Below are positions 1 to 64,000 of a DNA stretch of 64,000 nt, piece by piece. Positions within the stretch are counted from its first letter, which is position 1, and every line of letters begins with the position of its first letter. The translations under genes were made by a program, and so were the position numbers. The stretch is from Fistulifera solaris (Eukaryota > Bacillariophyta > Bacillariophyceae > Naviculales > Stauroneidaceae), in assembly GCA_030295235.1 (NCBI GenBank), contig AP026173.1, positions 1-64,000 on the forward strand, given 5' to 3'. The notes under the pieces were generated by a model. The model made no database searches, was not told the DNA's origin, and saw only the letters and a list, made by a program, of their open reading frames with translations.

Positions 1-446
1 CCCTAACCCTAACCCTAACCCTAACCCTAACCCTAACCCTAACCCCTAACCCTAACCCTCAACCCTAACCCTAACCCTAACCCTAACCTCCTAACCCTAA
101 CCTCCTAACCCTAACCCTAACCCTAACCCTAACCCTAACCCTAACCCCTAACCCTAACTCCTAACCCTAACCCTAACCCTAACCCTAACCCTAACCCTAA
201 CCCTAACCCTAACCCTAACCCTAACCCTAACCCTAACCCTAACCCTAACCCTAACCCTAACCCTAACCCTAACCCTAACCCTAACCCTAACCCTAACCCT
301 AACCCTAACCCTAACCCTAACCCTAACCCTAACCCTAACCCTAACCCTAACCCTAACCCTAACCCTAACCCTAACCCTAACCCTAACCCTAACCCTAACC
401 CTAACCCTAACCCTAACCCTAACCCTAACCCTAACCCTAACCCTAA
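1..446. repeat. Telomere, CCCTAA repeats
   Basis: Tandem CCCTAA hexamers run from base 1 to 446, so this window begins at a chromosome end and the G-rich TTAGGG strand points outward. The outer 160 bases contain variant units (CCCCTAA, CCTCCTAA, CCCTCAA); the inner 280 bases are almost perfect. The array ends abruptly at CCCTAATGTCAG. A long Leu-Gly open frame across it is only the translation of the repeat. Confidence 0.98.
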
Positions 447-1758
447 TGTCAGTGGGTCTGCCAGACAGACCGTGCTGCAGCGAATTGTCTTACTGGTGCA
501 CAATGTCCAATATCTTTCCTATTTCCTATTTTCCCACCTATTCCTCTTTTTCCAATTATCTGCTTGTTCCTTCTACCTCATTTACCTCTTCCTAGTTACC
601 ATATTCCGCTTTACCTAGTTCTAAGTTCCCTTTTCCACATTCCAAGTTCCATATCCCAATTTCCAAATTCCTAACCCTGTAGAAAGAAAAGAGAGACAGT
701 AGCTCTTTCATGGTGCTGATATTGTCATCTTGACACGGATGCACGCTCATCGTCGTTGCGTTTGTTGCGCGTTTTCGCCTTTTGATAATCAAAAACAAAA
801 AACGCATCTAACCTACTCTAAAGAGAATGCAAGAACGACGGACATACCAATTCCAAAGATAATCAAGAACGAAAATTGTGGCATGACGCCAGCAAAACTT
901 CATTCCAAGAAATTCCAAACGAACGAACGAACGAACTAACGAACGAACGAACGAACGAACGAACGGTAACAAGACAGCCGCGATAGACAACTTCCAAAGA
1001 TTATCAAGCCGCATAAAAGCACAGGGCACGAAATTCAAGACTGTTCAAAGCACCTAAGTCGAAGTTGACCATGGCGCGCATGCCGCTGTACAGTGAAATA
1101 ACAAAAATCAATCTTTCGAACCCAAACTTCGTATACATCATATAAAAATGCAGGAAAGACGAATCTGAAAGAAGCAACCGCGAGATATCGATTCATTCAC
1201 GAAAACGCTGGTGAGCTTAAAAGTGCCACAGCAGCTCTTTCTGAATGAAAACGCGATTATTTGTTGTAAAAACGACTTTCGACCCATTCAAACAAGGAAC
1301 CTACTATATTGTCATAAAAAAAGGAAGAATCGGTACGAAGATACATCAAAAGAGCAACCGCGAGTAGCTGTAAAGCAGCTCGGAAGACACTTTGGATGAC
1401 ACCACAGCAGCGCTTCTACTTTGACGCGATTTACAGCTCTGTTGAATACTACACGAAAGCCTGCGGCGCCCTTGGACGATCTATTAGAACGAAATAAAGC
1501 TACTAGAAAAAGAATCAACGAAAAGTATAACAAATTGACTATTTTATTACTGTCGATAGCTTTGCATTGCAATGGTGATGCTTGTTTATTGTTGTTCGCG
1601 GTTCGCGCTGAGTGTTTGTGGTGGTTGGTCATTTGTCATTTCGATCACGTTTGTCTTTTGAAATTGCAGTACTGTTTCGGATGATATTCAAACTAATTCC
1701 AATAGAACGGTAAATTGATCGGAATCTTACACTTTACCCCACAGTAAAGGTTTTTTCC
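447..1758. other. Subtelomeric non-coding stretch
   Basis: No gene is supported here. Bases about 500-680 are a degenerate pyrimidine-rich tract made of short variants of TTCCTATTTCC and TTCCAAGTTCC ending in CCTAACCCT, possibly decayed telomere-like sequence. Short open frames further right have no recognisable domain and no consistent coding signal. Confidence 0.6.
918..966. repeat. AACG tetranucleotide microsatellite
   Basis: About twelve copies of AACG with one AACT variant. The reverse-complement repeat (TTCG)n occurs again at about 17326-17359, beside the PH-START gene. Confidence 0.9.
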
Positions 1759-4700
1759 TTAGACCGCAAAGCTCGAACAAGTCCTCATAAAGCCATTTTG
1801 GTGTGTCTCCGATAGGATCCCCATTTGACAAAGAGACTGAAAGCTTTGTCCGTCAGATGTTTTGTTGCGCTCGCGGTTATCACTGTGATCCAGCAGTACC
1901 GAAATGATCCATCCGACGTTCTCTGAGACCTTCGCGATTCGATTGTAGGACTGAATCATGTTGCTCATACTAAAAATGTTGCCAGCCACAAGAACATGCA
2001 CGCATTTGCGATTCTCGTTTCCTACCAAGCCACAAGTTGTTGTAATGTAGATTTGGATTTCACCATTCGTCCATCGTCGAAAGGCGCTTTGATCTCTCTT
2101 CATCGTCAGAATGACCAGTAATAACGCATGGAGTGAATCCACGTTGCAAGAGCCATTCTTCTAGCTGTGCTGCCGAGTCCGATTGTATTGCAAATGATGT
2201 GCATTGACACTCCTGAGTTTAGTTCTTTGACTCAGCTAACGACAAGATTGCTCATGCTAGCCACTAGGTCGCCCACGACCTAGTAGTCCACAGTGAAGCC
2301 TTGATCTACTTCTCCCATTACCTCGTCACGAAGAATTTTACGAGGAGGCACTTTGTTGAGGTTAAAAATGCGAACACTGGATCAATGAGCGCAAAGTCCA
2401 GCGTCCCGGAAAGAGTTATCACTGGAATATCTAGCGCTCCGATCTCTTGAAGCTCTTTGTACTCATTGCGAAAAGAGACTTCGGACAAGCATGTATGTAC
2501 CTCATCCATAACAATCGCGTGCAAAAGTCCGCCTTGAGGCAGCTTTTGTGGTTCTTGAAGAGCTCCACAAACTCCCGACAGCAACAAAAACACAACGTCA
2601 AGCTTTCCTAGTTTGTGATCGCCTTTGATTTGAGCAGCGATCTGTGCCACTGAAACGTCAAGCCTGCATTTCCCTATCCGAACTGATGTGTTTGCCAAAC
2701 GGGCCTCAGCCGATGCAATGTGATGTTTGTTCAGTAACTTGTAGGGTGAAAGAGCAATGATTGTGTTCAACGGCTTGTTGGAGAACCACGCCGCCAAAAG
2801 TGGCCCAAGCCATGCAAGTGATTTACCACTTCCGCAGGGGGTACCGACATGGCCGTGGTACTTCCCGCTTAGAACCATCTCCACCATTTGTCGCTGTGTG
2901 ATGTCCAGGAACTGGAAACCTGGTCCGTATCGCTGCCGAAGTCCCCCTCAGATGTCGTCACTGTCGATGCGCGCTTTTGTAGCAGAGTGGTACTTCTCCA
3001 AGTGACATTTGAAAGATCCGAATCAGCTTGATGCCTGCGCCTTGCAACTTTGTATGATATCGTTCGACATGTGTTCTCTCTGAATGTCCATGCTGGTTCG
3101 CCACAGATTCAGTTGCTGTCAAAATGGTGTGATCGACTTCGCCAAACAAGACATTGTGCCACGTTGAAAACACCTGCCGAATTTCCGTCTTTCTGGGTGT
3201 GTTTACAAGATCAAAGAGTGTCCGAGCAGCTTGCCGCATGCTGTAATGCGAGTTTTCGTTATTTGGAAGAGCTAGTAGCAGATTGTTGCCAAAAGGATTC
3301 AACTGCTGAAGTGCCGCCCGATACAAGATAAACACACGACACATTTCAGTTGGCAGAACATGCATGACCTTTCGCTTCACTGCAGCCTGTTTTGACACAA
3401 GTTTTACAGTCTTGTTGACCACCAAACCATACTCGGCCGTCCCTAGCGCAAAGTGAACTTCAGACAACTTCAGATGTCTGACTTCGGTAAGGAGCCCAAC
3501 TCCAAAACCGAAACAGTCAAATGCCAAATCAAGGTATGCAGCCACTTGCTGAAGCATCTCTGTCCGTGTTTCAGCGTTATCGCCATTCATTTGTAGATCC
3601 TCCGATGATATTGTTTGCTCTCCATTCTGCATTGTAAACGACAATGTTGCCTCATCAACGTGATGGACCACAACCGGCTCAAGCAGTTCAGAAAAGAGGC
3701 CCAGCTTTCCCCGCGGAAGATGCTAGCAAATGCTTCTTTGCACTTCTCCAGAGCTGCAGGTAGGAGACCAGAAAAGAAGTCTCTGTGATAGGTATTGTTG
3801 CCGTAGTAGATGTTTGTGCCGTCCGTCTCCGCCGTCTTGCTGTAATTTTTGCGTGCCGACATGTCTCGTGTAGCACGAATCAATCCAGAAAGCATTGCGG
3901 GCACCCTTGCACCTCACACTCTCTCAGCAATAAACCGCATTGTCTTGTCTCTCATTGTGTCTTGCTGCACGGCAAAAGAGCTTATCCGTGCTGCTCGCAA
4001 CATGTGGAGGACACGAGAAACCATGGAGGCCACCTCTCCACAGTCTCGGAAGCGAAGTTTCTTCTTGGTCAGTACCATGGAGCCGAACAATGCAGTATAG
4101 TTCAACATCGGTTTGCGGTGGAAAAGCCCTATCTTCTTCAAGGTATGCCGCCAGCATTTCCAACACAAACAACTGTGGATCTTGGGCTTGGGACTCGGTT
4201 CGGATGAATTCGGGAGAAATGCGAGCGGATGATAAATGAGCCTGTTCGCCACATGAAGCATACGAAATGCTTTAACTCCCGTAGTAGATCAACAATGTTT
4301 TCATAGAGAACAAAGGTTGCACCGTAGGTCGTGGTCGCTCACATCTAGCCCAGGAAAAGTCATCAGGCTTGCACGTGTCTTTGGATCAATCATCTTGATA
4401 AGAAGCTCTGTGTGATTCTTTCTCATCCATTCTTCCAGCCATTTGTGAATGAGTTCAAGCTCGGGCTCCATAGTCTGATCAATCTCTTTTCGCGGCGCGG
4501 AACAATGAATTCTCGAAACTTAGTATCAAAATCCAAGCCCAAGCAATGGCAAAGATCCACAAGAGGCTGAAGATGGGTGACATACGGTGTGGTCTCCTCT
4601 CCTCCACAGCGATATTTCTCAATCATCTCGATCGTTCGTGCAAAGTCAAACGTCTTGCTGCGCCCGCGATTTGTGTGAGGGAACTCGCGGTAGAGCAGAC

Positions 4701-5684
4701 AGCTTCCGGTTCTCGCCAACGTAAAGCTTCATTTTCCTCTGCTTGCGGCTGGGGCACTGTTTCTTGCGTCGAGATCTTCCTGCATGACCGGTCAAGATTG
4801 GACGCATCAATGTTCGCCTTTCCACAGTGAAGACAGATGAAAGCGTCCCTCATATCAAACGCCTGTGTCTTCCAGATCTTCATTTCGTCTGCCAGTTCCG
4901 TTGCAGTAGCTTGATCAAAGGAGAAGCCGGTGTGGTTTGCACGAACATGTTCAAAGATATTGGCAGCGGTAGTTTCATTCAAAAGAGCATCTTCCTTGAC
5001 AAATGTTTTGCAAGCAAGGCACTTCAATTTACCTTCCGTGAAAGTAAAACATGTTGAATGGCTTGGGAGGCGAGTTGACAGTTTCGGGTGGAACTGATTG
5101 AGCCGTTGTTGTCCAAGTCCGTGGCAGTACGCTTATGAGATGCTGGAGGAAGTTCCAACTGAGTCGTCAGAGTCGTAGCCGTAACTGTAGCCATAGTTGG
5201 AAGTTCACTTGTCACCAGAGCTGGTCCACCAGAATGATCTCCACCACCCAGACTGGAGTTGCATCGATAAGAGCCACAGCATTGTTGGTTGCTGTCATCG
5301 TTGCAGATGCAGTTGCAGTTCTGATTGGAGGAGTTGGAATGAGCAAAGGAGTTTGATCAGTCGTAGGACCAACAAGAAGTTCTTCAAAGTCATCATTGCC
5401 ATCCGTCATGAGCATCGTAGGAGGAGCTGGGAACAACGAAGAAGCTGGAGTTGTCACGGGTGCAGTTCCAGTAGCAGTTGGCGACCACAAGAAGGAAGGA
5501 GCAGGTGCTGGGGCACCTATCTCAGCTGTTGGATGATCTCCACTGCCCAAGTCCATAGCGGTAGTAGTTGCAGTCGCCGGGCCAGACCAGCCGTCCCATC
5601 TGTCCCAGCCATCCCGTCAGTAACATTCTCGCGGTCAGGAGTTGGGTAGTCACCGTTGAAAAGGTCTTCAAAGCTGTAGTCCAT
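1759..5684 (-). pseudogene. Subtelomeric RecQ-like helicase relic with BED-like finger
   Basis: I read one decayed minus-strand gene in several frames. From the N-terminus: a Thr/Pro-rich tail from an ATG at 5684; a BED/C2H2-like finger at about 5060-4930 (KLKCLACKTF, then HVRANH); a middle region with GHSERTHVERY at about 3089-3057, which has the His-to-Tyr spacing of tyrosine recombinases; and a RecQ-type DExH helicase. In the helicase I see a Q motif (QRQMVEMVLSG), Walker A GTPCGSGKS (2845-2819), motif Ia ALSPYKLL, DEVH (2506-2495) and SGT. The second helicase lobe lies at about 2205-1930 (FAIQSDSAAQLEEWL, then ITTTCGLVG and QSYNRIAK, matching motifs V and VI). A TGA at 2948-2950 interrupts the frame just upstream of the Q motif, and frames change near 5045, 3680, 2300 and 2100. 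Telomere-linked RecQ helicases are known in fungi; the relation here is inferred from architecture. An intron-containing active gene is less likely. Confidence 0.7.
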
Positions 5685-7143
5685 CTTGAGATGAAGGAAA
5701 GCAAGGCGTAAAAGGTAGAAGCAACAAGCAGAAAGCAAGGAGCAAGAAAGCACTATTGTCGGAACGATTACAACCTGTGGTCAAGCACAAATTGTGGGAA
5801 GGAGTGCCTCATCACTTTTCAAAAGAATATCTGATATTCCGGTCAAAATGCGTGCTCACAGATCATGAATAGCCCTTCACCGAGGACCAGCAAGATTCTA
5901 ACACTTTATTTGTAGTAAATCACTAAGTGCTTTCTTGCTTATTACGACTAATATAATTCACACTTCAATCTTCTCAGCTAGTTCAAGTTGTCAAAGCGTT
6001 GAACTGTAGTAATTGTTGTACTTATTCCGAAAGATATCCACAGTTGTTGCAGTCAATCGGCCATTATCTGTGCAGAATTTGTTATTTCTGGTCTTGAGAA
6101 TTTACTATAGCAATTAACGTACCTAGACCCGTAGGATTGTACTGATTTTTGCACTGTCAAAAATCGTTTAATGTCGCAGGGTGGTGTTTGATTACACGCG
6201 TCAGTCGTGTCCGTTTCGGAATCCTTTTTCTCAAAACGACAACAATCAACCATGACATCGGAGGCCGTCATTTACTTCATTCGACATTTACTTTTCAATT
6301 ATATAAAGACACTGCTGTCAAATACTATTTATTCCTACGAGGCTCTACGAAGAAACGCGCGGATTTATTCAAAATGACTGTGCAGCGGGCTTTCAAAGTA
6401 CATGCCGCATTTTCCGTCGAAAAGAAGGGATGTTTGAGGCCCTTGCGAAGCCGTATCGAAAAACAATTCATATTCTCGGCTCATATGTAACTACTGCTAT
6501 TTAAGGTCGACTGCTGTCTTGTTATGATTGATCAAAATAGTGCGTTTGAAAGTCAAAGAAAGAGAATCAAAGGTACGTTCGTTGACCGACCGAAAATTTC
6601 GATTCTTCAAATGCAAGCATTAGAGACGCGATTTCGGCACAGAAATCGTACAATAACTTTAACATGAATTTTTAAAAAGCTTTGATTGGGTCTGTGCTTG
6701 TCAAATCGTAGCGCTTTCTTAGATTTCAATATTCGAACGTCGGTCGCCAAATTCGACAAAATTGATAAAGTCGAAAGCGTATCATTTTGCGCTCGCTTAT
6801 CGTTCTCATTGTATCAATAATCAAACGATTGTTCCAATACATTTGCGAAATAGTCGATTCACGTGTCGTAGCTACCGCTTTAGCTATTTGTAATTCGTCT
6901 TGTCGAAAACTATTCATCGCAAAATATCGACAAAATTTCATCCCACTTCTTCTACTTTCACTCCTAAGGCAATTACAATAGCCGACACCCAACTTAACCT
7001 TTTGCCTTGTCAAAGGACCGCCCTACCGGGCCGTCCCCTTAGCAGCGGACGTGCGTAAGAAGAGGTGTTCCCCCATCCTTGACCCTACCCAGGGGGGGGT
7101 GCGAAACCTAACGATTGCACCTTAGCCGCGTAGAACTAAGCCT

Positions 7144-7236
7144 AGTACTAAGTTGGGGTTTGGGGAGAGATCCCGCTCGCTGCGCGGTTTCCTTTCCCCC
7201 TCTCCGCAAACACCCAAGTTACTGTGGTTAGTACTT
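7144..7236. repeat. Imperfect inverted repeat, about 93 bp
   Basis: AGTACTAA at the left end pairs with TTAGTACT at the right end. Inside, TTGGGGTTTGGGGAGAG pairs imperfectly with CTCTCCGCAAACACCCAA. This could be a small MITE-like element or a foldback. No target-site duplication is obvious. Confidence 0.45.
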
Positions 7237-7335
7237 GCTCAAGGGGGTGAAAAGATGGAACCCGATGAAACAACACGCCCGGGTGATTCTTTTACTAAGC
7301 CAACAATACAAACGATATAGATTAGCTAAAGTGAA

Positions 7336-7460
7336 AGGGGGGAGAGACGGGGAATCGCTGCGATGAGAGGGGGAGAGAGGGGGAATCGCTGCGATAAGAG
7401 GGGGGAGAGAGGGGGAATTCCGGCGATGAGAGGGGATTCCGGCGATGAGAGGGGATAAAC
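7336..7460. repeat. Short purine-rich tandem repeat
   Basis: Four degenerate units combine GGGGGAGAGA with AATCGCTGCGATGAGAG or ATTCCGGCGATGAGAG. It is locally duplicated and not coding. Confidence 0.7.
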
Positions 7461-8099
7461 TAAAGAATTTAGGGATAAAAGGGGATAGAGGGGGATGTGC
7501 GGCGAAGTGAGGCATACTTAGCGATGATGACGTTTCGAAGGTGGTTTCGCCTTAAAGGATTTCTTCGCAACGTAGATCAACTTGAGTGATAGATAATTGA
7601 ATCATTACCGCTACGACGAAGTGAACATTTTTCTTTGACTAATGAAAACCCTTCGGGCCTTGATTATTGTCCTTTAACTTTACCGTAAGTCTCGTAGAGC
7701 GAAACGTGTTATACGAAAGGACTTGACGAGCCGTTGCGGCCACCGCGAAAGCGTAACCGCGAAAATTTTGCGGGTGTCCCGGTTAATCTACTACTACAGT
7801 ACCAGGGTACTTTCATCATTCATAACGCACGATGATCGATGATTGATGATTGATGATGTAGAATATTATTCTTTATGATTAATGATTGATTTTGATTTGA
7901 ATTATGAACCATGAGCCATGAGCAATCATAAGGTTCCTACGGTGTCTATTTTCATAAGTATTACTACGTATTTGATGGCCTGTAAACTGGGAAGCATCTT
8001 AGAGACTTCGAAAATAGCTTTGTAAGGTATTTTGGTACGTCTGGGCCTCGGCCTCGATTTCCTATTTTGCATTATTTTGTGGCCTTCTACTTGCTTTGC

Positions 8100-9237
8100 A
8101 TGTTTCATCTTGCCAGTCCGCTGATTGCCGTCGCTCATCCGTTCAAAGTTATCAACGCTGCCGATCATCATTCGTCCGAAAACTTATCAATGTGTGACAT
8201 TGCGAAGGGGAAAATCACAGTCGCACTAGACTGGACGCCCAATACGAACCATGTTGGCATGTATGTTGCTTTGCAAGAAGGTTTTTACACCGCAGCAGGG
8301 CTTAATGTAACGCTCGTTCCTCCTAACGAGAATGAAGGAGCTGTTACGCCGCCCCGTCGGGTAGCCGCTGGCACAGCAACATTCGCAGTTGGGGCTTCTG
8401 AAACTGTCGTTTCGTTTGCCACAACTTCCACGCAACAAATGTCGCGCCTTGTGGCGGTTGCGGCTCTCCTGCAAGGCTCGACGTCTGCTATTTGCACTCT
8501 TCAAAGTTCTGGAATCGACACTCCGGCGAAATTACAAGGTCGACGTTTCGCTTCACATTGGGGCCGTTTTCTCGGATGCCATGGTTCGTACCATGGTAAA
8601 TAATGCAGGGGGCGACGGTAGCAAAGTAATTTTTCAGCCACTTCCAGGCCATGGCTACGCTGTGCCTGAAATCTTTGAAGCTGGAAGTGTTGTTGCTAGT
8701 TTTCTCGAACGCGGTCTTTCGGATTCAGCTTGGATCTTTTCTCATTGGGAGGGTCTCTTAGCGGCTCGTGCTGGACAGAAATTGAACGAGTTCAGCTGGG
8801 ATGATTATAATGTTGCGTACGGATATGCGCCGATCTTGTTTTGCCGCCCTGATACTATCTCGGACCACATGGACAAGGTCAAGGCCTTCTTGGCTGCTAC
8901 CGAGCGTGGATATAAAATTGCGGCGTCGGATCCGGTTCGGGGAGCAAAAGCGTTATGCGCCTGTGGACACCCATCGCTGAAAGACAAGGAATTTGTCATG
9001 GCGTCGGCGCAGGCTATTGCACCCGCTATTTTAAGCAAGACAGGAAGCTGGGGTACCATGACAATGGAGCGTTGGCGAGCTTTCGTAGACTTCTTGACGG
9101 ACAATAAGATTATTGTTGATCACGATGGCGTGGAATACGATCGATCCAAGATTATTGTCAGTGAGCTTTTCACTAACGATGCTTTGCCATGCGATTTGCG
9201 CGGCTTAGTTATAAAGAAGAATATAGTTGATAAATAA
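8100..9237 (+). CDS. NMT1/THI5-like periplasmic-binding-fold protein
   Basis: The protein matches the NMT1/THI5-like family, which includes the fungal pyrimidine precursor synthase Thi5 and bacterial substrate-binding proteins. The diagnostic N-terminal strand and helix, VALDWTPNTNHVGMYVALQ, is clear, followed by a sliding lobe with VGASETVVSF and the second lobe (YGYAPILF, WRAFVDFL). The frame opens upstream of the first ATG at 8100, which would add a weak hydrophobic leader; an internal ATG at 8190 gives a cytosolic form starting MCDIAKGK. The frame changes at the GGGG run 8560-8563 between GRRFAS and GAVFSDAM with no intron signals, so it is either an assembly indel or a real frameshift. 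Thiamine pyrimidine synthesis is possible, but the NTNHVG version also occurs in transport-type members, so function is open. It converges with the phosphoglycerate mutase gene 43 bases away. Confidence 0.75.
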
Positions 9238-9280
9238 TACAGATTATAATTTCGTCCCATAAAGCGAATTGTTGCATAGT

Positions 9281-11866
9281 TTACTTTCCCTGTACGGCTG
9301 CGACCGGATTCTTAATTGAATTTATAACTTCTTGCTCTTCTGCAGTCAGCGAAAAATCATCGTCGACGGATATCATGCACTCCTCATCCGGTGATCCATC
9401 TTCGTTGAGACAAGGTCGGAACAGGTAGCTTGCCGCTTTACCAAAATTGTGCACTTCCAAAGGATCACGACCGCTACCATCGTCAAGAAGCTTTACGCAT
9501 TTCGACTTGACATCGAAAATGATCGGAAGACCGTTCGGAATTTCTAGCTCAACAATCTTATCCTCCGGTATATCACAAAGATGCATCAACAAGCCCCGAA
9601 TAGCATTCTCGCTACTGGAAATTAAAACACGCTTTCCCTGGTCAACTGCTTGCGGCACGATGCACTCCGTGAAAAAGGGTATTGTCCGGTCCATGCAATC
9701 TTTCAGCGATTCCGATTTGGGAAGTTTGCGAGCAAGTGTCGGTCTTCCCTTCTCAATACTTCGGATGAGGGACTCGCGCACAGAATATCGCAGATCAGAC
9801 AAGTATTTCGAATAGCGAGGGTCGTTGCCAGGATAATGAGGAGAAAACGAAGAGACCTTTGGCGGTGGTGTTTTATAGCCTCGTCGCCATGCTTTGAACT
9901 GCGTTTCGCCATGACGCTGCTTTACCATTTGTTTCGAAAGTCCGGTGAGCTCTCCATACATTCGCTCATTCAGTCGCCAAGTTTTAATGATAGGGAGCCA
10001 TAAACAATCCATTTCCGAAAGCACATGCCACGCCGTTTCGATCGCTCGTGAAAGCCACGAAGTATAAACCACATCGAATTCAAATCCGTACTTTTTTAGC
10101 AGCCGACCAGCGTCTTTGGCTTCTTCGATTCCGTCTTGGGCAAGTCTATGCGGCAAATTGTGAGTTCAGTCGGATCCACGAACAAACGCACAACCGCATA
10201 CTTACGCGACATCGTCCCATCCCGTGAATAGTCCGAGCAAGTTGTGACCCGTCTTGCCATGTCGAATGATAACAATAACTGGATCGCGTCGAACGGGCGT
10301 CTTTCCCATTCCGGGCACCAACACTTGGCTGGGCACCGAAGTCACGCACGGCTTACTCGAGATAACGTATGGAGAAACAGGCGATTCGTCGTCGTCATCA
10401 TCATCACCTTGCGAAAATTCCATACTACCATCATCTTTGAACGTGGGAAGGTCTGGGTCAAATTGGTCTCCGCGCTCCAATGCCTGCAATCCGTCTGACC
10501 AGATTTGATCTTCGATAAATTGCATAGGCTTTCCGTTGTTGCCGTCACTCCCATCGTCTTCGGGAGCTGCGTTTGGATCAATAAACTGCCCTGCCCACTC
10601 ACCTAGCTCTCGCTCTGCACGCAACTTCAACAGACTTCGCTCGAGAGACGTCAAAGGTACCGACATTTGGCTTGAGCTCAGCGCCAGTGTATTGTTGTAT
10701 CCAGGGACTTGATTCGCCCACTCCTCTTCACGTTTGAGAGCTTCTTTCAGCAATCCGGGTTTTTCCAGAAATAAACCCTTCATATGCACTTGACTCACGG
10801 TCGACTTTTCGGCGGAAGGAGGAATTGGCTTTAAATCACGATCGAATTTGTAAATGATGGGAATGCCGGTCGGAATCGAAACCATTTGAATATCTTCATC
10901 CGAAATCCCATCAATTGTCTTTACTAAACCACGCAAGGTGTTTGCGTGTCCCACTACCATGACATTTCGCCCATGGCGCAATTCGTACTTGATTTTATCT
11001 TCCCAGACAGGCGCCGTTCGCTCCATACAATCCAAAAGCGATTCGGTCATGGGAATTTGCTCCAGCGACAAATCCGCATATTTCCGATCACGACCGGGCC
11101 AATACTCGTCGTTGGGTGTCAACGGAGGAGGTCGTGTACGCAAGGATCCTCGCCATTCTTGTACTAGATCTGCACCCAACCGTTCCGCCGTCTCGAATTT
11201 GCACAATCCAGTCAATGCTCCGTACATGCGTTCATTCAATCGCCACGTTTTAAAAACCGGCTTGTAGATTTGTTCCATTTCTTGTAGCATGATCCACGAC
11301 GACATGATTGCCCGTTTGAGTCGGGAAGTAAAGACAATATCGATTTCGTATCCACCTTCTAGTAATAAACGCGCCGCATGTTCGACTTCCCGACGACCTC
11401 GCTCTGACAGACCCGGATCAGCCCATCCAGTGAACGTAGCATTCGCATTCCACAGTGATTCTCCGTGACGAACGAGTATTAGTGTTCCCGGCTCGACTCT
11501 CGGTTTCGGAAAGATAACATTGTTGATGCTTTTTAGGACTGTAATCATTTTGGAAGATTCGCTGCGCATCGAGTTGTATCCGTCATCGTCGTCTAATTCC
11601 AAGGGCCGACGACCGAACAACTTTCTTAGTAGTTTCCCTTTCTCTTGCAGACTGTTTTGATAATTGCCTGACATCGACATGGAGTATCCGTTGGAAATAG
11701 GTCGAGAAAGATCGTCGCTTGCATTGCTTCGACTTTCTGTGTCTGTCGAAGCTTGACGCGCAACAGCGCGTGTTCGAGCGACCCCAAAGGGTCTTTGAAA
11801 GGCTACAGTGCCATATTTGCCCGTTGAGAGTACCAAGATACAGAAAATATCAATATAATGCCGCAT
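9281..11866 (-). CDS. Tandem-domain phosphoglycerate mutase, plastid-targeted
   Basis: Two cofactor-dependent phosphoglycerate mutase domains lie in one protein, interconverting 3- and 2-phosphoglycerate in glycolysis. Domain 1 has RHGESLWNANATFTGW, LNERMYGALTGL and VVGHANTLRGL, so both catalytic histidines are present. After an acidic linker (QGDDDDDDESP), domain 2 has RHGKTGHNLLGLFTGWDD and LNERMYGELTGL, but the second histidine block reads LISSSENAIRGLL, so the His is lost. One 60-nt intron, 10146-10205 (GTAAGT to CATAG), splits an Ala codon within domain 2 (DDV-A-LAQDG). I chose the ATG at 11866 because it starts a signal-like helix, MRHYIDIFCILVLSTGKYG, followed by TVAFQRPFG, which resembles the diatom plastid motif with Phe. 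The reading frame has no breaks. Domain 2 may be regulatory or structural. Confidence 0.9.
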
Positions 11867-12286
11867 TTTGAAATAAAACAGTTTCTTCTTGATGATAAAG
11901 AAAACAGTGTTGTTGCGAGAACGAGAAGCGACGAGATCGAACGACATGGTGAGAAAAAAACGTCGCGGACGTCGGCTTTCTCGAAACGCGACGAACACGT
12001 TCGTTGCTTACGTCTTACGTCACAAGTAGAAATCATCGCACAGAAGATCCAGAAACACTCAAACTACACTTTTCCTCACAGTCGCACCAGATGGTCGGTT
12101 CGTTGTAGGTTCATCAGTGCGACATTTCCGCTTGACACCTTTTGATTGCGTCAAGTCAAACAGTCACGAATCATCTCGAAAACCCATCACTTTTGCAAAC
12201 AACACTTTCTCGCATCATCACTTTGTATCCCTATTATCCTTCAACCTCACTCTTTATCATACTTTACCCTTACAAAAGAAGAAAAT

Positions 12287-14756
12287 ATGAGAGGGTTTTG
12301 CTATGTGTGTTTTCTTTTCATGCTTTTCTGGCGTGTGCACGTCAACGGATGGACAATGCCGTCGACGACGTTCGTTTTCAGTGCTTCGCAGCGACAACAT
12401 TCTTTATGCGTATCTTCGCAAAAGATTCTAGCACTGTCGCCAGCAACAACAATAGTACACAAGAGAGCACGGCTGTGGAAACTTTAAATGATTGGGAATC
12501 GGTTGCGTCGGGTTCTTTCGGTAATCTGTTATTGCAGATGCAAAGAAGAGGTGATTTTCAAGGGGATGTGGTGGATCTGGACCGTCCTGCTATAAAAGCG
12601 AACGACACAACAAAAAGGGTACGTTACCAGAATCTGATTATGTTGAAGAAATACCTGTACTGGACTGGGAGACTGCGAAAGAACTGGATGGATCAGTCAA
12701 ATGGCTCGATGGCGCGGAGCAAATGCAGACACCGATCCAAGTGTTACCGATGAGTTCTCTTTATCGAAGTCATTACAAGACAGTCAAAGACATCCCGCTT
12801 TCCATTGCTGATACTCCTTCCGAAGGAGGACGTCTGAGTCGTGATATGCGTTTCTTGGCACTAAATATTTTAGCGAGTACCGAAACAGTCGAACAGTGGA
12901 AATTACTGGCTCGTGAAACAGACGGTCTGTTTCCTCTACTCGAAATCATTCGTCATGGAGCGATGGCCATTCAAAAGTATCGCCAGAACAAGCTGATTCT
13001 TCCACTGCTTACACATTGGAAAGTACGGAACAAGCGTATCGTGCAGCTTGCAGTGCGTGTCGTGTCATTCGAGACGTATCGGCGTTGTCGCCGGACTTGG
13101 CCGCCGTCATTACGGATACAACATTGCGTGCCAACGCCGCTTGGAAAGGAGGTCTTATGAGGGACTTCTCCGATATACTACAGCATGCCAATGAGTATAC
13201 AGATAATAAGTTTCGAAGAAATCAACGCGAGATCCGACTGCGATCCAAGCTCTACGTTTGTCAACTTTTGCTGGCGATGGTGGTATCTAGTGACAACGCG
13301 ATTGATGCGATACGATCTACGAATGGTCTTGCGGATGCTGTCCTGGGATGTTCATCATACGCTCGTAAAGAAAAGGCTAGACGCTGGGTTCGATATCCTG
13401 GTGAAATGGCAAAATGGTTGTGGCAACGAAAAGCACGCGGGCGTCGGACATTGCGAAGACCATTTCTAGAGGCAGCAACTCTTGGTAAAGATCTGAATGC
13501 AAACGTCAAACGAATAGCCAATCAAATATTAGCAGCTATTGGCTACAACCAGTGGACTCCAAAGACACCGGGTCAGCGCGGCCTTCGCATTCTCTCTTTG
13601 GATGGTGGTGGATCACGTGGGATGGTTGCCGTCACTGCGGTCCGAGATCTTATGGAAAAGATTGGAAACGGTGCAGAGGTCGCCGATTGCTTTGATATCG
13701 TGGCCGGCACGTCCACCGGTGGGATCATTGCGTTTCTCACCGCCATTCGACAAGAGACGTGTGCCGAGGCGGTGGAACGCTATAATCAACTCATCAAACA
13801 AATCTTCGTGAAATCGGCGCTGAGTACTCCACTCATGTTTTTTACTACAGCGAGTTACGATGAAGCTCATTTTATGAAAGTGCTAACGGATATTCTTCGA
13901 GATGAGATCATGTTGGATTCACGAGCAGATCCCACGGTCCCATTGGTGTTCTGCGTCACGTCCAAAATGTCCTCTACACCGACTCATGTGTCGTTGATGA
14001 GAAACTATAATTATGCGAATGGAGAATTAGCTGACTCTTTTGTTATCAATCCTGACAAAGCACGAGAAGAGTTGGGACTCGGACTTGAGTTGGAACACCC
14101 GATCATTCGAAATGCCGTTTATGCGCGTAAGCGCGTGTCTCTAAAGCGCCTGGAGCAGACACCACCACTGGCTCGCGATATCCAGGGTCGTTTCGTGTCC
14201 TACAACGTTTCGCGTTACGGGCATCCACTGCCGCACCGACAGTCTTCAAGCCGGTCATGATGGGAGGTGAGATATACGCGGACGGTGGAATCGTTTCAAG
14301 CAATCCTAGTGCAGTGGCAATCCATGAGGCCAGAACACTGTTCCCTGATATTCCGATTGAGCTTCTAGTGAGCGTCGGAACTGGCGCTTTCGTCGAACAG
14401 AAAAGTGCTCCTCGTATCGGCTGGGACGGGATAATAGGTCAAATAGTCAATAGCGCGTGTGATGGGGAGCAAACGCACCATATACTGGAAGATATCTTGG
14501 GCAATCCAGCAGCCGTAAGCCTAGGAAGTAAAACATCGTCCATGACTCGTTATTTTCGATTAAACCCGGTGCTGGGTTTACCCGATGAATTTCAATCGAC
14601 GTTACCGACCCAATCAAACTTGAAAAACTCAAGCGCATAACGCTGGATTACATGAACCAAGAAGAAAAACAGGTAGAAGAAATTCGCCGTATACTAGGCG
14701 GAGAACGGAAGCGACGACGAGGGTTTCTACGGAGGCTACTGCGAAAACGACAGTAG
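12287..14756 (+). CDS. Patatin-like phospholipase, iPLA2-gamma type
   Basis: The C-terminal half is a patatin domain: oxyanion loop SLDGGGSRG (about 13597-13623), nucleophile elbow GTSTGG (13707-13724) and catalytic Asp in YADGG (14275-14289). Ser-Asp dyad and spacing fit Ca-independent phospholipases of the PNPLA8 type, which release fatty acids from phospholipids. The N-terminal half is helical with repeat-like segments (DVSALSPDLAAVITDTTL), and starts with a signal-like stretch, MRGFCYVCFLFMLFWRV, so entry to the secretory route or plastid is likely. The frame changes at AAAA 12420-12423, AAAAAGGG 12612-12619, AAAA 12973-12976, GGG 14184-14186 and TTT 14590-14592; homology continues across each (for example QRFALRASTAAP, then IDVTDPIKLEKLKRITLDYM). 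I treat these as probable assembly indels. It converges with the next gene, 51 bases apart. Confidence 0.8.
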
Positions 14757-14807
14757 CTCCCTACTTCAGAACTTCATAATAGTCCAAATGTCAATGCATA
14801 GAAACTT

Positions 14808-17205
14808 TTAATTGTCGCATAATTCCGGGAATTGCAAATGTTGTTGAACATCGGCTGCATAGCGACGACAAGCAGATACATCAGCAGTTATTGGAACCAC
14901 CATTGTGAGTGATATAATCAGTGAATTGTTGGTTCTCCCGTCCTTCTCGACAACAGCCACAATGGAAACTTCGGGACGAGCCGACACTACGGCATCAACT
15001 GTAACGAGACTTGTATCATGGGACGCAACTACCAAGCATTGACCAAGTTTAGGGTAGTGCGCAGAAACATAGCCACGATCTCTGTCGTTCTCAGCGTCAG
15101 CGAGCTCGTCTGCAATACTTTGTACAGTGCGCTCTTGCACATTTTTCAAATTGATAACGCTTCCACCATTTTCAGAGACTGAAACAGTAATGGGTTCTGA
15201 TGAAGTGTCTACCGCCGTATCAATCATCAGCCAGGGTACGTAGTGATGTCCCACGCATAGTTGCTTTTCTTTCGTTAGAGCCTTGGCAATTGCAGATATG
15301 AGGAGATGCACGTGCGTAATATCCTGATGAAAAAGCCGTCGCTCTTCATTGTCTTCTTTCGAATTAGTCAAGTAGCGACGAATGCCCTTAGCTGGTACCG
15401 ATATTCGACCGCGTGACAGTAGATGTCAAAGGGGGTTCCAAGCCGAGACCACTAGCGAAAGGACGGGCCCTTGTACCAAGTGCAAACAAACGGTTTGGCG
15501 TATTGCAAGAAAGACCGCGATACAAAAGCACCAAAAGGCTAAAATTTCTCGATGGACAAGAGACAACGATAAGTAAATCAAAAGTGGCAAAACGAGGATC
15601 AATGCCTCGGCTTGAAATGTTGGAGATGGACTAAGAACTTCTTTTGACGCTGATTTCTCGCTCAAGTCACTTAAGGACGTGATATCCGGCGACTCCGGGA
15701 CCGGGGGAATGAAATTGAGTTGTCGTCTGCGTGCCAGTATTCCCAATTCCCAAAATAGGACCGATGATCATTTCACGAATAGACTCGTTGGATAAAATTG
15801 TAGTAGCACTAGGCACTTTTGTTTGCTCAAAGTACTTCAGTAGTAGTTCTGGCATCGCGGATTGCTGCATAAGAACGACATTCGATAGGCTTTGGCTGAT
15901 ACCACCCATCAAGTCAAAAGATGCTATGCGCGTCCAACGACTCCCTGTATCGGTGGCCTCAATAATTCCAAAATTAATGATCAACTTTGCACGAACAGCT
16001 TTCGAGGTAGATTCAGGAGCAGCTTGCTCTGCCTCAGGACACGTAAAACTATACGCAATTATGGCTGGAGCGGACTTCCATTGCACAACTTGCCAATGCA
16101 CCACCACGGCGAACTCCCGAGACGCTACCGGCCAAACACCGCGAAACTGGTAGACATCCAAAAAGTATGAGGATTATAAACATGCAATCGTTTTGCATCA
16201 GAGAGAGTGGGTTCCATGCGCTTTCGACGCGACGGATCAATAGACGTGGAAAATAGTTGTGCTGGCGTAATGTTGCGAAATTCCGCAACCGTAAAAAATC
16301 ATACCATGGCCATCCGGATAGGTTCGAGATAGAGTTTCGTAAGAATGACCGCCTCTTAATCGTTTCTTTGGTTGTAGAATCGTCCAATTGTTAGTCTTGT
16401 CTTGTGCAGCTACCGAGAGATATTTCTCCATAGTTTGACGTAAACGATTCGTCAGTGCCTCTGGTACATTCAGCGAATACGGTCCTTCCTGTAAGACATC
16501 GTCCCAGTGAGCAATACGTCTACTTCCCGACCGTGGCGTTGCTCTATCCAAGCGAGATGGAGTACATACTTCGGGAGGAGGAGTCCGAGGTAAGGTCCTT
16601 GACAATGGTGATGATTGCCCACGACTCGCAGCTATGATCCGCTGCATCCAGTCGCTTCTTGCAGCGTCGCTCCGTGCGGCTAAATAATACTTTTCATTTC
16701 TAGATGACACGACCGTGAACATGAATAGATCATTCTTCACCGAAACCCCATTCTTGGAAACTGTACAATTCTCAAGCGACAAAGACCCCCGCGGTAAAAC
16801 ATCGTAGTCTAAGCTCTGCTCAGACGCCAAGCTATCAACTGATATTGTACGACTCCTAGCTGATACGTGTGAAGAAGGGGAGCGTTGTAAAGATGTGGGT
16901 GTTGCGTTTGCGGGGCGACTTTGAGAGGTCAAGAGATAATATGTCAAAAGCTTTTCCTCAGGCTGTATCACAAACCAGCGCGGTCGCCAACTTTGTTTGA
17001 ATACATCGCGGCGCTTCCACAACTCTCCTTGATAATGTTGATTCATTTCCGAAATAACACTGTAAATTTCAGCTGATGATTCACTTTCTTCGTCTTCTTC
17101 AAAATATTCTTCTAACTCGAATACGTCTCTGTGTTTTCGCTCCTCCGTCGGACACTTTATCCAGCCAAAAGTAACCGCCACAAAGGCTGCTGCGGGAATT
17201 ATCAA
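14808..17205 (-). CDS. PH-START lipid-transfer protein with C-terminal extension
   Basis: N-terminal region: a PH domain beginning YQGELWKRRDVFKQSWRPRW and ending in LAARSDAARSDWMQRII. After a Ser/Pro linker comes a START-like lipid-binding domain (TVAEFRNITPAQLFSTSIDP, then VYQFRGVWPVASREFAVVVH). PH domains bind phosphoinositides and START domains carry lipids, so a role at membrane contacts is likely. A hydrophobic pair of segments follows (ALILVLPLLIYLSLSLV; EILAFWCFCIAVFLAI). The last 190 residues weakly resemble the catalytic domain of 2-oxoacid dehydrogenase E2 enzymes, without the HxxxDG motif, and could be a separate gene. Frames change at A6 16293-16298, A5 16160-16164 and G/C runs near 15745 and 15435. 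The first ATG in the open frame is at 17046; the frame is open to 17217, so an upstream first exon is possible. Confidence 0.6.
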
Positions 17206-17642
17206 ACACAGCTTTTAACTTTGAATGAATAAGAAATGATGTGAAAATGCGATATTATAAGTAGTCGATTGAAAGCATCTTCGCATCAAATGAATGCTTG
17301 TTGTTGCTGTTGATTTTGATGTCTTCGCTCTTCGTTCGTTCGTTCGTTCGTTCGTTCGCTGTTTTTCGTCACGTTGGCGAAGGGGTCGTCCAATGCGTGT
17401 CGTACTGGATTTGCAACGACTCATGACTTGATCCAGTCGGGAAAAAACTTCGAAATATCTTTCGTCGAATATTTGGAAGACATACGAAGCTTTTTTTCGA
17501 AGTAAACAAAATCATTTCATTAACATATACACCTTGTATACGCATCATCGATTGAAAACAATGTAACTACGTAGAAGATCCTAATTAACATCTAAGATTC
17601 TTGCTTTGAGCGTCTCTCCTAACCCCTAACCTCTGTATTTCA
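17206..17642. other. Intergenic, TTCG microsatellite
   Basis: Spacer between two minus-strand genes. It holds a (TTCG)n tract at about 17326-17359 and otherwise AT-rich sequence. A 69-codon minus-strand open frame with an ATG at 17424 runs through the microsatellite; it could be a first exon of the PH-START gene but has no domain support. Confidence 0.6.
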
Positions 17643-18856
17643 TCACTGTTGTTTTTCGCCTATCACTTGACAGTACATCCTAATCTGATGTCTCCGCTCG
17701 GCGTCAACTAAAGATTCATCAATAGCGTACATGCCGTATCTGTTGCCACACCGTTCTCGGATATTCTTATTGGGCACAGAATTGCTTGCTTTCTTGTCCT
17801 CCATGTGGGACGCCAACCAACAAGAACATGCGTCGACTTGACAGTTGATACCGTTCTGTGTACAAGGACAATCGTGGGTACAGCATGGCTCTTCCGCTAC
17901 AATCGAGTGTAAAAGTAGCTCCAACTCTTCTCGACTTTTATTTTCTGTGGGCAATTTGTGGCGTTTGCGCAATTCCTCAATGACCTTGTGCACCGACAGA
18001 CGACGACTATGAGCTTTCTTACCGCCGCCACCCGGGGGCGGTATATAAACATGCAATTTGCGGCATGTACATCCGGTATGGCCCTCCATAGTGCGACTTG
18101 CCCGAATATTTTCCAATTCATTACGAACATGCAAGACATCAACTTGTGGAAAATCATCCGAGTACTCCTCTGTAACCGATTTCGAGCGTGCTCGGCGTTT
18201 GTGAACAGGCGCACTGGAGGAGTGGTGGACTTCATGCTCACCCGAGGCCAGAAGCACTTTCATTCGATTGTGCTCGGGGAGAGATCGAAACAAAAGATTG
18301 CTGACTCCACGTTTGTAGTCGAAAGGCCTTGTTTCCAGCGTCTCGGGTATTTTATCGCCACGATCTGGATAGCATTCCTTCCAGCGGCGCTGCAGTTTCT
18401 CAGCCTTGGCAGTTTCATAGTCTTCAATTTTCAGAGTTTGCGAGAAGCAAGCCTTCATCTCCATACCCAAAGGCCACCCACCGTCGCCAGGTACACCTTC
18501 GCCTAGACAGCGTTTGAATTCTCGTACGACAACTTGATTGAATGTTACACGTCTTTCCGAATATGCCGGTTTCTCTGTGACTGCTGGAGAAGCTGCGATA
18601 TGTTTGTTCTTCTTCTTATTCTTCTTTTCCGCTTATTCTTCTGGTTTCGTCTAGACTTGCTTGATTGCTGTTCTTCAAGTTTCGTGGCGGATGCGCCTGT
18701 AGAAGAAACATAATCGGAGTTTTTCGTCTCCTTAGACGGATGGTAATGAATGACATGAGGAGACGAAGGAGACGAGTCGTCGGTAGAAGAAGAAGCGGTT
18801 GATGAATCGTCATCAAACTTCCAAAGATAAGATTTCGAAGGCGGAGGCGGAGCCAT
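17643..18856 (-). CDS. CSRNP/tesmin-like cysteine-rich protein
   Basis: A Ser/Asp-rich basic N-terminus (MAPPPPSKSYLWKFDDD, then KNKRKRRIRRRT) precedes the segment VTFNQVVVREFKRCLG and a Cys-rich centre: HTGCTCRKLHVYI, CCTHDCPCTQNGINCQVDAC and RERCGNRYGMYAID. The order of a VTF..V.VRE strand and a Cys cluster ending in CGN.xGxY resembles animal cysteine-serine-rich nuclear proteins (CSRNP/AXUD1), which bind DNA. I infer a nuclear, metal-binding role. The frame changes once at AAA near 18560 (RHIRK to AYSERRVTF) without splice sites. The protein is about 400 residues. No operon-like link to its neighbours is expected. Confidence 0.6.
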
Positions 18857-19330
18857 ACGGCGTGGTCGCTGTAAATGTTGGTCGATGGGCTACCTTTGCA
18901 GGATGTTAATGATAAACAAAATGAAAAAGGATATCCTTTCGTATGACAGAAGTGGCATAAAAGAAGATGCCGAAAACACTCGTCCGCCCTTTTGCGATGA
19001 GTGGCAAAATAATTGTTTGACGTAGTCCCTTCGTACATTGTCTACTGATCTACTCTTGGCATCATAGTATTTCGAAAAGAACTTCGTCGGACGTCGGACT
19101 TCGAACCAACGACGGACGACGGACGATCAGTGAAACACAAAGCAAGGGGAACGATGAATAATGTAGTCTAGACCTTAGACTATGTCTAGACATGAATTTT
19201 CCCGAGCAGAAATGCTACATAGCCCTCAATCGTTTATTCGCAGTTCATACGCTGCATTAGCCTCACAACTAGTCAGTCCAAGCGGTCACCGAAAACATTG
19301 TCCCCAAGATATCGCTCAAATTCACTAGGC

Positions 19331-19369
19331 TAGACTAGACTAGACTAGACTAGACTAGACTAGACTAGT
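19331..19369. repeat. TAGAC pentanucleotide microsatellite
   Basis: Eight uninterrupted TAGAC units. Confidence 0.9.
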
Positions 19370-19432
19370 TCGATTGGATGAGCCATAGTATTGGAATCGC
19401 TATTGTGTTTCTTCATTTTCGCCCGTCTAATC

Positions 19433-20135
19433 AATCGATAACTTTCCTACGGCGGTTACGTAAAATACGCGTAGACAAAGGAAGCGTTGTATCTTTCTAC
19501 TAATTCTTGTATCACAGATTAGTCTAGTTTTGATTACCGTCTAATTTCACGCATTAGCAATGTTGGGCAAAGTATGTTGATATTGGTGTCCGAGAAATGC
19601 GGATAACGGTGTGATCGAAATTACACAACATCCGGGTACCCCCTCTGTCGATAAATTTCCCCACGAGAGCTACGTGAAAATGAGTAGACATTCGAAGCGT
19701 TGGATTGTTCGTTCCGTCATCCTTTTGTCTTCAAATCGGTGGCGACTATTACTGACCGCTACGGTGCCCATACGTTGCGCAATATAAGGCTGACGTCTGT
19801 GCACCGTAAATCGAAAAAATTTGAATGATGGTGGAAAATGCAATCTCCGGGTACCCCTGCAGAGATAAATTTCCTACGGCGGTTACGTAAAATACGCGTA
19901 GACAAAGGAAGCGTTGTATCTTTCTACTAATTCTTGTATCACAGATTAGTCTAGTTTTGATTACTGTCTAATTTCACGCATTAGCAATGTTGGGCAAAGT
20001 ATGGTTGATATTGGTGTCCGAGAAATGCGGATAACGGTGTGATCGAAATTACTCAACATCCGGGTACCCCCTCTGTCGATAAATTTCCCTACGAGAGCTA
20101 TGTGAAATTGAGTAGACATTCGAAGCGTTGTATTT
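19433..20135. repeat. 426-bp higher-order direct repeat
   Basis: A segment of about 260 bp starting TTTCCTACGGCGGTTACG at 19443 recurs nearly identically from 19869. Each copy also contains a diverged half-unit, starting at about 19650 and 20077 (GATAAATTTCC, CTACGTGAAA, GTAGACA, GAAGCGTTG). The basic period is therefore about 213 bp with alternating A and B monomers, two dimers in all. Confidence 0.85.
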
Positions 20136-20474
20136 TATTTAATTTCAACGAAAATGAAAGCTTTGATTGCCAAAACGAGATATCTGTCGTCCGCATCGGA
20201 TCATCATCACGACGGTTACACATTTTCGCCATACAGGCGTCAGTGACAATAAAGGTGTTAGTTTTCCCGTAAGTGGCGACTAAATTATATTTAGTCCCGC
20301 TTATTCTCCATTCGAAAAGGCGGGCAGCGCGCGTTCCAGTGGACGGCGTCGCTCGCATCTCAAACACAGCAACAATACAAGCGACTGCGAAATCTAGTCT
20401 ACCTGGTATTCTTGTGATTCCTTGCTGCTTTTCGATTTCACTGTATGCTTGAATAAAACGATACTATTTGTAGA

Positions 20475-23400
20475 ATGGAGTCGACGAATCACAATCCGAA
20501 AAAGCGCATGATTCAAGTCAAATTGGGAAATCAGGAGGCAAAGTCAATGCTTCCCAGTGAAGCGGCGGAGTACTTGCAGTCGGTGGCTAGTCTCGGAGCG
20601 AATGCAGGACGTGATTTACGTATTCAATTTGGTAACTTGATTCATGACAGCAGCAAGAGTTCGTTACCGAAAAAGCCGCCGGGTTTGCCTTGCACGGAGA
20701 AAGAAATGAAAGCACTAATGAGCATGTTTGTCGAGATCATGGGACTGCAAATGAACACGGAGCGACTCAATGAAACCAAGCCACCGCCGGTACTGAAAAA
20801 CAAAAACCGAAGTCATTTGTTTCAGTTTCCGGCTGATATTCCTCCTCCTCCCGGCGGATGGCCAGATGATTTGACCTGGCCGAATACGGAAACGTTGCCT
20901 CCTTTGTCAAACACGGTCGATGAGGACAACTCTTTGGAAGGTCTACCGGCGCTGGAAGATATACCGGCGGAAGATAAACAGGCGCCTCCGACACAGTATG
21001 TATCATCTCTGGAGGGGAGACGATGAAAAGGTTACAGGATCGAAAGGAATCGCTCCTTTCGAATGGGATGCGCTCGAACGTGTCGCCGTAGAAGAGGCGC
21101 TCGAACACGAAGAACGAACACGCAAGAACTTTCGAAGGAACAAGAAAGAAAGAGCTGTCGCGATTCCAAATAACGAAGCCGCTAAAAAGGTCGAAGAATT
21201 GAATCAGGCCGCGCTTCAAAAGGCGGAGCAGCTATTTCTTGCCAGAAAGAAAGCAATCGTTTCGTGGCGCACAGCAGTTATCGCCACCTTTCAACAAGTT
21301 TGTCAAAATTCCTCTGCATCTGTGTCGCTTTTGGAAGATATTTTGGAACACTCGCCCTTATTACAGGATTATGAGAAGGCGAATCCTTTGGAACCGCATC
21401 TGGAAGAATTACTTCCTTTGTTTGTGAAACATCGGCAGAAGGGACAGGCTGCACGATTGTGTCTGGCTCGGTTCATTCTCAGACTACGTCCTCTCCTCTT
21501 ATTGACACCTATTTCGACCATCGGAAGAAGCGTGCTTCATATTGCTTCATGGTGGGGTGAAAGTGAACTTGTCGATCGAATTTGCCATGTCAACAAGGAA
21601 TTGACTGAATACGTGCAGAAGGCTGGAGCGAAGAAGTCTGGGCGAGCCGCAAGCGACACTTTGTGGCCTCCTGATATGAAATTAAAAGTGACACTGAATG
21701 ATACTTGCCAAGAATCGGGATGGAACGCAGTTCACTATTCTGCTATATCGGGAAATCTGGTTGTGCTTGAAATCCTTTTACGTGCAGGCTGCAAAGTGGA
21801 TACTCCGACCAAATCTTCGCACACATGGTCAAAATCGACCGGAAACGGAATTACAGCCCGTGAGTTGGTGCAAGATGCTCTCTCGAAAGCCAACGACGTG
21901 GAGACACTGGGTACGGCGTGGCTTGAGCTTTCCAAAGAAGCACAAAAGTAATCAAAAGCTTTACATGGCTTTGTTGAGTAAAGCAATGATAAGACTCGAA
22001 GATGTTGCAAGAGGACTACTTGACAAAACAACTGTTGCCAAAGTTGAACGTGAAGTCGAGACGATTAAAAGGGAATGCGAGAAGGATGAAAGCATGGCAA
22101 AGAAAGACGATGTCTCCACAAACAATAGTACTTCTAATGATACGAGCAGCAAGTCGAGCATTCCCGGCGCTAAAATAGACGAGACTAACGAAATGGGTGC
22201 GGCTCCGAGTAAGCGAATTCGGAAGAAGAAAAAGAAGCCCCAAGATGAGCCGCAAGTAGTGGAAGACAGTAAACCACCCGAGATTCGATCGACGACTTCC
22301 TCGGTGGTGCCTCGGGAGGAACCCGGTAGTGACTGCCTTGTTGGGCATGGGTTTTCAACAAGAAGATGTCAAGGCTGCTATTAACGCTTGCGGTGGTCAT
22401 AGTCGTGCAACCGTTGACAATGCTGTCGCGTGGATTTTTGGTCAGCAAGAGAGCGCAGAAGAGATCCATCAGGTCTCGCGGCGTGAGACGGAGACTGAAG
22501 TGAAGGCGGAGGGGTCTTGGAGCTCCAAACAGCCTAAGAAGAAGGATACGAAACAGACAGCGAGCCTCAGCAGCAATGAAAAGCCGATTTTTCAAAAGAC
22601 GAGCAGCTTTCTCGAAATCGTGAATGGCCCAATCGAATGGCGGGTCTCCCGAGAGCGCCCGAGTCTAAGCCACCTAAGTCAACGAGGCCCGCAGTGCCTG
22701 TTAGTTCAGAGAAAGAGAAGCATTTGGAATTGCGAAAGTCTGCTCCGCCTTTGCAACGGGTTCGCGAAGAAGAGGTGCCTGACATGCAAGCTGCAAACAG
22801 CGGGACTGCTCAAGGATCGTCAACGGCTACGTCTTCCATTGAGCATCGCACAATTGAGATTTTTAATGACGATGCTACGGTTTCAACGCTCGGTAGCATT
22901 GCCACTCGATCTACGATTGTGCCACACAGCAACGCCCCGCCAGGATTTCAGGTTCCACCCACTATGTACGAAGAGCCGGTTTCCTCGAACTGGAATCATA
23001 ATAATGCGTTCGGAACTAGTTTTGGTGCGCCTCCTGGTCCGCCGGCCATTTCGGAATCGATGGCAATGCAAGGCCTCGGTACACCCAAGTCCCCTGCGAC
23101 AATTGGGCATCCAACCGTACAAATGAACCCTATCGGGCATCAGTCTTCACTGGATCCCCATCAACATCATCAGCTGTTTGGAGGGTATAATCCCCATAAC
23201 GTGGTAGGCTCTGGTAATATGAATCGACACGTTTCTCACTTCGGAGCTGGACATCGTGTCGATCCTATGCCGCATTTCCCCACTTTTCACGAGCCCCATC
23301 AGCATCATCAATACGGCGCGAGTCTTTCAGCTCAACATGCGTTCTTAGGAAGCAGCAACAACTTTAGGAGCGATAACGAAAGACTCGGTTCGTCGTTGTT

Positions 23401-23668
23401 TGCGTCCTCGAATGCCCCTGATCCCTTGCTTGCTTTAAGCGGTCTTGGAACTTCCGAACCGCATGATTTTCCGATCCCTATAGGACTTGGCTTAGAATCG
23501 CTGAATCGTGAAAACGAAGGCACGTCTCTATGGGACAACCAGCCGCTGCCTTTGACTGCAGATCATGGTGACAACGGCCTCGGTGTTCATTTATTTGGCT
23601 TTTCGGATGACGACAAGAAGCAGACACCCAAGTGGGGCAGTGACGGCCTCGGTGGGTCCATTTGGTGA
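20475..23668 (+). CDS. Ankyrin-repeat and UBA-domain protein
   Basis: A long protein of roughly 1060 residues. Residues about 1-180 are Pro-rich. A coiled-coil-like Glu/Lys region follows, then ankyrin-type repeats at about 21520-21800 (GRSVLHIASWWGE; GWNAVHYSAISGNLVVLEIL), a Lys-rich stretch (RIRKKKKKP), a UBA domain at about 22326-22443 (TALLGMGFQQEDVKAAINAC), and a long low-complexity tail rich in His, Pro and Asn. UBA domains bind ubiquitin, so a ubiquitin-linked adaptor role is inferred. Frames change at GGGG near 21015, AAAA near 21950, CCC near 22322 and AAAA near 22595; each is a homopolymer and the protein reads on logically afterwards. An assignment to the ANKZF1/Vms1 family is not supported because no VLRF1 domain or zinc finger is visible. 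Confidence 0.7.
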
Positions 23669-23801
23669 TGACTTATCATGAAGCTATGAGTAAGAGTGAA
23701 GCCATTGCTAATCTAAAGATCCAGCTTGAAATTGAGCGTAATTCTTAGTCAAATCGTGTGGTATTTATCGCTAGGTAGATTTGCAGGTGATAAACTAATG
23801 C

Positions 23802-24248
23802 TTACTGAGCCAAGAGCTTCTTCATTTCTCCGGAAGCAATCGCCTTTTGAGTGTCATCGTTTCCTCCAATGTGCTTTCCATTAACGAATACATTCGGAAC
23901 TGTCTTTTGTCCGGTCATTTCAAACAATGTATCTTGAATATCGGCTCCATCGTCCATTTGATTGAGTTCAAAAATCTTGGCGTCAACACCGAGCTCCGCG
24001 AACGAAGCCTTTGTTTTGCTGCAAAAAGGACAGTAGGATTTCGAGAAGATGGTAACTTGATTTGAGTTGATTTCCGAAGTGATGAAATCTGTTTTCGAAG
24101 CCATGTGTCGGACCGTCAAGTAATTGCTGCTAGGTTGAGTGACGATGGCGTTCGCAGCGGCCAACGGACGACTCTTGATGCTAGGCGCAAAGGCTTTCGT
24201 CGAAGTTGCAGCAAATGCGAGAAAGCAAGAAAGGGAAGCGACTCTCAT
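23802..24248 (-). CDS. Plastid-targeted dithiol glutaredoxin
   Basis: A 148-residue glutaredoxin that reduces disulfides or glutathionylated proteins using glutathione. The active site is CPFC (within SKSYCPFCSKTK), the cis-Pro motif is KTVPNVFV and the GSH-binding end is GKHIGGNDD. The N-terminus, MRVASLSCFLAFAATSTKAF, continues into APS, so the cleavage-site motif KAFAPS is a near-perfect diatom ASAFAP plastid signal; this places the protein in the plastid stroma. Uninterrupted frame, ATG at 24248. It converges with the ankyrin-UBA gene, 133 bases apart. Confidence 0.95.
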   Translation of the reverse strand: MRVASLSCFLAFAATSTKAFAPSIKSRPLAAANAIVTQPSSNYLTVRHMASKTDFITSEINSNQVTIFSKSYCPFCSKTKASFAELGVDAKIFELNQMDDGADIQDTLFEMTGQKTVPNVFVNGKHIGGNDDTQKAIASGEMKKLLAQ

Positions 24249-24747
24249 GTTTGTTGATTGTAGGTCTAGTAATAAAAAGCAAGTACGGAGTAAGTTGTAA
24301 TGCGAAATGTTGTCGTTGTCGTGTTGTCGTATCGTGTGCTCTGTGCTCCTTTCTCGTTTCTCTTTCTATCGTGTTCCAGCGACTGACGTAGCCATTCTGA
24401 TCGGCAGGTATCCCGTAAGGTTAAGGTTCAGAAGAAGTGTTTACTACGTACAATGACACCTACTGTACAAGGTACTCACTCTAGAAAAGTCCTTTTATCG
24501 TGACTTGACTTTAGTCGTGAGGAAGTCGTCACGATGAAAAAAGAAAAATACCTGGGACGAAGTTAACTATGTCTCCCATTGTACTTAAAATCCACAGTCA
24601 CATTATTACTTCGGACAAGGGTCAAAGAAACGGGAATCAAAGATAGTACATTTTTGTAGCATTTGTCAATGTAATGACTTTTCGATATTTAAGCCTATAC
24701 AATACTATATCGAAGCTAAATAAGTAAATATATTTTTTAGTACTAGC

Positions 24748-24885
24748 GGAGACATCGTCTCCGAACGAAGACTTCGTCTCCCAATGGGAGACTTCGTCTT
24801 CGCTACTGGAGACTTCGTCTTCGCTATGGGAGACTTCGTCTTCCAATGGGAGACTTCGTCTTCGTCTTCGTCTTCGTCTACACAA
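24748..24885. repeat. GGAGAC-TTC-GTCTCC hairpin array, left
   Basis: Five or six units of GGAGACTTCGTCTCC or GGAGACTTCGTCTTC, each a 6-bp inverted repeat around a 3-base loop, separated by 4-8 bases, ending in a (GTCTTC)n run. Confidence 0.85.
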
Positions 24886-25399
24886 AATCGAAGACATTTC
24901 GTTCATACACGATGTCTTCTTTCGAAGACATATTGCTTTTCTTCGCGAAAAACGTTGTTTCTCTCATACAAAAGAGTAGCGAAAGGTATTGGTATTTTGC
25001 GCGCTTATTATTTCCGAAAAAATCATCAAGGACAAACGACGATGACGAATGACGACTCCTCCTCGACTTGAGGGCACATGCCGCATTATTCATACCTTCC
25101 TTCGGCTCCGCCCCTCTAAATGAACCAGATTGGAACAAGAGCTGTTTTTACCATTATTCGTGCGCTTTGGTTACGTCAAAACAGTATTCTCCATGAAATC
25201 GACGCGGCAGGCAGGAAAAGGCCGAGGTCGCAACGTTAGGCGACGAATTACGTACCCAATATCTCCTCGGCCCAAACGGCCTCTTACCGGAGGACCGCCC
25301 GTTGCTCGACGTTTCTCTCAAAGCAGCTCTCTCTCTCTCTCTCTCTACCGGATCAACGTGCTCTGTTGATTCAATTGAGGCATTTTCGTCTCCCAACTC

Positions 25400-25530
25400 C
25401 CAACTCTCCCAACGAAGACTTCGTCTCCCAATGGGAGACTTCGTCTCTAAATGGGAGACTTCGTCTCCTAAACGGGAGACTTCGTCTCCTAAACGGGAAA
25501 CTTCGTCTCCTTTTTATGGGAGACATTTTT
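25400..25530. repeat. GGAGAC-TTC-GTCTCC hairpin array, right
   Basis: Five units of the same hairpin in the same orientation as the left array. The arrays share GAAGACTTCGTCTCCCAATG followed by another unit, so they are direct copies about 650 bp apart. Confidence 0.85.
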
Positions 25531-26376
25531 TCGATACAAGACAGTACATGCTGAGTCGTGGAAAACACATGGGGCATATATTTTAAAACGTTTAAGTAAG
25601 TAGAGTCACTGGACAACCGAAGTATAATGCCCGATAGTAAAAATACTACTTAAGTACACTATAAGTGCCTGTCAAGTACCGTCACGTTGAGTACTATGGA
25701 GATACATTTAACTTCGTCCCTGCGGTAAATGCCTCGCGCTCGCGTCTCGCGTGCCTCGTCGCGAAACCGGCGAACCGCGAGATGCAATCGTCGCCTTTTG
25801 TGTCAATGCTATTATCATCAAACTATAATTCAATGCAGATCAAGAATTTCACCGTATTGTGCTCCTTACCTCATGACCTTGCTAAAAAATGAGTAAGCAA
25901 TGCGACGAGAACTTGGAATCAAACGGCGAAGCTAAAGGATCAAGGCGTCGAGGAACGACAGCTGGTTTCGCTCCTGACAGCGTTGAAGAACTATCATAAA
26001 ACGATTTGACTAATATGACTCTTACCGGATGATATCTGGCGCTTTCAAGATTCACAATTGGATGACAGGAAGACAGGAAATACATGAGCGATCTATTCTG
26101 CTGGTAATCGAAAAGGGAAAGTCTACAATCTTGCAACGTCTCGAATAGAATTGCTTTTGGAGGTACGAACGATTTCATTTAATATAGCTTACTGGTAATA
26201 ATTGTCAGTACGCAATGCTGATGTATTTTAATATGAATTGAGCTTTATTTCTTGTCTTGCGCTCACACTTCTCTCGTTTCTTAACTAATCTTTGTTGTCC
26301 TAAAGTTGAATGTAACATGCAACATGCAACATGTATTTCGATGGAGTGATCACCCAATGCATGATTGCCGAGCCTT

Positions 26377-27419
26377 TTACCAAGATCCGGGTCCACCAAG
26401 ACGGCGGAATCGGGTGGGCTCATCCTCAACAATACACTGCTCCGGATTCGTCACGACGGGAAAGGTCACAGGATATCTGGTTCCGCCGTTCGTAGTTCCT
26501 TTTGCACCACACGTCCAGACTTGCGCTCCATTGACGTCAGTGCAGACACCAGTAGCCCATCCACTCAGGTCTCTTCCGTTGGGGCAACGCTTGACAAGTT
26601 CCACCGTTCCATCGTCAAGGCAGCTGGGGTAAGGCAGCTGCACGACCGAGTTCACTCCTCCGTTACCGATATTGCACTGGAACATACTCAAATTGGAAGG
26701 GCCACACAAATAGGCGGTGGTGGAACACTTGTAACCGTAACCACCAGTGTACTTATTGTCGCACGCACGGCAGGAGTCATCGCCTTCGATGCAGCGCTCG
26801 GCAACATCGCAGGCATCCGCGGGCTCGCGGCACACTTCTCCAGGACGGTTGAAGCAGAAACCCGTGGGAGATGCCGAAGGCGATAGAGTTGGAGATGCGG
26901 ATGGGTTAGCGGACGGCATAGCAGTTGGCGTCGAACTGGGAGGCGCGGATGGTGTCGTCGTGGGACGTTCCGAAGGCTCGGACGACGGCGTCATCGTGGG
27001 ACCTTCCGAAGGCTCTGACGATGGCGTCATACTGGGAGGCGCGGATCGCGGATGGTGTCGTCGTGGGACGTTCCGAGGGCTCAGACGATGGCTTCATACT
27101 GGGAGGCACGGATGGTGTCGTCGTGGGACGTTCCGAAGGCTCTGACGACTGGCGCAATGTAGGAGGTGGTGTTGGGGTTGGGACGGGGACCGGAGCCGGT
27201 ACTGGGACCGGCACTGGGACGGGAACCGACTCTGGGCAAACGGAGAGATTGCTGAGTGGGACCGCAATTCCCTCCGTTATTCTGATTACCGTTGCCGCCA
27301 CAAACTGCATTGTTCATGTTGGCTGTTCCTGAGGTTCTGCCATCATGTGTGTTTATAGTGACGGATGAGGCACCACTTGGTGCGATTTGTAAATAGATAA
27401 CATTTCTACCATGTATCAA
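26377..27419 (-). pseudogene. Truncated PSxxPS-rich extracellular Cys-rich protein
   Basis: The centre is a Pro/Ser/Thr-rich linker of the diatom extracellular type: VPVPVPVPAPVPVPTPTPPP, then repeats of SSEPSERPTTTPS and SAPPSSTPTAMPSANPSASP. The C-terminus is Cys-rich (about 16 Cys) with EVCREPADACDVAERCIEG, resembling CRxAAGxCDVAExC modules of disintegrin-like domains. I infer a secreted or wall glycoprotein. The 5' end is missing: the open frame begins after a stop only 31 bases from the end of the next gene upstream, with no ATG or signal peptide, and the linker changes frame twice. It is either a truncated copy or a gene whose first exon is lost. Confidence 0.55.
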
Positions 27420-27449
27420 ATAGCATTTACATCATTGGACTGTAATCAA

Positions 27450-28776
27450 TTAACGCTGCATGTAGGCGATGAATGCATCGAGATTTGTAGTGAGCAGCAA
27501 TTGTGAGAGTGCGGGAGGCTGGCACCCTGTGGTCTCGGCTAGAGCCGAACTCAATATAGCCATACGATAGCACTGGTCGCTTGTTTGCTGACATTGTTTC
27601 GCGAAGCAGTGGAAGCGATTGTACAACAATTGTGGCTCGATCTTTTCTTTTTGAATTCGATTCCAATATTCGCCCTTCCCTTGCAACTGAATATGAAAGC
27701 TCCGATTGTGAGTCAACGCATCGATACTGTGTTTTATGAGCTGATCAGCGTGTTCTTTGCGACACTCTAGTAGATCAAGGCGTTGCAGCGACGTATGAAG
27801 CGAAAGCGTTTGCAAGGCTTCTGACCAATCTTGAAGATGCTGAGCATTTCGTAGAATGATACGCTTTATTTGCTTGTTGCCTCGTAGAGACTGCACGACG
27901 AGAGGAAGATGATTGGTGACATTCCATGTGCTTGGAATATAAATGCCGAGTGTTCGCACATTCGCGCAAATATGAACGGAGCATGATAGCAAGTTCCTCC
28001 ACCAGTTCTGCGCTTGTATGTTCGGCCCGTCTTCCAAAACAAAGGTGTGCGGACCTCCAGTTTGTGCAAGCGATTGACAAAAACTTTGTGCTTGATCCGT
28101 GAAATTACAACGTAACAGCGAAAGTTGGGAGGGAACTCTGCTAAGGAAAGCCGAATCTTCCGGGTCAATCGTAATATTCTCCAAGCTCATCTCATCGACG
28201 CGCAACAGCGGCAACAAACGTTTCAAACCATCGGCTCCCACGGTAATCGATTCATTGTTAGCGCGTGCAAGGTAGCTGCACCATTCAGCTCAATTTCTCG
28301 CAGAAAACCATGCCCACCGTCGGCGAAGGAACAGCAGTGTAGCGCAATTCTCACGCCGTGACGAGCAACTGCAACAGATTGCTCCGTCGAAAAAATAAAG
28401 TAGTGAAAGCCAACGGTTCGTTCCAATGAGCTCGTCAAAATCGTTTGCAGTTGCTCCGTCGAAAAGGCGCTGCACCACAAATTACCGTTGTCGTCTTCTG
28501 CAGTTTCCTCTTTGCTCCAATCGCGATAACGCCGTATATTTATTGGGTCGTTACTTGAATGGGGAAGTTGCAAGAGATATGTAACGCCTTCTACTGCTTG
28601 TTGGACTGTAAGAGCCGCAATCAGAACTCGTGTGTGAGCTGCTTTGACTTCAAACTGCACGGGAAGAACTGCGTCGTGGTGTTTGTTGAGAATAAAGAAC
28701 ATTCCTTCCATCGGAAGGTACCGTGTTCTCGCAGGCAACAAAGAAGAGTATCAAGATTGATAATCGATTCTTGCAT
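27450..28776 (-). CDS. RNI/LRR-type repeat protein, copy 1
   Basis: No catalytic domain. The protein has irregular leucine-rich strands in blocks (FSTEQSVAVARHGVRIALHC, then CSFADGG, then SLLRCNFTDQA and CANVRTLGIYIPSTWN) and a conserved C-terminal helix block, YRMAILSSALAETTG then LLTTNLDAFIAYM. Two more copies at 61742 and 63271 share this layout, including the tail of the form R..LL..A......LL..N.D....L. I take it as a lineage-specific RNI-like family, perhaps protein-binding or F-box-associated. ATG chosen at 28776 (MQESIINLDTLLCCL). Frames change near 28700 and between MNRLPWEPMV and GADGLKRLL near 28235. Confidence 0.6.
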
Positions 28777-29258
28777 TTTTTCTGTTCTAGCTGAATATAC
28801 ATTACATTGAAGAGGAAGAAGGCAATAATGATCAATGAGAGAAGGGATGAAAGGCTGAGGACGAGAACAAGATCATCGTCTAATCGTTATTCTGTGGTGA
28901 TGTGGTGAAAAGAACAAAATTGTGAGAGGTTTCGCGTGGCTTTTTGTCTGACGCAGCAAGCGAAAACAGTACAAACCGAATTCTGTAGGTATCTCAAACA
29001 GCGTCTATTTGCAGAATGTCTTCAGTACCGGTCTATTCACTTCGCGGTTAATTTTGAAATAATGGATGAGGGCAATTTCCGAAAAATTGGGCCACGTCGT
29101 TACGCAAAGATGTCAATGATCTTCCAAACAGCATAACAAGAGATATTCGTTCAATTAGATGCATGCGATCGAAGATTCAATGACAAACTCAAGAAAGAGA
29201 AGTTGAAAAGATAATCAGGAGAGAACGGTTCGCTTAAAAGTGATTTTCGTTTTATTTA
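28777..29258. other. Intergenic, nothing recognised
   Basis: AT-rich spacer between copy 1 of the RNI family and the first Alba-like gene. No repeat, RNA or coding signal stands out. Confidence 0.6.
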
Positions 29259-29773
29259 TTATTCTGAAGGACAACCGGCTTCCTGCTCTAGCCATGTGAT
29301 AAAGGCTCCCGTTCTTTCAAGAGAAATAGAAATGCGTGCTTTACTTTCCATCTCTGCACGATTAGCTGAAGGTTCGAATGTGACCATGGAAGTCGTTACA
29401 CTGTTACGATATCAAGACGAGAATTTGCATTGAAATATGTGAGGCGAAGAGCGAATACGGACGAACATGAGATGTAAACGAAGAATCGCAAGAACAACGA
29501 CACATACCGCTCTATCCTGGCAATTTGATTGCGCTCCAGTAACAAGGCTGCATCAATCGATACGAGAATAGCTGCCTCCATGGCCACGAAAAGAACACGT
29601 TGATTGTTTTGCAGATACTGTTTTGCCAGGCTGTGATAATGAGTTGGTCGTCGACTAGCGGATACATTTATAGTGGGTCGGTCGGAAGGTGCTGGCTGAC
29701 TCGCCTCGTTCGTCTCTTCTTCTTCGAAAGCTTCGGAATGTAATGATTCCTCTTCCTCTTCTTGCAAAGACAT
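29259..29773 (-). CDS. Alba-like nucleic-acid-binding protein, copy 1
   Basis: Small acidic N-terminus (MSLQEEEEESLHSEAFEEEE), then an Alba-like fold: strand INVSASRRPTHYHSLAKQYL, helix AMEAAILVSIDAALLLER, and after the intron a last strand ARISISLERTGAFITWL. The intron is 29401-29507 (GTATGT to AACAG, 107 nt, phase 2, splitting an Arg codon). Alba proteins bind DNA or RNA in chromatin and translation control; specific targets here are unknown. Three paralogues (52024, 53110, 57762) share the intron position at the end of the long helix and a C-terminal ITLxRxxxFxxWL. Assignment is by pattern, not by search. Confidence 0.6.
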
Positions 29774-30154
29774 GGATCTTCCGCTGCAAACAATTCAATC
29801 CTTGCGCCAAGTTGATGGAGTCACTATTCATTGTCATGACAAACATTCAAATTTAATTATATCATCGAAGTCCTTGGTAGATATGGAGTTGATCTTTGAG
29901 AATAGCTTGTTCGTTCTATAGTATTTCCAAAAGAAAGTAGGAGTCTCCCAATCCCACGGCCATAACACTCATTCGTCGGAATTAAGAAGTGCCGGTGTGA
30001 TTGTTTTATAGTTTCGTATTATCAGGTCCATATTTTAGAGTTCGGTCAACTAAGTTCACTTCATAAATTGGTCTAAGAGAAGATTTTACCAAAAAAAAAG
30101 AAGAATTTTTGTATGCAAATTCTATAGGTACAACCTTACTGAGCTTGATAATGC
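29774..30154. other. Intergenic, nothing recognised
   Basis: AT-rich spacer with an A9 run near 30092. No gene or repeat seen. Confidence 0.6.
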
Positions 30155-33100
30155 TTATGCCGCCTCTATACACTCCGAACAACATGTTTCTAATTCACAA
30201 ACCACCGCGCAGTCGACAACTAGTGTGTCCAGCAAAAGTGAAGGATCAGCTGCAACAGCGCATATTTGTTCTGGAACGTCTCCGGTTAACTGGTTGTTGC
30301 CAAGTTGTACTTCTACCACAGTAGTTATTTGGCCGAGCTGGGTAGGAATCGGTCCGGTGAGAGCGTTTTCATTTAGCAAGAGATTCTCGAGTACCGTCAG
30401 TTGACCCAGTTCCGTGGGTATTAGACCCGTTAAAGGAGCATTGCGTCCCAAGTTCAAGTACTTCAAATTTGTGAGTGATCCAAACTCTAATGGAATAGTT
30501 CCAGAAAACAAACAAGCTCGAGCGTTAAATCGCTCTAGATTCGTCAGCAATCCGAGCTCAGGCGGCAAAGGCCCAAATAGCAATGTTGAATCAAACGCGA
30601 TGTCTTTAAGGGTAAACATGGTGAAAAAATCCAATGGAATCGCTCCGCTCAGTGCACTATTTCCAGATAAATGAAGTGTTTCTGATGTAGCGAGAGCAAG
30701 CGGTGTTAGTCATCGTGTTTAGACAGTGCATACGGCATCGATGCGTGTGGCGACTTACCTAACGACAAAGCTGTCGCTATCTCCGCTGGTATTGTCCCTG
30801 TGATATTGTTTCTGGATAACCGAAACTCGGTCAGATTGGGCGAAGTTTCCCAGCCTGTGGCTGGAAGGGAACCCGAGAACAGATTGTCATCCAAAATCAA
30901 GACCTCAATGCTTGGTAGACTGAGCAATTCGGCAGGGAAGGGTCCCGTCACACCCGTCCCATTGAGATTGAGCTTCTTGAGGGCAGTTAACGCAGTATAG
31001 TCAGTGCCTAATGTGCTGCCCAGAACGTTCCCCGCTAACGACAGAATTTCTAGCCCCGTCAAAGCCGCCAGATTCGGCAGCGGACCAACAAGTCCATTCG
31101 ATTCCAAGTAGAGCTCACGCAGCGTCACTATTTCGCCGAGCTCTGCCGGTATCGGACCGGTGAGAAAGTTGAGATTTAAATTTAACACTTCAAGTGCCTG
31201 TAACTTTGTCAACACCGCTGACTGTACTGGGCCAGTTAATTGGTTCGTGTTCATGTCAAGAACCCTCAATCCTGTAAGCGACCCGAGATTTTCGGGAAGT
31301 TCACCTGAAATCGCATTATCGAACAAGACTAGTTCCTGGAGGCTCACCATATTCCCGACTTGTTCAGGGAGGGGGCCAAACAATGAGTTTGATGACAAGT
31401 CGAGAACTTCTAAGACACCGTCAGCCGCTCCGTCAAGTGCAATCCCTGTGAACGTATTTCGGGCCAGTTTCAGAGTTTTCAGGGTTGAGCTTGACAAAAG
31501 CTCCGACGGAATTTGACCAAATAACAGATTTTCGCTTAAATCAAGCTCAACCAAAGACGGAATCGAGAAAAGCACAGTCGGTGGGGAACCTTCAAAGAAA
31601 TTCAAGTATGCACGAACTATCTCGAGACTGCCTAGTTCACCGATTTCTTCTGGTATCGCAGTGAAACCATTTTCGAAGATAATCATTTCTTTCAGACTGG
31701 TGAGCAGTCCAATCTCCGTCGGAAGCGCTCCGGTAAAGACATTGCTGGCAAGATTAAGTGTAGCTACGTTTGGAAAACAGTGAGATGTGTTTCGTGCATA
31801 ATTAACAACTGATCCATTGAATGCTTCTTCGTACCTAATGCACCGAGGTTACCGAGACTGGTAGGGAGCTGCTGCGACAGCTCATTTCCCTCTATTTCCA
31901 AAGAGACTAAACTGGTTAGTCTGCCGATTTCGGAGGGCAATGTCCCAGTATGAAAGTTCAGATTCGCCCTGAAGCCGATCAAACTAGAAAGGCTGCCGAT
32001 CTCGGTTGGCAATGTGCCATTGAAAAAGTTATTCGAGTAATCCAGTACTTGCAAGAGTGACAAGCTACTTATGCCAGATGGAATCGTCCCGTATAAGTCA
32101 TTACCGGAAACGTCAAGAATTCCTATGTTTTGAAATGATGAGAACGTGAGATATTTGCAAATCAAAAAGTACAAAGAGATGATAGGACGAGGCCTCTCAC
32201 ACACCTAAGGAATTCAGACCACGAATTTCAGAAGGAAGCTCCCCAAAGAGATCGTTTTCACTCAAACTAATTTGAATAACTTTGCCATCATCGTCACACG
32301 TCACTCCATACCACGGTGTACAAACAGGATCCGGACCCGTCCAACCATCCCGAACGCGCCACGAACTCCCATTCGTGGCATAAAAGAGTGTATTCAAAGC
32401 GTAAATCGTTCGAATTTCTTCTTCGTCACCGGGAACAGCCAAGTCGGGAAATGACTCAGTCACTTTTTTTGTACGCAAGATTCTGGGCTGTGCCTTCAAC
32501 ATTTATTGATTCGTCATCGGTTAAAGCAAACACAAGGAAAGCATCGATTGAGTCGAACACCGGAAGGGAGGTTGGAGCACCTATCAGAGCGGCGGGTGCC
32601 GGACTGATTGTCGGTGCAGCTTCAATTAACGTCGAAGGTTGTGTACTTTCCGCACTTCCAGCCACCGGTGCAGGACTGACTGTAGGTCCAGTGGCGGCTT
32701 GCGTGGCAGGCTGCGAGCTCTCGCCTGTACCATCGTCAGGAGCCGGGCTCGACGATGACTCTCCTGACGCAGGCTGTGAGCTTCCTCCGGCAGCAGCTGA
32801 AGGCGCTGGGCTTACAGAAGGCGCGGCGGCAACAGGCTGAGAGCTTTCTGCAGTACCTGCTGGGCTCTCGGTTGTTCCGGACAAAACAGGAGAGCCTGAA
32901 CCACCCGATCCAATTACAGAAGGTGTATTAGTTCCCGACGAAGCTGCTGTTGGCAATCCTGTTTGAAAAGATGGCAATGTAGGTGATCCCAAGACTGGTG
33001 CGTCTGACCCAGTAGATGGCGATGTCGGCAGTACAGTCTGAGAAGCTGGTGTCGGCACTATCGTTAGAGGCAAAGAAGGTGTGGGAACCAATGTTAACGG

Positions 33101-34136
33101 GGAAGCTGGCGTCGGCACAATAGTCAGCCGCGATGAAGGTGTCGGAACCAGTGTTAAAGGGGAAGCAGGCGTGGGTACTATCGTCAGCGGCGATGAAGGC
33201 GTCGGAACCAGTGTTAAAGGGGATGCTGGAGTCGGTACTATCGTCAGCGGTGATGAAGGAGTTGGAACCAGTGTTAATGGGGAAGATGGTGTAGGTACTA
33301 TCGTCAGCGGTGATGAGGGTGTCGGCACTATCGTCAAAGGCGTTGAAGGCGTCGGCACCAGTGTCAAAGGTGATGCAGGTGTCGGCACTATCGTCAAAGG
33401 CGTTGAAGGTGTTGGAACCAGTGTTAACGGGGACGCTGGTGTTGGTACTATCGTCAAAGGAGATGATGGTGTTGGTACCAGAGTGAGAGGCGAAGCAGGC
33501 GTCGGAGCCGGAGTTTCCGACGACGACGATGCTGCAGTAGGCTCTCCGGTTTGAGAAGACGGCAATGTAGGCACTCCTGTTTGAGACGTTGAAGTCGGAC
33601 TCGCTGTCTGAGACAATGTTGTTGGTACATCTGTTTCAATTACTGGTAATGTAGGAATATCGATAGGTCTATCTCCCGCTGGTGCAGGTGTATCATCCGT
33701 CGGTGTTCCTATCGGCGCCGGATTTCCCCCCTGCAGGCGATGGTGCTGGAGATATCGTCGCATCAATTTCCGGTGGCGGCTGCCCATGTCGTGCGAATAT
33801 CAGTTGTTGAGTTTCTTCCACAGATAAGCCATTGAATAATCTTCTCCATGACTGCCATGAATTATCGGAAGACGAAAGCAACGCCGCCACAACGAATCCG
33901 GAAGCAAGCAAATAGGCTTTCCTCCGTATTTCCAGCATCTGTATTGTTGCGTCTTTCGCTTCAATAAACTGATTTTGCCAGATGAAAGGCGCCCGGTCGA
34001 TTAGCTGTCTGATTGAGATGGCTTTGCCATGGAGGTAACTGCTTATTTGGCTTTCCGAAGTCGTTTTATCAAAAGACCGATGAAGTCGAAAAATTTGGAC
34101 CCGAAAATTGTGGCCCGAGGTCACAAAATCGGCCAT
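30155..34136 (-). CDS. Large membrane-anchored LRR protein with Pro/Thr linker
   Basis: N-terminal 100 residues end in a hydrophobic anchor (YLLASGFVVAALL). Then come a Pro/Thr-rich linker of about 400 residues with repeats of SPLTxVPTPxS (33040-33500), an LRR N-cap (ALNTLFYATNGSSWRVRDGW, then CTPWYGVTCDDDG), about 24 plant-type LRRs (LTGPIPxELGxLTxLxxLxL), and a Cys-rich end (CAVVCELETCCSECIEAA). It looks like a surface receptor-like or adhesion protein; no kinase is seen. Three introns: 32123-32204, 31764-31834 and 30682-30758, all phase 1 and all at the same LRR position. The frame changes at G6 near 33730 and A7 near 32465, both homopolymers. The type II orientation is inferred. Confidence 0.8.
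33040..33500 (-). repeat. VPTPxSPLT coding tandem repeat
   Basis: About fifteen 30-base units encode ASPLTLVPTP or SSPLTIVPTP inside the LRR gene. Alternating L and I at the sixth residue gives a partly dimeric 60-base period. Confidence 0.9.
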
Positions 34137-34963
34137 CGAGAAAAGGCTTTGAACGGGGTCTTTGAGTCATTTTCGAAGTATCCTGAGTACACATTTAAAA
34201 TATATAGTCAGTTTTATCACTTAAAGACAACGGAAAAGTCAACGGACAGCGAGAAGTCCCAACGAGGACTGAACATGACGTTTCTCCAGGACTGCATTTA
34301 GCCATAAGCGAAATTTCTTTGAATCCGCAGTCTTCCTTCTTATCCGTTTGTTGGGTTGCCTTGATAAGCTATAAATGTCTCTTCACCAGCAAGAGCATCT
34401 CCAACCGCTTTGAAGTACGCTCATGACTCATGATTCTTTTCATCAATTTCCTTGCGGATCATTGTCATCCCAAATGACTATAGCCCAGAGTGTTGGTTTA
34501 AGTGGCACGAGACACGACTGGATTCCAGTCTCGAGACGAGCATCCCTTTTCGTACGTCAAGTCTGTGATTCTCCTTCTGTCCTTCTGAGCATTTTTAACC
34601 GAGTTTCGACGTCGTACGTTACTTAACGTGTGTCAGCTGAAATGAGTGCGCAGAATGAACAGGTGCCTAGACTATCTATTCGCAATCGCAAAAGCTGATT
34701 TTGCTGTCTGTCAGGCGTCCGCCACAGTTGACTGCATTATGGAATGAAGTGTAGGCGACCTTTCATCCGACTGGATTCACGGGGTGGAGTCACGGGTTCT
34801 GTCATGTGGCCGGACGCGCTGCTGAATGCGAGAGAGACGCGCCTTTTGACATGCATCGCAGATCGCAGCCTGCATCATCTTTCGCAGTCTCTTTCTATTA
34901 TAGGCAAGCACAACTAACAGCTATTCCTTCTCATTCTTTCTTATTGATATCCAGCAAGGAAGA
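34137..34963. other. Divergent promoter region
   Basis: Lies between the minus-strand LRR gene and the plus-strand retinoblastoma-related gene, so it should hold both promoters. A 90-codon plus-strand open frame at 34029-34301 overlaps the LRR start and has no domain. No confident motif. Confidence 0.6.
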
Positions 34964-37900
34964 ATGTCAGACTATAAGGAAATAGTCTCCTCGAGTAAAA
35001 TGATAGCGTCGCTTATTACGGAACTCGATAAGCCGAACGGACTATACACGTGGTTGGTGCTTCACGGCGAGACTAACTCTTTGACGCGTTATGTTGCGTT
35101 GTCGAGAACGTTTTGTCAAGAAAAACGACCTTTACCCAATTTAATGCCGGATGTGTTAGAGAAACTGGTGACGACGCAAGAAAATTTAATTTCTCTGTAT
35201 GATTTGTGGTGCTGTTTCTGGAATACCTACGAACGTATTCAAGATAATGAGCTGTGGTTGAATTCTGTCGAGCGCCACCCATTTGTCATTCTGTTTAATA
35301 GCTCAATGCGACCTGGCTTGAGGTTTACAAGTGTTGCTTGGAAGGTTGTCGTCAAGATCCGTAGCAAGCATCCGACTTTGGATCCTTGGATGTTGAGTTT
35401 GGCGGCGTTTTCGTTGCTCTTGAGAGCCATGAAGAGTCATTCTGCAAGCTATGAACAGTGGAATCGACTCTGCGAAACTCGATTTGAAAATTCGGTCGAT
35501 GATTATCTAGTAAAGAAACTGTATGAAAGCGAATGTCGATGCTGGGAGGCTCCTCTCGATCCTCCGCAAGGATTCACCCCGGAAAGCATTACATCTTTCG
35601 TGGCGGAATTCATTACACATGTTTTTCCAGCGAAAAAGGGAAAAATGATAAAGGCGAACCGTCTCTCGCAAACAATATCACCCAGTGGCTTGACAAGTAT
35701 GAGAATAACACGGAGAACCTGAATCCCATGATACTCATGGCGGAATACGTCAAATATATGAAAAATCGCAAAGGTTTAAATCCATTTGTTTTTCTTGCGA
35801 AACCCTCGGACGATCTCATACAAGAAGCAACGAGTTCTTTCGACGCAAATGCGTCTCAAGCGCCAGAGAAAGAAACGCCGGCATTACAAGGAACCGATGT
35901 CAGAGAAAGTTTGAAGGAGTTAGATACGTCCACATCGCCGCAACCACACGAAGAGGAAGGTTCAGACGATGACGCTAATGGCATTGGGTTTGATGAAGAA
36001 TCTGGAGGTGATATTTCTATGCGGCACGAGGATGATGACGTGGATGAAATGTCGACGACCTCACAGCCCACGCCGCAGAATGATGATCAAGTAGAAGGAG
36101 CTAGTCGACTGATAGCGATGTTGATTACCGAAGTTGACAAACCGAACGGCTTGTACACGTGGCTATTGCAGTTCGGCGAGCAGTACAGTTTGACAGATTT
36201 TGTTGCGTTATCTACTACATTCTGTCAAGAAAAGAGTCCTTTACAAGATAGCACACCAGTCTTGTTGCAATCGCTAGTCGCAACTAAGGAAAACCTTGAT
36301 TCCCTGCATCGTTTGTGGTGTTGTTTTTGGAACACCTACGATCGTATTCGAGATGACCCTTTGTGGAAAGAAGCCATCGAGCCTCACCCTTTGTTGACAG
36401 ATCTCGATAAGACTTCATCACCTGGCATGAAGTTTTTAACGGTTGCTTGGAAGATTGCAGTTAAATTACGGGAGAGAAATTCGAAACTGGATCCTTGGAT
36501 TTTGAGTTTGGCAGCAATGTCCCTTCTTTTAGAAGGGATGAACAGCCATCTTGCAAGCTATCAAGAATGGGTAGAATTTCGCTCGGCGCGGTTTAGCGAC
36601 TCACACGATGCATATTTACTCAGCAAACTTTATCAAAGTAATCGCCGTTGCAAGGACTATCCTCTCGATCCTCCGCCTGGTTTTATACCTGACCTTGTCT
36701 CGTCCCTCGTGAAGACCGTTATCAATACCCAAGTCTTTGACGGACTTACATCGAAAACGACACTAGCGGAAGCTATTATAATTTGGTTTGAACGGCTGGG
36801 GAATAGATGGGAAAATCTAGACCCCACTACATTGATGACCGAATACGTGAAGTTCATTGAAAACGGAAAAGGGCTCAATCCGTTTGTTTTTCTTGCAAAA
36901 TCTTCCGACATGTTTTTGTCACAAAGAAAAAAGACTGGCAGTCAGGTACTTCTCCCAGTAGTGGGAACTGGACCATTAGCATCACAAGGGTTAGCTTCGA
37001 AAGAACACCGCACCGAAGGTCGAGCATTCGATGCATCACCCTCTCGGAATGAAGAAGACATTTCTGATGAGGGTATGGGTAACGCGCTCAATGACGAAGC
37101 TGACGATGACGCTTCTGTACAGCAAAACGACGAAAATGACAACACGAATGGTAATAGTGACAAGCACCCCGCCAATGACGGCGAAGATAATGCAGATGGA
37201 GCAAAGAAGCGAAAGTTATACCAAGATGCTTCGCGAAGTCAACGTTTATCTACCGCTATGGCACTGGTTGTGCAAGAACTTTCCAAAATGAATCAGGGTT
37301 TGCCAGACTCGGCCGCCCAGGTCCACTCTATATCCGATTCCATGGAATTGAACGAATGGACTGTGTCCTTGCTGGTTGTGGATCATGTAGCGCCAAGTAG
37401 CAGGTTGGTTCGATACTTGGACGAAGCGTCGCCGAAACAATGGACGAAAGAACTTATTCCAACACTCAATCGTGCTTTGCTGCGGTTCTCACAAGAGAAT
37501 TTAGTTGAAAAGGCCACTCGGACGGCACCTGTATCTGTGTCAAAGTCGGATGGAGTAGTGCAGATTCATGGGAGTGTGACGGATGATAAGATCATGAGCA
37601 AAGCTGTGATTCTGCTTTATTATCACGCGCTTGAAGCAATTCTGACATCGGAGTCGGAACGACTGAAAATAACATCACATCCACAGATCGTGATGTACTC
37701 TGTTTTCACAAGGCTCTGTTGGCATGCTGCATGTGGTGCGTGACGAAGGCTATCGGTGCTACGCAAAAACTGCGGTCTTCCCCTTGCCTACAAGCTTTGT
37801 CGATACAATCGACACTACGAGTTTGCGACAGCAACCCTTACGATTTCCTGAAGGTCTCTGAATCTTTTTTACGTGTTTTGTGCCTTGGAACATCAAATCT

Positions 37901-38686
37901 TAAGTTGGGATCACCGTTACCACAAAAATTACCGCGTTTGCTACACCGCGATCTCCAGTCGATGGAAGTGACCATTTTGGATTCCTTGTTGTGGTCCACT
38001 TCTATTTTGAATGGCACGGCTGGTTCTTTACCTGAGCAAATTGAAGATTTTGTGAGCAAGTCGAATGAGAATGTCACCCTCTGGCCTCCGGAAATACTGG
38101 CACCAACCTTGCGAGAGGAATCATCGGAGTCTGGTAATAATATTGCCTATCCTACACCGGAGCACGAGGACTTTGCCGAATACCGGTGTGTGAACTTTTG
38201 ATCCGATCCGTGGTGAAGCTCTCCTTTTCGCGTTTCGAAGACATCTGCGGTTTGCTGAAAGTTCCTGCCCAGTATCCTCTGGTGACACATGCTTGGGTGG
38301 CTTTTCGTCATTTGCTGCGTCATCATGTAGAGATGTTGTTCGATCGACACGTAGATCAGTGGATTTTATGCTGTCTTTACGGTGTGGCTAAGGTTCTGTC
38401 GTATCCGCTGACCTTTGCGGAAATCATTGAAGCTTACATCAAGTCGCGTGGTCCGATAGTGGGAGATGTGACTTGCCAACACATCTTGCGCTACATTCGT
38501 ATGGATAATACCAGTCACGATTTAACGACCGGTGATGTAATTGCGCTGTACAACCATGTTTGGGTCCCGAGTATGAAATCATACTTGATGGAGAGTGCTT
38601 CGCTCCGCGAGAGTGCCAAAAAAGTTAAAGAGTTGCTTCGTGCGAAAGAAGTCGCGATGGCGGACGAACCCGTAGATGAACAATAA
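34964..38686 (+). CDS. RBR: Retinoblastoma-related protein with duplicated N-domain
   Basis: The C-terminal half is a pocket protein. RB-A lies at about 37245-37860 (LNEWTVSLLVVDHVAPSSRL, ILLYYHALEAILTSESERL, ALLACCMWC, PYDFLKVSESFLR). RB-B lies at about 38190-38585 (VVKLSFSRFEDICGLL, DRHVDQWILCCLYGVAKV, LTFAEIIEAYI, ALYNHVWVPSMKSYL). Pocket proteins bind LxCxE partners and E2F to restrain S-phase entry. The N-terminal cyclin-like module occurs twice, at 34982-35830 and 36106-36910, sharing DKPNGLYTWL, LWCCFWNTY, DPWxLSLAA and KGLNPFVFLAK. Acidic linkers (DEESGGDISMRHEDDDVDE) separate the modules. Frames change at A5GGGA5 35633-35645, near 37715 and at the GTGTGTG of 38189; protein sequence is continuous across each. 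Nuclear location is expected. Confidence 0.88.
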
Positions 38687-39218
38687 GAACGAAAGTAAAT
38701 AGTTAATCACTTTACAAAGAACACTCCTTATTAATGTGTTTAATTCCATATGTCTAAGGTTAGTGGTCTCGCCAACCTTTGCGATGCGTGATGCGTCTCG
38801 AGATCGAGATGGGGGAAAGAACGCAATCGACAAATTTCGGGACTGAAATAAGTTGAGTCGTCAGGTTACCGGTACCTAAAACCTACACTTTGCACCACAG
38901 TACAGCAGCCAAGAAAAAGGAAGCGAGGAAAACGAGAAAGAGGCTCGATCCTTTTTGTCGTCAGAAATAACAGAGAAAGAAGCGCAAGATTCAATTCATT
39001 CTATTACCTTTGATCAATTGCGACGTACAATAATAATGAATGATTTAGTTGTGTGAATCGAACATTCATTATTTGTTAATACTGATTCCGGTGTGAGGCG
39101 ATTTGTACTTTGCATGAACTAGAACTAATTGAAGTGGAAACGTCTCTTGATACTCGACAAACACGCATCCTAATCTTATCGCACCTTTCGTCAATCTCGC
39201 GAGTGAGAAAGAACGACA
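38687..39218. other. Intergenic between two plus-strand genes
   Basis: Contains the end of the pocket-protein gene and the promoter of the next gene. Short AT-rich tracts only; nothing recognised. Confidence 0.6.
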
Positions 39219-41676
39219 ATGAACAGTCGTGACGAACCTTTACACGATACGAGTCACGTACATGCTCCTCTACATAATTCCGACGACAGTGTCGGAAGCT
39301 ATCCGGTCGACACAGAAATGAATATTGATGATTTATTGAGTTTAGGATCCTCATCGTTCGATATGCGATTAACCAATCCAGTACAAATGGAGTTACAAGA
39401 GAATGCACGGTTACCGACCTTTTATGGAACGGTCGATCGTTCCGGTAGCAGTTCGATTGGTATTTCGCGACGCGTCCCCGAAGCAGCTTTGCACAGTCCC
39501 ACACGGCTACAGCAGCAACAACGACACCACAGTGATAGTACTGACGATATTCCGGCTATTAATTGGGGTGAATTGTTCTTGAATGATCGACAACGTGTCA
39601 GCTATCATGGAAATTACAAAGAAGCGGGTGTTTTGAAAGAAAATGTGGATACGTTTCCGATGATCGTACCCACCGGAGTTGATAGAACGGCGGCTCCGTC
39701 GGGAACAATAGACAACAATCAAAACACCAACAACGACCCGAATGACTTTATCATTGAAGTGGAACCGACGCCCTTGTCGGAGATCAAACGCCGCGTCGAA
39801 GAGCGGCATCATCGAGAACAAAATCGCAATATTGCAGTCAACGAAGGGCCGCGACATCATCCTTTCAGTCGAAGTACTCCTCTGCTGGCTTACGATCACG
39901 GCAACAACGATGCGGTCAGTATGGCACACGCGATTGCTACTGCAGCGGCTTTGGCGTCGACAACGATGCAACACAGGCCATCAACAAGTACAGGCATGTC
40001 GAAGTTACCTCCGGCGACAGCCGGTGTTCTAAAAGATATTTCTACCAAGAAAAAGAAACACGGCTTCGGTCCTAATCATATTGTGCCATCGGTTCCTGAA
40101 ACCGATGCACGTCGTATGTCACGGAAGCGACCGCCTCCCGTCATTACGACCAATACAAATACAAACAGTCACCATAATTCGTTCCTTCCCATGGCACCAC
40201 CATTTGCTTCTGCGGCGACTACAAATCATCACAATTCCGCGAGTTACCATGTAGACGACTCCGAAATGAATGACGCGGATCGAGGATCTCCGACAAATCC
40301 AGGCGATGCGTACGAGCGGAAAAAGCAACGAGCGAAGGATGCACGAGTCAAGCTAAATGAATCAATCGATCGAATGCACATTTCGATACGCCTGGCATTA
40401 ACACAGTCACAGCAAAGACTGAAGCAAACTCAAGAGAGCGACACTTTAACCACCGCACAAAAGGAAAAGATTGGCCCTTTAATGCAGCAAACAATACGCA
40501 TCGCCGAGACGGCGAAGAAGTGGGATCGGCCTAGTTTTGTGGGTTCTGCGGCTGATTTGATCCAAATGTTAAATGCGCAATGTGAAGCGTTGATGTTTTT
40601 GGCAATGAATTCATCTAATCATGAAGATGAAAAGCCAGGGAACTGGAATGCGAATGCTACCAATGCTTTTCCAGCTTCGTCAGCCATCTCTCCTTCCAAT
40701 AATGGGCAGAATAAGCGTCACCTCTTGGACGAAACATCCAGCACGTTAAACAGCATTGTTGCAGGAGAAGGCATGGCAAATAGCAACAGCAACAATAAAC
40801 GTGTACGAACTACTCCAACGAATGAGTCGTCTCAAATTAATTTGGACGTTAAAGATGATGGAACCTGGATGACAAACGGTCGGATATTGCAGTGTCTCGC
40901 ATCCTTCTTGGATCCTTCTTCACTGCATCGCTGTCACTTTCGCATCTGCAAAGCTTGGATGACTTTGGGAATTTTCAATTCGGATGCTATATGGGAAAGG
41001 TTGGTGTTGCAGCGCTTTGGCTACTATTGTGTGCGACAATGGCGTGACAAACTTCAACTCGAAGATACCTCCGACTACCCTTCCTTTGCTACTTTGTACA
41101 AAAGTATGGACATGGCCAACGCAATGCCCCACATTGCTTCCAGTCCATCAAAATGAAGGATGGTTTTTACTGGGCGAAACTCGTTTGCCGGGATCAATCA
41201 GTGCGTGGGTGTATTTAATCGAACGTAGCAACGGCGAAACATTACGGAGCGTCCATAATGCCTCGACGAACAAGTTTCAAAGTCTACCCATTGTAGAATT
41301 ACGGACTGTGTTGCAGAATACTGGTGGCAAAGAAATAGTTTGGAAGCTGGATCAAAGTCAAAGTGTCGATACGTCTACGCGACGTCGTGCGGAAGAAATG
41401 AAAGAATTGCAGGGTGACGATAGTCGATTTGCCAAGCGCGTGTTCCGTTTAGAGGATGGGGCACTCATTCCCGTATCAACCCATACGAATGGTTCCCTTT
41501 GCTTAGGATTGTTCGAAACGGTGATTGTGGTCTCGTACATTCATGCCACGCATTGCAGCACAATCTCTAAATTTGTGCAAAAAAGCAACTTTACTCGATG
41601 GCTCGTGCAAGTCAACGGAACGACGGTGCCTTTGGTAATTCCCTTTCCCAGGGATGCGTTGAGTTTGCAGCATTAG
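39219..41676 (+). CDS. bHLH-like and F-box-like regulatory protein
   Basis: Low-complexity His, Asn and Ser-rich first 360 residues. A basic helix-loop-helix-like segment starts near residue 365 (YERKKQRAKDARVKLNESID), with an unusually long loop of about 60 residues before a second helix (SAADLIQMLNAQCEALMFL). An F-box-like segment follows at about residues 553-615 (ILQCLASFLDPSSLHRC, ICKAWMTLGI, AIWERLVLQRFG). After it comes a compact C-terminal domain (EGWFLLGETRLPGSISAWVY, then VFRLEDGALIPVS). I infer a nuclear regulator that may also join an SCF ubiquitin ligase. The frame changes once at AAAA near 41150. Both domain calls are by pattern only. Confidence 0.6.
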
Positions 41677-42039
41677 CAGAGTTTGTTATGATTTGTTAAT
41701 TTTCAGGTTTCAAATTGGATTATTTTGCATAAAGAATGAATGTGCAAGGCTTTAGCAAAATTTATGCCTCGTGACTCTTGACTGATAGCCAGTCATGAAT
41801 AAAAGTAATCTACATTGTATTCCACAGTCAGCCATTTTTAATAAAAGAAACGAGAATGAATGACTGGGAGCTTGGCGGAAACTGCTACCTCCGACTGGTT
41901 TCCAAAATGAAGGGCATTCATGTCGTATTGGTATAATTGATTGTAACAGTAAAAATAGCTATCGGCAATAAATGTTTACTCTGAGCGTTCGAAACGGTTA
42001 AATTACTTAGCCATCAATACGTGTTGCTATTTTATTAGC

Positions 42040-42120
42040 TACAGAGAAATTTCTCTCTATAGAGAGAAAATGCTCTCTTTAGAGAAAAATCTCTCTATAG
42101 TGAGAAAAATCTCTCTTTCA
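42040..42120. repeat. CTCTCTATAGAGAG palindrome array, left
   Basis: GAGAAATTTCTCTCTATAGA and variants alternate CTCTCT and GAGAGA blocks so that each half-unit can pair with the next. About four units. Confidence 0.8.
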
Positions 42121-43419
42121 AAATTTTAACCGTGTCTTACTTGTGGTTTCAATTAAGGTTATGATTTTTCCAAAAGTGAAACATCACACATCACCGAAAA
42201 TTCTCATCGCGACCGCAACATCGACGCAACACAGAAACAAGGCTTCGGAGTTACGCAAACACTTCTAATTACTTATTATCAATCTACCTCTTCAACAGGT
42301 TTGTTAGGGCTTAGCTCTGGAAAGAAGGATGGCGCGTTTGCAGGGCGAGTGCCATTCTTGGCTTCATGTGCTGGTTACGACGAGCCAATTTCACCACCAC
42401 CATTGTTTTATTGTGACAAGCGCACTTTTGATCCGAGGCTCATCTTTGAACAAAGCGTGTTGTTTCCATGCTGACTGAAGTCTGGAAAATTTACGCGGTC
42501 CGGGGCTGCTTCGTTTACCAGCAGCAATACTTGATTCTTTCTCGAAAAAATGCAGCTTTAGAGCCAGAAGATTCTTTGACCGAAGGAGTGGGAGGAAGAA
42601 CGTTACGCTGCTGCAAAGAAGAAAGGAAAGGACCAACAAGAGGTCTATCCTGTTGGCTTTGGATGTTGGGTCGATAGAACTCACGGTCGTATCCACGAGC
42701 CGTCGGTGGGAGAGCCAGTCAAAGAATTCAATCTTCGCATGATTTCATGAACCATCATTTGCCTACGAATTCCCAATCGATATTTTTCAAGATTTTCTTG
42801 TTTGGATAGTCTAAATGGGCCTTTTCCTAAATCTATTTATAATAGCGCGCTGTGTCCGTGTGTGTGTGTGTGTGTCACGTAACGTAACGCGCTCCCGGGT
42901 GTCTGAATCACGGGTTTGACGCTATCCCCGGGGATCGAGCCCCCCGCTTGCGGGAAGGGCGAGAACGAAAAAAGCCCTGCAGGGGCTAGACGCCGAAGGC
43001 GGCTAGTAATAGATAAAACGAGTCTCTCGTTGGTTCGATCGGTGAGCATGCTATTGCGAAATCCGAGAGATGGCGCGCCACAGCGCAATCCTCCGCACTG
43101 GGAAACCGGCGCAGGTTTGTCGCTTTACTACTAACTGTGGTACAGTGATTCAGAAATCGGAGTTTCTGAAAGAAAGAAAAAAATATTTGTGCCAAAAGAG
43201 AAAAACCAGTGGAAAATTCAGTCAAATGTCGAAAAAGCATCCGCATTTCAGGAAAATTAGGAATAAATATGATGGTTTCTTGTGAGAGTTGCGAGTGTTG
43301 TGAATTACTACGTAGTATGTGAACGCGATGAGAGTTTGAGTCGGATTCCGTTGAAACGCAGAGACCTTAATTGAAAAGCGTGTTCTTGCTGTTGAGTTTA
43401 GTTACCTACTCAATCGAGC

Positions 43420-43525
43420 TAGAGAGATATTTCTCTTTATAGAGAGCAATTTCTCTCTATAGGGAGAAAAATACGCTTTTGAGAGAGCAATTTCTCTCTA
43501 TAGTGAGAAATTTCTCTCTACACTA
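43420..43525. repeat. CTCTCTATAGAGAG palindrome array, right
   Basis: The same palindrome family as at 42040-42120, about five half-units (ATTTCTCTCTATAGGGAG, ATTTCTCTCTATAGTGAG). Confidence 0.8.
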
Positions 43526-43903
43526 ACAAGGATAATTACATAGGATTGAACCAAATTTATATTTAGGAGATAAAACGTGATTGAAAACCGGATGTTTGTT
43601 GATACAGTCCTGTAGGAGTTCAACGTTATCGGTAAAAATCATGTCATATAAGCTTTAAGTGTAAATATTCTGTCACGGAGAGACTTTCGACAAGCACCCT
43701 GACACGAAAGAAGAATGACCGCTTGCTTCGCCTACGTTATGACCTATAGTCGCAATAAGAAATGACCCTTCACGACACCGAGGACAAGAAAACCCAAGAT
43801 ACTTGTACACGCTCACAATTATTCAATCGACTGATTAGCATCCTCTTCTTTGTTGTTGCTTTCCTCTGCTTCACATTTACCTCTTCTCTCATTAATAGAC
43901 AGC

Positions 43904-46900
43904 ATGACTGAGGCGAATAACGCAAACGCAACGACAGCCGTTAATCCGTTGAAAACAGATGCAGATCTCTTGTCGCTCTTGAAACGACTGGATGGCATTC
44001 ACAAATACAAAACCTTTCAACGATGGAAAGCGCGATTCTTGGATCGTCTGGAATCTTTCTTGTACGAGGCGGGCATGGGACCAGCAGATGAATCCTGTCA
44101 AGCGTTTTCGACTTTGTTGCAGAAACAAATTCGGCGGGGGCAAGCCGTACAAGCGCATGTTGCCCACGGCGAATTGACTGCCGAGAAAAAGACCGTCAAA
44201 GCGGCGTTGGCGCTGAATGAAATGTGCACTTTGTTAACGAATGCTGTACAAGAAACGGAATTGTTGATTCCTGCGAATACAAAGGAAGAGAAGCAACGAG
44301 GTTACACAAAGTTCCATCTAGGAGCCGTATTGATTCGACAAGGATTTCATCAATATCAAGCGATGCAAGCCATTGAGGCGGATTTGCAGCAACTGTCGCG
44401 CGATTTAGAACAAGTGGCCGATAAGCAACAGCAAGAACTCTTTCATATGTATCACACACAGGTACAGCGATTTTGTGATGTCATGGCCGATTTGAATTTG
44501 TATGAAGTCATGAAGAAGTGTTTGCAATTTGCGCAAGCTCCCGAAGAAGAAGAAAGCAGTGATGAAGAACCCATTGTCATTCAAATTGTTATTCATACAC
44601 ACGACGGGAAGAAATTGACATTGACGCTGGATCAGACAGAGACGATTGGGAACATTAAGGAGAGTATCGTGGCAGCATGTGGTATTCCGGTCGAACGACA
44701 GGTGCTGACCTTTCAAGATACTCTTCTGAACGATCCCGACGCTACTTTGGTGGGTTGCGGTATTTCAGATCAGTCGGAATTGAAAGTCGAACCATTCCGT
44801 ATACCCATTACAGTCAAGACAATGGATGGAGTAATTCATTCCATGCAAGTCGACCCGACGGATTATTTGACGAGTATTAAACAGCAACTGACGGAACGAA
44901 CTGGCATTGCACCCAACAACCAAAACCTCACTTTGCAGAACACACCACTAGATGATTTGAAAACTGTATCCGAGAATGGTATTGCAGCAGAGAGTCAGTT
45001 AGAAATGGAACCCAAGATGTTGAACTTAAACGTCACGCTGCCCGGTGGGAAATTTGTGGTAGTATCAGTTCCCCCTTCGGATACGGTAGAGGATTTAAAA
45101 GAAAAAGTTGCCCATCAAACGGGGCTCGCGGCACCAAGACAAGTCATAAAGGTCGCGGAACAGGCACTGCCTGTTGATCAACCGCTGCGCGATTTGGGTT
45201 TGAATGATGGTTCAAATATCGTCGTCGACCTCTTTCAAATACCGATTCAAGTCAAAACTATGGACGGGAAGTCGATATCGTTGATGATCGAACCGACCAA
45301 GTATTTAAGTGACGTGAAACGGCAATTGGAAGCGGATTCGGGTTTGCACGCCGCCAACATGCAATTGAGTAGAGACGACGAGGATGGGAACTCTGAAGTG
45401 CTGGACAACGATATGAAGACAGCGCAAGATTATGATATCCGGGCGGATGCGGTTTTGGACTTGGCACCCAAGAAGATGCCGATCCGGGTTCAACTTCCGG
45501 ATGGAAAAGAAATAGAAGTCGAAATTAGTCCTAGCGATACGGCAGATGTTATCAAACAAGCGGTTTATGACAAAAGTGGTTTGGCCCCTTCGCGACAAAA
45601 GTTAATGTATCAAGAAGAAGAAATGCCGCTGGATGAAACGGTTCGAAAGATGGGCCTACAACCTGGGGATTTACTTCAGGTGGATTTTAATAAGGTGCCT
45701 ATTATAGTTAACACGATGGACGGACGACAAATTAAAGTCGATATCGATCTTGCGGACAGCCTTGGTGATATCAGAAAGCACTTGGAAGTAGAGACGGGCC
45801 TTCCTGCGAACAACATTCAATTGTTCTTGGACGGGAATGCACTAGATGACGACCAAAGGACTGCCGAAGACTATGGTGTTGAGGCTGGCAGTGAGCTCGA
45901 CTTAGAGCCTAAATCAATTACCCTAACAATTGAGTTACCCGATGGAAAAACGATTGCGCTGGTTGTTTCACCGCAGGATACGACTCATGATATAAAGGCA
46001 AAAATTCAGGCCAAGTGCGGCTTGGCCCCGGAACGCCAAGTGGTTTGTCATAATGGAAAAGAATTGCCGCCAGATGGAACAAAAGTACGAGAGATGGGTA
46101 TTCCAGCTGATGCAACGTTACAAGTGGGTTTACATAAAATCCCAATCGTCGCAAAGACTATGGATGGACGCAAGATCCAAGTGGACGTTGAACCTGCTAC
46201 GACTCTTGCTGACCTAAAGAAGCAAGTCCAAGACGAGGCAGGGATTACAGCGGACAACATCGCGATGAGCATGGGCGGCCATCCTTTAGATGATGATGGT
46301 AAATCTCTCAACGATTATGGAATACGAGCGGGTAGTGAGTTGGATTTGGAGCCTAAATCTATTGCTGTGACAGTCGAGTTGCCTGACGGTACGAAACATC
46401 CTATCACGATTCGCCCCAGCGATACGATAGGCAATCTCAAGCAAGCAATCGAGGACGCAACTGGGATCCAAGCTCCTCGCCAAGTTGTTCATTATCAAGG
46501 TAACGAAATTAAGCCTGACCAGACAGTTCGGTCCATTGGTATTCCCGACGGTGCGACGCTGCAAGTTGGCTACTTTAAAATACCCATTGCTGTCAATTGC
46601 GTTGATGGTTCCCAATTGCATGTAAACATTGAATTGACTGCTACGTTAAGCGATATCAAGAAAGTCATTGAGCAAGAATCAGGAGTACCCGCAAACAATC
46701 AGAGCTTGAGTTTCGACGGCAGTCCGCTGGAGGACGATAGTAGCAAAACAGCTGTCGATTATGGCATTCAGGCAGGTAGTGAAATCGATATGGAACCCAA
46801 CACGATGCGATTACAGGTTGAACTTCCGGACGGGTCAACTATACCATTGTTTGTCAGACCGGCGGATTCTACCGATGCAATCAAAGATTTGATTCATAAA

Positions 46901-48187
46901 GAAACGGGTATAGCTCCTCCACGGCAGTCCTTGCATCACACAAACGGTCAGCCTCTTTCTGTAAACAAGACGGTACGAGAACTGAATCTGAAAGACGGAT
47001 CGACGATTCAGGTCGCGCTTTCTAAAGTACCTGTGACAGTAAAAAGTGCCGATGGAAGAGAAACTGAGCTCATGGCAGATCTGCACGATAATCTGATTGC
47101 CATTAAAGAGCAAGTTGAAAAAGAATTTGGTTTGCCGGTGAGCAATCAAAACCTACTGATTTTGGATCGTATCCTCAAAGACAATGACAGGCCTGCTAAA
47201 GATCAGGGTGTCGTTTCCGGATCGATTCTTTACATGGAACCGAAGCTTATGAATATTACAGCTATCTTACCGGACGGTACGCATCATGAATTGCAAGTCC
47301 AGCCTGGCGACTTGGTCGATTCGGTATCGGATCAAATTGCTCATGTCTCCGATTTGGCGAGTCATCGACAAGTGCTCAAACTAGATTCCCGCACTTTGAA
47401 TAAGGTCGAGACACTACGTGATGCGCGAGTCCTACCCAATTCTACAATCCATGTGAGTATCTATACTATTCCCATCACTGTGCAAACAGCCGACAATAAA
47501 AGCTACGATTTGAACGTCGAGCCAACGTCGATGATTAGTGAACTGAGGAAAACACTTGAACAGGAAACGGGCATTGACGAAAAGAAGCAAATATTGATGT
47601 ACAATGAAACAGAACTGAAAATGGGAACCATTAAAGCCGGCGGTCTACTACCCAAATCTGTTGTGCACTTGAGTGTTCGCAAAGACTCTATTATCTTCGT
47701 GGATGTGAAATGCGGTACCCTCTTTGCCGTCGATCGCGATGAAGTGATTGAACGGAAAATCTTGACAGCCAATCAAGGCAATCGTCTCGACTTTTTAGAA
47801 GCGACTCAAGACAGCAAAGTTAAAGAGAACATGAAGAAAGCCATGCTGAGTTCCCCATCTCTCGGTGTAGCGCCACAAGTCGTCGTCGTGTCAACCCAAG
47901 TGGATGACTACGAGTTGGAAGAAGCGGCCAAAGTCGCGAGTATGTGGGGCGTAAGTTTGAAGAAGCGTGAAAAGAACAAGAAAGGTGAAGAGTTCATTTT
48001 TGTGGATCCGAAAACGGGCGCGTGTGGCGAATTGTCTCGCAAAAGGTATCTCGACATGACCTTTATTACATTGGAAACATTATCAAACGGCGAAGAAACG
48101 GTGGCCGAACGAGAGACGGATACAATGACTTACGACAAGTACGTGATGGACATTCGTCGCGTTTTTGACATCAAATCGGCGACTTAA
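43904..48187 (+). CDS. Protein with fourteen tandem ubiquitin-like domains
   Basis: A single unbroken frame of about 1427 residues. Residues 1-222 are helical and end in an acidic linker (APEEEESSDEEP). Residues about 223-1262 are 14 consecutive ubiquitin-like domains of about 74 residues each. They alternate between two types: even-numbered ones start IPIxVKTMDG and have a GIxANNQ-type turn, odd-numbered ones start with VxLPDGK and have GLAPxRQ; each even-numbered one ends in LDLEPK or MEPK. None ends in the Gly-Gly used for conjugation, and no protease site is seen, so this is a rigid or elastic multi-UBL scaffold and not a polyubiquitin precursor. The last 165 residues are a separate basic domain (KRYLDMTFITLETLSNGEE). 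ATG chosen at 43904 because the upstream in-frame ATG at 43850 gives a poor leader. Function is unknown; proteasome or shuttle-factor binding is a guess. Confidence 0.85.
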   Translation: MTEANNANATTAVNPLKTDADLLSLLKRLDGIHKYKTFQRWKARFLDRLESFLYEAGMGPADESCQAFSTLLQKQIRRGQAVQAHVAHGELTAEKKTVKAALALNEMCTLLTNAVQETELLIPANTKEEKQRGYTKFHLGAVLIRQGFHQYQAMQAIEADLQQLSRDLEQVADKQQQELFHMYHTQVQRFCDVMADLNLYEVMKKCLQFAQAPEEEESSDEEPIVIQIVIHTHDGKKLTLTLDQTETIGNIKESIVAACGIPVERQVLTFQDTLLNDPDATLVGCGISDQSELKVEPFRIPITVKTMDGVIHSMQVDPTDYLTSIKQQLTERTGIAPNNQNLTLQNTPLDDLKTVSENGIAAESQLEMEPKMLNLNVTLPGGKFVVVSVPPSDTVEDLKEKVAHQTGLAAPRQVIKVAEQALPVDQPLRDLGLNDGSNIVVDLFQIPIQVKTMDGKSISLMIEPTKYLSDVKRQLEADSGLHAANMQLSRDDEDGNSEVLDNDMKTAQDYDIRADAVLDLAPKKMPIRVQLPDGKEIEVEISPSDTADVIKQAVYDKSGLAPSRQKLMYQEEEMPLDETVRKMGLQPGDLLQVDFNKVPIIVNTMDGRQIKVDIDLADSLGDIRKHLEVETGLPANNIQLFLDGNALDDDQRTAEDYGVEAGSELDLEPKSITLTIELPDGKTIALVVSPQDTTHDIKAKIQAKCGLAPERQVVCHNGKELPPDGTKVREMGIPADATLQVGLHKIPIVAKTMDGRKIQVDVEPATTLADLKKQVQDEAGITADNIAMSMGGHPLDDDGKSLNDYGIRAGSELDLEPKSIAVTVELPDGTKHPITIRPSDTIGNLKQAIEDATGIQAPRQVVHYQGNEIKPDQTVRSIGIPDGATLQVGYFKIPIAVNCVDGSQLHVNIELTATLSDIKKVIEQESGVPANNQSLSFDGSPLEDDSSKTAVDYGIQAGSEIDMEPNTMRLQVELPDGSTIPLFVRPADSTDAIKDLIHKETGIAPPRQSLHHTNGQPLSVNKTVRELNLKDGSTIQVALSKVPVTVKSADGRETELMADLHDNLIAIKEQVEKEFGLPVSNQNLLILDRILKDNDRPAKDQGVVSGSILYMEPKLMNITAILPDGTHHELQVQPGDLVDSVSDQIAHVSDLASHRQVLKLDSRTLNKVETLRDARVLPNSTIHVSIYTIPITVQTADNKSYDLNVEPTSMISELRKTLEQETGIDEKKQILMYNETELKMGTIKAGGLLPKSVVHLSVRKDSIIFVDVKCGTLFAVDRDEVIERKILTANQGNRLDFLEATQDSKVKENMKKAMLSSPSLGVAPQVVVVSTQVDDYELEEAAKVASMWGVSLKKREKNKKGEEFIFVDPKTGACGELSRKRYLDMTFITLETLSNGEETVAERETDTMTYDKYVMDIRRVFDIKSAT

Positions 48188-48256
48188 CGTGAAGTTAATA
48201 AAGATAGTCACATAATGAAACATGAATTGTTTCCAGTATGTTACTACAACTTAAGT

Positions 48257-49264
48257 TATTCCTTGTTCGCCGTCGAGGCCGCCGAAGCCTGAGTCATTTC
48301 CACAATGAGTTTCTTGACATCACCACGATCTTGTGCCGGACGGGGAAACGGCACACGCACTTTGAATTGCTGCGGCAAAAGGCGACGGCTTCTTCTCGGG
48401 TAACTTTGACAAACATCCCCAACGAATCGACGGAAGTAATTTCGGCCGCGGTTATGGTGGGTCCCTCTTTCATGCCGGGTACCGCATTCTGTACAATCGC
48501 AATGGTCGCCGACTGATGATCGTCATTCATGTGTTCGGCAATGTGCGGACCAAAGGCCGAAATTGCATCGGGCTGCGCTTGCGCATACTCGTCAGCCGTG
48601 ACCGTTCCGGCCCTGGCAAAGCCACCGACAAAGCGCACATGTTCGACGGACATTCGGAACCAATTGAAATCCCCAAAAGCCGTCCAGAAGGCTCCCGGAT
48701 GCTTCTGATTGTAAAGTTGTTGCGCTTGTTCAATTTCTTCTTTCGATTTAATCAATGTCGCTGTTCCCATGAGATTGACACGTCCATCGGCGGCACCTTT
48801 GAACTGCTTGCTGGCAATCGTCAAACTACAGTGGGGGTTCGCGAGAATGTCTTGCGTATGCGAAGACATGCCCGAAAAAACAAAAGAGCGGCCGCCCTTG
48901 CTCATCGACGGAAAATCCGACTACGGAACCGCCGGGAAAATCGGGATGCGCTTTACTAAACGTACTCATCACCGCAAAGCCGTGACTGTTTTGCACTAAC
49001 GTACGAACATCCGTCGCAAAAATCCAATTTGGGGGCATTTTGTTGATGTTGTTGATACTCCATTAACTGTTTTTGAAGTTCGGGCGATAATTGCGACATT
49101 GGATCGCCTCCGACGTCATGACGGGGAGCACTGTTGCGGAGAATCGAAGGAGAAGACACACATGAAGTCGACTGTGCGAAAAATTGTTGCGGATCATGGT
49201 GATTCGCAACAAATGCGTGCGCCGTATTCACAAGCAGCAGTGACAGAACAAGCAAAGAGATCAT
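48257..49264 (-). CDS. HugZ-like FMN split-barrel protein with DUF2470, plastid-targeted
   Basis: Signal peptide MISLLVLSLLLVNTAHAF runs into VANHH, a diatom plastid-type Phe motif. A PNPOx-like split barrel follows (RTLVQNSHGFAVMST, GGSVVGFSVDEQGRPLFC, FSGMSSHTQDILANPHCSLT). It is joined to a DUF2470/HugZ C-terminal domain (HIAEHMNDDHQSATIAIV, VDSLGMFVKVTREEA). This pairing is found in bacterial heme-utilisation HugZ and in plant plastid homologues that bind heme or glutamyl-tRNA reductase, so a role in plastid tetrapyrrole metabolism is inferred. The frame changes at A5 near 49018, A6 near 48878 and C4 near 48338; after the last, the end reads DVKKLIVEMTQ and stops at 48257. Confidence 0.8.
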
Positions 49265-49904
49265 GTTACAGTTGATTGAGACGATATTAGAGGAAAATGA
49301 ATGTGTTTGCGACCTAGAGAGTCAATACGAAGGGAATGAATGATGAGAATGAAAAGGCGCCTGCGTATCGATTTTGGCGTCATTGACGTGGAATGAGAGT
49401 TGTGCGGAGTCCTGCCAAAGAATCGGGTCCCGGAATTATGTCGCAGACTTGCGTCATTCGAGGGAACGCCAAAACGACGTGTAATTCCGGGGAGTAATTC
49501 AAGCCAGAGAAATCCAATTATGTTCACTGTAGATATGCAAAATGCACAAGCTCCCCGTGGAGTGCAAAATGAAACAATACTACACTACAGCGTATAGTAG
49601 CTCGCGGAGTATCTCTTTCTCGTTCCAATCTGGTTTTTGGCGTTATTTCCCTCACACCTTGCCTCACACTCACAGCTTGTATGCGAGAAACAGAACGTGA
49701 TGGATACAAACAAAGCGCAAGCGGGCATCATTCATTGCGTTGCAATAAGACTGCAATAGACTTATTTGCCGAGTGATCTCGTTTACCTGCTTTCAGTTAT
49801 ATTCGATTCTCTTGTTTGCCTAGCGCAAAGTTAGAAGATTCAAACAGTTCCTCATCATTGCAAAGCAGTTTATCGTCGCGTTGTAATCAATCATTCATCC
49901 TATC
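49265..49904. other. Divergent promoter region
   Basis: Between the HugZ-like gene and the first bZIP gene. AT-rich, no repeat or RNA recognised. Confidence 0.6.
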
Positions 49905-51123
49905 ATGAGTGCACCCAACAATCACGTTCATGCTTCCTCCGCGAACGAAGAAACGAAATCTTTCTTGCCTAGCTTTTTCTTCCTCTTCCACAGTAGCGGC
50001 AGTTCCTTCGGTACTGCCGACAACCGAGGAAGATTTCCGCAAAGCACTGCAGGAAGCATTTCTGCAAGGCACACAAGCTGCAACATTGCCCAAATCACCG
50101 GAAGAATTTGCGCAAGCTTTGCAAGAAGCATTTGCTCGAGGTGCACAAGCCGCTGTCGGAAGAAAACCGGCACCGGGGTTGTTGAGTTCAGTTGTATCGT
50201 GTCCCGATTTGTATCGTGCGGCGTCTCCGGTCCTTCCCTTTGCTGCGGCGGCGCCTCCTCCGGAGGCACTTGCGGCGGCTACCATTCCGCACAATGAACA
50301 TCCACAACATCGCGTCGTTTTACCTGCACCCGTCGAAACACGCAGTTACTCCATGCCCGACATGACGGCTCTGCAGCAAGAAGACTTGAAACGACAGAAT
50401 CGTCTCGCCCGCAATCGAGCTTCGGCACGTCAACGACGATTGCGCAAAAAGCATCTCGTCGAATCCTACGAGGCACAAGTCATTGCTTTAGAACAGCGAC
50501 TACAGAAATTGCACAATTTGCAGTGGGGAGAGACGTCTACCGAGCTGTTGAATGCTTTGAGTTTGGATCGAGGACAGGATGAACTCAAGTCCACCGAACG
50601 GCAACAAGCTGCGGCGCAAGCGTTAGCGCAACAATTGCAAGCGGTGTTGCAGTTAGAGCAAGTCATGGAAGAACAGTTTGCCGTGTATCAAGTCGCAATG
50701 GGGAATACTCATTTTCTTGGCGAGGGCGACGAGGAGTTGGCGTTGGAATTGACGGACGAACAGAGGCTAGTGTTGCAGGAACAAGCCAAGACGTGGCAAG
50801 AGGAGTGGGATGCTCTGCAAACGACCAAAGAAATGCTACAGGCGTTGCAAGAACACGAATGGTTGTGGAAAAATGGTATACACGAAGCGGCAGAACCTTT
50901 CAAGAGTCTTTTGTCGAAGCAGCAGCGCACCAAATGGTATATCTGGGCCGATGCCAATGGGGAAGCTCTGGATGAACTTTACGTTGTGGAGCCCCAGTAT
51001 GCGGATGGTCCGCTATTTCAGTTTGGGACCGAGGATCTCATGCCAGAGGACGCCGCAAAATTGAAGCAAGCGACCAACGGGGGTAGTGTTGGTGGAGAGG
51101 GACAATTTGACTGGACGTTTTGA
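49905..51123 (+). CDS. bZIP transcription factor, copy A
   Basis: Basic region at about 50380-50455: QEDLKRQNRLARNRASARQR then RLRKKHLVESYE, containing the bZIP N-x7-R core (NRASARQRR), followed by a leucine-zipper-like heptad series (VIALEQRLQKLHNL). The N-terminus has paired helices (EEDFRKALQEAFLQGTQAA; PEEFAQALQEAFARGAQAA) and the motif SYSMPDM. A C-terminal all-helical domain ends in a WYIWADANGEALDEL block shared with copy B at 56052, so the whole protein is duplicated. Binds DNA as a dimer. The ATG at 49905 needs a frame change at the T5 run near 49977; the alternative in-frame ATG is at 49930. Confidence 0.88.
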
Positions 51124-51457
51124 TGCTATCCATATCGATAAGAATGGTAGACCAATCATTTTGCTTATTCTACTTTTCGAAGAGATCCAAATTCTGTAGC
51201 GGAATGAATTAGCCCTTGAGGCCCAGCAGTTCCTGTGACATTTCATGGAAGTGAGTTTTGATTACAGTAGAAACAGTATACACGTGGTCCTTGAGTTGAA
51301 AAGTATTTCTGTATAGATTTGTGAAGTAAAGAATCGAGGCATGTGTTCCAAATGATACTGATGCTGCTTTATCGTGTTCAAGGCAAATAAAAGCTTTCCG
51401 CGATGAGAGAACACAAGGAGGGTAGGCATAGCAGTCTCTAGAGCTCAAAAATTGATT

Positions 51458-51498
51458 CATGACTGGAATGCAGTCGTGGTAAAAACGGACAACACAAA
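51458..51498 (+). other. Recurrent CATGACTG hairpin motif, copy 1
   Basis: CATGACTG, a five-base loop, then CAGTCGTG form an 8-bp stem (one G-T pair), followed by G-rich then CGGACAACA. The same block recurs at 58976-59015, and a decayed form at 59195-59225. It sits downstream of a gene each time, so a 3' UTR or terminator role is possible. Confidence 0.55.
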
Positions 51499-51521
51499 CA
51501 CATTGGGTCTATACCGGGAAA

Positions 51522-51640
51522 GTTTCCAAATCCCCCCTTTACTATATTTTTGGCCCACCCTCCGTTATGAATTCACTGCATGAGGGGGGGATTTGGCGCC
51601 CTGTTTTTACATGAAGGGGGGATTCGGAAACCAACCCGTC
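51522..51640. repeat. Inverted repeat with C6/G6 arms, MITE-like
   Basis: GTTTCCAAATCCCCCCTT at the left pairs with AAGGGGGGATTCGGAAAC at the right; a third arm-like copy, GAGGGGGGATTTGG, lies inside. Possibly a small foldback element of about 115 bp. Confidence 0.5.
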
Positions 51641-52023
51641 TATACCTGGTACCTGGTAGTGAATACGGAAATAGCGGTCAAGAGGAGCTTCGCCGTCATT
51701 AAAACGAAAATTGTAAATTACAAATGCCACTAACGGTAGTTGCATCATGATAGACATATTTATATTATTTATCAAGCTAGGGAATAAGGCTGAATTCTGT
51801 CTCGAGAACGTAAGGATTGAGTCCCGGGTAGAAAGCTCCGTGTATTCCACACGACGACCACACGCACAACGCGTGCGGTTCGCACTCTTCAACCTCGTGC
51901 CGATGGGGCGACTTGTTTCTCATCACTTTTTAAAACTTCAAGACCTATTATCATGACGAACAACACACAATATTCATATCATTCAACAAAAGAAAGCATT
52001 TTCCAAGTCTGTTAACTTTTAAA

Positions 52024-52665
52024 ATGGAGGACTCGCTAATACACCACGCAACTATTCATCGTACCACAGAAAAGAAACTCAATCAATGGAAATCAATCAA
52101 AATATTCTCCAAAGGGGATGCACACTCCAGCACACCAACGTCAAAGTCATCCTCATCATCAAACAGTCTCGCCCTGCTTCCGGATCAACATCCCGCTTGC
52201 CTCATACCAACCATCGAACTTCCAGCTTCCGGGCAAGTTATCCATGTTTCATCGACACAAACCGCTACCTTCTATGCTGATCTCGCGCAAAAATTTCTCG
52301 CCAATCATCCGAAAGTCAACATGACGGGCTTGGAAAACGCCATTGTGATTGCACTTGACGCAGCAAATCTGCTGCAACGAAGAAAAAACTGCCCGCGTTG
52401 TCCTGTAAGCTAATTCTTGTTTTCTTACCCCTATCGTACCCGGCACACACTGCGTCTTCTCATGCAACATCTCGTCTCCTTCCTTTGACTTCTCAGCTTA
52501 CACTCAACCTACGACAAAGTTGCTACTCAGAGCCGTCGGCCGTCCTATAAAGCGCGAATTATGCTGACTTTCGAGCGCAGCGACGAATACAGAACTTGGC
52601 TTTTACAAAACGATCGAGCGTGTTGTTTCGTTTTTGTTACAGACGATGCAGAAAGTGAGGACTGA
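52024..52665 (+). CDS. Alba-like protein, copy 2
   Basis: Ser-rich N-terminus, then strand GQVIHVSSTQTATFYADLAQ, helix GLENAIVIALDAANLLQR, intron, and last strand ARIMLTFERSDEYRTWL. The donor is GTAAGC at 52405. Acceptor TCTCAG at 52491-52496 keeps 33 extra bases open and restores the phase-2 splice of the paralogues, provided the A6 run near 52382 carries a one-base indel; acceptor CTACTCAG at 52532 fits the sequence as given in phase 0. The strand-helix pattern matches Alba nucleic-acid-binding proteins. It follows bZIP copy A, as copy 4 follows bZIP copy B. Confidence 0.55.
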
Positions 52666-52744
52666 ACCCGATTTCATGAGCCATAACCGCCTATGCTCGC
52701 GTGTCGATGAAAAATGCTTTCGACGAATATACTCCGGTGGCCTT

Positions 52745-53032
52745 TCAAGATTGCACCGCTGCCGCTTCAGTTTCTCGTTTGTAGTACACGGTATACATCT
52801 TCTGATTTTCCAGACAGTCCCTCATTTCGTTAATCACAGTCAACAACACGTCAAAACTGGTGAAACACGATTTTCGAAATCCCAGCATGTTTTTCGATTC
52901 GTCCAAGAATAGCCATGTTTCTTCGTCGCGGTACGACCATCGCGCGTAGCCTTACTGTGAACTAAAGTGTAGATGGACAAATGCTTCTCGAAATTCGTAG
53001 AAAACTCCACGAATCTCATCGGCGTTCAGCAT
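52745..53032 (-). CDS. Possible short unrecognised gene or relic
   Basis: On the minus strand, MLNADEIRGVFYEFREAFVH leads to a TAA at 52952-52954, then the same frame stays open with protein-like sequence (DEETWLFLDESKNMLGF, VLLTVINEMRDCLENQ). A GTAAGG donor at about 52955 and a CACCAG acceptor about 98 bases on would join the two parts in frame. I do not recognise the product. It lies between two Alba-like genes on the other strand and could be a relic. Confidence 0.3.
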
Positions 53033-53109
53033 CGGAGTATCTCCAACACTAACGATTTCCCCTCAAGCTGACACCAATTCTCACTTTTTGAAAACTTCAA
53101 ACTGCAACC

Positions 53110-53921
53110 ATGCCGCGAAGAAACACTCCTTCCTTGCTCAAGCGGCGAACCGGGAAAAGTGACCGAGATAAAAGGTCTAGTTGCAGCGAAAAAGACAAGC
53201 AACAGCCGAATAAAAACGAAACTTCGTCGCTTCAGAAGGACTTGCATCAAGTATTGGAAGTTGCTACACAACAACTGTCCCTCGCTAATGAACAAAACCC
53301 AAGCGGCGATACAACTCTGTCATTGAATAGTACTTTCTTGCTTTCGAAGAGCCATCTCCCTCCTGAAGCAAGCTCGCGGCCAGCTGAAAATTTCAGCTCG
53401 TCAAACGATAGTGTCGAAGTGAACGAAACTAATCAGCAACCGGACAGCGGGACCTCTGAAACAAGCCAAGTTACAACTGATGATGCAAAAATAGAAACCG
53501 ACCATGATCGGAATAGCCATGAACAAGTATCCACCGCAGTCGATAGGGTGTGCCTATTCATCAAGTCGAACAGAATACCTTCTGATTTCTTCAACCTGGC
53601 TCGAAAATTCTTAGCCAAGTCGGTGGAGATTGATCTCATTGCGATGGAAACGGCCATCATTGTCGCTGTGGATACAGCCAATTTGTTGGAGCGATCGAAG
53701 TATGCAACCATATGTCGGTAAGTAAAAAAAGAGCTTTATGTCGCTCGTTTCCCTTACGAAATACCAACATCTTCTTCCTCACGTGCAGGGTGATGACAGA
53801 TAATGTGGATACTACGATGGAGTTTCGTATCGATACAGGCGCCCCGATCCGACGATCACGCATTTGTATAACAATACGAAGAACCGAGGATTACACCAAC
53901 TGGTTGAAGGACAACATTTAA
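53110..53921 (+). CDS. Alba-like protein, copy 3
   Basis: A basic start (MPRRNTPSLLKRRTGKSDRD) and a Ser/Thr-rich acidic linker of about 120 residues precede the Alba-like core: RIPSDFFNLARKFLAKS, then AMETAIIVAVDTANLLERSK. A 71-nt intron, 53718-53788 (GTAAGT to GTGCAG, phase 2), splits an Arg codon exactly as in copies 1 and 4. Exon 2 ends in SRICITIRRTEDYTNWLKDN. The frame is intact. Nucleic-acid binding is inferred from the fold pattern. Confidence 0.65.
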
Positions 53922-54395
53922 AGCAAGCTGGAGATCATCAACAGCCGGAAAAATAAATAGAAGAATTAACGCAACTTCAAGTTGTATTACTACATCATGA
54001 GAATGCTTGAAGTGTGTTTTGCCGAGAAGGAGAGATCGTCGGCTGCCGCGTTCAAGCTTGTCGAAGTGCTTCTCAGTAAATTTTCTACGTGCTGCTACGT
54101 ACGTGATAGCCCGTACAGTATTGTAATCAGATGTATCCGGGTTATTTAGGCAGGTATAATCTGTACAAAATAATGATGTCGGTAATGAAACCGCAAGAAA
54201 AATAGACTAAAACGTGGTGAGATTGTAGACTAGAGGCTAATTCAGAAGGCTCCACGCTCTTGACAGAATTTGGAAAATAAGCAGATTTTCTGTAAGAAAA
54301 AAAATACCTATTCATTCCAGGATTTCAGAAAAAAAAACACACACAGTCCAGAAATACTGGAACATGCATGCACAAAAGCGTGTGTAAACAGGCAT

Positions 54396-54424
54396 GAATC
54401 TAAACGGTAAACCCGTTTAGATTC
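54396..54424. repeat. Perfect 12-bp inverted repeat at satellite edge
   Basis: GAATCTAAACGG, a five-base loop TAAAC, then CCGTTTAGATTC. It ends 10 bases before the first satellite unit. Confidence 0.9.
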
Positions 54425-55510
54425 ACGGAACAAGAATCACCGATTCCAGAGTATCTGGACCCAAAACAGATTTTCTGTAAGTCCCAAACGAACAATTCCA
54501 GAAAATCTGGAACATGCAAAAAAGTGTTTGTCTGACGAAAACGCCCATTCCAGAATTTCTGGAACTCCCACAGATTGTCCGCGAGACAGAATGAGCGGTT
54601 GCAGATTTTCTGCAACGTGCACTATATCTTTGTGTGAACTTGAATCACCGATTCCAGAATATCTGGACCCAAAACAGATTTTCTGTAAGTCCCAAAAAAC
54701 ATTTCCAGAAAATCTGGAACATGCAAAAAAGTGTTTGTCTGACGAAAACGCCCATTCCAGAATTTCTGGAACTCCCACAGATTGTCCGCGAGACAGAATG
54801 AGCGATTCCAGATTTTCTGCAACGTGCACTATATCTTTGTGTGAACTAGAATCACCGATTCCAGAATATCTGGACCCAAAACAGATTTTCTGTAAGTCCC
54901 AAACGAACAATTCTAGAAAATCTGGAAAATACAAAAAGTGTTTGTCTGACGAAAACGCCCATTCCAGAATTTCTGGAACTCCCACAGATTGTCCGCGAGA
55001 CAGAATGAGCGATTCCAGATTTTCTGCAACGTGCACTATATCTTTGTGTGAACTAGAATCACCGATTCCAGAATATCTGGACCCAAAACAGATTTTCTGT
55101 AAGTCCCAAACAAACATTTCCAGAAAATCTGGAAAATGCAAAAAAGTGTCTGTCTGACGAAAACGCCTATTCCAGAATTTCTGGAACTCCCACAGATTGT
55201 CCGCGAGACAGAATGAGCGATTCCAGATTTTCTGCATCAAGAATCACCGATTCCAGAATATCTGGACCCAAAACAGATTTTCTGTAAGACTTAAACAGAC
55301 GATTCCAGATAATCTGGAAAATGCCAAAAATTGCATTTTTGACGAAAACACCCATTCCAGAATCTCTGGAACTCCCACAGATTGTTTGTAACACAGAAAA
55401 GCAATTCCAGATATCTGTAACGTGCACTTTATCTTTGTGTGAACAAGAATCACCGATTCCAGAATTTCTGGAACGGTGCAAAACATCTGTGTGACGCAAA
55501 ACAACGATAT
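54425..55510. repeat. Palindromic 207-bp satellite array
   Basis: Unit starts marked by GAATCACCGATTCCAG lie near 54434, 54642, 54849, 55056, 55241 and 55447, giving periods of about 208, 207, 207, 185 and 206 bp. Each unit holds several spaced palindromes: TTCCAGAATATCTGGA, CAGATTTTCTG, TTCCAGAAAATCTGGAA, TTCCAGAATTTCTGGAA and TTCCAGATTTTCTGCAA. Between them are constant linkers such as GTTTGTCTGACGAAAACGCC. Because 207 is a multiple of three, long open frames exist on both strands, but no start, domain or codon signal supports a protein. Confidence 0.92.
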
Positions 55511-56051
55511 CAGATTTGTCGACAGCCTTTCAGCAACCTACATCTATGGATGATGGATGTCCTTCTAGTTAGGAGTTAGGGCCCCTTTCCCTTTATCTCC
55601 ATTCTACCGGGCAAGTCAAAGCGACGGCACTACAAACTAGCTTATAGTCAGCGTGTGCCTTTTTTGATTGGTTATCATACCTTGAAGTAGCAACGGTTTT
55701 TCTGGATCGCAGAAAGCGGAGGTCGGACAGTCGTCGTTTGTTTCTGTTGACGGATGAGGTTTCATAAAGTCAAGTGAACACGCATGTCACGCGTGGGACG
55801 TAACGTCAACAGTTGAACGAAAAACGACGCGTCATGAAGGGCGCTATGAAAGAAACAGTGCGATTGGCTCGTTTGAAATTTCGACTTTCTGATCACGTCG
55901 TGAGAATGCTTTCGTCAACGACTTATTTGGGTCGCAAGAAATCGAGTGATGACAAGTAGTAGTTTGAAAACGACGATTAAGTCTGACGAAGCGTCATTTT
56001 TTCTTTCGTTGAACGCATCATCGCCTTTCTTCGAAACAAATCATCGCAAGT

Positions 56052-57147
56052 ATGTCATATCCTGCAACGAATGAGGACTATTTGAAGGCTCTCGAAGAAG
56101 CGTATCGACAAGGGGCGGCAGCGGCGGCGCAAATGGCTTTGCAAGAACAACAGTCGATCAACAGTAATCGAGGAGCGTCGTGTCCGGACTTTAGCGGGCA
56201 GCCGATGGCTCTAAACAGCAATCAGCATGCTGCTGTACTGCCATTCTCGGTCCCTGATCCGCTCTTTCATCATGTCGCAAGTCAACCGCAACAGCAGCAA
56301 CAAACCGAGTTCATCATGCCCCTCCGCCGCCCCCCTTCTTCGATGCTACAACACGACATTGCACCCGCTTTTCCTACACAGCATCGTAGCTTTTCTATGC
56401 CGGATATGAGTGTTTACGCGTCACAGAAACAAGAAGATATTAAGCGTTACAAGCGTTTGGCGAGAAACCGTGCTTCGGCGCGCATTCGCCGTTTGCGAAA
56501 GAAACAGTTAGTCGATGAATACGAATCTGAAGTCAAGTCGTTAGGCAGTAATTTACAGCGTTTAAAAAGAGCACGAGTGGGGAAATAGTGACGATCCTCC
56601 AAGTCTTTTACAGTTGTTGAGCATGGAACGGGGACAAGATGATCTCGATCCCGCGCAACGACAAGAAGTAATCGCTTCGCTGCTTTCACAGCAACTTCAA
56701 GTCGTTCAACAATTACAAGAACTTATGCAAGAACAGTATGCGCTGTATGAGGTAGCAACCAGTGACAGCACAGAATTCGAAGAACTAGCCTCAATTTTGG
56801 AACTAACATCGAGTCAACGGAATGAAATTCGTGCGCAAGCGACAGGGTGGATGCAAGAGTGGCAGGCACTGCAAACAGTTGAAGACTCGTTAATTAACAT
56901 GCAAGAGAACGAGTGGCTTTCAAAGAACGGTGTGCCCGAGATGGTGGAGGAGCTGTATGCGTTGTTTAATAAGAATCAGCTCACCAAGTTTTTGATATGG
57001 ACCGACGTTAATCGAGAGGCTATCGATCTTGTGAATATAGTGAACGCAGTGTCGAACATGGGTATCGAGCATGACGGACCTGTGTTTCAGTTTGGTGTTG
57101 AGAACAACTGCGACGAGGGTTTTCATCAGAGCGATCTCAATTTTTAA
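56052..57147 (+). CDS. bZIP transcription factor, copy B
   Basis: Paralogue of the bZIP at 49905. Shared blocks are an N-terminal helix (NEDYLKALEEAYRQGAAAAA), SFSMPDM, the basic region KQEDIKRYKRLARNRASARI then RRLRKKQLVDEYE, and a C-terminal helical domain (LSMERGQDDL, QLQELMQEQYALYEVA, LIWTDVNREAIDL). A Gln-rich stretch precedes the basic region. The frame changes at the A5 run near 56567; read across it, the sequence KEHEWGNSDDPPSLL aligns with the matching part of copy A. Expected to dimerise and bind DNA in the nucleus. Confidence 0.88.
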
Positions 57148-57761
57148 TGCCTATACGCTGCTGAAGTCTAGAAACATAATGTCCTTATTGACCTAACCTT
57201 CGATCGCTAGCTGTTTTTGTAATCTAGTTTAGATGACAAAAGGTAGAAATAAAATCTTCGAACTTCGAAAACAATAGACACAAGAAGGGCGGATCTCTTA
57301 CGGTAACATGGTATGGGTAAGAGTTAAGACACGATGAAATTACACGATACGGGACTGCATCCTATAAGACACGGTTGAACTTGAAAAACACAATGTCGGA
57401 CGTGGAAGTATTGGCTTGCAGTACATCACACGTATACTGTAAACAGAAAAGTACTTTCCGTCAGAAGTCGTGCGTTCCAATCCAAGTTGTAAATTGTCGA
57501 TGTCATCTTGAACTGGACCACGAGCACGGACGAAACTCCTCCAAAGTGTGCGGGCCAAATCAGTGGAAAAGAATCGTATCCGATGGCCATCTGGCCATCG
57601 TCTTTGTCAACAACGACGACATCAATAAGCAACGAAAGCAACAACACAGCAGTTGAAGGAGGCCAGAGTCTTTCAACAACCACAAGTTTATTGTGGCAAT
57701 CAATTCAAGGGGATCCACGCCGGTCGTAGTAGTATGGTGACAATTTTTCTGGTAAGCAAAG
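57148..57761. other. Intergenic, nothing recognised
   Basis: Spacer between bZIP copy B and Alba-like copy 4. Short frames here have no domain and no paralogue in the corresponding spacer after copy A. Confidence 0.6.
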
Positions 57762-58767
57762 ATGGAGGAGGGAAATAAGAGTCAACAAAAATTGAAAACA
57801 TCATCAAATTTATCAACGGATGCAACAGTATCGGAAGACAAAAAGCCGGCAAGCGGAGAAAGAGCACTAGATGAGCAAAGTTCGGTTGCCTATAGTTTTC
57901 CGTACAGCTGGGAAGCCATGTCAGTCTCTTCTCTTTTCAGTCAACAACAACATCAGCAGCAACATCAACAGTTTCATCCATCGTTCCACTCATTCCACAC
58001 CAGCGGCTATGAGACCCAGCCTCACCATTACTATGCGCAAGGTGAACCACAATTACAGTACTTTCAATCGCATCAAGGAAATATCCAATCTTCCTTCCAA
58101 GACGACCCGCAATCGCTAGATCACTCGCAGCAACTTTACTTTCAACATCCCCAGCAAGACCTTTTAGAAGCACAAAATAGTCCTCTTCGATCCAATTACT
58201 TTTCCACTCCTCGAAATGACTCTACCATTCACGTGGCAGCGGGTAAGAGTCCCACTGAAAATGTAAGTTGTTTGTTGCCAATATCAAGCATTCTTCTCGC
58301 CTATCCCATACACATAAAACCTCACAGGAATATTTGTGATCTTTGAATCGATCGATCATTAACAAAGATGAACTTGGCGAGAAAGTTCTTGGTGCATCAT
58401 GAGATCGTCTATTTGAGTGCATTCGACGCTGCAATTGTGATTGCTATCGATGCCGCGCTGTTATTGCAGCGATCAAAATATGCTACCATCGTTCGGTACG
58501 TCATCTGTTGCGGGTGTTAATGATATCTCGCTGATTGCTTAGGTCACATTCCATACTTATCTTTGTTTCCGTTATATCACGCGTATCACGCAAAGAGTCG
58601 AGACCGATACCGAGGATCGCGTCGAAATGCAACAACGCAATCGTAATGATTCGTCTCCTTCGTTCGCACCTATTGTCAAGCGACCCCAGATTCGTATAAC
58701 GCTACAACGCAATGAAGAATTTGTGCATTGGCTTACTGAAAACAAGAATGATGCTGGGGCGATTTAA
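57762..58767 (+). CDS. Alba-like protein, copy 4
   Basis: Three exons. Exon 1 (57762-58262) encodes a Gln/His-rich tail (SLFSQQQHQQQHQQFHPSF) and the first strand, STIHVAAGKSPTEN. Intron 1 is 58263-58367 (GTAAGT to ACAAAG, phase 0). Exon 2 (58368-58495) holds the core helix pair, MNLARKFLVHHEIVYLSAFD then AAIVIAIDAALLLQRSKYAT. Intron 2 is 58496-58595 (GTACGT to CAAAG, phase 2, splitting Arg). Exon 3 ends in RPQIRITLQRNEEFVHWL. Intron 1 is unique to this copy, while intron 2 is shared by the family. The Gln/His tail suggests condensate-type behaviour; this is inference. Confidence 0.65.
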
Positions 58768-59723
58768 CGGAAGGATGCTCGATCCAATATCAGGACGCTC
58801 TATGTAATTGAAACGGACGTTGTGCTGTGTCTAATTTCGTGTGAGTTACAACTATGAACAACGTTACATAAAGAATGAAGTCAACATAGAAACGCCAAGC
58901 TCATCGTGTTTACTAGAGACCCCTCCGTCGCTTTCCTGTTGTGTCGTTTTATGTGTTGCTCGAGAAAGAATAATGATTCATGACTGAAGTGCAGTCGTGG
59001 CGAAAGCGGACAACATTTTGGTTCATAGTAAATGCAAACGACATCATTTGGAAGGCTTTTTGACGCAAAATAGAAAGTCGTACAAAAGAAAACAATGCAA
59101 AGGACTATTTCATGGCAACAAAGACAAATGGAGCTCAAAAAAAACCAACAAATAAATTGTAGGTAAAATTGCCACTCGAGAGCATATCGATTCATTCATG
59201 ACTGAAAAGCAGGAAAAGCTGAACCAACACTGTGGCCTATAGTAAATAACCTTACTGTTTTTTGACTCAGACGGAGATTCTGAGGTGCTCTATTCTTTCT
59301 CATTTACCGACCCTCATCATTTCTTTACACTAGATCCTTTCTCAGCATCTCGCCTTTGCGGCTGGGGAGCTTTTTAAGACTCCCAGGCATTAGATTCATA
59401 GATTTTTTTATTGCCTCGGCGTCTCTCTGGTATTTTGTGCGATGTCGTGACTAGATTTAGTCACGCTGTAGCGCGCGATAAAATGCGCGCGAAAAATGCT
59501 GACTCACAAAACATGCAGTCTCAAAAAGTGACATCCATCCAAGCATCACAATCGTTCTTTCTCACACAATTCAAGTGTTTTCATAATCGCCTTGATGTTA
59601 TCTTTCTACCAGCTCATCCCTATCAAATACTAACATCCGACTGTCGTCTCCCTTTACCGTTATTACATGTACTTTCGGTTGTTTGTATTGTCAACATTGC
59701 TTTGTTTTACATTAACTATCAGC
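58768..59723. other. Intergenic with two hairpin motif copies
   Basis: No gene supported. The CATGACTG hairpin block occurs at 58976-59015 and in decayed form at 59195-59225. The start of the CRY-DASH gene lies at the right end; an in-frame upstream ATG at 59667 would add a hydrophobic leader. Confidence 0.6.
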
Positions 59724-61351
59724 ATGTCGACCGTTGCCAAGAAAGCCTCTTGTCAAGCCGTCTATTACTGGTTTCGCAACGATCTACGCTTACATGATCA
59801 TCCCGCACTGACCGCCGCCATCCAACGAGCGTCGCAATTGCAAGTTCCTCTCATTCCAGTCTACTGCTTTGATCCGCGTTACTTCGGCTCCGAAGCTTAT
59901 TCGGAATACGGAAGTTGGAAGTGCAGTCCTCGCCGTGCGCAATTTGTGTTGGAATCTGTCAGTGATTTACAACAGCGTCTTATGAATGCGGGCTCGAATT
60001 TGGTTGTCGTCACGCGACAAACTCCGGAAGACTACTTTATGACATGCAAAACGACCCATCACCCAAAGGCGTTTCTCTTTTATCAGGAAGAAGTATGTCG
60101 GGAGGAAACGACGATTGCCAAGAAAGTGACTCAACACTTTGATCGACAAAATGTACAGGCTATTTGGGGTTCCACACTCTACGAATTATCGGAATTGCCG
60201 TATTACGATGCTCCCGAGTCCATGCCCGATACTTTTACTCCGTTCCGTAACAAGGTCGAAAAGAAATGTGTCATCCCCAAGCCATTACCCGCACCCACGA
60301 AATTACCACCGTTTCCAGCCGATTTGACAACACAGCCCGCATCGAAATTGACCTTGGCGGACATTGGATACGAGGGAATGTTGGAGAAGTTGTCACACGA
60401 TCCACGTGGTGTCATGGAATTTGTGGGAGGTGAAACGGCCGGTTTGGCACGGGTCAAAGATTACATTTGGACCAAAGATTTATTGCGTCACTATTTTGAT
60501 ACCCGCAATGGTATGCTGGGTGCCGACTATTCGTCCAGAATTTGCACCGTGGCTGGCCCACGGATGCATTTCACCCCGCTTTGTCGCACAACAGTGTCAA
60601 CGGTATGAACAAGAACGCGTCGAAAACAAATCGACTTACTGGTTGATCTTTGAATTATTGTGGAGGGACTTTTTCAAATTCTTTGCTTGGAAACATGGGG
60701 ATACCTTGTTTCCAGCCCGGTGGTACGATTCAAAGCACGAAGCGTTGGAAAACGTTTGAGAAATCCTTGCAAGCGTGGAAGGAAGGAAAGACCGGGTATC
60801 CCTTGGTCGATGCGAATATGCGCGAACTAAACGCCACGGGGTTTATGAGCAATCGAGGCCGTCAGAATGTTTGCTCCTTCTTGTGCTTGGAATTAATGCA
60901 AGATTGGCGCTTGGGAGCTGATTACTTTGAGAGCACATTGTTGGACTACGACGTCTATTCCAACTGGGGTAACTGGTGCTCGGGAGCTGGTATGACTGGC
61001 GGACGTATCAATCGTTTTAATATTGTGAAACAATCCAAGGACTACGATCAGCACGGAGAATATGTCAAGCACTGGTTGCCCGAGTTAAAAAACGTTCCAG
61101 CGAATCTTGTGCATGAACCGTGGAAAATGACGCAGTTTCAACAAACGGAATACAATTGTCGACTAGGTGTCGACTATCCTCATCCCATTGTGAAACCGTT
61201 TGATGCAACGCCCAAGCAGGGACCCGACACTAAAGGAGGACGCGCGAACGGACAAAAGGGTAAGCTGGATACTAACAATCCGAACCGCAGTCGAGGACAA
61301 CGAAGGGATATGAAAAGTCTCAACAAAGGATCCTATAGAGTCGAAGGCTAA
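59724..61351 (+). CDS. Cryptochrome-DASH photolyase family protein
   Basis: An N-terminal photolyase domain ([35 protein letters not shown]) is followed by the FAD-binding helical domain. The CRY-DASH hallmark is clear at about 60836-60890, [20 protein letters not shown], then [40 protein letters not shown] and [19 protein letters not shown] repairs UV pyrimidine dimers in single-stranded or looped DNA and may act in light signalling. A basic Gly/Lys tail ends the protein ([16 protein letters not shown]). The frame changes near 60535 (then [11 protein letters not shown]) and at AAAA near 60751 (then [12 protein letters not shown]), without splice sites. With the alternative ATG at 59667 a signal-like leader could send it to an organelle. 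Confidence 0.92.
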
Positions 61352-61741
61352 GTAATTAATAACTCATGATTACGATGCACCTAGCTTCCAAGGACGCCCT
61401 AGTTTACGGAAAACTTAGATTGAATATGCCATGCAAGAGACTCTAGCTAGAGTATGACAGACAAGGCATTATGACTCAGGAGTCGGGAGCAGGCTATTGA
61501 ACTGCTCCTATCTTTGGTAGGCCTCGTAGACTAGTCTAAGTCGTTAGCCTAACGGCAACAAAAGGGCTAGATCGACATGAAGCCTTGAGCCTAAAAAACA
61601 GCCTTAGGCTGTTTCAAACGTGTTTCTCACGCGCTTTTCGCTTTCGCCCATTATTTTCGAAAACAACGCCCTTGAACAAATTACTTCACATGCGTTGCAT
61701 CGGATAACATTGACTAGCATTCGAGTAGACGCGATTTAAAG
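61352..61741. other. Intergenic with perfect hairpin
   Basis: No gene. A perfect hairpin, AAACAGCC-TTA-GGCTGTTT, lies at 61596-61614, preceded by AAAGGGCTAG and CTTGAGCC repeats. A transcript-end role is possible but unproven. Confidence 0.6.
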
Positions 61742-63138
61742 ATGCAAGATTGCTGGTACCGACAAGTTCCGGACGATGAACTCACTGAAACGCAACGACA
61801 GATCGGCGACAGCAGTGAATCGGCAAACCATCTTTGTATGATCCGATCACCGACGTGTCTTCAAGATGTTTTGCAGATTATGGACAAGAAGACCATTCTA
61901 TGGGGACTGGAAGGATCTATTACATTGGCAGACAGCGACTTCATTGACGAGTGTTGTAGCTCGTTACGAGTCGGGCGAGTCGGCGGAGTACGATTTGTGA
62001 TATACGGATCATCCGATCACGTGGTGGCGCAAATCGCATCTTTCCTTTGGAGTCTACATGACCGCGATGACGAATCGGACTTTATTGTCATTAATTATGG
62101 CTTTCGCAATATGTTTGATTTTTCGGTCGTTACCCCGCAGCAATTGGCTTCTCTTTTGAGAACAACCCAAGCAGAAAAACGCATTTGCACAGATTGTCAG
62201 TGAATCCCAATCAGGCGTCGGTTCTTGCCTCGCAGCCCTTCCAGATATATCTGAGGCTAGCGGATTGTGTCTTTCTATCGGAAGATCAAACATTTCTGGA
62301 AGTCTTAGAACGTCGAACTTCGCCTTTCGGCAATTTAAGACTGCCTGGTGATAATCCGTTTGCACCGGGCACACAGAGTCGGCTGTTCGAACTGCCAACT
62401 CTCGACTTCCTCTCTATTTGTCCAGCTGCCCTCGAAAGCAAAAACATGTTGCTGTCGCCTTTTTCTTCCAAAGTAGACAAACTCAAATTTTGCTTGGACG
62501 AAACAGACGATCAATGGCGCCATGTGAAATCGGTCAACATCGTTCCCAAGAAGTGTGTCTTAAAAGTCCAGTGCAAGTGCTACGGCTTTCCATCGGTCTT
62601 TTTACAAGCCACGGGCCATCTGTCCGAACTAGGACTGATCTATTCTTGTGTTACTCCCTCAAAGCAAGAACTTGCCGATTTAGCAACGGCCGTCGACACG
62701 AATCAAAATCTGCAAGGTCTCGAGATTGGAACTGTGGATCGACACTGGGTATCCTCTTGGCAAAATCTCATGACTGTCCTCGCACGCCATAACAGCCTTC
62801 ATACTTTGAAACTGAAAGTTTCCATTGATGCCACCAGGACTCACCGATTCGCCAAGCTTTGCCGCGGTCTTCTTTGGATGCTGACGGAAAATCACAAAAT
62901 CGACGTCATTATCGTTTCGCCAAGCAAAGGTGTCAACATTATTTGGAATGAGGCATTGCATGAAAGATTGACACTCAATCGATTCTTGCGTGGCTGCAAG
63001 GCACTCACAAGGGAGGTAGAACTGAATCGCTTGGCACTCTTGGGTTCAGCATTGATGGAATATATGAAACACGATACTCGCCGCACCGCCGCCTTGCTCG
63101 CCGACAATATTGATGCGATTTGTGTATTGTTGCAATAA
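61742..63138 (+). CDS. RNI/LRR-type repeat protein, copy 2
   Basis: Same lineage-specific family as 27450-28776 and 63271. Layout: an N-terminal block (CLQDVLQIMDKKTILWGLEG), a Phe-rich turn (DFIVINYGFRNMF), RNI-type strands (RLADCVFLSEDQTFLEVLER; LPTLDFLSICPAALESKNML), repeated NxSLxTLxL elements, and the conserved C-terminal helix block LTREVELNRLALLGSALMEY then LLADNIDAICVLLQ. The frame changes at the A5 run of GAAAAACGC near 62177. Function is unknown; protein-protein interaction is likely. It is tail-to-tail with copy 3, 132 bases apart. Confidence 0.65.
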
Positions 63139-63270
63139 ATATCATGGTGCGCAGAATGAAGTTTTAGAACTAAGAATTCATGCTTCATGCATGACAGAAT
63201 ACAATCTATGTAGATTTCACAAGTATCACCGTCATCCGCAATGGGTCTCTCTGCAATCGACTTATTTCGT

Positions 63271-64000
63271 TTATTGTCCATATTCAGCTTGAAGTAAAAC
63301 GCATATTACATCCACATGCTCCGACAGAAGCAACGACAAGCTTTTATGATCATCATGCATTACTTTCGTGATAGCTCTACTAAGCAACAAAATTCGATGA
63401 TGTTCGTTTTCACGTGTTATCGATCGACTCCCTTGGCGAAAGCGATTAAATTGAACCAATTTCTCTAGATCATCCATCCACTTCTCTCTTTGTTCGCTGA
63501 CCACGTTAACATCAATTAAAATACAATTCATCTTTACCATGGACAAAAGTGCGTCGATCCGTCTCCAATCGTCAACAACTAGATTGCCACCATCAAATGA
63601 AGAACGAAAATAAAGTTTGAGCCTGGTGAGACTACCATGACATTGAATGGCATCCATAAGATCTTGCCACAACCACAGTGACCAATGCCAATCGACTGGC
63701 CCTGCTTCCAATGTTTCCAAAACGGGATTGCGCTGTACGGCTTCGATTAAATGAAGCTGTGTTTCTTCGGTCATTGCGTACGTTGTCACTATTCCCAATT
63801 CGATCAAGTTGATGCTTGCACGGAGAAAGCAGGAAGCAAAACCGAAACAATCCTTGGTCAGCTTCAAAACAAATCGACGTGGAACGATGGTAATTGAATC
63901 AACTTCTTTCCATTCGTCACCCAATACCACCATTTCATACTCTACTTTTTCAGCATGTGCCGTGAATGGTAGTAAGTTGCTTGTACAAGCGGTCCGCGCG
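63271..64000 (-). CDS. RNI/LRR-type repeat protein, copy 3 (partial)
   Basis: Closest relative is copy 2: VDSITIVPRRFVLKLTKDCF matches VKSVNIVPKKCVLKVQCKCY, and both end in HVDVICVLLQ or NIDAICVLLQ. The frame is still open at base 64000, reading LLPFTAHAEKVEYEMVV, so the N-terminal half lies beyond the window. The inverted, tail-to-tail arrangement with copy 2 suggests a local duplication with inversion. Confidence 0.65.
   Translation of the reverse strand, partial: ARTACTSNLLPFTAHAEKVEYEMVVLGDEWKEVDSITIVPRRFVLKLTKDCFGFASCFLRASINLIELGIVTTYAMTEETQLHLIEAVQRNPVLETLEAGPVDWHWSLWLWQDLMDAIQCHGSLTRLKLYFRSSFDGGNLVVDDWRRIDALLSMVKMNCILIDVNVVSEQREKWMDDLEKLVQFNRFRQGSRSITRENEHHRILLLSRAITKVMHDDHKSLSLLLSEHVDVICVLLQAEYGQ

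Follow-up and report, generated by a model that had tools for sequence, protein, structure and literature searches.

A probable telomere-linked RecQ-like helicase gene in the diatom Fistulifera solaris

The window analysed here, 64,000 nucleotides from the start of contig AP026173.1 (C27) of the diatom Fistulifera solaris, opens on a chromosome end, and close behind the telomere lies a stretch of broken reading frames with helicase-like motifs. What is this stretch: a decaying remnant, a mobile element, an ordinary helicase gene near a telomere by chance, or a gene that belongs to chromosome ends? The last answer is preferred with moderate confidence: a telomere-linked RecQ-like helicase gene outside fungi, one member of a small family with strongly diverged copies that would work like the fungal telomere-linked helicases (TLH) and the yeast Y' helicase, lying in a subtelomeric segment exchanged between chromosome ends and acting at those ends. 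A second assembly of the same chromosome end, contig C50, is a duplicate of C27. The contigs of this genome appear paired; the light-harvesting family PF00504 has 87 matches in it.

A (CCCTAA)n telomere repeat array, recognised by its repeat pattern at the contig end, occupies positions 1..446 of the window and is followed by a telomere-associated block (446..678) with 94-99% identity to C9, C15, C25 and C30 in sequence comparison; with C50 left out, a row count gives 25 other contigs carrying pieces of this block. The gene, delimited from its frames, its Pfam match and comparison with C30, spans 1759..5684 on the minus strand, with broken frames in the C27 assembly. It starts with an ATG at 5684 and reads towards the telomere, and since the array spans 1-446 the helicase motifs lie approximately 1.5-2.4 kb from it. 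Upstream, sequence comparison identified a subtelomeric block (5913..7328) common to C23 (90%) and C30 (83%, as 6078-7252). The layout from proximal to distal is flank, gene, telomere-associated block and telomere. On C23 the telomere repeats begin at the equivalent of 5913, 229 bp before the position of the ATG, and C23 is a telomere-capped end that lacks the helicase gene. The gene is probably exchanged between chromosome ends, and recombination would be its mode of spread.

The motifs named in an earlier sequence-only reading of this DNA are real and part of a protein-coding gene; with coordinates recomputed, they were confirmed on the minus strand in the order first given. At the N-terminal side, the translation contains a Cys/His finger of the form CxxC ... 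H-x4-H (5021-4932) and a second CxxC stretch (4835-4782) of the same finger region (4782..5021). The label of a BED finger was not upheld, as no BED or other finger model scored above its cut-off in family-model scans of the C27 and C30 pieces. Next comes a 254-codon open frame (2961..3722), a possible tyrosine-recombinase catalytic domain, with Box I at 3494-3456, EIRQVF at 3185-3168 and GH-x8-Y, reading GHSERTHVERY, at 3089-3057. DEAD/RecQ-like helicase domain 1 (2318..2947), recognised by PF00270, TIGR00614 and a profile search against PDB, carries the Walker A motif GTPCGSGKS (2845-2819) and DEVH (2506-2495). A domain 2 fragment (1762..2160) includes a motif V/VI-like stretch (2073-1924), placed by alignment with C30, and shares 56% identity across 50 residues with a frame of C30 that matches Helicase_C near the cut-off.

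This set of motifs is beyond chance, because the helicase piece matches the Pfam DEAD model PF00270 (E 1.5e-13, 51.3 bits, cut-off 26) and nine protein segments match the C30 gene in the same order; individual residues are uncertain because C27 and C50 differ at many bases, including some beside DEVH and at the presumed Box I codon. Reading the gene strand of C27 through its 3926 bases takes 16 frame changes or stops, against an average of 35.3 and a minimum of 28 in 30 mono-nucleotide shuffles; the opposite strand, with 25 breaks against 33.3 (minimum 27), is likewise below chance. For the C30 copy 9 breaks suffice (shuffles 42.5, minimum 36; opposite strand 33).

That second copy, strongly diverged, lies close to the telomere of C30, with its ATG at C30:851326, the contig end at 858319 in TTAGGG repeats, and a reading direction towards the telomere as in C27. 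Whether copies occur at other chromosome ends had been set beforehand as a check on the proposed telomere association, which the C30 copy bears out. The nine colinear segments have 29-56% identity each, two of them overlapping by 13 bases. Over 597 codons, identity at positions 1, 2 and 3 is 0.549, 0.601 and 0.375, so that divergence is highest at third positions while positions 1 and 2 are spared. Both copies stand behind the one common flank (83%). The C30 copy has a Cys-rich tail, of which no counterpart was seen in C27. Four protein searches of the genome, whose counts are lower bounds, gave at least two loci among 61 contigs, both telomere-proximal and with none matched elsewhere; amplification on many chromosome ends was not found in them. 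A genome-wide PF00270 search (38 matches; 37 of 187 candidates scored) omitted this gene, whose copy number cannot be judged from that search. The location beside telomere repeats in constant orientation holds for more than one chromosome end, namely that of C27, with its duplicate C50, and that of C30.

Domain 1 of the motor is a RecA domain of DEAD type carrying Walker A and DExH motifs, and the claim that the motor is RecQ-like stands, as a weak assignment. The model TIGR00614 (recQ_fam) matched at 3.4e-7 and 29.4 bits, far under its cut-off of 219.8 for what is a partial protein. In a search of PDB with a profile of the two copies, RecQ helicases ranked first; RECQL5 was best, though weak at 9.1e-4, and accounted for the top 8 among 37 sequences at E<=1. 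The same search with the helicase piece as a single protein gave 0 matches at E<=0.001. Helicase_C matched the C30 copy at E 2.1e-4 and 22.0 bits, slightly under its cut-off of 23.5; the domain 2 fragment of C27 aligns to C30 without a Helicase_C match of its own. PADLOC returned weak helicase matches only (best 3.5e-4), and structure prediction gave no usable model of the helicase domain (mean pLDDT 39.4, 3 rows). No RQC or HRDC domain was matched in the scanned pieces of C27 or C30, where broken frames could hide one, and no OrsD/DUF3505 match was found in them up to E 1 and E 10. The profile search that the sequence-only reading had proposed thus returned the DEAD helicase but neither DUF3505 nor an integrase family. 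Against the preferred reading stand the weak RecQ assignment, which includes the missing RQC or HRDC match, the lack of an OrsD/DUF3505 match, the Cys-rich tail seen in C30 alone, the finding of no relative in collections that hold no eukaryote genomes as such, and far fewer loci (two found) than in the fungal cases consulted.

Duplicated genes accumulate in subtelomeres, and RecQ genes are widespread. An ordinary RecQ-family paralogue that came to lie near two ends by chance, without a special telomere link, would fit these generalities and the finding of only two copies, but is quite improbable in view of the telomere-proximal position, shared orientation and shared flank of both loci, the lack of a match elsewhere in the genome (again as lower bounds from four protein searches), the extra N-terminal domains and the missing RQC or HRDC match. 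Large DNA viruses commonly have helicases with extra domains, which would suit a gene brought in by insertion of a giant virus or virophage. No relative of the gene was found in IMG/VR, prokaryote genomes, plasmids or phages, collections that hold no eukaryote genomes as such; the blank result in IMG/VR and the phage collection, from patterns that reach close relatives only, goes against a viral origin, which is considered highly improbable.

The sequence-only reading had called the gene a relic. A true pseudogene, left over from a helicase that formerly worked and now in decay at chromosome ends, would account for the many frame breaks in both the C27 and C30 copies, for a net shift of frame, between 2970 and 2947, that is seen in both C27 and C50, for an in-frame stop in the C30 copy (L052:3660-3662), for the absence of a visible Cys-rich tail in C27 and for the greater divergence of C27 and C50 in the gene region than in the interior. 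The two assemblies differ by 144 gap openings and 71 mismatches over the first 7.2 kb, and a count for the gene alone also gives more gaps (69) than mismatches (48); a MAFFT alignment of the gene gives more mismatches (75) than gaps (53). Against decay, the differences are rich in indels even in 25 kb of interior sequence (166 gap openings, 30 mismatches), and their pattern resembles base-calling error: 47 of the 75 gene mismatches have another difference no more than 3 columns away, and of the 35 isolated mismatches in 447-7225, 16 have T in C27 and C in C50 directly after CG. By codon position, the isolated mismatches in the open C27 frames number 15 (first), 3 (second) and 3 (third), which is unlike selection; the CG-context change accounts for much of this skew. 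Each assembly is also open where the other is broken. One 182-codon frame of C50 runs from CKTF of the finger to EKYRCGG, for which C27 needs two frames, whereas the DEAD domain is in one frame in C27 and gives three matches in C50, two of them with stops. Divergence between C27 and C30 is, moreover, greatest at third codon positions. Because the breaks differ between the two assemblies and the differences look like base-calling errors, the term relic is unsupported; judged from these comparisons, the broken look of the gene is probably in large part sequencing error, and the true gene may be intact. Some breaks may be real, since the net shift of frame is common to C27 and C50 and C30 has its in-frame stop and 9 breaks. 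A pseudogene is regarded as doubtful. The case also cautions that what looks like a pseudogene at the end of a long-read assembly can be a product of base-calling error.

The central domain raises a further explanation, that of a Crypton-like tyrosine-recombinase element with a RecQ-like helicase, settled at telomeres, in which the cutting and rejoining of DNA would fall to the central domain, with the helicase aiding replication or strand invasion. The C30 copy reads G-R-L-A-E-V-x2-M-x-M-x-D-L, resembling Box I including its Arg. Both copies contain EIRQ[VA]F, which aligns to HxLRHxF, as well as GH[ST]-x2-TH-x3-Y, whose Tyr follows the His by 9 residues as in XerD. C30 has Arg I, Arg II, His III and the Tyr, the Arg-to-Arg spacing is 105 residues against 99 in XerD, and a local profile alignment to the catalytic part places three boxes in register. 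On the other side, the Arg position of Box I is Leu in C27 (C50 differs in that codon), the box II His is replaced in the alignment preferred by profile comparison (Thr in C27, Leu in C30), and the box II Arg is 31 residues from the His, against 23 in XerD. Another box II candidate, YSMR in C27 and HKIG in C30, was dropped for EIRQ[VA]F, the choice favoured by the profile alignment; both picks were post hoc, and the boxes as a whole were chosen after the sequence had been inspected. One of four shuffle controls was clear (2/200 reaching the score), the other three being weak or negative (25/300, 12/200 local, 85/200 global); true recombinases alone likewise scored low in a control (SSV1 13%, P4 3%). 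The candidate domain had no integrase match in Pfam, NCBIfam or PHROGs and 0 matches up to E 10 in the PDB profile search, and PF00589 had no match at E<=0.001 in this genome. Structure prediction gave no usable model (mean pLDDT 36.1, 4 rows), a failure that is uninformative because the profile-secure helicase domain failed too. Comparison of the flanks, which showed common subtelomeric blocks and the telomere-capped C23 end, brought no element ends or target duplications to light. The boxes are in order but not statistically secure, so that the central domain is a possible tyrosine recombinase at most, and a mobile element is held to be unlikely. Equally unlikely is the broader proposal that mobile genes resident at telomeres form a lineage in algae, with a domain of tyrosine-recombinase type joined to a RecQ-like helicase, the copies being far diverged at third codon positions and their flanks kept alike by exchange between ends. 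If true, this fusion lineage would connect recombinases of Crypton type to telomere-linked helicases, and genes of this kind would then either be older than fungi and algae or have passed between the two groups.

Under the preferred reading of a telomere-linked helicase gene, parts of the subtelomeric segment would be swapped between chromosome ends through recombination, and the gene would be transcribed towards the telomere. Its predicted product would combine an N-terminal finger, a central domain possibly from a tyrosine recombinase and a RecQ-like motor, to which the C30 copy adds its Cys-rich tail. This product would most likely act on DNA at chromosome ends and promote recombination-dependent end maintenance, and thereby the gene's own persistence there. 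An algal gene in constant orientation, with flanks common to several ends, would make it testable whether chromosome-end helicases are an ancient or a repeatedly recruited class, and likewise whether telomere-linked helicases descend from recombinase-bearing mobile elements.

No report of an algal or diatom telomere-linked helicase, or of a helicase-recombinase fusion, was recognised in the openly licensed literature. Among solved structures, the two-copy profile matches the RecQ helicases RECQL5 and RECQ1 best, from which the family differs by weak scores, the lack of an RQC/HRDC match, the telomere link and the extra N-terminal domains. Cryptons and tyrosine recombinases, the former compared by description, are resembled in the three boxes in order and in the first and last spacings (105 vs 99 and 9 vs 9 in XerD), and differ in that three of four controls are not significant, the box II His is missing, no ends were seen and no family matched. 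The yeast Y' element is many-copy and homogenised, and the algal family is neither. Likened by description, the two agree in a helicase gene within a subtelomeric repeat beside telomere repeats (PMC4522978). This kind of enzyme is already known mainly from fungal chromosome ends, where it includes TLH, UTASa of Ustilago maydis, 13 subtelomeric RecQ copies in Mycosphaerella graminicola and the telomere-associated helicase families of Colletotrichum higginsianum. Several fungal telomere-linked helicases are reported with OrsD/DUF3505, expression in U. maydis is reported to rise upon telomerase loss, and for the fungal genes a contribution to survival when telomerase is absent has been suggested. 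The diatom family differs from fungal TLH in its algal host, the two loci found, copies 29-56% identical per segment, the lack of an OrsD/DUF3505 match, the possible tyrosine-recombinase-like domain and the Cys-rich tail of the C30 copy. The algal case is nevertheless comparable, and the likeness to the Colletotrichum families extends to a DEAD and Helicase_C motor closest to RecQ, in the alga with weak RecQ scores and a Helicase_C match just under its cut-off, a position beside telomeres, constant orientation and no detectable RQC or zinc domain.

The assembly searched comprises 51.7 Mb in 61 contigs; the window covers the opening 64 kb of contig C27, whose first 446 bases are filled by CCCTAA repeats. 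The light-harvesting family PF00504 has 87 matches in the genome, which therefore belongs to a photosynthetic eukaryote. Contig pairs account for many matches in this genome, which suggests two haplotypes or subgenomes.

The helicase gene occupies 5684-1759 of the minus strand, with its ATG at 5684, and this strand carries the motifs named in the sequence-only reading: a Cys/His finger, GHSERTHVERY, the Walker A sequence GTPCGSGKS, DEVH and a motif V/VI-like stretch. Searched frame by frame, 2318-2947 matched PF00270 (1.5e-13) and NCBIfam recQ_fam (3.4e-7, but far under that model's whole-protein cut-off). No finger model exceeded its own cut-off in 4623-5132, so the term 'BED-like' is kept as a description only. 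To be read as a gene, the coding strand requires 16 breaks in 3926 bases, compared with a mean of 35.3 and a minimum of 28 in 30 shuffles; the opposite strand requires 25 (33.3 in shuffles) and the flank at 5913-7252 requires 13 (14.3).

With window positions 1-7000 as DNA query, a 96% identical stretch was found on C50, a 34.9 kb contig parallel to C27 with telomere repeats at its end; it is read as the same chromosome end assembled twice, although it may be the other haplotype. Protein searches with four pieces, two each from C27 and C30 (counts are lower bounds), located one further locus on the plus strand at C30:851326 to about 855700; the C27 finger piece matched C27 and C50 only. TTAGGG repeats end C30 at 858319, and both genes therefore read towards their own telomere. 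The proposed telomere-associated family thus gains a second locus near another chromosome end, in the same orientation. The two genes align in nine colinear segments (597 codons, 29-56% amino-acid identity). Identity by codon position is 0.549, 0.601 and 0.375 for positions 1, 2 and 3, a contrast that fits divergence under protein constraint, although choosing the frames by protein similarity is biased towards positions 1 and 2. In the C30 copy Helicase_C matched at 2.1e-4 (22.0 bits, cut-off 23.5), and its tail, as read from the sequence, is rich in Cys at CxxC spacings and gave no Pfam match near cut-off. A profile of both copies, compared with solved structures, ranked RecQ helicases first, the best 8 of the 37 structure sequences at E<=1 being RECQL5 (top 9.1e-4); the C27 helicase piece alone gave no match to solved structures at E<=0.001. 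Strong DEAD-box matches (about 7e-41) at C11:5541-6149 and C12:6932-7540, a few kb from the contig starts, probably represent a different, ordinary DEAD-box gene.

The gene had been called a relic, a status that should not be assumed: the breaks differ between C27 and C50, each being open where the other is broken. One 182-codon frame of C50, which runs from the finger's CKTF to EKYRCGG, crosses a C27 frame change, and a 209-codon helicase piece, a single frame in C27, gives three matches in C50, two with stops. Between these contigs, 25 kb of interior sequence shows 166 gap openings and 30 mismatches, and the first 7.2 kb shows 144 and 71. Within the gene, blastn gives 69 gap openings and 48 mismatches, and MAFFT gives 53 gaps (45 of one or two bases) and 75 mismatches, 47 of which have another difference within 3 columns. 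T in C27 against C in C50 directly after CG makes up 16 of the 35 isolated mismatches in 447-7225. Deamination at CG would alter the C or G itself, so this repeated change is taken to reflect a systematic error in base calling, perhaps where CG is modified, which makes a pseudogene less probable. Pseudogene status, which is compatible with a telomere-linked helicase, is rather unlikely, although C27 and C50 have in common a net change of frame within 2970-2947, adjoining five consecutive G in C27, and the C30 copy requires 9 breaks and has an in-frame stop.

The flank upstream of the gene is shared with C30 over 6078-7252 (83% identity) and with C23 over 5913-7328 (90%); a piece of about 200 bases also occurs on C21. 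The conserved flank stops 394 bp (C27) and 363 bp (C30) before the ATG. On C23 (1-1707) the equivalent of position 5913 abuts telomere repeats directly, and this telomere-capped end therefore lacks the helicase gene and the more distal sequence. On the telomere side of the gene, the block 446-678 is found again, 94-99% identical, on C9, C15, C25 and C30, with pieces on 25 other contigs by count of match rows. Third codon positions differ between the C27 and C30 genes in 62% of those compared. The favoured explanation for flanks at 83% beside such diverged genes is that chromosome ends exchange sequence, which would homogenise the flanks and not the gene. A G-rich tandem array (7332-7456) lies at the shared-flank border, and the C27-C50 alignment is interrupted nearby, at 7225-7304. 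Adjoining the subtelomere, an NMT1/THI5-like gene (7986-9237, by eye) has its frame broken at different places in C27 and C50. Two adjacent minus-strand frames at 9281-11947 appear phosphoglycerate mutase-like by eye, perhaps a tandem duplication. Farther in lie a 1427-codon frame resembling ubiquitin-like repeats in series (43904-48187, by eye) and a tandem array of a 207-base unit (54428-55236, 3.9 copies, 96% matches).

A mobile element bearing a tyrosine recombinase, likewise compatible with a telomere-linked helicase, is unlikely. A 254-codon minus-strand frame at 2961-3722 and its C30 counterpart both carry three boxes in tyrosine-recombinase order. The presumed Box I reads GRLAEVHRMEMGDL in C30, where XerD has GLRVSELVGLTMSD; its Arg is Leu in C27, and C50 differs from C27 at that codon. 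EIRQ[VA]F, present in both copies, was aligned to the HxLRHxF box by profile comparison, with Thr (C27) or Leu (C30) in place of the box II His. Both contain GH[ST]-x2-TH-x3-Y; a similar His-Ser...Tyr motif may precede the helicase in fungal telomere-linked helicases. Successive spacings from Arg I to Arg II, His and Tyr are 105, 31 and 9, compared with 99, 23 and 9 in XerD, the last being identical. In comparison with five recombinases, 2 of 200 column shuffles attained the score, and with ten recombinases 25 of 300 did; with the catalytic part alone, the numbers were 12 of 200 (local) and 85 of 200 (global). Five known recombinases, each alone against the rest, gave 3 to 97% probability, and the profile test is therefore insensitive. 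The recombinase candidate matched no integrase family in Pfam, NCBIfam or PHROGs and nothing in the PDB; structure prediction yielded no usable model for it or for the secure helicase domain.

The best-supported reading, and a moderately probable one, is that this alga carries a family of telomere-linked RecQ-like helicase genes. No algal case was recognised in the literature searched, and the terms helicase, RecQ and subtelomer are absent from the main text of a long-read genome study of two diatoms (PMC8147415). For fungi, passages of published reports describe 13 subtelomeric RecQ copies, 7 of them full length, in Mycosphaerella graminicola (PMC4522978); telomere-associated helicase elements of uniform orientation in Colletotrichum higginsianum, with DUF3505 present and RecQ zinc and RQC domains not detectable (PMC5576322); and telomere-linked RecQ-like genes that go up without telomerase RNA in Ustilago maydis (PMC10532341). 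Compared with the cases in these passages, the present genes are few, strongly diverged, in an alga and without a DUF3505 match, but the window and C30 genes share with them location, orientation and motor type.
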